From NCBI GenBank assembly GCA_016927895.1, contig JAFGLT010000042.1, positions 1 through 33,014 on the forward strand: a stretch of DNA of 33,014 nucleotides. Direction: 5' to 3'. The notes beneath the pieces are model-generated. The model ran no database searches, was not told where the DNA came from, and was given only the letters and a program-made list of their open reading frames with translations. The DNA comes from Candidatus Bathyarchaeota archaeon. Lineage in GTDB: Archaea; Thermoproteota; Bathyarchaeia; Bathyarchaeales; Bathycorpusculaceae. Within the stretch, counting starts at the first letter, position 1; each line of letters starts with the position of its first letter. Shown here one piece after another: positions 1 to 33,014 of the stretch. Both the position numbers and the translations under genes were made by a program.

Positions 1-50
1 GATCGCAAGCTTGGAAGGCTTGTGTCCTAAACCAGCTAGACGACGACCGC
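1..50 (-). tRNA. tRNA-Gly (anticodon UCC), partial: 3' end lies outside the window
   Basis: On the minus strand the sequence folds as the 5' two thirds of a tRNA. It has acceptor strand GCGGTCG (positions 50-44), a D-arm closed by GTCT/GGAC, and an anticodon stem CAAGC/GCTTG around the seven-base loop CTTCCAA, giving anticodon UCC, which reads glycine GGA codons. The variable region begins just before the window ends, so the T-arm and the 3' acceptor strand are not visible. An A/T-rich stretch at about 66-76 is placed for an archaeal box A promoter. The 5' half of this gene is repeated at 1220-1249. Confidence 0.85.
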
Positions 51-271
51 CACTCGGACACAGTAGTTTTAGAGACAAAAAAAGCTATCGATTCAACATT
101 GACAATGCTGGCAAACGACGGACTGAAACCGAACCTAGAGGGGTTCTCCCACCCACCGCAAGAGACTAGATTAGTGTGTGTGCTTTTACCCGCTCTGAAG
201 GGAATCAAATGCGGTGCCAAAACATTTAATAGTTAGAAATACATAACTTTGTATTAGATAAAGCCAACAAA

Positions 272-487
272 ATGTTAGATATAATTAAATGGAGGCCGAG
301 AAACACGAAAAAATATAGAAAAATATTATTCGTCTTAGGAATTTTGGTTTGTCTAGCTGGAGCGGGACTGATGTTTGACGGCGCAATTCTGGGCGAAACA
401 ACAACAAATATCGCGACCGTACTCGGAATAACAGGAATAGGTCTAATCGCACCCCAAAGAAAAGCAATGAATAACGGAGGTGAATAG
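272..487 (+). CDS. Small two-helix membrane protein of unknown function
   Basis: I do not recognise this 71-residue protein. It has a basic N-terminus (WRPRNTKKYRK), then two hydrophobic segments at about residues 18-36 and 45-60, so it is probably an integral membrane protein with an N-in start. The first ATG is used; there is no clear Shine-Dalgarno sequence, but an A/T-rich stretch 40-50 bases upstream could serve a short-leader transcript. The end of the gene carries the strong GGAGGTGA site of the next gene, so the two are translated from one message. It is the first gene of a three-gene module that ends in an XRE-type regulator and sits between the tRNA-Gly gene and its decayed copy. 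Confidence 0.6.
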   Translation: MLDIIKWRPRNTKKYRKILFVLGILVCLAGAGLMFDGAILGETTTNIATVLGITGIGLIAPQRKAMNNGGE

Positions 488-489
488 AT

Positions 490-828
490 ATGGCTACATT
501 CGGATGGCCAATAATTCTAATCCTAAACGCCGTGATAATCATTCTAGTGGCAATATTTCTAATATGGAAGATGCAAAAAGAAAAGAAAGCAGGATATCCA
601 ATGCAAGATGAACGAACATCAAAGATTCAAGGTAAAGCAGCACTCGGCACCTATTATATTACCTTAGCCTTCATGGTATCAATAATGCTGTGGAACATTT
701 TCGGAAACGAGGTTACAACCTTCTTGCCTGAACTGGAAACAGGATGGACTGTAATCGCCATAATGCTAGTAATGGGATTCTCGTTCGGCTTACTGAGCTG
801 GTATTACGCTAAAAAAGGAGAATTCTGA
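490..828 (+). CDS. Multi-pass membrane protein, DUF2178-like, partner of an XRE regulator
   Basis: This 112-residue protein has three predicted membrane helices: about residues 7-27, a central one at 54-70, and one at 86-106. A polar loop between the first two contains [13 protein letters not shown]. That loop, with a DER-type motif followed by a basic/alanine stretch, resembles the DUF2178 family of small archaeal and bacterial membrane proteins, which are often encoded next to a short XRE-type repressor. The start is supported by GGAGGTGA seven bases upstream. Its stop overlaps the ATG of the regulator by one base (TGATG), a tight translational coupling. The family assignment is from memory of pattern and context, not a search. 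A membrane sensor or export role controlled by the downstream regulator is only inference. Confidence 0.65.
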
Positions 829-1037
829 TGAAATTCAAAACCCGAATTAAAGAGTTGAGAGCACGATACGATTTGACCCAAGAAGACCTTGCAAAAAGCG
901 TGGGTGTCAGAAGAGAAACCATCCTTTACCTAGAGAAGGGCAAATACAATCCATCCCTAATGCTAGCTCACCAGATAGCTCAAACTCTTAAAACCACAAT
1001 TGATGACCTTTTTATCTTCGAAGATGAAAAGCTCTAA
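828..1037 (+). CDS. Small XRE-family (HTH_3) transcriptional regulator
   Basis: This 69-residue protein is essentially one helix-turn-helix domain. The core [20 protein letters not shown] (residues 16-35) is the classic Cro/CI-type motif, followed by [16 protein letters not shown] and a C-terminal DDLFIFED. It belongs to the short YozG-like class of regulators, which are commonly cotranscribed with a membrane protein. GGAG lies upstream of the ATG and the start overlaps the previous stop by one base, so it probably autoregulates the three-gene module. No ligand-binding domain is present. Confidence 0.9.
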
Positions 1038-1219
1038 GTCTAGTTGAATCCAAGTAACTTCTCATTTTTTGGGTTCTTAATTCCCTCATTTCATTTCCCC
1101 CTCAATGGAATTAAACATCAGAAACCTTAAATCTAGAACCGCCAACAACTTGGCAGAGGCAATTAAAAATGAAGAACAAGCTAACATTTAAGGGTGAAAA
1201 ATTAGTTTGCCCTAAGACG

Positions 1220-1249
1220 TGTGTCCTAAACCAACTAGACGACTGCCGC
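1220..1249 (-). repeat. Decayed copy of the tRNA-Gly 5' half
   Basis: The 30 bases match 21-50 at 27 positions and carry the acceptor-strand start, D-arm and position 26 of the tRNA-Gly(UCC), on the same strand. The anticodon arm that should follow is missing or unrecognisable. Weaker similarity continues for about 30 bases beyond the tRNA 5' end on both copies (roughly 51-95 against 1250-1283), so the duplicated unit is larger than the tRNA half. The rest of the gap 1038-1289 has T-rich sequence after the regulator and no convincing gene. Confidence 0.75.
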
Positions 1250-1289
1250 ACTAGACATTAGTCTTACGAAAAAGCAATCTTAAGCTTCT

Positions 1290-1868
1290 CTATCGCAGAG
1301 CGTTCAGTGTTTCTTCTGCAAACGTGTTTATCCTGAATTGCACGTAAACCACGATCGCCACTTCTGCGGCTAGGATGAATGCCAAGAAAACCGCGAGCAT
1401 CCGAGTCAAACCAGCAAACGTTTCCGCCGTTTGAACGTCTAAGTAGCCGTCAACCGTGGCTATCCAGCTCCAGTAACCCTGCTGCTGAGTGGCAACAAGT
1501 GTATCCAAGTCCACAGCCATCCACAAGCACACGGCCACGACAACCACGGAAAGTACACAGCCGATTATTGTCAGGTTTTTCCAGTCCGCCGCCAACGAGG
1601 AAGAACACGTTATCCGCGTCCCGGAATCAACAGCCTCGAGACGGTAATTCACATTTTTCTTGGCGGTTACTGGAGATACGCCCCAAAGCGAACCCTGCCT
1701 GACCGAAATACGCACAGGCGCCTCTTCCGCATTTATCATGCAGTTCTTCTCAAGCAAGACAGCCTTCAATTCTGCATACGCCTTCTCGATTTCCAAGCCG
1801 ACATTTCGCTCAACCAAAGAGACACCCGCCTCGCATCTATGCCTCAACAGGTTATTTTGGTTTTTCAT
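1290..1868 (-). CDS. Conserved-type membrane protein with N-terminal soluble domain, unknown function
   Basis: The 192-residue protein has a soluble N-terminal part (about 1-95) rich in beta-strand patterns, with RISVRQGSLWGVSPVTAKK near its centre. Two membrane helices follow, at about 99-119 and 155-175. Between them lies a loop with YWSWIATVDGYLDVQTAETF, and a short amphipathic tail (RINTFAEETLNAL) closes the protein. The soluble part looks like a small START/SRPBCC-type or OB-like sheet, but I cannot name the family. The ATG overlaps the end of the upstream zinc-finger gene by 17 bases, so the two form a transcription unit. There is no strong Shine-Dalgarno sequence, which fits coupling to the upstream gene. 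Confidence 0.7.
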   Translation of the reverse strand: MKNQNNLLRHRCEAGVSLVERNVGLEIEKAYAELKAVLLEKNCMINAEEAPVRISVRQGSLWGVSPVTAKKNVNYRLEAVDSGTRITCSSSLAADWKNLTIIGCVLSVVVVAVCLWMAVDLDTLVATQQQGYWSWIATVDGYLDVQTAETFAGLTRMLAVFLAFILAAEVAIVVYVQFRINTFAEETLNALR

Positions 1869-2511
1869 CAGGCTTGTAAAGCTTCTTCTCGTGGTGCCGC
1901 CTAGGTTTGAGACCCCTGATGTTTCGTTGTCCCTCAGCCCGCTGCCGCTCCAGATTCTTTATCCGCGCGTAAAGCTGAGACACTTTCGTTTTAGACGGCG
2001 GCTTACGCCTTGAACGAACACGGACAGGCTTAAACGGCTTCTCAATTTTGTTCTTAGTGCGCTTCTTGAAAGGGACATCGCGGACCTTCTTGAACACCAC
2101 AAAGCCTTCCTTCAGGTTTACCTCCTGCACCTCCCAGCCCGCGTCCAACCACGCTTTAGCATGAACGCTCGAGGCAGAGTTACTCCACCACGCTTCTTCC
2201 CGGTACGCCGCCATGGGAAGGTTGCTGCCGATTAGCCCATCTATTCGGGCGAAAGAAAGCTTAACCACGCTGGTGAAAGAGCCTCTGAACTTCAAGTGCC
2301 CCGTAAGCCCACCGTACTTCGACCTTGACCGCGGCGAAACCACCTGCCTCGCACAGTTCAGACAAAGCATATCTGTGGGGTCTCCAGTGGCAACGTCAGG
2401 AACCATGCAATCCCGACAGAACAACTTTTTACACCTCGCACACTTCCGCATGTAAGAAACCCGAAGAACCCTTTGGCAAATGCCACATTCATCCTTAACC
2501 AACGTAACCAC
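1852..2511 (-). CDS. RING/FYVE-like zinc-finger protein with a DUF7662-type domain and basic tail
   Basis: The N-terminus has eight cysteines (C9, C12, C24, C27, C32, C35, C50, C53) spaced C-x2-C-x11-C-x2-C-x4-C-x2-C-x14-C-x2-C. This is the spacing of a cross-brace treble-clef finger of the RING/FYVE kind. Residues about 65-145 (from KYGGLTGHLKF to GFVVFKKV, including EEAWWSNSASSVHAKAWLDA) resemble a small prokaryotic domain known as DUF7662. The last 70 residues are strongly basic (RVRSRRKPPSKTK, PRRHHEKK) and partly coiled coil, fitting nucleic-acid or ribosome contact. The only in-frame start before the first cysteine pair that I favour is a GTG without a good ribosome site. A TATA-like TTAATATCG lies 55-60 bases upstream. 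Function is unknown; the domain name is from memory. Confidence 0.75.
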   Translation of the reverse strand: MVTLVKDECGICQRVLRVSYMRKCARCKKLFCRDCMVPDVATGDPTDMLCLNCARQVVSPRSRSKYGGLTGHLKFRGSFTSVVKLSFARIDGLIGSNLPMAAYREEAWWSNSASSVHAKAWLDAGWEVQEVNLKEGFVVFKKVRDVPFKKRTKNKIEKPFKPVRVRSRRKPPSKTKVSQLYARIKNLERQRAEGQRNIRGLKPRRHHEKKLYKPDEKPK

Positions 2512-2577
2512 GCAAACAAGCGCTGCAGAAACGCCTCAACCACTCTATTGCGAAACTTGCGATATTAACCTTCACCC

Positions 2578-4056
2578 TTAACCCTTAACAACCGCCAAAG
2601 GCACAAGCCGAGCAACCTTCGTGGCAATCCCCACCTGATTGCTAACATCAGCAACAACATCCACGTTCTTATACGCCGCGTCAGCCTCCTCAGCCAAAAC
2701 CACAGCGCTCGCAGCACGCACCGCAATCCCCCGCTTCTCTAAGGCTGCTTTTATGTCTCCACCCCAGTACTTGCGTTTAGCCGCAGACCTGCTCATCATC
2801 CTACCCGCGCCATGCGCCGTCGAACCAAACGACAACTCCATGGCTTTGTCCGCGCCCACCAAAACCCACGAGCTAGTACCCATGCTACCTGGAATAAGCA
2901 CAGGCTGCCCTTCACTACGGTAGTCTACAGGAACAGCCTCGTGCCCAGGCGGAAACGCCCGCGTGGCGCCTTTCCTGTGAACCCACACCTTCTTCTGCCC
3001 GCCGTCAACCTTGTGAGTCTCCACCTTCGCAATGTTATGCGCCACGTCATAGACAAGCTTCAACCCGAACCGTTCAGGGTCCTCACTGTAAACCTGCTGG
3101 AAACTCTGCCGTACCCAGTGCATAATAGCCTGCCTGTTCGAGAAAGCATAGTTAACCGCGCAAGCCATAGCATCAAAATAATCCCGCGCCTCGTTGCTAC
3201 TTCCAGGTGCACACGCCAATTCGCGGTCAGGCAAATCCAAACCGTACTTGTGCACAGCGCGCTCCATAACCCGCAGGTAATCAGAGCACACCTGATGCCC
3301 GTAGCCGCGGGAACCGCAGTGAATCATAACCGTCACTTGCCCTTCGTGCTCAAGCCCGAAAGTCTTGGCGGTTCGCGGATTATAGATTTTGTCAACCTTT
3401 TGCACTTCTAGGAAGTGGTTTCCAGAGCCCAAGGTGCCTATCTGCGTTAGCCCACGTTTCTTCGCGGTCGGCGAAACCTTGCTGGGATCCGCGTTTTTCA
3501 TGCATCCGCCTTCTTCGCAGTGCTCTGCGTCTTCACTCCATCCCATGCCGCGGTCGATAAGCCACTGCACTCCTTCAACTGCTAAGTGTTCCAAGTCTCC
3601 ATAGGAAAGCGTGAAGTCTTTTCGGCGGCTCCCCAATCCAGAGGGCACGTTATCAAAAATGGCGCCTGCAAGCTGCGTAAGTTTCGGACGCACATCTTTC
3701 TCTGAAAGAGTTGTTGTTAAAAGGCGGACGCCGCAGTTGATGTCGTAGCCGACGCCGCCGGGGCTGATTACACCCTCATCATAATCTGTTGCAGCTACGC
3801 CTCCTATGGGAAACCCGTAGCCTTCATGGCCATCCGGCAAAGTAATTGCGTGCTTGTAAATACCCGGCAAATGCGCCACGTTTGCACATTGCCAAAGTGT
3901 GCGGTCAGTCCTCATCTTCTCCATGAGGCTGTCGTTCGCGAAAACCATGCCTGGAACACGCATTCCCGGTTTATGCTTCGGGATACGCCACATGCAGTCG
4001 TCTACTTTTTCAAGAGGAACATTTTCTGGAGCCTGTCGCCTTGCACTTCTGCTCAT
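2578..4056 (-). CDS. rtcB: RNA-splicing ligase RtcB
   Basis: RtcB joins RNA 2',3'-cyclic phosphate (or 3'-phosphate) ends to 5'-hydroxyl ends using GTP and Mn2+. In archaea it seals tRNA exons after intron removal. The 492-residue length is normal for the family and no intein is present. Visible signatures are GVGYDINCGVR (D105 and C108, metal binding), GSGNHF (H214), HCGSRGYGH (from H246) and STAHGAGRMMSR, where the histidine is the residue that takes up GMP. The ATG follows a weak ribosome site. A TATA box 33-42 bases upstream suits a short leader. Its protein partner archease is encoded 1.7 kb away at 5805-6242, with two unrelated genes between them. Confidence 0.96.
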   Translation of the reverse strand: MSRSARRQAPENVPLEKVDDCMWRIPKHKPGMRVPGMVFANDSLMEKMRTDRTLWQCANVAHLPGIYKHAITLPDGHEGYGFPIGGVAATDYDEGVISPGGVGYDINCGVRLLTTTLSEKDVRPKLTQLAGAIFDNVPSGLGSRRKDFTLSYGDLEHLAVEGVQWLIDRGMGWSEDAEHCEEGGCMKNADPSKVSPTAKKRGLTQIGTLGSGNHFLEVQKVDKIYNPRTAKTFGLEHEGQVTVMIHCGSRGYGHQVCSDYLRVMERAVHKYGLDLPDRELACAPGSSNEARDYFDAMACAVNYAFSNRQAIMHWVRQSFQQVYSEDPERFGLKLVYDVAHNIAKVETHKVDGGQKKVWVHRKGATRAFPPGHEAVPVDYRSEGQPVLIPGSMGTSSWVLVGADKAMELSFGSTAHGAGRMMSRSAAKRKYWGGDIKAALEKRGIAVRAASAVVLAEEADAAYKNVDVVADVSNQVGIATKVARLVPLAVVKG

Positions 4057-4088
4057 AACTTGTCACTTCAAACAGAAAACTAGAGGCT

Positions 4089-4098
4089 GAATATAAAA
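4089..4098 (-). promoter_or_regulatory. TATA box of rtcB
   Basis: On the minus strand an A/T block reading TTTTATATT stands about 35 bases before the rtcB ATG. Archaeal transcription starts about 25 bases downstream of such a box, which would leave a leader of roughly ten bases. This is a pattern call only. Confidence 0.5.
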
Positions 4099-4114
4099 CA
4101 GTTTTGAACAGGAA

Positions 4115-5025
4115 TCAAGTTTGAACCTTTTCAGCGAAATCGATGAACCCCTGCACGTTATTTTCAAGCATAGTCTTCGCGTAAATCGGATGCGACTTGA
4201 TGAACCCCTCAAGCTTCTTCATAACCTTGTCTTCCACAAGTATCCTCTCCTGTACTTCTTTGAGGCCATGTCCTCGCTTAATTTCTTCCTCCGCAATTCT
4301 CCCCCAAAGCCTAAGCTGCACGCCGTAGTCTCGGAGACGTTTCACTGCGTCGGATACTTTCCCGAAATGGCTGTAATACAAAGCCGACGGCTGGAGACTG
4401 ACAAGCTTGTCTAAAGAAGCCAAGGCAGTGTCAAGACGGAAAGGAGGCGGTGTCGTAGGAACAACAGCGTCAAAATCGCAAACGTAAATACCAGCGGCGT
4501 CTCCGGAAAATATGCCGCCGTGGAGAGGCTCGTAATAGCTTAAATTATGTGACGCGTGACCCAGCGTTTCAACCGCCGTCAAACATACGTTGTTTCCAAC
4601 ATCAAAGGTCATTCCATCAGACGCCGCGATAATTCTGTCTTCAGGAACAGCTTCGGGTTCACCGAAAACCTCAGCTACGCGCCCCAGAACCTGTTTTGAT
4701 TGAGACCAAAGCTTCTCAGGATTAACCAAGTGAGGTACGCCTCTTGGGTGAACAAGGACTTTGGCGTTAGGCAGAAACTTCAACAAGGCACCTGCGCCGC
4801 CGCCGTGGTCTAAATGACGTGGGAAAGGGCAACGTAAGCCACATCCTCCGCTTTCCCGTCAAGTTCTTTCAAGCCAGAAAGCAAATTCGGAATCGAAGAA
4901 GACGGGCCGGTTTCCACAATTATTGCTTGGGCTCCTTTGAGGACGTAGCTGTCAATGAGGTTTTTGAAACCGCCAGTTTTGAGGTCTATTAGAAACAGGT
5001 TCTTTCCGATTTCTTTCGTGTGCAT
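4115..5025 (-). pseudogene. Metallo-beta-lactamase-fold hydrolase, split by a frameshift
   Basis: Two adjacent minus-strand reading frames (5025-4810 and about 4786-4115) together make one metallo-beta-lactamase-fold protein of about 300 residues. The first part gives the N-terminal sheet (MHTKEIGKNLFLIDLK) and ends in VAYVALSHVI. The expected next residues of the metal site, HLDHGGGAGALLKFLPNA, appear only after a +1 change of frame near 4816-4819. Restoring one C there gives the motif SHVHLDH. The second part keeps later metal ligands (TLGHASHNLS, SGDAAG, YYSHFG) and a helical C-terminal region. Sequencing error in a short C run and genuine inactivation look identical here. The clean condition of both halves favours an error or a very recent loss. 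The substrate cannot be told. It may share the A/T-rich promoter region with adk. Confidence 0.8.
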
Positions 5026-5085
5026 TATCGCACCGTGACAATTTTAGGCACTTATGCCGCCCATAAACATTTCCTTCATCCTCCG

Positions 5086-5107
5086 AAAAAATATAAATTT
5101 TAATTAT
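5086..5107. promoter_or_regulatory. Divergent promoter region between the MBL-fold gene and adk
   Basis: An A/T-only block (aaaaatataaattttaatta) lies between the divergent starts at 5025 and 5155. It can be read as a TATA box on either strand. Plus-strand transcription would begin near 5120 and minus-strand transcription near 5065. Only one of the two readings may be real. Confidence 0.45.
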
Positions 5108-5154
5108 GCCTCTGTCCTTCTTAAAATGAGGTTGTAACAGGGAGAGATTAGAAA

Positions 5155-5808
5155 GTGAACGCAATCATATTTGGTGCGCCAGGTTCTGGGAAGGGCACTT
5201 ACTCGTCGAGGCTTCAGTCAAAGCTTGGCGTAGACGTAATCGCCATGGGCGATATTTTCAGGGAAAACTTGAAAGCTGAAACCCCTTTGGGAAAGAAGGT
5301 TAAAAGTTACGTGGAGAAGGGTTTGCTTGTTCCCGACTACATTGTAATAGACGTGCTGAAACAGCGCCTAGCCAAAGTTGCGAAGGAAAAAGGCTTCATA
5401 TTGGACGGCTACCCACGCACCATCGACCAAGCTAAAACTCTTGAGGGTATAACCAAAATAGATGTTATTTTGCTGCAGATGGTTCCAGACTGGATAATAA
5501 TTGAACGGTTGTCCTCGCGACGAATCTGCAAGAGCTGCGGCGCCGTTTACAACATACGTTTTCTTAAGCCCAAAGTAGAAGGTGTCTGCGACAAATGCGG
5601 CGGCTCCTTGTATCAGCGTTCAGATGACACGCCTGAGGTCATAAAACGAAGACTACAAGTTTATCAGGAGCAAACTAGCCCGCTATTGCAGCATTACAAG
5701 GAGAAAAACGTGCCTTTCATAGTTTCCAGCATCACGGCTTTGGACACTCCGCCAGAAACCGTCATAGAAACGATGCTTAAAGAATTAAAAAAGCTCAATT
5801 TGGCTTAA
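5155..5808 (+). CDS. adk: Adenylate kinase with zinc-binding LID
   Basis: Adenylate kinase interconverts ATP plus AMP and two ADP in the cytoplasm. The protein is 217 residues, the size of the long bacterial-type (ADK) family rather than the shorter archaeal AdkA type. The P-loop is GAPGSGKGT (residues 8-16). GYPRT is the AMP/phosphate motif. The LID carries CKSCG and CDKCG, a four-cysteine zinc site, followed by RSDDTPEVIKRRL. Translation starts at a GTG after a GGGAGAG ribosome site. The stop overlaps the convergent archease gene by four bases. A bacterial-style Adk in an archaeon is known in some lineages and hints at old transfer. Confidence 0.95.
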   Translation: MNAIIFGAPGSGKGTYSSRLQSKLGVDVIAMGDIFRENLKAETPLGKKVKSYVEKGLLVPDYIVIDVLKQRLAKVAKEKGFILDGYPRTIDQAKTLEGITKIDVILLQMVPDWIIIERLSSRRICKSCGAVYNIRFLKPKVEGVCDKCGGSLYQRSDDTPEVIKRRLQVYQEQTSPLLQHYKEKNVPFIVSSITALDTPPETVIETMLKELKKLNLA

Positions 5809-6242
5809 ATATCCAGAATAAACTCCAACGTAACCTTGTTGAATTCCTTCAAGATTTCCATTCTGTGATAAGTGACAGCCTTGACGCCGACTTTCTGAGC
5901 GTGCTTTTCCGCGTTAAACTTTTCACCCCACGCCGCCGCTTTGAATCTAAAACCTTCCTCAGTCTCCTCTATGCCTGCTATTTGGAATTGTGAGTAAAGC
6001 ATGTTTTTGGTTTCAAAATTAACCAGCAAGGCTTCGAGCCAACTGTAAAGAAGTGCAAACTCGTCTTCAGCCTCCACTACAAAATTGTTCTCCATGTCAG
6101 CGTGGACCTTATCTGTTTCAGTCATAACCTCGAACATTGCAAGCGCAGCGTTTTCAAAAGCCTCCTCCAGTGTCTTGCCATGCGCCGCCACATACACATC
6201 GGCAGTGTGCTCCAAGTACTCAAACTTCCCAATTTTATCCAT
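5805..6242 (-). CDS. Archease, RtcB activating protein
   Basis: Archease speeds the RtcB ligase by helping its guanylylation and allows it several rounds of catalysis. The 145-residue length is normal. The N-terminal signature FEYLEHTADVYVAAHGKTLE and the C-terminal VGVKAVTYHRMEI with a final LEFILDI are typical. The N-terminal aspartate (HTAD) and the last aspartate (ILDI) are the expected metal-binding residues. The gene sits in the same neighbourhood and strand as rtcB, separated by adk on the opposite strand and the broken hydrolase. Confidence 0.95.
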   Translation of the reverse strand: MDKIGKFEYLEHTADVYVAAHGKTLEEAFENAALAMFEVMTETDKVHADMENNFVVEAEDEFALLYSWLEALLVNFETKNMLYSQFQIAGIEETEEGFRFKAAAWGEKFNAEKHAQKVGVKAVTYHRMEILKEFNKVTLEFILDI

Positions 6243-6323
6243 ATCAAGCCCACATCAAAGATACATTGGAACTCTAAAAACGATTTCGCATATGTTCTCC
6301 AATCTGTTTCGAGTAAGAAAGAG

Positions 6324-7373
6324 TTAGAAGTGTTTTTGGATTTGCTGTATCGTTGCCGCTGTGAGTTTCGCCGAGTTTTCCGCGTCTTTTAAGCTGAGCA
6401 TTCCTGCGGGGCTGTGAATGTAACGTGTAGCTACGGACACTGTGCCGCTTGGAACGCCTTGTCTAGTCAAAGAGATTCTGGCTGCGTCTGTGGAGCCTGG
6501 CAAGCCTGTTTCAAGCTGATAAGCGATTTTGCTTTCCTCGGCTGCGTCCATTAGTATACGCAGGACTTTTGGGTGGGTAATCAAACCTGAATCTGCCACG
6601 GTTAAAACTGGACCTTTACCCATTTTCACGCTTGTGTCGAAGTCCCTTACGCCGGGAACATCACCTGCGACGGTAACGTCCAATGCGATGCCTACGTCTG
6701 GGTCAATGCCGAAGGTTGCTGTTGCAGCGCCTCTTAATCCCACTTCTTCTTGGACAGTGCCGACAGCGCATAGGGTGCAGTCAGTGTTTCCCATCTGCTT
6801 CAATGTTTCAATCATTATGGCGCAGCCTACGCGGTCATCGAAGGCTTTGCCTGTTACTATGTCCTTGCTTATTTTTGCATATTGCACATCGAAAGATACG
6901 GGGTCTCCGATTTTCACGCCCATTTTGTTTGCGTCTTTGAGGTTTTCTGCTCCAATGTCTATGAAGAGCCGATCGTAGGTTACAATTTTTTTGCGTTCTT
7001 CCTCTTTTTGTATGTGGGGCGGCTTAGCGCCTATTATGCCTTGAAGCGGGCCTTTCTGGGTGTTAACTATGACTTTTTGGGCTAGCAAGATGCGGTCGTC
7101 TATGCCGCCCATCTTGGCGAACTGCAGGAATCCTTCTTTGGTGATTGTTTTAATCATCAAACCGACTTCGTCCATGTGTGCAGCAATCATCACTTTAGGC
7201 GAGCCCGGTTTGCCTTTTTTCACTGCAATCACGTTTTCAAGTTTGTCCACGGCAATTTCATCCACATACGGTTTCATCAGCTTAATCATCAGTTTTCTAA
7301 CGTCTTCTTCCCTGCCGGTTACGCCGCAAGTGTTTGAGAGTTTTTCTAAATTTTCATTCAGCGACAAGAACAT
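6324..7373 (-). CDS. M42-family aminopeptidase (TET/FrvX/glutamyl aminopeptidase type)
   Basis: M42 enzymes are cobalt- or zinc-dependent aminopeptidases. In archaea they form large tetrahedral (TET) complexes that finish peptide breakdown after the proteasome. The 349-residue length is normal. Co-catalytic metal motifs are visible in order: AAHMDEVG (H66, D68), GKAFDDRVGC (bridging aspartate), QEEVGLRGA (catalytic glutamate and metal glutamate), ALDVTVAGD (aspartate) and YIHSPAG (histidine). An insertion domain lies between residues about 75 and 175, as in TET peptidases. Which residue class it removes cannot be told. It is probably transcribed alone or with archease. Confidence 0.93.
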   Translation of the reverse strand: MFLSLNENLEKLSNTCGVTGREEDVRKLMIKLMKPYVDEIAVDKLENVIAVKKGKPGSPKVMIAAHMDEVGLMIKTITKEGFLQFAKMGGIDDRILLAQKVIVNTQKGPLQGIIGAKPPHIQKEEERKKIVTYDRLFIDIGAENLKDANKMGVKIGDPVSFDVQYAKISKDIVTGKAFDDRVGCAIMIETLKQMGNTDCTLCAVGTVQEEVGLRGAATATFGIDPDVGIALDVTVAGDVPGVRDFDTSVKMGKGPVLTVADSGLITHPKVLRILMDAAEESKIAYQLETGLPGSTDAARISLTRQGVPSGTVSVATRYIHSPAGMLSLKDAENSAKLTAATIQQIQKHF

Positions 7374-7479
7374 ACGCCCTAAGAGTTCAAGTTACAACTC
7401 TAAGCTTTAGGTTATTAAACGATTGCGGTGTGAAGTGTGATAATTCTTAAATTGTTAAACTGCATTCAAAACAGGTAAG

Positions 7480-8424
7480 GTGTCAAATTTGACAGAACAA
7501 CCAAGTTTCAAAACAGTTTTTGTTTTCCTAGACACTGACAAGTATTGCAGCCCGTTCGACATGCTCGTGGCTATAGACGCTTTTCCAGACTCCATGATAT
7601 TCAAGTACGAAAACGTAACTGACGAAGATGCCCCAAAAATAGTGTATGACCTGCTGTTTCCACGCGGACCAATGGGCGCAGCACACACAAAGATATTCAT
7701 CAACGGAAGCAACTTTGACATGGTTAACGCTGTTGTCGCCGCCACGCAGAGCTGCATGAAATCAGCGCCATGGGGAAACTCGATAATCGTTGACCCAAGA
7801 GGCGGATACTCAACAGCCGCTGCCGCAGTAGCAAAAACTTTAGGTGCATCTCTTGAGAAAGGCTTCGGAACCCTTGAAGGCAAAAACGTTACTGTTCTCG
7901 CAGGCACAGGACCAGTCGGGCAAACAGCTGCACGAATCTATGCTGCAGAAAAAGCCACCGTAACCATCACAACCCGTACAATGGCAAAAGGCCAAGCAGT
8001 TGCAGACAAAATCAACGAGGAAGTCGGCGCCCAAAGAGTCAAAGTCGTAGAAGTTCGAAGCTCCGAGCAAACAGGAGTAGCCATAAAAGCCGCGGAAATA
8101 ATCCTCGCTGCAGGCGCAGGCGGAATCCAACTGCTCTCAGCCGATGAATTAGCCAAGCACGGCGGAAAATGCAAAATAGTCGGTGACATCAACGCTATTA
8201 AACCACTCGGTGTTGAAGGCTTAGGTTCAAACGACGACGGCAAAGAAATCAAAACAGGCGTTTACGGCATAGGCGCACTGGCAATAGGCAGCCTCAAAAT
8301 CAAAATCGAAAAAGAAATGATCAAACGCGCAACAATGGAGCCGCAAGGACTATTCGACTACGCCATTGCCTACGAAATAGGTAAAAGCAAAATACTGAAG
8401 AAGCTAGCCAAAGCCAAAAAGTAG
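7480..8424 (+). CDS. mtdB: NAD(P)-dependent methylene-tetrahydromethanopterin dehydrogenase, MtdB type
   Basis: MtdB-type enzymes oxidise methylene-tetrahydromethanopterin to the methenyl form with NAD or NADP, a C1-transfer step best known from methylotrophic bacteria. The 314-residue protein has the family's N-terminal part, with FLDTDKYCSPFDMLVAIDA and the YENVTDEDAPKIVYD segment that follows it, then FPRGPMGAAHTKIF. A Rossmann domain follows with VTVLAGTGPVGQTAARI (residues about 137-153). Late motifs are AAGAGGIQLL and GAGGIQ-type turns, with IGALAIGSLK near the C-terminus. The GTG start is assumed; a TTG nine bases on is possible because AAGGTG precedes it at a good distance. The gene points towards the F420-type flavoprotein gene at 8465. 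Confidence 0.85.
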   Translation: MSNLTEQPSFKTVFVFLDTDKYCSPFDMLVAIDAFPDSMIFKYENVTDEDAPKIVYDLLFPRGPMGAAHTKIFINGSNFDMVNAVVAATQSCMKSAPWGNSIIVDPRGGYSTAAAAVAKTLGASLEKGFGTLEGKNVTVLAGTGPVGQTAARIYAAEKATVTITTRTMAKGQAVADKINEEVGAQRVKVVEVRSSEQTGVAIKAAEIILAAGAGGIQLLSADELAKHGGKCKIVGDINAIKPLGVEGLGSNDDGKEIKTGVYGIGALAIGSLKIKIEKEMIKRATMEPQGLFDYAIAYEIGKSKILKKLAKAKK

Positions 8425-8436
8425 GTTCGCTTCCCT

Positions 8437-8450
8437 CTTTTTCATTTTTT
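8437..8450 (+). terminator. T-rich terminator after mtdB
   Basis: Two thymine runs (CTTTTT and ATTTTTT) follow the mtdB stop in the 40-base gap before the convergent flavoprotein gene. Archaeal termination often uses such U-tracts without a hairpin, and none is seen here. Confidence 0.4.
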
Positions 8451-8464
8451 CCACTTTCAGCTGT

Positions 8465-9502
8465 TCATCTAATTGCGTTTTTTCTCTTTTTCTCCGACAG
8501 CCTAACCAGCAAATTATTCGCTTTAGCTTCTTCGTCCAAGGGTTCACTGAGCAAAAATCCAGCTTGCTCCGCGCCTGAAAACAACTCTTCGCCTTTCTTT
8601 GTGCGAATTACGGTGAGGGTCCAACCGTCTAGCCCTAAACCGCCAACGGAAATATCTGCTAATTCGGAGCTGAAATCGCCGCAGCAAGCACAGCTTTCCT
8701 CATGGAACCGCTTTATTTCCGCAAGAGGCATCTCAATAACGCCTGAAGCCGTGGTTACAAGCAGTTTACCTTTGATATTCATCTTCTTCACTTCGCTTAG
8801 GTCTACGCCCTTTTCGCCATGGATGTAACTTTCCATTAATCCCTCGTAGGTGAAGCATCTGGAACACATTAATCCAATCACGAAGTTCAAGCCTCCGGTG
8901 TGCCGAGTTAAACCTGCCGCCTGCATTTTCCTGACAGCTTGAATCTGGCACGGTGTTCCAACGAACGCAACTTCCGCTACCTCCTTGCCTGCCTCAGCCA
9001 AAAGAAGCGTGTTAGGCGAACAAGTGTACTTTGTCCCAGCGCACTCCAGAATCTCCCTAAGATTTGAAGCAAACTTGGGTATGGGATAAAACGGTTTTTC
9101 TTCGCTTACCCCAGCAACCACAGCAATATCAATATAGCCTTTTTCCATTGCATAAGCCAGCAGGGTAGTAGCGACTCCGCCATCTTGGCTGACCCGCCGC
9201 GTTTTTTCATCAGTCGCTTGGGCAATTACTAATCGGCGGTAGATTCCAAACGGCTCCTCTGTTTTTCGAGTTCTGCCAAACACAAACTTTTCCATTTTGC
9301 CGTGCGAGAAATTGTATCTGGGACAAGCTTGCGAGCACAGTCCACATGATTTGCAATCCTTCACCAAGCTGGGGCAGCCTTCTACGAGAGTTAAACACTC
9401 GTAAGGGCAAACGGCAACACATGCACCGCAACCCACACATCTACCAGCGTCAACAACGTCCTTGGCTAAGGAAGCCTCAAAACCTAGCTTGCTTTCACCC
9501 AT
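8465..9502 (-). CDS. Coenzyme F420 hydrogenase/dehydrogenase beta subunit family protein (FrhB/FpoF-like)
   Basis: FrhB-family proteins carry FAD and iron-sulfur centres and pass electrons between F420H2 or ferredoxin and a partner enzyme. Residues 20-61 form a two-cluster ferredoxin domain (C22, C25, C28, C32 and C50, C53, C56, C60). It is followed by the FrhB core with SQDGGVATTLLAYAMEKG, GTKYTCSPN, FVGTPCQIQAVRK, GLMCSRCFTYEGL and CACCGDFSSELADISVGG. The start is set at the ATG at 9502, because a TATA box at 9527-9535 predicts transcription from about 9505. A TTG upstream at 9523 would add CASC but leaves no room for a leader. The electron partner is not encoded beside it, so its exact reaction is open. 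Confidence 0.88.
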   Translation of the reverse strand: MGESKLGFEASLAKDVVDAGRCVGCGACVAVCPYECLTLVEGCPSLVKDCKSCGLCSQACPRYNFSHGKMEKFVFGRTRKTEEPFGIYRRLVIAQATDEKTRRVSQDGGVATTLLAYAMEKGYIDIAVVAGVSEEKPFYPIPKFASNLREILECAGTKYTCSPNTLLLAEAGKEVAEVAFVGTPCQIQAVRKMQAAGLTRHTGGLNFVIGLMCSRCFTYEGLMESYIHGEKGVDLSEVKKMNIKGKLLVTTASGVIEMPLAEIKRFHEESCACCGDFSSELADISVGGLGLDGWTLTVIRTKKGEELFSGAEQAGFLLSEPLDEEAKANNLLVRLSEKKRKNAIR

Positions 9503-9526
9503 GCAACTAGCACAAGCCGCCAACCG

Positions 9527-9535
9527 TATATAAAT
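9527..9535 (-). promoter_or_regulatory. TATA box of the FrhB-like gene
   Basis: The minus strand reads ATTTATATA about 25-33 bases before the ATG at 9502, a strong archaeal TATA box. It implies a nearly leaderless message and helps reject the upstream TTG start. Confidence 0.6.
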
Positions 9536-9595
9536 TTAAAGCCGCGGCTTGCCGCTGAATAACCACGACAGGAAACAACAAGGGAAATCCTATAG

Positions 9596-10765
9596 TTATC
9601 TGGCGCATTCCTGCAGGATGGCAATTCTTTTGGCGGCTTCTATTATGCGTTCTTTCGGCTGAGTTAACGAGAATCGCACGTAGTTTTTTCCTTGTTCTCC
9701 GAATCCGACGCCAGGGGTCACCACTACCCCTGCGTTGAGCAGTTTAGCGGCAAAATCGATTGAGCTGCAGTTGCAGTTTAGCCAAACGTAAAATGTGGCT
9801 TTCGGCTTGTCACATTTGTAGCCCATCGCGCATAGGCGTTCGACCAGTATGTCGCGTCTTTCCGCGTAAATCTTGTTGTTTTCTTTAAGGAAGTCGGGTG
9901 GTTTGTCGTTTTTGTAGGTTGCTAAGGCTTTAGCGGCTACTTTTTGTATGTAAACTGATGGTCCTGAGTCGACTTGTGACTTGACTTTTGTAAGCCCGCT
10001 GATTAACTGCTTGTTGCCAACGGCGAAGGCTATGCGGTCACCCGTCATGTTGAAGGTTTTTGAGAGTGAGTGGAACTCGATTGCCACTTCGGCTGCGCCG
10101 TCGATTTCGAGGATGCTGGGTGCCTTATACCCGTCGAAGCTTATCTCCGAGTAAGCGTTGTCGTAGCAGAGGATTATGTCGTTTTCGCGTGCGAACTCCA
10201 CTGCCTGCTTAAGGAATTTCTTGTCCACCGTGGCGCTCGTCGGGTTATTCGGGTAGTTCAGAAATATCATCTTCACTTTTTCAGTGTGCACGGCGTCGAG
10301 GTCTGGTTTGAAACCGTTTTCCCGAAGCAGCGGCATCGAAACCGCCACGCCATCGTTCAGTATGGTACTAGCGTTGTTGTAAACAGGGTAACTTGGGTCA
10401 GGCACCAAAACGTGGTCGCCCGCGTTTACGAACCCCCTCGCAATGTTCGCCAAGCCCTCTTTTGAGCCTAACAGCGCAATAACTTCGTCTTGGGCCAAGT
10501 CTATGCGGAAACGTTTCTTGCACCACTCAGCAACGGCTTCCCTGAATTCGGGTTCGCCTTGGCTGAGCGAGTAATTGTGATTCTTCAGGTTCGCGGCTTC
10601 CTCTTTAAGCGCGTCCACCACCACAGGCGGCGGTGGAAGGTCGGGGTCGCCAATGCTAAGCGAGATGAGGTCTATTCCCTGCGCCTTTTTCTCTTTCATA
10701 GTTTTCTCTATTTCCGCAAAAAGATACGGTGGAAGCCTTTTCACTCTCTCAGCAAATTCAAACAT
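9596..10765 (-). CDS. dapL: LL-diaminopimelate aminotransferase
   Basis: DapL converts tetrahydrodipicolinate directly to LL-diaminopimelate with glutamate as amino donor, replacing DapD, DapC and DapE. This is a 389-residue fold-type I PLP aminotransferase. It has LSIGDPDLPPP near the N-terminus, NYPNNPTSATVD, YDNAYSEISFDG and HSLSKTFNMTGDR, in which the lysine holds PLP. The last motif reads TGDR where many relatives have TGWR, a small oddity. The ATG at 10765 (MFEFAERVKRLPPYLF) is chosen over an upstream start, since GGAG precedes it inside dapF and family members begin there. It is the last gene of the lysine operon, seven bases after dapF. Context makes DapL far more likely than a general aspartate aminotransferase. 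Confidence 0.92.
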   Translation of the reverse strand: MFEFAERVKRLPPYLFAEIEKTMKEKKAQGIDLISLSIGDPDLPPPPVVVDALKEEAANLKNHNYSLSQGEPEFREAVAEWCKKRFRIDLAQDEVIALLGSKEGLANIARGFVNAGDHVLVPDPSYPVYNNASTILNDGVAVSMPLLRENGFKPDLDAVHTEKVKMIFLNYPNNPTSATVDKKFLKQAVEFARENDIILCYDNAYSEISFDGYKAPSILEIDGAAEVAIEFHSLSKTFNMTGDRIAFAVGNKQLISGLTKVKSQVDSGPSVYIQKVAAKALATYKNDKPPDFLKENNKIYAERRDILVERLCAMGYKCDKPKATFYVWLNCNCSSIDFAAKLLNAGVVVTPGVGFGEQGKNYVRFSLTQPKERIIEAAKRIAILQECAR

Positions 10766-10772
10766 TTCGTTA

Positions 10773-11609
10773 TCACACGTTCTCCTTAAACAGTGTTCCC
10801 TCAAAAACTTTCTCTGCAGCACCATTCATAAGCAAGCTGTCTGCATACTCAACTTCTAAATCGCCACCCAGCAGATGAACAAGAACTTTACAGCCGAGCT
10901 TTTCCAGCAGATTTCCAGCGACTACTGTGGCACAGGCGCCTGTACCACAAGCAAGGGTTTCCCCACAACCGCGCTCCCACACCCGCACTTTAACCTCGTT
11001 CTCACCCAAAACCTGAGCAAACTCCACGTTTGTTCTTTTAGGGAAAAGCTGATGGTTCTCAATTTTAGAGCCTACACGCTCCACTGGAAAATCGTCTACC
11101 GAGTCAACGAATATGACGCAGTGGGGATTGCCAACCGACAAGCATGTTGCCCTGTAACCGTCTCCGTCAACTTTTAAATCCTCGTTTATGAATTTGCCTT
11201 GACCCGCCATCGGAATCTTGCTTCTCTCCAGCTCGGGCACGCCCATGTCAACCATAACCGATTGAACCGCGTCGTTTTCAACAGTTAACCACGTTCGCTT
11301 GTTTCCAGCCAGCGTTTCCACAACTACCTCGCTTTTTCGGGCGATGTTGTTTTCGTAGCAGTACTTGGCGAAGCAGCGGATGCCGTTGCCGCACATTTCA
11401 GCTTCGCTTCCATCAGCGTTGAAAATCCTCATTTTCACTTCCGCTACGGTTGAGTTTGACACGAAGAGAACGCCGTCCGCGCCTACTGAGAACCGTCGCT
11501 TACATAGCTTCACCGCTAACTCAGACGCTTCGCGGTCGCTTATTTTCTCGCCTCTGTTGTCGATTACAACGTAGTCGTTGCCTAAGCCGTGCATCTTCCA
11601 AAACTTCAT
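10773..11609 (-). CDS. dapF: Diaminopimelate epimerase
   Basis: DapF converts LL- to meso-diaminopimelate using two cysteines and no cofactor. Both catalytic motifs are present: EMCGNGIRCFA and CGETLACGTGAC. The conserved opening KMHGLGNDYVVID and the loop GNPHCVIFV also fit. The length of about 278 residues is normal. The ATG at 11609 (MKFWKMHGLG) matches the family start; a GTG at 11618 overlapping the lysA stop is possible and would add three residues. It is translated in the lysine operon between lysA and dapL. Confidence 0.95.
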   Translation of the reverse strand: MKFWKMHGLGNDYVVIDNRGEKISDREASELAVKLCKRRFSVGADGVLFVSNSTVAEVKMRIFNADGSEAEMCGNGIRCFAKYCYENNIARKSEVVVETLAGNKRTWLTVENDAVQSVMVDMGVPELERSKIPMAGQGKFINEDLKVDGDGYRATCLSVGNPHCVIFVDSVDDFPVERVGSKIENHQLFPKRTNVEFAQVLGENEVKVRVWERGCGETLACGTGACATVVAGNLLEKLGCKVLVHLLGGDLEVEYADSLLMNGAAEKVFEGTLFKENV

Positions 11610-11614
11610 AGCGT

Positions 11615-12904
11615 TCACTCTGCCACTCGCTGCCCCGACAACAAATCGTCCAGCGTTTCGCGTTTCCTAATCACTGCGCACTTGCCATCTTTAACCATGA
11701 CTTCCGCGGCTCGTGGTCTAGCGTTGTACTGTGAACTCATGGCATAACCGTACGCGCCAGCGTTCAGAACCGCAAGCAAATCACCTTCATCCACATTCGG
11801 TAGCCGCCTGTCTCTGGCTAGCAGGTCGCCTGACTCGCAAACTGGGCCAGCCACATCGTACGTTTCTTCCTCTGGGGAGTCCAGCTTGCTCGCTACGAGC
11901 ACGTGATGGTGCGAGCCGTACATGGTGGGTCTCACTAACGTGTTGAATCCTGCGTCTACGCCGACAAACCGTTTGAAAGGCGTAACTTTCACCGTGTTCA
12001 CGCGGGTTAACAGGATGCTGGCATCGCAGACTAAGTAGCGTCCAGGCTCTACACAGAAGAACGGCTCGCCCAGGTCGTACTCTTCAACTCTGTTTTTGAA
12101 CAGGGACAGCACTTTCTCAGAGAAAGCAACCAAATCCACCGGTTTGTCTTCTGGCTTGTAGGGCACGCCGATTCCGCCGCCCATATCCACAAACTCGAAG
12201 CTTACCCCGGCTTCGTCGTGAACCCGTTTGGCTACGCTTAGAAGCTTGTCGAGCGCCAAAACGAAGGGGTCAACGTCTAGAACGCCTGAGCCTACGTGCA
12301 TGTGTATGCCGAACCGTTCCACGCCTGAATCCTTCGCTTTCTTGTACGCGTTTACGGCGTCGCTTTCCCATAACCCAAACTTTGTGTTTTCGCCTGCTGT
12401 GATGCAGTGGTCATGGTGGCCTGCGCCTATCTCAGGGTTAACCCTAACAGACAGCACTTCAGGCACTTTAATCTTGAGTAGCCTGTCTAACTGTGATAGG
12501 GAGTCAGCGTTCACGGTTATGTCGGAGTCGGCGAGAAACTTTAGCTCGTCGTTTCTGACGCTTGTTCCCGTGAATAAGATGCGCTCTGGCGTGAACCCCG
12601 TGGTTAATGCCATGAAAACTTCGCCTGGGCTGACCGCGTCCAAGTATGCGCCTTCTGTTTCCAGTGTTTTCAGCACTGATAGGTTCGAGTTTGCCTTCGC
12701 GGCGTAGTAGACTCTGATTTTTTCGTAGTTACGGGTTAATGCTTTGTGGAGGTTCCTGTAGTTGTCTCTGATTCTGCTCTCGCTGGTCACGTATAACGGC
12801 GTGTCGAAAGCTTCAGCTAGTTCTTCAGCGGAAACTCCGTCGAAGTAAAGCTTGCCGCCTCGATTCTCTAATGGCCCGTTGAGCCACGGCTGTATTGGAG
12901 TCAT
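11615..12904 (-). CDS. lysA: Diaminopimelate decarboxylase
   Basis: LysA makes lysine from meso-diaminopimelate, the last step of the pathway. The 429-residue PLP enzyme belongs to the alanine-racemase-fold (fold-type III) decarboxylases. K70 in YYAAKANSN binds PLP. HMHVGSGVLD, GGGIGVPY, EPGRYLV (phosphate and substrate contacts) and GPVCESGD (the active-site cysteine) follow in order. GAYGYAMSSQYNARPR is near the C-terminus. The ATG at 12904 has GAGG eight to nine bases upstream; the open frame continues into the end of asd but has no better start. The gap of 41 bases to asd has no sign of a promoter or terminator. Confidence 0.96.
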   Translation of the reverse strand: MTPIQPWLNGPLENRGGKLYFDGVSAEELAEAFDTPLYVTSESRIRDNYRNLHKALTRNYEKIRVYYAAKANSNLSVLKTLETEGAYLDAVSPGEVFMALTTGFTPERILFTGTSVRNDELKFLADSDITVNADSLSQLDRLLKIKVPEVLSVRVNPEIGAGHHDHCITAGENTKFGLWESDAVNAYKKAKDSGVERFGIHMHVGSGVLDVDPFVLALDKLLSVAKRVHDEAGVSFEFVDMGGGIGVPYKPEDKPVDLVAFSEKVLSLFKNRVEEYDLGEPFFCVEPGRYLVCDASILLTRVNTVKVTPFKRFVGVDAGFNTLVRPTMYGSHHHVLVASKLDSPEEETYDVAGPVCESGDLLARDRRLPNVDEGDLLAVLNAGAYGYAMSSQYNARPRAAEVMVKDGKCAVIRKRETLDDLLSGQRVAE

Positions 12905-12945
12905 AACTGTTTCCTCTTTGAAGATTGTTGGTAACGTCTGCCGGT

Positions 12946-14004
12946 TTAGGCAATTCCCTTCGTTACCATAAGCTCGGCGCTGAGTATACCTGCTCCTGCG
13001 GCTCCACGGATAGTGTTGTGTCCCAAGCACAGGTACTTAGCCGTCATTATAGGGTCTTTTCGGATTCTGCCGACCACGACACTCATGCCTTTGCCTTCGT
13101 CACGGTCGTAGCGAGGTTGAGGTCTACTCGGTTCCTTTCGTACGACTATTGGGTTTTCTGGGGCAGAGGGAAGATTCAGTTTTTGCGGTTCGCCTCTAAA
13201 CTGGATGAAAGCCTCTTCGATTTCCTCCACTGTGGGGTTGTCGTCAAGCTTCACGAAGACTGATTCTAAGTGTCCGTCTATGACGTTGACTCTGTGACAG
13301 CTTGAGCTGAGCATGAAGTCTGCTGGGCATATCCTGTTGCCGTCGAATGAGCCCAGTATCTTCTGGGGTTCGCTCTCCATTTTATCCTCTTCACCAGAGA
13401 TGAATGGAACAACATTGTCTAAGATGTCCAGTGAAGAGACACCTGGGTATCCTGCTCCGCTTAGCGCTTGCATGGTTGAAACCATAACTTGGCTGAGACC
13501 GAACTTCATAAGCGGCTTCAACGTGATTGCTAGTTGAATTGTGCTGCAGTTAGGGTCCGTTGAGATGAAGCCCTTCCAGCCTCTTGCTTTCCTTTGGATT
13601 GGAATAAGCGCTGCGTGGTCAGGGTTCACTTCCGGTATTATAAGCGGCACATCAGGGTCCATGCGGTGCGCGCTTGCCTTGCTGAAGACTGGGTACAACG
13701 CTGCGAAATCTGTTTCCACTGGTCCTGCCAAGCCGCCTGGCAATGCTGAGAAGACAAAATCCACGTTGCCTGCCTTCTCCACTGACTCGACGTCGCAGTT
13801 TACCACGTTCATTTCAGCAATTTCCTTAGGCAGGTTCGTCTGCATGGTCCAGTTGCAGGCGCCCTTATACTTTTTGCCTGCGGATTTTTCCGAAGCGGCG
13901 AGCACTTCGATTTGGAACCATGGGTGTCCTTGCAACAGCTGAATGAAGCGTTGTCCAACGGCTCCCGTTGCGCCTAATATGGCTACTTTACGATGTGACG
14001 ACAT
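12946..14004 (-). CDS. asd: Aspartate-semialdehyde dehydrogenase
   Basis: Asd reduces aspartyl phosphate with NADPH to aspartate semialdehyde, the branch point to lysine and to homoserine. The 352-residue length and motifs suit the archaeal/fungal-type family: AILGATGAVGQRF (nucleotide-binding loop), STDPNCSTIQL (catalytic cysteine), ALSGAGYPGVSSLD and SSCHRVNVIDGH, which has the catalytic histidine. The gene start overlaps the end of the aspartokinase gene by 17 bases, so the two successive enzymes are translationally coupled. It also has to feed the homoserine branch encoded at the right edge, since no second asd is seen. Confidence 0.95.
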   Translation of the reverse strand: MSSHRKVAILGATGAVGQRFIQLLQGHPWFQIEVLAASEKSAGKKYKGACNWTMQTNLPKEIAEMNVVNCDVESVEKAGNVDFVFSALPGGLAGPVETDFAALYPVFSKASAHRMDPDVPLIIPEVNPDHAALIPIQRKARGWKGFISTDPNCSTIQLAITLKPLMKFGLSQVMVSTMQALSGAGYPGVSSLDILDNVVPFISGEEDKMESEPQKILGSFDGNRICPADFMLSSSCHRVNVIDGHLESVFVKLDDNPTVEEIEEAFIQFRGEPQKLNLPSAPENPIVVRKEPSRPQPRYDRDEGKGMSVVVGRIRKDPIMTAKYLCLGHNTIRGAAGAGILSAELMVTKGIA

Positions 14005-15169
14005 TACTTATCGCTTCCTTTGCTCTTTTGAGTTGGTTTTCTTCGATAAAAACGTTAATGGTCGCTTTGCTGGTAGTGACCTCAATTATGTTGATGCCTT
14101 TGTGGCTTAGCGCCGTGCTTAAGGCTGCGACTCCGCCGGGTGACTCGATGAATGTGGCGTGTCTTACCTGAAGCATTGCCACGTTTTCCCTGTGGCTAAC
14201 CGCTTTGAAGCCTGGTATGCTGTGTAGTTTGCGTATGACTTCGGTTATGTTGCCGTCTGAAGTGAACACGGTGATTGAGCGGCTTCCTGAGCTGACGCCG
14301 TATATGGGTTTTTGGCTAAGCGAGGAGAAGACTTCGCTGATGTTTTCTGCGTTTACCTTGCAGACCACGTTGATGGCAATCAAATCGTTGCGGATATGTA
14401 CTTCAGATGAGTTGCTGTCTAAAGCGCCTGTAATTTCCGTGCCTCCAACGGCAAGGTTACCGGAAGAGAAGTCCACTACCCTGAGCATCTGGTTTGGCTG
14501 CTTGTACCTTAAAGCTTCTGGTTTCACGATTTTCGCGCCGCCTTGAGCTAAATCAAACATCTCACGTATATCCAGCTTGTTAAGCGCTCTGGCTTCAGAC
14601 ACGATTTTAGGGTCCGCTGAGAGGACTCCACTCGTTTCCTTGACAAGTATTACTTCATCCGCATCTAAGCATTTAGCAAGAACCAAAGCGGTCGTGTCGC
14701 TTCCACCCCTTCCCATAACGGTTATTCTACCGTTCAGGTCCTTTCCTACGAAACCGCACATAACGGGTATGGTTTCGCCCAACAACGGAGCTAAGAATTT
14801 TCTTGCAAGCTCAGTGGTTTTCTCCATATCTGGTCTCGCGTTGCGAAAGTTGGAGTCAGTTATCAATGGCCAGTTGTCGTTGCATGGGTCGAAAAGTTCC
14901 GCTTTTGCACCTTGTGTTCTCAGGGCGGAGCAGAAGAATCGGGCGCTGACTCGTTCGCCCATGGATATCAGTTCCGCGTAGTCTGCGTCGCTTACGTCGC
15001 CTATTTGCATGGTTGTGTTGAGCAAACTGTCGGTTGTTTTGCCCATGGCTGAGACTACGACTATTATTTCCTTGTAATTAGCGTTTGCAACCATTTTGGC
15101 TGCCTGTGAGACTTTTTCCCCTGTAGCAAGGTCGGCGCCTCCAAACTTGATGACTACCCTGTTACCCAC
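13988..15169 (-). CDS. Aspartate kinase of the lysine operon
   Basis: Aspartokinase phosphorylates aspartate to start the pathway. The 393 residues include an amino-acid kinase domain (to about 245) and two ACT domains (about 265-390), which usually bind the end product. Kinase motifs are VMGRGGSDTTALVLA and KETSGVLSADPKIV. The N-terminal signature is odd: it reads IKFGGADLATG, where aspartokinases normally have KFGGTS. The threonine and serine at the substrate site are replaced by alanine and aspartate. The paralogue at 30830 keeps KFGGTSVATG. Position between dapB and asd still makes aspartate the expected substrate. The ACT domains suggest feedback by lysine, which is inference. Confidence 0.92.
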   Translation of the reverse strand: MGNRVVIKFGGADLATGEKVSQAAKMVANANYKEIIVVVSAMGKTTDSLLNTTMQIGDVSDADYAELISMGERVSARFFCSALRTQGAKAELFDPCNDNWPLITDSNFRNARPDMEKTTELARKFLAPLLGETIPVMCGFVGKDLNGRITVMGRGGSDTTALVLAKCLDADEVILVKETSGVLSADPKIVSEARALNKLDIREMFDLAQGGAKIVKPEALRYKQPNQMLRVVDFSSGNLAVGGTEITGALDSNSSEVHIRNDLIAINVVCKVNAENISEVFSSLSQKPIYGVSSGSRSITVFTSDGNITEVIRKLHSIPGFKAVSHRENVAMLQVRHATFIESPGGVAALSTALSHKGINIIEVTTSKATINVFIEENQLKRAKEAISNVVTS

Positions 15170-15184
15170 AGTTTTTCACCTGAA

Positions 15185-15979
15185 TTAGGATAAACCCAGC
15201 ACGTCTTCCATGCTGAAAATTCTTGGCTGCGCTTGGCTGCTTATCCATTCCGCCGCGTATACTGCGCCTTGTGCAAGGGCACTTCGTGAGAAAGCAACAT
15301 GTTCTATCTTGAGCATTTCGTGGGGTCCTGCAACTATGATGTCATGGATGCCCGGAACTCCGCCTGCACGTAACGCAGCGATTTCAAGTTCTTCAGGTTG
15401 CCTCGGGCTCATGCCTTCCCTTCCGTACACCGTTCGACTGTAGCCGCGCACGTCCGCGATTATTTGGCCAAGTTTTTTGGCGGTTCCACTAGGCGCATCC
15501 TTCTTGCCCGTATGATGGATTTCGCTTATGCTGAAAGTGTATTCCTGAGGAAATGCCTTCAATGCTTGGGCTAATTTGAATAGGATATTGACGCCTACGC
15601 TGAAGTTTGGTGCAAACACAGCTGGAACCTTACCCTCAACGGCCTCGCGTGTCTGACGGTTTTGCTCATCGGTGAAGCCCGTTGTGCCCAGAACCACGCG
15701 CTTGCCCAATGCGGCAACAGCGGGAACATTTTGCACTTCAGCTGCTGGCGTGGTGAAAGTCATGTACACGTCTGCATCTTTGCAGGCTTCGCTGATTCTG
15801 TCGGAACCTATAATTACCGTGTCGAAGTCGCTGATTCCTAGTTCGCGCAGGTTTTTTCCTACGCAGGGGTTACCTGAGGCTTCGACTGCACCGGTTACTT
15901 GGATTCCTTTGGCTGCGGCTTCGCGGATGACAGCGTTGCCCATTCTACCTGCGGCGCCTGCCACACACAGCTTAAGCAT
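15185..15979 (-). CDS. dapB: 4-hydroxy-tetrahydrodipicolinate reductase
   Basis: DapB reduces the product of DapA to tetrahydrodipicolinate with NAD(P)H. The 264-residue protein has the Rossmann motif VAGAAGRMG (residues 6-14), TFTTPAAE, GTTGF, APNFSVGVN and the catalytic signature SEIHHTGKKDAPSGTA. The C-terminal domain has the conserved IHDIIVAGPHEMLKIEH. It overlaps the end of dapA by eight bases and stands 15 bases before the aspartokinase gene, firmly inside the operon. Confidence 0.96.
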   Translation of the reverse strand: MLKLCVAGAAGRMGNAVIREAAAKGIQVTGAVEASGNPCVGKNLRELGISDFDTVIIGSDRISEACKDADVYMTFTTPAAEVQNVPAVAALGKRVVLGTTGFTDEQNRQTREAVEGKVPAVFAPNFSVGVNILFKLAQALKAFPQEYTFSISEIHHTGKKDAPSGTAKKLGQIIADVRGYSRTVYGREGMSPRQPEELEIAALRAGGVPGIHDIIVAGPHEMLKIEHVAFSRSALAQGAVYAAEWISSQAQPRIFSMEDVLGLS

Positions 15980-17009
15980 AAGTCAATCCCTGCCAATACT
16001 GTTCTTTGTATAAGCGTTCGTTTAGGTCTACGTCGAAGAAGTCTGCTATGGGCTGAAGTATGGATGGGTTGGTTTCGTAGACTTTTCGGGCGTTGGCTAG
16101 CACAATTTCGAGTCCGGTGCGAGTCATTTTTCCAAGCGGTTGTCTGCATGGACCTGAAGGCATGCCTAGAACGTTCATTAGTGTTTTGAATGCGAGGGGG
16201 TTTCGTGCTTTGCAGGTTACGAGCCCGAAGGATGTTTGCTCTTGTGTCTTAACGGTTACCAAGTCGAAGAGCGGTTTCAGGGCTGCGTAGATCCGTTTGG
16301 CTTCTTCTGTTCTGTTAGCAAGTAAGGCTTGAGTTAAGTTTTGCACTGTTCGTGGGGCGACGTTAGAGGCAACTGAGATGACTCCTGCCGCGTTGATGTC
16401 GGGCGCGGTCATCATGGCGAAGGTTTTGTCATCGTCTCCTGAGAGAATTGCGAGGTCGTTTCCGCAGAGTTTGCGGGTTAAGCGCATGTTGTCTAGGTCG
16501 CCTGTGGCTTCTTTCACACAGCTCACGTTCGGGTATTGCTGGTGGAGAACCGCTAGGTCTTGAGGGTAGAGTTGGGTGCCTGTTCTGCCCGGAATTACGT
16601 AGGGGATTACTTGGACTTCTGGGAAACGCTGCGCGACGGGTTCCACGTATTCTCTGCGTATCTCCAACGAGCTTGGTCCATTGTAGTATGGGTCAACAAG
16701 CAAAACACATTCCACGCCCATATGTGCAGCGTGTTCTGTGCCTTCCAAGGTTTCTTGGGTGCTGTTGCTTCCTGTTCCGGCTATGGTTAAGCCTTTGCTT
16801 CCCGTGTGCTCGTAAACTTTCTCGATTACTTTGTTGTGTTCGTCCCAATCTAGGGTTGGGCTTTCGCCTGTGGTGCCGACGGCGAGTATGCCGCTGACGC
16901 CTTCTCTTATTTGGAATTCGACTAACCTGCGTAACCCTTCATAGTCCACTTGATTGTCTGGTGTCATGGGGGTTACCAGTGCAGTGTAGCAACCACTAAA
17001 TCTTACCAT
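15972..17009 (-). CDS. dapA: 4-hydroxy-tetrahydrodipicolinate synthase (dihydrodipicolinate synthase family)
   Basis: DapA condenses pyruvate with aspartate semialdehyde, the committed step to lysine. The protein is a class I aldolase barrel with GTTGES (45-50), the catalytic tyrosine in IPYVIPGRTG (Y137) and the Schiff-base lysine in SCVKEATGD (K166). At 345 residues it is about 50 longer than typical bacterial DapA. The extra part is at the C-terminus after residue 290 (for example SILQPIADFFDVDLNERL). The ATG at 17009 is chosen for the family start MVRFSGCYTALVTPM and a GAGG upstream; the longer open frame upstream is a low-complexity hydrophobic run over the promoter. It is the first gene of the lysine operon. 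DapA family members vary in substrate, but the neighbours settle it. Confidence 0.93.
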   Translation of the reverse strand: MVRFSGCYTALVTPMTPDNQVDYEGLRRLVEFQIREGVSGILAVGTTGESPTLDWDEHNKVIEKVYEHTGSKGLTIAGTGSNSTQETLEGTEHAAHMGVECVLLVDPYYNGPSSLEIRREYVEPVAQRFPEVQVIPYVIPGRTGTQLYPQDLAVLHQQYPNVSCVKEATGDLDNMRLTRKLCGNDLAILSGDDDKTFAMMTAPDINAAGVISVASNVAPRTVQNLTQALLANRTEEAKRIYAALKPLFDLVTVKTQEQTSFGLVTCKARNPLAFKTLMNVLGMPSGPCRQPLGKMTRTGLEIVLANARKVYETNPSILQPIADFFDVDLNERLYKEQYWQGLTYA

Positions 17010-17050
17010 TTTACATGCCTCTTTTAAGCGGTAACAGTTGGCGGCGGCAT

Positions 17051-17060
17051 TATTTAAATT
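17051..17060 (-). promoter_or_regulatory. TATA box of the dapA-dapL lysine operon
   Basis: The minus strand reads AATTTAAATA 42-51 bases before the dapA ATG, preceded by a purine-rich GGAA. This is a good TATA/BRE-like pair and would start transcription near 17027. No other convincing promoter is seen inside the seven-gene operon. Confidence 0.55.
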
Positions 17061-17229
17061 TTCCGTTTTAAGTAAATATATTACGAATAACGCACTAGGA
17101 ATAAGCATGAACTGAGTTAATCTTGGAAATACCCGCGTTTTTCGCATCAAACCCAGCAGAAAAAGCTGCACACCCAAAACAAACAAAAGCTCCAAAAACC
17201 CCTCACAGAAAACAAGAAAAATAATCATA

Positions 17230-17360
17230 TTTGGATCCTATTAGAAATTGTATGCAGAAAACGAGGAGGGGAATCTACCGTATTAGCGCAAAACACTCCC
17301 AATAGAATGCAGAAAACAACACGAGTCTATTTGAATCCTATTAGTGATTCATTGCAGAAA
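17230..17360. repeat. Imperfect 31-base direct repeat pair with a third partial copy
   Basis: Positions 17230-17260 and 17330-17360 are alike at 25 of 31 positions and are exactly 100 bases apart. Both contain ATCCTATTAG and end in TGCAGAAA. A shorter match (ATAGAATGCAGAAAAC) ends near 17316. The elements lie in the 480-base gap between the lysine operon promoter and the dehydrogenase gene, where no gene is supported. They may be binding sites or the remains of a repeat array. The spacing (55 and 45 bases between the GCAGAAA ends) is too uneven for an ordinary CRISPR. Confidence 0.6.
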
Positions 17361-17464
17361 CTATAGAGGCGCCTACTATGAGCCACACATTGGTGTCTAA
17401 GCAGGATTCGCGGTGTCGTATGAATGCTTCAGTGGTGAAACAGGAATACTGATAAGTTAAAGTG

Positions 17465-17472
17465 TATATTTA
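17465..17472 (+). promoter_or_regulatory. TATA box of the isocitrate/isopropylmalate dehydrogenase-family gene
   Basis: TATATTTA ends 20 bases before the ATG at 17492. This spacing predicts a message beginning at or within a few bases of the start codon, so the gene may be leaderless, although AAGGCGG also lies at ribosome-site distance. Confidence 0.5.
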
Positions 17473-17491
17473 GACAGAAGGCGGATGTTTC

Positions 17492-18517
17492 ATGTCTAAA
17501 ACTTACAATATTGCCGTGTTAAAAGGCGATGGCATAGGACCAGAAGTAACTGACTCAGCAATAAAAGTCCTTGAAGCCGTTCACGACGCTTCCAACTTTA
17601 AACTTAACTTTCTCTACGGCGAAGCAGGTTATCACTGCATAGCCGAGTACGGCACTAACTTGCCTGAAGAGACCGTTGCGCTCCTGAAGCGAACAGAAGC
17701 TTGCATCAAAGGGCCAATGACCACGCCAGAGGAGCTTGGCGCACCTGTTAGTGCAGCCGTGAAAATCAGGAAAAAATTCAATCTGTACGCCAACGTCAGG
17801 CCTTGCCGTTCCTACCCGAATGTAGAAACTTTGAAGCCAAATATTGACCTTGTTGTGGTGCGTGAAAATACTGAAGGCATGTACTCTGGCGTAGAATACA
17901 AAGTTTCACCTGGCGTGGCGGTGGCAATGCGCATAATTACCGAGAAAGCTTCATTGCTCGTCGCGGAGTACGCCTTTAAACTCGCTGAAAAACGAAGGAA
18001 GCACTTGACTTACGTTCATAAAGCCAACATTCTAAGAGTAACTGACGGCATATTCAACGATGCTGTTAAAGCTGCAGCAAAAAACCATCCCGACGTAGCA
18101 GTCGACGATGTTCACATAGACGCCATGGCGATGCACCTTGTTAAAAAACCTGAAACCTACGATGTCATCGTAACCACCAACCTCTTCGGTGATGTCATAT
18201 CCGACGAGGCGGCTCAGGTCACTGGCAGCTTGGGTTTAGCAGCTGGAGCAAACATAGGTGACTCGTACGGCATGTTTGAGCCCGTCCATGGCTCCGCGCC
18301 TAAGTACACTGGCATGAACAGGGTTAACCCCACAGCTACCATAATGGCGGTTCAGATGATGCTGGACTACTTGGGCGAAAAAGAAGCAGCAGCCAAAATC
18401 GAAAATGCGGTTATGCAAGTGCTGAAAGAAGGAAAGGTGCGAACAAAAGATTTAGGCGGTTCTTCCACCACAAGCGAGATGAGCGACGCCATAGCGTTAA
18501 AAGTCAGGGCGCTCTGA
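17492..18517 (+). CDS. Isocitrate/3-isopropylmalate/homoisocitrate dehydrogenase family protein
   Basis: These enzymes oxidatively decarboxylate a 2-hydroxy-3-carboxy acid using NAD(P) and Mg2+. The 341-residue protein shows LKGDGIGPEV (residues 9-18), NLYANVRPCRSYP (substrate arginines), VVVRENTEGMYSGVEY, HKANILRVTDG, TNLFGDVISDEAAQ (metal aspartates) and FEPVHGSAPKYTGMNRVNPTA (adenosine site). The segment that would separate substrates has a serine-rich loop different from textbook enzymes, so the sequence does not decide between isocitrate, isopropylmalate and homoisocitrate. Homoisocitrate would be needed only if the LysW cluster makes lysine. No leucine genes are beside it. It overlaps the convergent RPA gene by 21 bases. 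Confidence 0.85.
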   Translation: MSKTYNIAVLKGDGIGPEVTDSAIKVLEAVHDASNFKLNFLYGEAGYHCIAEYGTNLPEETVALLKRTEACIKGPMTTPEELGAPVSAAVKIRKKFNLYANVRPCRSYPNVETLKPNIDLVVVRENTEGMYSGVEYKVSPGVAVAMRIITEKASLLVAEYAFKLAEKRRKHLTYVHKANILRVTDGIFNDAVKAAAKNHPDVAVDDVHIDAMAMHLVKKPETYDVIVTTNLFGDVISDEAAQVTGSLGLAAGANIGDSYGMFEPVHGSAPKYTGMNRVNPTATIMAVQMMLDYLGEKEAAAKIENAVMQVLKEGKVRTKDLGGSSTTSEMSDAIALKVRAL

Positions 18518-19345
18518 AACTTCAACGTAAGTGTAAGAGTTAACGTGAACTTCGAGTTCGCCGCTTCCGTTTTCTTTAACTTTAGCGTTCACCAACTGTA
18601 ACGCCGAGTTCACTTTAACCGTTTTTTCCAGTTCCTCTGCTTTTTCGTTCCAAACCACGACTGGGATTTCGCCTGTTTCATCCGCCAATTTCAGCCGCAT
18701 AACTGTTCCCGTGCTCGTGTCGCTTCTCGTGAATGTTGACGAGGGAAAAACCTCTCTAACTGTGCCTGCAAGGTGGACGCTGTTGTGAGCCTCGGTTACC
18801 TCGTTGATTTTAGCGGCGAACTTGTTGAGGGCAGGGTATTCATCCGCTTTCACGTTTTCTGGGTTAACTTCAATTTGGCTTTTGTTGCCCATGTGTAATT
18901 CTACTTTGTCTTCGCGGTCTTTGCGTGTGTACCCGTGAGAGAAACGGGTAATCTGACCAGCTTTCAGTTCACTGGACTCCACAAAGTCAACGTTATCGTT
19001 CCACAACACCACACTGAGAGTATCGTTTTTATCGGCTATGATCAAGTTTGCAACTTTTCCCGACCTTTTACCCGTGAAGGCTCTTGGGGGATAAATCGCG
19101 ACCACACGCCCTGTTACCGTGACGTCGTTCAAGCCTGCAACCAAGTCGCTTATGGACAACCTGCGAATAACTCTGCGCTTGGCAGTTTCAATTCCATATC
19201 TGGCGGCAATCAACCGCAAAAGCGTCTCGTCAGCTATTAACCCGCCAGTCTTTTCCTTCTCAGCCTCCAAGCTTTCGAGGATTTGCTCTCTGCTGAACTC
19301 TGGATGCTTCGATAGAATCTGCTGGATTAGCTCTTCACTGGTCAT
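18497..19345 (-). CDS. RPA-like single-stranded DNA-binding protein with two OB folds
   Basis: Replication protein A-type proteins coat single-stranded DNA in replication and repair. This 282-residue protein has an N-terminal helical region (residues 1-60, with SKHPEFSREQILESLEAEKE) of the kind found in archaeal RPA. It is followed by two OB folds, at about 68-165 (starting ISDLVAGLNDVTVTGRVVAI) and about 185-275 (starting AHNSVHLAGTVREVF). No zinc finger follows, unlike euryarchaeal RPA41-type proteins. Its end runs 21 bases into the convergent dehydrogenase gene. Partner subunits, if any, are not in the window. Confidence 0.9.
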   Translation of the reverse strand: MTSEELIQQILSKHPEFSREQILESLEAEKEKTGGLIADETLLRLIAARYGIETAKRRVIRRLSISDLVAGLNDVTVTGRVVAIYPPRAFTGKRSGKVANLIIADKNDTLSVVLWNDNVDFVESSELKAGQITRFSHGYTRKDREDKVELHMGNKSQIEVNPENVKADEYPALNKFAAKINEVTEAHNSVHLAGTVREVFPSSTFTRSDTSTGTVMRLKLADETGEIPVVVWNEKAEELEKTVKVNSALQLVNAKVKENGSGELEVHVNSYTYVEVSERPDF

Positions 19346-19474
19346 GTTTTGATGCCAGCACCGTTATAGGCTCAGCACGCTTTAAATTTTTGCTTCTATT
19401 CACGGTTAGCATGAGGGCTGGCTAGGTTTATTAAAATCTTTATCCAACCTTAGAGTGGCGCGGGGAATAAGAAA

Positions 19475-19738
19475 GTGATTGACTCTGCAGCTCTTTACGC
19501 GCTGGGTATAGCGTTGATTTTCGTTGGAGTAATCGTAATCGTGGTTGCTATAGCCCTGTTTTCTGTTTCAGGCGCTGGAAAAGGGAAATTCAAAGGCGGA
19601 GGAGCCATCATAATTGGGCCTGTTCCGATAATTTTTGGAACCGACAAGAAATCGCTCAAAACCGTTTTGCTGCTCTCTATAGCGCTTACCGTGACACTCT
19701 TGGTCGCAATGGTAGTATATTATTTGCTGCTGAGGTGA
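19475..19738 (+). CDS. DUF131 (TIGR00304-type) membrane protein
   Basis: An 87-residue archaeal membrane protein with helices at about 9-31 and 62-84 and, between them, the glycine-rich KGGGAIIIGPVPIIFGTDKK. The GGxxIIGPxPIxxG pattern is the hallmark of the DUF131 family, which has no established function. The start is a GTG. It is directly followed by a second, diverged member six bases later, and the pair probably forms one operon divergent from the RPA gene. Confidence 0.8.
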   Translation: MIDSAALYALGIALIFVGVIVIVVAIALFSVSGAGKGKFKGGGAIIIGPVPIIFGTDKKSLKTVLLLSIALTVTLLVAMVVYYLLLR

Positions 19739-19744
19739 AAAAAG

Positions 19745-20065
19745 GTGGATACAATGAGGAACGCCTACGAAGAAAATATGGAAACCAATGAGGAAGGGCT
19801 AACCGTGTCCAGTAGGTTCTTTTTGTTGTTGCTGGCTGGTTTTGTCATGGTTATCGTTGGTGTAGTAATCGTTTTGGTTGCAACCGTTCTTAATGCGGGT
19901 GGTTCAGTGAGCGGTGGCGCGGTTATTTTCATTGGTCCGTTTCCGATAGTAATTGGTGCAGGTCCAGATGTTGAATGGCTGGTTTTGTTCAGCATAATCT
20001 TGACTGTTTTAAGTATAGCAGTGTTTTTTGTTATGAGAAGAAAGATGCGAATGTTCGGGGATTAG
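19745..20065 (+). CDS. Second DUF131 membrane protein, tandem paralogue
   Basis: This 106-residue protein repeats the architecture of the previous gene: two helices (about 26-48 and 77-97) around SGGAVIFIGPFPIVIGAGPD. It has a longer acidic N-terminus (NAYEENMETNEEG). Both the GTG at 19745 (GAGGTGA upstream) and the ATG at 19754 (GGTGG upstream) are well placed, so the start is uncertain by three residues. The pair looks like an old tandem duplication, and the two products could form a heteromer. Its stop overlaps the stop of the small minus-strand gene at 20062 by four bases. Confidence 0.78.
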   Translation: MDTMRNAYEENMETNEEGLTVSSRFFLLLLAGFVMVIVGVVIVLVATVLNAGGSVSGGAVIFIGPFPIVIGAGPDVEWLVLFSIILTVLSIAVFFVMRRKMRMFGD

Positions 20066-20187
20066 CTTTCTCTGTTTTGCTCGTCTTCCTTGCCGTAATA
20101 CGCGTACAGGAAAATCAGGATTAGAGCAATAAACGTTGACGTCATAAGAAGGTATTCCAAAGTCAGAAAGTACGAGCTTAAGTCCAT
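20062..20187 (-). CDS. 41-residue single-span membrane protein, unrecognised
   Basis: A short open frame on the minus strand begins at ATG 20187 with AGGGG eight bases upstream. It encodes MDLSSYFLTLEYLLM, a hydrophobic span (TFIALILIFLYAYYG, about residues 18-32) and a charged tail (KEDEQNRES). The charge layout, the good ribosome site, the clean fit into the gap between convergent genes and the four-base overlap of stops all argue for a real small protein. I know no family for it. It may be a subunit or regulator of a membrane complex, which is inference only. Confidence 0.6.
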   Translation of the reverse strand: MDLSSYFLTLEYLLMTSTFIALILIFLYAYYGKEDEQNRES

Positions 20188-20231
20188 TGAAGTTTCCCCT
20201 TTTCTTGCTTATCCATGTAACGTTTTAATAT

Positions 20232-20642
20232 TTAAGCAGTAGCTTTTTTCCACTCGTTCATTAAGGTCTCGTAGAGTTTATCGTCTTCTTTTATGGTTTC
20301 GTACCATCCTAGGTTGCGCGCGATTTTCTGGGCGATTAAATGGTAGCATAGGTGGATTTTTTTGTCTAACACGCGGAAGTAGAAGTCGTCGCACATGCAG
20401 AATTCAGCTTCAGGCATTATCAAGTAATCGCGTTCTCTTCCAATGACTATCCAGACGGTTCTGCCGCTTGGCTTGAAAACGTACTTTTTCACTCGGTTTT
20501 CTTTCAGGGTGCTGAGCGCCTTAGTGAATCTCTGCCCGAAAAGCTCGTAAAGCGCAGTCAAGCTTTTGCCCGACAGCTTGCCCTCTGCTTTTGCTTCACG
20601 GCAAATAGCGTTTAACGCGTCGATTTCCGAGTTGTCATTCAT
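20232..20642 (-). CDS. SWIM zinc-finger domain protein
   Basis: The 136-residue protein contains C82-x-C84-x14-C99-x-H101 (in FCMCDDFYFRVLDKKIHLCYHL), the CxCx(n)CxH pattern of SWIM fingers. These fingers bind DNA or proteins and occur in Shu2/Sws1-type recombination factors and in transposases. The N-terminal half is helical and the region VKKYVFKPSGRTVWIVIGRERDYLI forms the sheet that leads into the finger. Small free-standing archaeal proteins of this type exist. A link to recombination is family knowledge applied by inference, supported weakly by the RPA gene 1 kb away. The ATG has no strong ribosome site. Confidence 0.75.
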   Translation of the reverse strand: MNDNSEIDALNAICREAKAEGKLSGKSLTALYELFGQRFTKALSTLKENRVKKYVFKPSGRTVWIVIGRERDYLIMPEAEFCMCDDFYFRVLDKKIHLCYHLIAQKIARNLGWYETIKEDDKLYETLMNEWKKATA

Positions 20643-20689
20643 GCGGACACAAGCTTTTCAGGAAACAATGTGGAGTGAAATTGAGGCAG

Positions 20690-21289
20690 TTATTCTATGT
20701 CTATTGGCTCGCCTTCAGGCTCCTTTTCGGGTTCCGCTTTGGGGAACACAACTTCCAAGACGCCGTTCTTGTAGGATGATTTTGCCTCTCTCACCTTCAC
20801 TTTCTTTGGCAGGTCAACTTCCTTGTAGTATTTGGTCTGAGGCGTATTAACCGACACCGTCAGTGAATCTTCTGTGCCATGAAGCTTTATATCCGTCTTT
20901 TCCACGCCAGGAAGCTCCGCGACTACACGCACTTCATGGTCTGTTTCAACTATATCCACGAGCGGTTCGCGTTCATTTTTAACCTGTGGACCTTTGAGGC
21001 TCTTTTTAATGTTGCCGAACTGGCGGATTTCAGGCTTACCGTCAGGACCAATTTTCATACTGTACCCGTACACGAAGGGCCCCATCTCTTTTACGGTTCT
21101 GCCGTCGGGAAGTTTACGTTCCTTAACGTAGTCCTTGGGGACCTTCTCTGTGAAATCTTTGAATTCTTCCTCCATCATCTTTTCCATTTCACGGAACATG
21201 CGGTCAACATCACCGAAGAAAGGGTCTCCATAAGGAGCTTTGCGCCGTTTTTTGAACCATTCTGGGTAGTCTTCATCGTCCGATGACAT
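20690..21289 (-). CDS. Hsp20/alpha-crystallin small heat shock protein
   Basis: Small heat shock proteins hold unfolding proteins in large oligomers without ATP. The alpha-crystallin domain covers about residues 105-185. It begins PLVDIVETDHEVRVVAELPG and ends in YKNGVLEVVFPKAEPE, the signature consensus (GVLxVxxPK). The N-terminal 100 residues are acidic and helical with WFKKRRKAPYGDPFFGDVDR, plus a conserved-looking glycine/proline segment. The C-terminal tail is acidic and lacks a clear I-x-I oligomer motif apart from the final IDIE. The ATG has GGTGA upstream. A/T-rich blocks at 21322-21346 are possible TATA boxes. Confidence 0.92.
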   Translation of the reverse strand: MSSDDEDYPEWFKKRRKAPYGDPFFGDVDRMFREMEKMMEEEFKDFTEKVPKDYVKERKLPDGRTVKEMGPFVYGYSMKIGPDGKPEIRQFGNIKKSLKGPQVKNEREPLVDIVETDHEVRVVAELPGVEKTDIKLHGTEDSLTVSVNTPQTKYYKEVDLPKKVKVREAKSSYKNGVLEVVFPKAEPEKEPEGEPIDIE

Positions 21290-21482
21290 TCACTTTTCAC
21301 CTAAATACCTGAGTTCTCCGTTTTCTATAAGTTTTATGCTATAAAATGTAGCCGACGATGAAAAATTGTTTGATGCAGATGTAAAGCCCTGGAACTAATA
21401 CTCAGATTCAACCCACAGCCGCACGCAGCCGCGTAAACATCCAAGTTAAATGAATGGGTATGTAATGTTCTATTCTAAAGGT

Positions 21483-21492
21483 AAATAAATAA
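21483..21492 (+). promoter_or_regulatory. TATA box of the ribophorin-I-like gene
   Basis: AAATAAATAA lies 42-51 bases before the GTG at 21534, leaving a leader of about 20 bases that contains the AGGTGA ribosome site. The wider gap 21290-21533 has only these promoter elements and those of the divergent Hsp20 gene. Confidence 0.5.
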
Positions 21493-21533
21493 GCTACAAT
21501 AACATAGACAAAACCCAAATCAGGTGAATTCGA

Positions 21534-23267
21534 GTGAAGAGAGCTTTAGCGGTCATCATGTTCATAGTTTTCTCAGTGGCTATTCTTTTGCCATTTTCTC
21601 TCATAACTCCAACTGTTATGGCTCAGGATAGCTATACTATACAACGTGTTGACCATGAAGTGGAGGTTATGTATTCTGGACACACGGTCATCCGCGATAC
21701 GATAACGATAAGCGGACAATTAACCGGCGGGTTCTTAATCGGTTTCCCGTACAAGTACGGCGCCTACGTCCTCAAAGGCTTAGCTTATGACGAAGACAAC
21801 AACGTTTTCCCCTTGAGCCTCGGCGTGCAATTAGCAGAAACTAATTTTTACGGCGCTAAAGTAAGTTTTACTGAAGGAGCGCCTCAAGTTTTCACGGTTG
21901 TCTTTATTCTTTCGAATAGTCTTCTAACTCAAGAATCAGCTGGAACCTTATTCACTCTCGATTTTCCAGCCTACCCTAGCTTAACGAAAGAGATTGCCTA
22001 CTGCGACGTCGACCTTGTTCTCCCTGGGACTCCTTCGGTACTAACAGTGACTATCGACAATGAAGAAGTAACTGCAACCACCTTCGCTAAGTCCAACTTG
22101 CCTGCATTAACTTATTCCCCAGCATCTGCCACGTTCTCAATAACCAGTGGAAATGTTCAGATACTCACTATAAAAGAGCTGGACCGTCAAATCACAATAA
22201 ACCCCGCAGGAAACACTCTAGCTTATGACAGTTATAGGCTTACAAACGACTCGCCCAGCAGCATGGGTTCTCTGAAAATAGGTGTGCCTCTTGAAGCTTC
22301 AAACCTTGTCGTGAGAGATGAATTCGGTAGAACCCTGACAACCGGCGCCCTAACTAGTAGCGGCAACACACGTTTCTACAATCTAACGTTAATATCTCAC
22401 ATAGGCGGTGGTTCATCCACCACTTTGACTGCTGAATATACTTTACCCAGCGTCTCTTCTGCAGCTCCCTTTACATTAACTTTTGACCTTTTTCCCGAAT
22501 TTGACTACTACGTTGAGGCAGCCAAGGTCACCTTTGTTCCTCCTGAAGGGGCAAGGTTTCTAACACCAACGCTATCAGAAATTGATTCCTCTACAACCCT
22601 TATCAGGGAAACCTTTCAGGAAACCCTCTCAATCAGCAGAGACGGCGTTAGCAAAGTAGACTCAGCTATTATTTCCGAAAGCGTTCAAGTTACGTACGAT
22701 TACAGTCCTCTGTGGCTTTCTTTCCGACCCGCGGTATGGGTTTGGCTTCTAGCAGTCATTGGATCTGTGGTTGTGATTGTCTGGAAAAGACCCAAGACCT
22801 CCGCCCCCATGCAAATCGCAACAACATCAGAAGCCTACATACAACTCAGTTCCGAACAAGTCAGAGCTTTCACTGAAGCATACGATGAGAAAAGCAGACT
22901 AAACTCAGAGTTAAAGAACCTCGAAATACGGGCTCAGAAAGGCAAGATTCCGAGGCGCCGATACAAAGTTCAAAAGGGAACATTAGAAGTCCGCCTTGAC
23001 AACATTTCCAAGAACATAACTGACCTGAAAAAGACATTCCGCAGCGCAGGCGGCAACTATGCAAATCTGGTGCGGCAACTTGACGTTGCAGAAACAGAAC
23101 TTTTTGAAGTTGAAGCAAAAACGAGGAATATTGACGTTCGCCACAGAAAAGGTGCACTGCCTTTGGACGCGTACAAAAAGGCACAAGCGGATTACCAGCG
23201 GCGAAAAGAGAAAGCTGAGGCAACAATCAACGGAATCCTATTAAGACTACGTGAGGAAACCCGCTAA
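21534..23267 (+). CDS. Secreted, single-span membrane protein with coiled-coil tail, resembling ribophorin I (Ost1)
   Basis: The 577-residue protein has a signal peptide (1-30, ending TVMA before QDSY) and an extracytoplasmic beta-rich region of about 370 residues. One membrane helix follows (about 399-417, closed by WKRPK), then a cytoplasmic coiled coil of about 130 residues. Length, membrane position and coiled-coil tail match eukaryotic ribophorin I, a non-catalytic subunit of oligosaccharyltransferase. From memory, several short motifs also line up: VVRDEFGR (259-266) with VYYRDEIGN, EYTLPS (301-306) with GYNLPS, and VPPEGA (335-340) with LPEGA. Translation starts at a GTG with AGGTGA six bases ahead. 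It is transcribed alone. Homology is proposed, not proven; the safe statement is an anchored surface protein of unknown function. Confidence 0.7.
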   Translation: MKRALAVIMFIVFSVAILLPFSLITPTVMAQDSYTIQRVDHEVEVMYSGHTVIRDTITISGQLTGGFLIGFPYKYGAYVLKGLAYDEDNNVFPLSLGVQLAETNFYGAKVSFTEGAPQVFTVVFILSNSLLTQESAGTLFTLDFPAYPSLTKEIAYCDVDLVLPGTPSVLTVTIDNEEVTATTFAKSNLPALTYSPASATFSITSGNVQILTIKELDRQITINPAGNTLAYDSYRLTNDSPSSMGSLKIGVPLEASNLVVRDEFGRTLTTGALTSSGNTRFYNLTLISHIGGGSSTTLTAEYTLPSVSSAAPFTLTFDLFPEFDYYVEAAKVTFVPPEGARFLTPTLSEIDSSTTLIRETFQETLSISRDGVSKVDSAIISESVQVTYDYSPLWLSFRPAVWVWLLAVIGSVVVIVWKRPKTSAPMQIATTSEAYIQLSSEQVRAFTEAYDEKSRLNSELKNLEIRAQKGKIPRRRYKVQKGTLEVRLDNISKNITDLKKTFRSAGGNYANLVRQLDVAETELFEVEAKTRNIDVRHRKGALPLDAYKKAQADYQRRKEKAEATINGILLRLREETR

Positions 23268-23329
23268 CTTACCTAAACACTTTTATTTTACTGAGCGAGT
23301 TTGAATGAATCTTAACAGAGGTATAAAAC

Positions 23330-23512
23330 ATGGTAAAAATAGTAGTCGATAATAATAGATGCACCGGCTGCGAAACCTGCGTAAACACCTGTCCTGTCGG
23401 CGTCTACGAAATGAAAGACGGCAAATCCGTCCCAGTTAACGTCGACGAGTGCCTTGTCTGCAGAGCATGCGAAGCCCAATGCCCTGAAGGCGCAATTCAG
23501 GTAATCGAGTAA
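23330..23512 (+). CDS. Two-cluster [4Fe-4S] ferredoxin
   Basis: A 60-residue ferredoxin with two cysteine sets: C11, C14, C17, C21 and C41, C44, C47, C51. Each set is a complete CxxCxxCxxxCP motif, so both clusters should be [4Fe-4S]. It serves as a soluble low-potential electron carrier for oxidoreductases. AGAGG precedes the ATG and an A/T-rich TATA-like stretch stands about 45 bases upstream. It is a single gene with no partner beside it. Confidence 0.96.
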   Translation: MVKIVVDNNRCTGCETCVNTCPVGVYEMKDGKSVPVNVDECLVCRACEAQCPEGAIQVIE

Positions 23513-23663
23513 GCTCCAGCTTCACATACTCGCTTCAACCGTTGCATAAACACATCTTTTCTCTCAAAACCCACACGAGACTTTCTCTCTCTTTATCTCA
23601 ACATTTTAATCATATCACCAATCCCGACCCGTAGTCTCTACACCTCTCCCCGTTTTCTGAATA

Positions 23664-23698
23664 TATTTGCTGTTTATGACCATGTTATGCAGCAAATA
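23664..23698. other. Inverted repeat, nine-base perfect stem with 17-base loop
   Basis: TATTTGCTG at 23664-23672 pairs perfectly with CAGCAAATA at 23690-23698. It lies in the 270-base gap between the ferredoxin gene and the end of the Lrp gene, where I see no gene. It could be a terminator region for either gene, a small structured RNA element, or an operator. Confidence 0.5.
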
Positions 23699-23784
23699 CG
23701 CTGAACTGGTTTTTGTATGCTCTCGGAGAAAAAACGCGCTTTCTTTTCTGTAGCTTGAAACGGTTGGGGTGGTGAATGTGCTTT

Positions 23785-24195
23785 TTACCAGCTTCGTAGG
23801 ACGATCATGGTGTTGGTTTTCATTATGCCTTCTACTCTGCGGATTTTCTCTATGCACTCGTTGACTTCGACCACGTTCATTCCGCTGATGACTGCTATGA
23901 TATCGTATTCGCCTGTGACTTCGTAGATGGTTTCCACGTTTGGAATCTCGCGTATTCTCTTGGAGACTTCTTGGGTTGGGTTAGCTGGGTTCGTAGCCAA
24001 TAAGGTGATAGCTTCAGCTCCTTCTGCGACGCCAATTTTAACCGTGAATTTTCGGATGACGCCTGCGTCGGCAAGTGTCTTTATTCGTTTCCTGACAGCG
24101 CCTTCGGATAAGCCTACTTTTTTGCCTATGGCGCCGTAGCCCGCGCGGCCCTTGCTCTTCAGTATTTTGAGTATCTGTTTGTCTTTGTCGTCCAT
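23785..24195 (-). CDS. Lrp/AsnC-family regulator, possible LysM-like controller of the lysW cluster
   Basis: The 136-residue protein has an N-terminal helix-turn-helix (about 12-45: YGAIGKKVGLSEGAVRKRIK) and a C-terminal RAM ligand-binding domain (about 58-133: EAITLLATNP, IYEVTGEYDIIAVISG), the standard Lrp/AsnC layout and length. The ATG at 24195 (MDDKDKQIL) is the family start; the frame is open further upstream but without family resemblance. An A/T box at about 24226-24236 fits a short leader. It is divergent from lysW with 299 bases between the starts. In Sulfolobus the Lrp protein LysM controls the lysW genes in answer to lysine, so a similar role, with lysine or arginine as ligand, is a fair inference. 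Confidence 0.9.
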   Translation of the reverse strand: MDDKDKQILKILKSKGRAGYGAIGKKVGLSEGAVRKRIKTLADAGVIRKFTVKIGVAEGAEAITLLATNPANPTQEVSKRIREIPNVETIYEVTGEYDIIAVISGMNVVEVNECIEKIRRVEGIMKTNTMIVLRSW

Positions 24196-24319
24196 TGTTG
24201 ATTCACTACATGTTTGTAAGTAGCGGAAAAATTTAACGATTTCTGAAAAGTGCTCCATGAGCATGTTTCGGAATCCGTTGTGTCGCGGGTTTTGTGATGC
24301 TGATTTCGGAAATAGTTGC

Positions 24320-24341
24320 AAAATCGATTCATATGGATTTT
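24320..24341. promoter_or_regulatory. Candidate Lrp operator: inverted repeat upstream of lysW
   Basis: AAAATC and GATTTT form a perfect six-base inverted repeat around a ten-base centre containing CATATG. The site sits between the Lrp promoter and the lysW TATA box, about 52 bases before the latter. Lrp proteins bind A/T-rich dyads of this size. No experimental or comparative support is available here. Confidence 0.35.
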
Positions 24342-24392
24342 TGTGTCAAATGGAACAGTAAAACCTTAAATTGTTACAAATAAGTCGCAATG

Positions 24393-24400
24393 TTTAAAAG
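24393..24400 (+). promoter_or_regulatory. TATA box of lysW
   Basis: TTTAAAAG in the Lrp-lysW intergenic region predicts transcription from about 24425. The message would carry a leader of 70 bases before the preferred lysW ATG, with an in-frame upstream ATG at 24453. Confidence 0.5.
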
Positions 24401-24494
24401 AAACCCACCTTAATCAAGTTGACATTTCCCACATTAAAAGGTGTAGCAAACAATGAAGCAAGTTACCAAGTTAAAGCTAGAAGAGGTGAACGTA

Positions 24495-24671
24495 ATGCTT
24501 ACAGCTAAATGCCCTGACTGTGACGCAGACCTCAACGTGCCAGCAGACACTGAGAAAGGCGAAATCCTAAGTTGCCCAGGTTGCGGACTTGAATTAGAAG
24601 TCAAGCAAATCAAAGGCGGTTGCGTCGACCTTCAAGAATTAACAATCGAAGGAGAAGACTGGGGCGAATAA
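24495..24671 (+). CDS. lysW: LysW amino-group carrier protein
   Basis: LysW is a small acidic protein whose C-terminal glutamate is joined to the amino group of aminoadipate or glutamate. It protects the substrate while enzymes handle it by charge. The 58-residue product has a zinc ribbon with CPDC and CPGC, a conserved LNVPADTEKGE region and the required C-terminal EDWGE. The ATG at 24495 is chosen because AGAGGTGA lies five bases upstream and family members are about 54-58 long. An in-frame ATG at 24453 (also with AGGTG) would add MKQVTKLKLEEVNV, which has no family counterpart. It is the first gene of the cluster. Confidence 0.96.
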   Translation: MLTAKCPDCDADLNVPADTEKGEILSCPGCGLELEVKQIKGGCVDLQELTIEGEDWGE

Positions 24672-24713
24672 TCGTACTCGTTTCTACGCTACAAAGTGAC
24701 AACGCTACCAAAA

Positions 24714-24723
24714 TTTTTTAAAT
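24714..24723 (+). promoter_or_regulatory. T-rich lysW end / possible TATA box for lysX
   Basis: TTTTTTAAAT lies in the 82-base gap between lysW and lysX. It could weakly end the lysW transcript, or act as a second TATA box starting transcription just before lysX. Either use would allow more carrier protein than enzyme, which suits the stoichiometric role of LysW. Confidence 0.35.
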
Positions 24724-24753
24724 CACATCTCTTTTAGGGGGGTGCAAAAGACG

Positions 24754-25932
24754 ATGAGCATAGCGCTTCTTTATGAACGTTCAGAAACCGATGAAACAGG
24801 CATAAAACTCACTGCCCAAGACATGGGTATAGACCTGACTTTCATCCCGTTTCGGAAAATCGCCCTCACCGTAAGCAAAAACGGTTTCACCGCAAAAACC
24901 AAAGGCAAAGACTACACTGGCACATTCAAAGACGTCGCCGTAGTGCTGAACAGAGCCCAAAGCAAAAACCGGCGGCTCCAAGCTGGCTACCTCATGGAAA
25001 TGCTCGGCAAAAAAACCATAAACTCCAGCCAAATAGAATTTACTTGCTACAGCAAATTACGAACCCTGCTGCACTTCTGGACGGAAGGCCTTCCTATCCC
25101 CAAAACTGTTTACGTCCCCTGCAACGCAACCGATACTCTGAAAAACGGCAAAGTTATCCACAACGAAAAAGACATAGCCGACCTGCTGCAGGAAGAGATA
25201 GCCCTCGACCAAGGCATCGTTGTAAAACCCGACGCTGGCACCCACGGAAAAGGTATGATGCTCTCCAAAAACCGCGACCAACTCGTTGCTAGCATCCAAG
25301 AAACTAAACCGTCAATAATAAACCCCGTAGGCGTCACCGCTCAAGAAGTCGTAGAAAAATGGTTTTACGACCTACGCATAATAGCGTATAAAGAAAAAGG
25401 AAAACCCGTTGTCTGCCACCCAGTAGCCCTAGCCCGAGGCGGCTTCAAAGACTTCCGAACCAACACTTACTTAGGCAACACGGTTTTCGACGCCAAAATT
25501 CCCTCGCACATCCAAGAGTTAGCCGCGAAATGCGGCGAAGCCCTCGGCAAAGACTCTGAAGCTTGGCTGTTCGCGTTAGACGCCATGATAGACGTAGGCG
25601 AAAACAAAACCGTGAGCGACACGGAACTGCAGTCAGAGCTTGAAAAGACAGCCGCGGAGTTTGAAAAAGTGCAAAAAGTCAAGCAGGATGAAAACCGCCT
25701 CCGGGACTTCCCAAACTGGAACACCAAACTTGAAGCCGCGTTCCAAATTTACATGAGCACCAAGCCTTACAAAAAAGTCAAAAGCATAATAGACGAAAGC
25801 ATAGAAAAAAACAAGAACAAAGTGGTCTTCCACGAAGCCAACAGCTGCCCCGAGTTCTGGGAACACACACGGCTAATAGCTGGCTTAAACGTGGCAGTAC
25901 CCCTCTTGAAAGGAGCTCAAAGCCTAATCTAA
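24754..25932 (+). CDS. lysX: LysX/ArgX-family LysW-substrate ligase (ATP-grasp) with insertion
   Basis: LysX and ArgX use ATP to join aminoadipate or glutamate to the LysW C-terminus. This 392-residue RimK-like ATP-grasp protein keeps VVLNRAQSKNRRL, NSSQIEFTCYSKLRTLLHFW, VVKPDAGTHGKGM (ATP-binding), VVEKWFYDLRIIA and the metal-binding ends ALDAMID and HEANSCPEF. It is over 100 residues longer than Thermus and Sulfolobus LysX (about 280). Roughly 70 of the extra residues are inserted between ALDAMID (to 280) and FHEANS (from 359); these are charged and helical. The C-terminal motif differs from the usual EVNHTMEF. The ATG at 24754 follows GGGGGTG; a GTG at 24742 is less likely. Substrate choice cannot be read from the sequence. 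Confidence 0.85.
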   Translation: MSIALLYERSETDETGIKLTAQDMGIDLTFIPFRKIALTVSKNGFTAKTKGKDYTGTFKDVAVVLNRAQSKNRRLQAGYLMEMLGKKTINSSQIEFTCYSKLRTLLHFWTEGLPIPKTVYVPCNATDTLKNGKVIHNEKDIADLLQEEIALDQGIVVKPDAGTHGKGMMLSKNRDQLVASIQETKPSIINPVGVTAQEVVEKWFYDLRIIAYKEKGKPVVCHPVALARGGFKDFRTNTYLGNTVFDAKIPSHIQELAAKCGEALGKDSEAWLFALDAMIDVGENKTVSDTELQSELEKTAAEFEKVQKVKQDENRLRDFPNWNTKLEAAFQIYMSTKPYKKVKSIIDESIEKNKNKVVFHEANSCPEFWEHTRLIAGLNVAVPLLKGAQSLI

Positions 25933-25962
25933 CTCAAGTTAAAATTAAAGGTGAAAATGAAA

Positions 25963-27015
25963 ATGAAAATTGGAATAATCGGCGGAACAGGGTACGTAGG
26001 CGGAGAACTCCTGCGCCTGCTACTGCTACATCCTCAAGTAGAGGTCACAATGGTAACCTCCCGCCAGACCATAGGAGAATACGCCTTCAACGTACATCCA
26101 AACCTCCGTGGCATCACCCAGCTAAAATTCGTTCCCATGGACATCGGTGAACTTCAGAAAAACTGCGATTTAGTTTTCTCCGCCACACCGCATGGAGGCG
26201 CCGTAAACCTCGTTCCAAAACTCCTAGATGCTGGATTAAAAGTAATCGACATGAGCGCGGATTTCCGCCTCAAAAACCCCGATGACTACGAGACATGGTA
26301 CGGGTGGAAACACACTCACCCTGAACTGCTCAAGGAAGCAGCGTACGGAATGCCTGAGTTGCACCGTGACGAAATCAAAAATGCGCGCCTAGTCGCGTGT
26401 CCAGGCTGCATGGCATCCGCCGCCATCTTCGCTTTGGTTCCTATCGTCAAAACAGGCTTGGTTGACACAAAGCACATAGTTGCTGACCTCAAAGTCGGTA
26501 GCAGCGGAGGCGGTAGCAAACCAACTGCGGCTTCGCATCATCCTGAACGGTTCGGCGGCGTAAGACCCTACAAGGTCGTAATGCACCGCCACATAGGTGA
26601 AGTCGAACAGGAACTCAGCGCTTTTACAACTGACCCTGTCAAGGTCTCGTTTACTCCTCACGCTGTCAACATGGTCAGAGGCATACTCGCAACTGTCCAC
26701 GCTTTCCCCAAGCAACCCTTAACTAACAAAGACGTCTGGAAAGCCCTTCGCAGCACGTACGAAGGCGAACCCTTCATTCGCTTCGTCAAGTACGTTAAAG
26801 GACCATACCAGCTGCCCGACCCAAAAGTTACACTGGGCACCAACTACTGCGACATAGGCTTCGAAATCGACAATTACGCCAAGCGGCTTCTCATGTTCGC
26901 GGCTATCGACAATATGGTTAAAGGCGCTTCAGGTCAAGGCGTCCAATGCCTGAACATTATGATGGGCATAGACGAAACCACGGGTCTCAAAAGCACAGGC
27001 TTCCACCCGATGTGA
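25963..27015 (+). CDS. lysY: LysY/ArgC: LysW-aminoadipate/glutamate-6(5)-phosphate reductase
   Basis: The enzyme reduces the LysW-bound acyl phosphate to the semialdehyde with NADPH. The 350-residue protein has the Rossmann loop IGIIGGTGYVGGELLRLL, SATPHGGA, ADFRLKNPDDYETWYG, the catalytic cysteine C149 in ACPGCMASAAI, and HHPERFGGVRPYKVVMHRH. It belongs to the ArgC family, and its larger size and LysW context place it with the carrier-dependent branch. Three nested starts exist (GTG 25951, ATG 25957, ATG 25963); the last is chosen for its eight-base distance from AAAGGTGA and the family start MKIGIIGG. It is 30 bases after lysX. Confidence 0.95.
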   Translation: MKIGIIGGTGYVGGELLRLLLLHPQVEVTMVTSRQTIGEYAFNVHPNLRGITQLKFVPMDIGELQKNCDLVFSATPHGGAVNLVPKLLDAGLKVIDMSADFRLKNPDDYETWYGWKHTHPELLKEAAYGMPELHRDEIKNARLVACPGCMASAAIFALVPIVKTGLVDTKHIVADLKVGSSGGGSKPTAASHHPERFGGVRPYKVVMHRHIGEVEQELSAFTTDPVKVSFTPHAVNMVRGILATVHAFPKQPLTNKDVWKALRSTYEGEPFIRFVKYVKGPYQLPDPKVTLGTNYCDIGFEIDNYAKRLLMFAAIDNMVKGASGQGVQCLNIMMGIDETTGLKSTGFHPM

Positions 27016-27021
27016 CTTGCC

Positions 27022-27831
27022 ATGTTGTTAGTAATTAAAATGGGCGGGAGCATACTCAAAGAAGGCGCTTCCTCAGAGCTTGTCTCCGACTTGAAAACGC
27101 TGGCTGAAGAGCACAAGCTTGTTCTTGTGCACGGAGGAGGTGCAGAAGTTACCGAAACAGCCGCTAAACTGGGCAAAGAGCAGAAGTTCATTGTTTCTCC
27201 TCAAGGCTTCAGAAGCCGCTATACCGACAAGGAAACCATGGAAATCTTCACTATGGTTATGGCGGGGAAAATCAACAAGCAAATAGTCTCGGCGTTGCAA
27301 AGCCAAGGTATACCCGCCGTAGGTTTGTCTGGTTTAGACGGCGCGCTCTTGAAAGCTGAAAGAAAGAAACGTTTAATTATTGTTGATGAACGCGGACGGA
27401 AAAAGGTAATTGATGGCGGCTACACCGGCAAAATCAACGAAGTTAAAGTGGACTTGCTGGGTCTTCTGCTTGAGAAGGCCTACGTGCCAGTCGTGACGCC
27501 CATAGCCACAAGTGAAGAGTTTGAACCTTTAAACGTGGACGGCGACCGAACAGCCGCCGTGGTTGCAGGTGCCCTCAAAGCAGACCGTCTAATCCTACTG
27601 ACGGACGTCGAAGGATTACTGATGAAAGGCAAACTTGTTCCGAAAATAACTGCTACGGAAGCGGAAGACGTCCTCTCCAGCATCGGGAAGGGCATGAGCA
27701 CCAAAGTTCACGCGGCTTTAGAAGCGCTGAATCAAGGCGTCAAAGAAGTCTTGGTAACCTCGGGTGTTAAACGACGGCCCATATCATCCACTCTCAACCA
27801 TGAATCAGGTACGGTGATTACAAATGAGTGA
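27022..27831 (+). CDS. lysZ: LysZ/ArgB: LysW-aminoadipate/glutamate kinase
   Basis: The amino-acid kinase phosphorylates the side-chain carboxylate of the LysW-bound substrate. The 269-residue protein has KMGGSIL (6-12), VLVHGGGAEVTETA (glycine-rich substrate loop), QGFRSRYTDKETMEIF, the segment VIDGGYTGKINEVKV, LNVDGDRTAAVVAGALKAD and LTDVEGLL. The YTGK segment stands where LysZ-type kinases contact the carrier. The start is six bases after lysY; the stop overlaps lysJ by eight bases. Confidence 0.95.
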   Translation: MLLVIKMGGSILKEGASSELVSDLKTLAEEHKLVLVHGGGAEVTETAAKLGKEQKFIVSPQGFRSRYTDKETMEIFTMVMAGKINKQIVSALQSQGIPAVGLSGLDGALLKAERKKRLIIVDERGRKKVIDGGYTGKINEVKVDLLGLLLEKAYVPVVTPIATSEEFEPLNVDGDRTAAVVAGALKADRLILLTDVEGLLMKGKLVPKITATEAEDVLSSIGKGMSTKVHAALEALNQGVKEVLVTSGVKRRPISSTLNHESGTVITNE

Positions 27832-29008
27832 GTACGACATAATCAGCTTCGAAAACCGTTTGATGGCAAACGTTTTCGGCAAGCGCCCACTTGTGATAAC
27901 ACGCGGCAAAGGCGCATTAGTCTGGGATGTAAAAGGCAAAGAATACGTGGACTGCACAGGTAGCTACGGAGTCGCCTTGCTAGGGCACTCGCATCCGAAA
28001 GTGGTGGAAGCCATATGCAAACAAGCTGAAACCCTCATTTCTTGCCACGCAAGCCTTTACAACAATAAACGAACAGAGTTTCTGCAAAAGCTCATGAGCA
28101 TAACCCCGATGGGGTTGAACAAAGCTTTTCTATCAAACAGTGGAGCCGAATCCGTTGAGTGCGCCATAAAGGTGGCTCGAAAATTCACTGGCAAACCCGA
28201 GATAATCGCGGTGATGGGCGGCTATCACGGAAAAACCATGGGCGCACTGTCTGCAACTTGGGACAAAAAATACCGTGCCCCGTTCCAGCCTCTGGTTCCC
28301 GAGTTCAAACACGTTCCACCAGACAACCTTGAAAAGCTAGCTGAAGCTATAACGGAAAAGACTGCCGCCGTGCTTCTCGAGCCAATTCGCGGCGAAGGAG
28401 GCATACGCGTTCCACCCGAAGATTTTCTCCCCGGTGTCAGAGAGCTTTGCGATGAAAAGAATGTTCTCTTGATTTTGGACGAGGTGCAGACGAGCTTCGG
28501 GCGGACTGGTAAAATGTTTGGATGTGACCATTGGTGTGTTACTCCAGACGTTATGTGCTTGGCTAAACCGTTTGCAGGAGGCTTACCCATCGGCATAACG
28601 GTCGCCAAAGAAGAAATCATGTCCTCCTTCAAGATTGGTGAGCACTCAACAACTTTCAGCGGGAGTCCTCTGGTTTGCGCAGCTGGTTGCGCCGCCATTG
28701 ACGTGCTGGTGAAAGATAAACTTGCAGAAAGAGCCGAGAGAATAGGTTGCTACTTCAAGGGCAAAATGGAGGAACTTCAAGCAAAATACAACATCGTGAA
28801 GGAGGTTCGCGGTTTAGGTTTAATGCTAGGCATGGAGTTCCGCTATGATGTCCGCAACATTATACTGAAAACCATGGAAAAGGGCTTGCTTGTCTTGGAC
28901 GCAGGCAGAAACGTTGTGCGGTTTCTACCGCCCTTGGTCATCGAGAAAGAGCAAATTGACAAAGCCGTAGCTGTTCTTGACAAAGTAATAGGAGAAGAAG
29001 AAAAATGA
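27824..29008 (+). CDS. lysJ: LysJ/ArgD: LysW-lysine/ornithine aminotransferase
   Basis: This PLP enzyme converts the LysW-bound semialdehyde to the amine (LysW-lysine or LysW-ornithine) with glutamate as donor. The 394-residue class III aminotransferase shows GSYGVALLGHSHP, SNSGAESVECAIKVAR (phosphate site), GGYHGKTMGALS, LLILDEVQTSFGRTG (D219) and CLAKPFAGGLPIG with the PLP lysine K248. The usual LAKALAGG reads LAKPFAGG here. It overlaps the preceding and following genes by eight and four bases, so the cluster is tightly coupled. Confidence 0.95.
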   Translation: MSEYDIISFENRLMANVFGKRPLVITRGKGALVWDVKGKEYVDCTGSYGVALLGHSHPKVVEAICKQAETLISCHASLYNNKRTEFLQKLMSITPMGLNKAFLSNSGAESVECAIKVARKFTGKPEIIAVMGGYHGKTMGALSATWDKKYRAPFQPLVPEFKHVPPDNLEKLAEAITEKTAAVLLEPIRGEGGIRVPPEDFLPGVRELCDEKNVLLILDEVQTSFGRTGKMFGCDHWCVTPDVMCLAKPFAGGLPIGITVAKEEIMSSFKIGEHSTTFSGSPLVCAAGCAAIDVLVKDKLAERAERIGCYFKGKMEELQAKYNIVKEVRGLGLMLGMEFRYDVRNIILKTMEKGLLVLDAGRNVVRFLPPLVIEKEQIDKAVAVLDKVIGEEEK

Positions 29009-30129
29009 GCGACCAAGCCGTGCAGTTGCTAACTAACTTGCTTGGTATTTACAGCCCGTCAGGTAAAGAGGAAGCAATCTCAGATTTTATCGTTGAAGAA
29101 ATGACGAAACTAGGCTTCAAAGTACGAAAAGACTGTATCGGAAACGTCATCGGCGAAATCGGAGACGGCGAACCTACCATACTCTTATGCGGTCACATGG
29201 ACACCGTTGTTGGGCATATTCCACTGCGCGTTGAAAAAGGGAAGATATACGCCCGCGGCGCCGTGGATGCCAAAGGACCGCTGGCAGCTATGATTACAGC
29301 CGCAGCTGCGGTGGTGCAAGAAGTCGATTTCCACGCGAAAATTGTGGTTGCCAGCGTTGTTGAAGAAGAAGCTACCAGCAGAGGGGTAAAGCACTTGATG
29401 AAAGACGGAATTTCAGCCGACTACGCTATATTCGGTGAGCCAAGCGGCGTCGGAAACATTACAATCGGTTATAAGGGTAACTTGCACATCAAGGTAACGT
29501 GCAAAACTGAGACGGGTCATTCTTCTACGCCGTGGCTTTACGAGAACGCCCTTGAAAAAGGGTTCGAAATTTGGCTGCAAATCAAAGATTCCCTTACGCC
29601 TGTGGAGAAGCAGCAAAGCCCCTTTTACGCGGTAACCGCTTGCTTAACTAAAGTAATCGGAGGAAGAGCGAACTCTGTGATTCCTTTCGAAAGCGAAATA
29701 CACATCGACCTCAGGGTTCCTCCCCCGCTTACGGCAAATGAAGTTTTCAATAACGCTAAAAAAATAATTGAGCAGTACGATGCTGACAACCCGAAAGTCA
29801 AGGTGAACGTATCTATCGAGGATTCGAACGAGCCTTTTGAAGTAGACAAAAGCTCGCCTCTCGTGAAAGCCTTGTCCTCTTCCATCCGAAAAGTGCGGGG
29901 TAAGCCAGCGGTGCTTCTGCGAAAGACTGGGACTGGTGACATGAACATCCTTGGCAGGGCTATGAACGCGCCTATAGTCACCTATGGACCCGGAGACTCT
30001 CACCTAGATCACACAAAAGACGAACACATCGTCATAAGCGAGTACTTAGACGGCATACAAGTTTACAAGGAAACCCTCCTGAAACTAACTGAACTGCACA
30101 AAAACAAGAAAAATAGAAGCACCCACTAA
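29005..30129 (+). CDS. lysK: LysK/ArgE: LysW-lysine/ornithine hydrolase
   Basis: LysK releases the free amino acid from LysW and regenerates the carrier. The 374-residue M20-family metallohydrolase has LLCGHMDTVVG (H64 and D66), ARGAVDAKGPLAAM (bridging D88), SVVEEEATSRGVK (catalytic and metal glutamates at about 120-122), and FGEPSG, DLRVPP and late TGTGDMN and HLDHTKDEH. The ATG overlaps the lysJ stop by four bases (ATGA). It closes the cluster. Confidence 0.94.
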   Translation: MSDQAVQLLTNLLGIYSPSGKEEAISDFIVEEMTKLGFKVRKDCIGNVIGEIGDGEPTILLCGHMDTVVGHIPLRVEKGKIYARGAVDAKGPLAAMITAAAAVVQEVDFHAKIVVASVVEEEATSRGVKHLMKDGISADYAIFGEPSGVGNITIGYKGNLHIKVTCKTETGHSSTPWLYENALEKGFEIWLQIKDSLTPVEKQQSPFYAVTACLTKVIGGRANSVIPFESEIHIDLRVPPPLTANEVFNNAKKIIEQYDADNPKVKVNVSIEDSNEPFEVDKSSPLVKALSSSIRKVRGKPAVLLRKTGTGDMNILGRAMNAPIVTYGPGDSHLDHTKDEHIVISEYLDGIQVYKETLLKLTELHKNKKNRSTH

Positions 30130-30186
30130 GCGGTGCTGCTCAGGCTTCACAATTTATTCGCATAACTTTGTTACAGTGATAAAAAG

Positions 30187-30810
30187 ATGTTCGGGTTGAT
30201 GGATCAATTCAGGCGTCCAACTGGTCGTCGCGGTAGGTTTGTTGCTGCATTGATGAACAGGGGACATAAACCTTTAACACTATGGGGCTTAACCCATGTG
30301 AAAATCGAGCCTGACTATGTAATTTTGGATGTGGGCTGTGGAGGTGGCAAAACCGTTAGCCGCTTAGCTGATAAAGCGCCTCTCAGAAAAGTTTTCGGCA
30401 TAGATTATTCGGCGGATATGGTTGAGTACTCTAAAAAATTGAACAAGAAACTGATTGCTGAAGACCGTGTGGAAATAATTGAGAGTTCAGTTGAGAAAAC
30501 TGGTTTTTCAGACGACTTCTTTGACCTCGTTACCGCTATTGAAACCTATTATTTCTGGCCAAGTTTTTCTGATGCTGTACAAGAAATAAGGCGAGTGCTG
30601 AAGCCTGGCGGACATTTTCTTATGGTGAATGAGATGGTGAAGGACGGCGTGTACGATGTTAGGGCTGCAAAAACGATTGAACAAGCACATGTGGACCTTA
30701 TTTCGCTTGATGAAATTAGGAATACTCTAGAAGCTGTTGGTTTTGAGGATGTTCAAATCTTCACTAAATCTGAATCACCGTGGAACGCAGTTCTCTCGAA
30801 AAAACATTGA
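30187..30810 (+). CDS. Class I SAM-dependent methyltransferase, substrate unknown
   Basis: The 207-residue protein has motif I VILDVGCGGGKT (residues about 45-56), an acidic second-strand end FGIDYSADMV, and motif LKPGGHFLMVNEM (post-motif strand), all standard for the Rossmann-fold methyltransferase superfamily (Methyltransf_11 type). The N-terminal FRRPTGRRGRFVAALMNRGH is typical of a group of archaeal and bacterial methyltransferases of unsettled substrate. The start at 30187 is the first ATG; one four codons later is possible. It is convergent with the aspartokinase gene, with 19 bases between them, and is probably unrelated to amino acid synthesis. Confidence 0.88.
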   Translation: MFGLMDQFRRPTGRRGRFVAALMNRGHKPLTLWGLTHVKIEPDYVILDVGCGGGKTVSRLADKAPLRKVFGIDYSADMVEYSKKLNKKLIAEDRVEIIESSVEKTGFSDDFFDLVTAIETYYFWPSFSDAVQEIRRVLKPGGHFLMVNEMVKDGVYDVRAAKTIEQAHVDLISLDEIRNTLEAVGFEDVQIFTKSESPWNAVLSKKH

Positions 30811-30829
30811 ACGGTTAAAGAATGGATTG

Positions 30830-32239
30830 TTAGATTTGATCTAGTTTGAATTCTTTATGGATAGCTTGTATTGCAGCTTCCCCGTCTTCCTCCTTGACCA
30901 CGAAGGAAATGTTGAGTTCTGAGGAACCTTGGGCGATCATGCGGATGTTTATTTTCTTCTGGGCCATGGCTGTGAATATTCTCGATGCTACGCCTAATGT
31001 GCCTTTCATGTTTGCGCCCATGGCGGCGATAACGCAGACATCATCCTCAGAAGTAATCTCGTTGACTAAGCCTCCGCCTAACAGGGCAATTTCCAGCGTG
31101 CTTAAGGCTCTGCCTAAAAGGTTCCTGCGGATTATCAGCGAAATGTTTGCTTCGGAAACTGCGGTGGAGACCATCATGATGTTAATGTTGTTTTTGCCCA
31201 GCACATCGAAGATTTTTGAGTAGCTTCCAGGAGCGCCAACCATTGCTGCACCTCTGATGTTAATCATGGCTACGTCTTTGATGATGGCCACTGCCTTCAC
31301 GACCTCTTTCGACTTGACTTCTTGCCCGTCTGCGATGAGGGTTCCATGGTTTTCAGGGTTGAAGAGGTTTCTGATTCGCACAGGTATGCAAGCCTCGGTT
31401 ACGGGTTCCAAGGCACTTGGATGCATTGCTTTGGCTCCGAAAATGGCCATCTCAGCGGCTTCTCCGTAGGAGAGTTGAGGCAACATTTTGGCTGACTGCA
31501 CAATCTTCGGGTCTGTGGTCATTATTCCATCTACGTCAGTCCATATCCACACTTCATCTGCGGCTAAGGCGACGCTTAGGATTGTAGCCGTGTAATCTGA
31601 ACCTCCTCGTCCCAAGGTTGTGACAACACCGTCTTGAGTTGCAGCTATGTACCCAGTGACAACTGGTACAACATTTTTCTCAAGGAGAGGCTCAAGTCTT
31701 CCCTTCACTTGGTGCGTGGTGACGTTCATCAGTGGACTGGCTTCTCCGAAGTTATCGTCTGTTACAATACCTGCTTCTTTCCCCGTGAAAAATTCTGTTT
31801 TAAGTTTAAGGTCTCTTAAGGCGCCCCAAACTATAGGCGCTGACAATCTTTCTCCGAAGGACATCACGTAATCTTTTGATTTAGGTGTAATCTCCCCGAC
31901 GTAGCATATTCCAGTGAGAACTTTCTCAAGTGCACTAACTGTTTTTTCGATCACTTGTTCTACTTCTTTCTGTATGCTCTTGTTTTCTATTGCTTTCGCG
32001 GCGGTTGCAACGTGTTTTTCAACCAGTTTTCTAGTGAACTCTTGGATTTGCTTTTCATCCTTCTTTTTTGCTTGACCAGCTTCTTCTACGAGCTGGTTGG
32101 TGACGCCTGCTAAAGCTGAAACCACAACGACGACTCTGCAGTCTTTGTTGACGCTGTCCGCTACTATTGTGGCTACTCTGCGGATGTTCTCGCCTGTAGC
32201 GACGGAGGTTCCTCCGAACTTCATGACTATTTTCTTCAC
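30830..32239 (-). CDS. Aspartate kinase of the homoserine branch
   Basis: A 469-residue aspartokinase with the normal opening VMKFGGTSVATGENIRR, the family's middle region YVMSFGERLSAP and TLGRGGSDYTATILSVAL, WTDVDGIMTTDPKIV and two C-terminal ACT domains (about 315-465, including AMINIRGAAMVG and VIAAMGANMKG). It is longer than the enzyme at 13988 by an insert of about 75 residues after residue 45, as in LysC/ThrA-type kinases. It starts at a GTG with GGAGTGTGA upstream and follows homoserine dehydrogenase by 20 bases, so it serves the threonine/methionine route and is probably inhibited by threonine (inference). Confidence 0.95.
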   Translation of the reverse strand: MKKIVMKFGGTSVATGENIRRVATIVADSVNKDCRVVVVVSALAGVTNQLVEEAGQAKKKDEKQIQEFTRKLVEKHVATAAKAIENKSIQKEVEQVIEKTVSALEKVLTGICYVGEITPKSKDYVMSFGERLSAPIVWGALRDLKLKTEFFTGKEAGIVTDDNFGEASPLMNVTTHQVKGRLEPLLEKNVVPVVTGYIAATQDGVVTTLGRGGSDYTATILSVALAADEVWIWTDVDGIMTTDPKIVQSAKMLPQLSYGEAAEMAIFGAKAMHPSALEPVTEACIPVRIRNLFNPENHGTLIADGQEVKSKEVVKAVAIIKDVAMINIRGAAMVGAPGSYSKIFDVLGKNNINIMMVSTAVSEANISLIIRRNLLGRALSTLEIALLGGGLVNEITSEDDVCVIAAMGANMKGTLGVASRIFTAMAQKKINIRMIAQGSSELNISFVVKEEDGEAAIQAIHKEFKLDQI

Positions 32240-32259
32240 TTTTGTTCACACTCCAAGTG

Positions 32260-33014
32260 TTACGTGAGTATTTTGTTTGCTAGCTTATGTCTTATGTCTA
32301 AGAGGTCTCTTAAAACTGCGCTGGCAGTTTCCATGCCTCCTGCGCCCCTGCCGACGAGGGTCTGTTCACCAGCGAACTCGGTAAAGAAGGTTACCGCGTT
32401 TAGGACTCCGCTGACGCATAAGGCGTTGTTTTTCGGTATCTCCGTAGGCTTAACGGTTGTGCTGTCACCGTCTATAGAGCCGATGAGCTTGATGGTGTTG
32501 CCCTTCTTTGAGGCTTCATCAAGCGCTTTCAAAGATACGTCGCGGATGCCTGTTCTATCCACATCTCTCAAGGTTATTTTATTGTTAAGTATCCAGTTCG
32601 CCAAAATGACCACCTTGCAGGCAGTGTCAAAACCGTCAATATCCATGGACGGCTCTCTCTCAGCGTACCCAAGCTTCTGAGCGTTTGCTAACGCTTCTTG
32701 GAAGGTCACACGATTTTGAGACATCTCCGTTAATATGTAGTTGGTTGTGCCGTTCAGTATGCCTTTTATGGCTAGGATTTTGTCTCCTGCAAGGCATCGT
32801 TTGGCAAACTCGAGCATGGGTGTTCCGCCGCCGACTGTTCCGCTGAACCGCAGGTAAACATTGTTGTAATCAGCTAGTTCTGTGAGGGCTGGCATGGCTA
32901 AAGCTAAGGGTCCTTTGTTGGTTGTCACAACGTGTTTCCCTGTTTTGAACGCCTTAGTAATGTGAGATAAGGCTGGTTCAGCGTCTTTGATGTTGACTGG
33001 CGTGACTTCAACAA
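32260..33014 (-). CDS. hom: Homoserine dehydrogenase, N-terminus cut by window edge
   Basis: The enzyme reduces aspartate semialdehyde to homoserine. About 251 codons are visible and the frame is open to the window edge, reading VEVTPVNIKDAEPA and then GKHVVTTNKGPLALA, the end of the nucleotide-binding domain. The catalytic domain follows: RFSGTVGGGTPMLEF, IKGILNGTTNYILTEM, AREPSMDIDGFDTACK-type sequence (YAEREPSMDIDGFD), with the catalytic lysine in DTACK. There is no C-terminal ACT domain. The last segment is GAGGMETASAVLRDLLDI. It precedes and is cotranscribed with the second aspartokinase. Confidence 0.95.
   Translation of the reverse strand, partial: VEVTPVNIKDAEPALSHITKAFKTGKHVVTTNKGPLALAMPALTELADYNNVYLRFSGTVGGGTPMLEFAKRCLAGDKILAIKGILNGTTNYILTEMSQNRVTFQEALANAQKLGYAEREPSMDIDGFDTACKVVILANWILNNKITLRDVDRTGIRDVSLKALDEASKKGNTIKLIGSIDGDSTTVKPTEIPKNNALCVSGVLNAVTFFTEFAGEQTLVGRGAGGMETASAVLRDLLDIRHKLANKILT

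Follow-up and report, generated by a model that had tools for sequence, protein, structure and literature searches.

A full-length homologue of ribophorin I (Ost1) in a Bathyarchaeial genome and in many families of its phylum

The window, the whole stretch of 33,014 nucleotides that was analysed, is the entire contig C42 (JAFGLT010000042.1) of a Candidatus Bathyarchaeota genome (GCA_016927895.1; 119 contigs, 1.69 Mb, completeness 93%). On its forward strand it carries a gene for a homologue of ribophorin I (RPN1 or OST1 in human, Ost1 in yeast), a non-catalytic subunit of the oligosaccharyltransferase (OST). In human, ribophorin I tethers the glycosylating enzyme of the secretory pathway to ribosomes. 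The features of the gene are listed below with the residues to which they correspond.

21534..23267, forward strand: ribophorin I/Ost1 homologue, 577 amino acids, GTG start (open reading frame, profiles, AlphaFold2 model, Foldseek)
21534..21626, forward strand: signal peptide, residues 1-31 with an approximate cleavage site (hydropathy highest at about 3-29; model helix 2-23, with a pLDDT dip at 21-30)
21627..22706, forward strand: extracytoplasmic beta domains, residues 32-391 (AlphaFold2 secondary structure; Foldseek to human and yeast OST1)
22245..22775, forward strand: stretch matching Pfam PF04597 (Ribophorin_I), residues 238-414, profile positions 251-433 of 437 (hmmscan)
22314..22331, forward strand: RDEFGR motif, residue 261 (human RDEIGN, 294; alignment)
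22437..22451, forward strand: YTLPS motif, residue 302, or 301-306 with the preceding E (human YNLPS, 334; alignment)
22539..22553, forward strand: PPEGA motif, residue 336 (human LPEGA, 374; alignment)
22707..22784, forward strand: transmembrane helix, residues 392-417, with the family-conserved LWxSFRPTLW at its entry (alignment, hydropathy, model)
22851..23261, forward strand: predicted cytoplasmic basic four-helix bundle, residues 440-576 (profile and model compared with 8whn)

Only two membrane-type peaks were found in the protein by hydropathy (19-residue mean), one at about residues 3-29 (up to 2.8) and the other at 399-417 (2.3). The ectodomain (29-398) is acidic, with 20 K/R and 39 D/E, and the tail (418-577) is basic, with 35 K/R and 22 D/E and a net charge of +13, which is also the family median. 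A preliminary description, made from the sequence alone, had given this layout as a signal peptide, an ectodomain and a helix at 399-417 in 577 residues, and both hydropathy and the AlphaFold2 model bear it out. The two methods agree on a signal peptide, an external domain and a single membrane helix, and the probable orientation is that of a type I membrane protein. The same description called the tail a coiled coil; in the model it is a four-helix bundle, with helices predicted at 440-468, 474-505, 508-538 and 544-576.

Two further stretches of the window, 9596-17228 on the reverse strand and 24742-30129 on the forward strand, hold most genes of the diaminopimelate route to lysine (dapA, dapB, aspartokinase, asd, lysA, dapF, aminotransferase), a near-complete set, together with an apparent LysW/ArgW-type cluster (LysX-like ATP-grasp, LysY/ArgC, LysZ/ArgB, aminotransferase, M20 peptidase). 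At 20232-20642 on the reverse strand lies the gene for a 136-amino-acid protein with no significant Pfam match, whose CxC...CxxH spacing (FCMCDDFYFR...HLCYHLIA) resembles a SWIM-type zinc finger.

Searched on its own with hmmscan, the window protein matched PF04597 with an E value of 1.8e-5 and 24.5 bits, 0.5 bit below the curated cutoff of 25. As a single sequence it also gave a weak match through its tail to PDB entry 8whn, a Ribophorin 1 superfamily protein (E=0.0012). Of its relatives, 36 of 44 matched PF04597 individually, the best at 4.2e-13 and several above the cutoff. A profile of the 44 homologues was compared with the PDB and found human OST1 at 1.8e-17 and 8whn at 1.4e-13, with no other entry below E=1. 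When the profile was extended to 46 representatives across the phylum, human OST1 was matched at 5e-37 over residues 8-253 and 273-607 (its last residue), 8whn at 1.4e-22 and yeast Ost1 at 3.1e-14. NCBIfam returned only coiled-coil noise for the window protein. A whole-genome family search with PF04597 gave no match, though hmmscan of the protein did; this first pass was too coarse for the OST1 family, and its negatives are therefore weak.

Three short motifs named in the preliminary description turned out to be true alignment columns with human OST1, in which they read RDEIGN, YNLPS and LPEGA. The two proteins thus have in common RDE(F/I)G, Y(T/N)LPS and (P/L)PEGA, spaced by 41 and 34 residues in the window protein and by 40 and 40 in the human one. 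All 44 relatives share P337 and G339, and nearly all share E338 and A340, which argues that the three motifs did not arise by chance.

The predicted fold leads to the same family. An AlphaFold2 model was built from 68 sequences (the window protein and related loci) and reached a mean pLDDT of 91, with beta domains at 33-389, a helix at 392-417, a low-confidence linker at 422-435 and four helices within 440-576. Ranks 1-8 of a Foldseek search against the PDB were taken by human OST1 (8b6l, 8pn9, 6s7o, 6s7t) and yeast Ost1 (6ezn, 8agb, 7oci, 6c26), at E values of 7e-27 to 1e-15, and the first unrelated match followed at 5e-7. The predicted ectodomain therefore aligns with human and yeast OST1 ahead of all other solved structures. 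For the OST1 entries without the bundle, the target-normalised TM score was 0.61-0.65 over ectodomain and helix, with an rmsd of 5.4-6.8 Å. For those with the bundle the whole-chain rmsd was about 30 Å, although the pieces align; this was read as a different angle between the two membrane sides, which the model would place across the low-confidence linker.

Human ribophorin I (607 amino acids; 6s7o_E, 8b6l_O) has the same order of signal peptide, beta domains, helix and bundle in the same proportions, as had been proposed from the sequence, and the profile match runs over its full length. Identity over the structural alignment is about 15%, and the angle of the bundle differs in the model. Yeast Ost1 (476 amino acids; 6c26, 6ezn, 8agb) is alike in ectodomain and helix (target-normalised TM about 0.62); however, it stops after the membrane helix and lacks the bundle, and the window protein is nearer to the human layout. 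Homology to ribophorin I had been offered earlier as an inference, and sequence profiles and fold now agree on it. Neither of the two outcomes named beforehand as fatal to the idea, a missing PF04597 match and an ectodomain model that does not superpose on Ost1, came about. The window protein is almost certainly a homologue of ribophorin I/Ost1 over its full length.

Because coiled coils produce spurious matches, the tail (434-577) was analysed separately. A profile of the tail alone matched 8whn at E=5.1e-14, whereas tropomyosin, the strongest of the generic coiled coils, reached 1.2e-4. A model of the tail alone (pLDDT 91.7) had 8whn as its sole Foldseek match below 0.001, with a TM score of 0.79 and an rmsd of 2.7 Å; human OST1 in 8b6l aligned with it at a TM score of 0.60 and a non-significant E value of 1.2. 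The tail was also found to be the best conserved part of the protein: mean column identity was 62% in the tail taken by itself, compared with 36% over the entire protein in a similar set. The crystal structure 8WHN shows the cytoplasmic part of Lokiarchaeal OST1. In pull-downs human ribosomes were retained by this domain and by the corresponding human one, whereas the ectodomain did not retain them (PMC11417166). In human RPN1 the cytosolic domain contacts the 60S subunit (PMC6929149). The Lokiarchaeal protein (Ca. Prometheoarchaeum syntrophicum MK-D1, WP_147663064.1) has the same four-helix bundle and keeps RxxxGxL...Y in its last hairpin; identity within the bundle is 17%, the comparison covering the cytoplasmic domain. 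MK-D1 also has TRAP subunits, which are reported to be restricted to Asgards and eukaryotes (PMC11417166). On profile and model, the predicted bundle at 440-576 corresponds to the domain through which human and Lokiarchaeal OST1 bind ribosomes.

Three loci of one archaeal family (L179, L181 and L184 of family f20) encode shorter homologues of about 415-430 amino acids, which end shortly past the membrane helix and have no bundle. These proteins (about 430 amino acids) are trimmed like yeast Ost1, and represent either an independent trimming or an ancestral short form.

Homologues are widely conserved among related archaea. In a sample reaching from genus to order a homologue was found in 54 of 61 genomes, including 35 of the 37 good near-complete ones, in an open frame of similar length; the named relatives are almost all recorded as Candidatus Bathyarchaeota, in keeping with the Bathyarchaeia-like TACK genome supposed in the preliminary description. 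Across the phylum 398 genomes were searched with a broad profile; about 178 of them, from about 46 of some 66 sampled families, had matches at E<1e-20. These counts were made by hand, and weaker matches, mostly short or coiled-coil noise, were ignored. No strong match was found in the sampled g27 genomes and part of g12, both in the window's own family and with good assemblies, nor, in the 398-genome survey, in families such as f19, f26 and f32. The Bathyarchaeota bin106 chromosome has three OST1-like genes (L091, L113, L128), two of which encode longer proteins (643-695 amino acids); they are possible paralogues.

Both partners that the preliminary description had named, STT3 and an OST3-like gene, were found in the window's genome. 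There is one STT3 (753 amino acids), on contig C74, and the OST3-family gene lies on contig C48:

C48, L207:5841-6281, reverse strand: OST3/6-family membrane protein of 146 amino acids, closest to human OSTC/DC2 (PF04756 and profile)

This protein matched PF04756 with 27.8 bits (cutoff 27) in its membrane half, and the thioredoxin domain is absent. A nine-member profile built on it found human OSTC/DC2 at 5.2e-8 and MagT1 at 0.18. Human OSTC/DC2 (149 amino acids, 6s7o_H) likewise consists of the membrane domain only, with no thioredoxin domain, and the archaeal protein is either an OSTC orthologue or an ancestral thioredoxin-less OST3. In relatives the OSTC-like gene adjoins STT3 or lies a few kb from it, between genes for CDP-archaeol synthase and topoisomerase; of 81 genomes compared, 57 had it no more than 10 kb from STT3, and in seven the distance was at most 0.65 kb. 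In the window's assembly the two genes are on separate contigs. DAD1 (PF02109) and OST5 (PF05251) gave no match in the window's own genome, a weak negative because the whole-genome search was coarse, and control genomes also gave none. Among Asgard archaea, OST48 and ribophorin II are reported to be restricted to Heimdallarchaeia (PMC10307638).

Contig C48 also encodes a membrane protein, P0002 (L158:6742-8373, forward strand), with an N-terminal beta domain weakly like that of OST1 and no Pfam match. Cys and Ala alternate in its C-terminal tail (GCVCACAACACACACVSCACACAGGG), and G344 encodes a similar protein (L160:4202-5821). P0002 gave a second, weak match in the genome (C48:26858-27268) and was rejected as a second OST1, as it does not match PF04597 and the likeness is a single stretch of beta domain.

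Hand counts over the 398 genomes were used to compare the occurrence of these genes. Of the 178 genomes with a strong OST1 match, 172 also had a match for STT3, as did 183 of the 220 others. OST1 and the OSTC-like gene occurred together in 135 genomes, OST1 only in 43, the OSTC-like gene only in 23 and neither in 197; by family the figures were 37, 9, 4 and 16. Kinship among the genomes means that they are not independent, and the small P values of this co-occurrence overstate its strength. In the window's own family several genomes keep STT3 and have no strong OST1 match, so STT3 can persist without OST1. Two near-complete genomes (G024 and G315) have a strong OST1 match and an OSTC-like gene with no STT3 match, which reflects either assembly gaps or the use of OST1 without STT3.

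The OST1 gene itself is not adjacent to STT3 or other glycosylation genes in the window, and its neighbourhood in relatives is mixed. Conserved neighbours there are genes for a T2SSF protein, a protein of histone-deacetylase fold and DUF2095, with a GT4 glycosyltransferase in 22 loci; in distant families they are radical-SAM/TRAM and other housekeeping genes. Operon context was therefore set aside as a clue to function, as no conserved neighbour accounts for the OST1 gene.

From these data a different role can be proposed for a true Ost1 homologue, that of an anchor for the ribosome or Sec channel, or of a chaperone for secreted chains, rather than of a subunit of the glycosylation enzyme. Such a role would fit the tail being the best conserved part, the two near-complete genomes with OST1 and no STT3 match, and the absence of linkage between the OST1 and STT3 genes. 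However, the beta domains, which in eukaryotes belong to the OST complex, retain even the PEGA and DE(F/I)G motifs, and OST1 is rarely found without STT3 and is co-distributed with the OSTC-like protein, which is itself linked to STT3. A role outside the enzyme is therefore considered unlikely, and that of a ribosome-linked OST subunit, by analogy with the human and Lokiarchaeal proteins, is likely.

The gene could also have been acquired recently from Asgard archaea or eukaryotes, and would then be uninformative on ancestry. The first report of prokaryotic Ost1 did come from Asgard archaea (PMC10307638). Identity to the window protein, however, drops stepwise with kinship: it is about 70% at the level of the genus, 35-58% at that of the family, about 24-36% at order level, 20-23% at class level and 14-23% in the rest of the phylum. 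Together with strong matches in about 46 families, this comparison within the phylum points to old vertical descent there and makes a recent transfer very improbable. A generic archaeal surface protein with a convergent or low-complexity likeness to ribophorin I, as might be suspected since such three-part proteins are common and coiled coils weakly match many PDB entries (tropomyosin at 1e-4, CdvA), is refuted and retains next to no probability, as the PF04597 match (238-414) excludes the tail and the OST1 matches exceed the coiled-coil and beta-domain background by many orders in both sequence and fold.

Taken jointly, the best explanation, which we hold with good confidence, is that the window encodes an archaeal orthologue (or close homologue) of ribophorin I/Ost1 which acts as a non-catalytic OST subunit. 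As a type I membrane protein, it would most likely pack its outward beta domains on the STT3/AglB enzyme, with its single helix crossing the membrane beside STT3. The basic cytoplasmic bundle would most likely dock on the large ribosomal subunit, and docking would hold the enzyme next to the Sec channel so that sequons could be glycosylated while emerging. That the protein joins STT3 in a complex, binds ribosomes and acts during translation is proposed by analogy with its human and Lokiarchaeal counterparts. Mammalian OST-A is connected to Sec61 by DC2/OSTC (PMC6929149). Because DC2/OSTC has this role and RPN1 contacts the ribosome, the archaeal set of STT3, OST1 and OSTC-like protein may, judged from its parts, resemble the translocon-bound form of OST. 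OSTC has been found only in vertebrates, according to one review (PMC6929149).

In 2016 no credible archaeal homologues of the non-catalytic OST subunits were found (PMC4973528). Ost1 and Ost3 were later reported in Asgards, and more subunits in 2023 (PMC10307638). In 2024 a single sentence, based on database searches, placed OST1 and OST3/6 in eukaryotes, TACK and Asgard archaea (PMC11417166). The preliminary description was right to propose a ribophorin I homologue outside the Asgards, but the claim is not wholly new, as TACK OST1 had been announced. In the openly available papers searched, no description was found of TACK OST1 itself, its bundle, its OSTC-like partner or its wide distribution. 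The window protein is a well-supported addition to a known family, in a group where that family was already announced in passing.

Non-catalytic OST subunits and their tether to the ribosome are commonly regarded as belonging to eukaryotes or Asgards. The occurrence of a full-length ribophorin I in nearly all genomes sampled from the Bathyarchaeial order, and in many families elsewhere in the phylum, points to a pre-Asgard origin of this part of the translocon. As the gene is widespread in the phylum, the OST1 component of this 'eukaryotic' machine probably predates the Asgard–eukaryote lineage. More tentatively, at somewhat less than even odds, TACK archaea may broadly encode a minimal OST-A-like enzyme of STT3, bundle-bearing ribophorin I and an OSTC/DC2-like protein. 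If this enzyme worked as in mammals, a physical link of glycosylation with the ribosome and Sec channel would predate the separation of the Asgard–eukaryote lineage from other archaea, and OSTC would be the ancestral, thioredoxin-less form of OST3. The question can thereby be put to the test in simpler archaea, whose complex may consist of three subunits only. Natural variants, with STT3 alone, OST1 without the bundle, or OST1 together with the OSTC-like protein, are available for asking what each subunit contributes.
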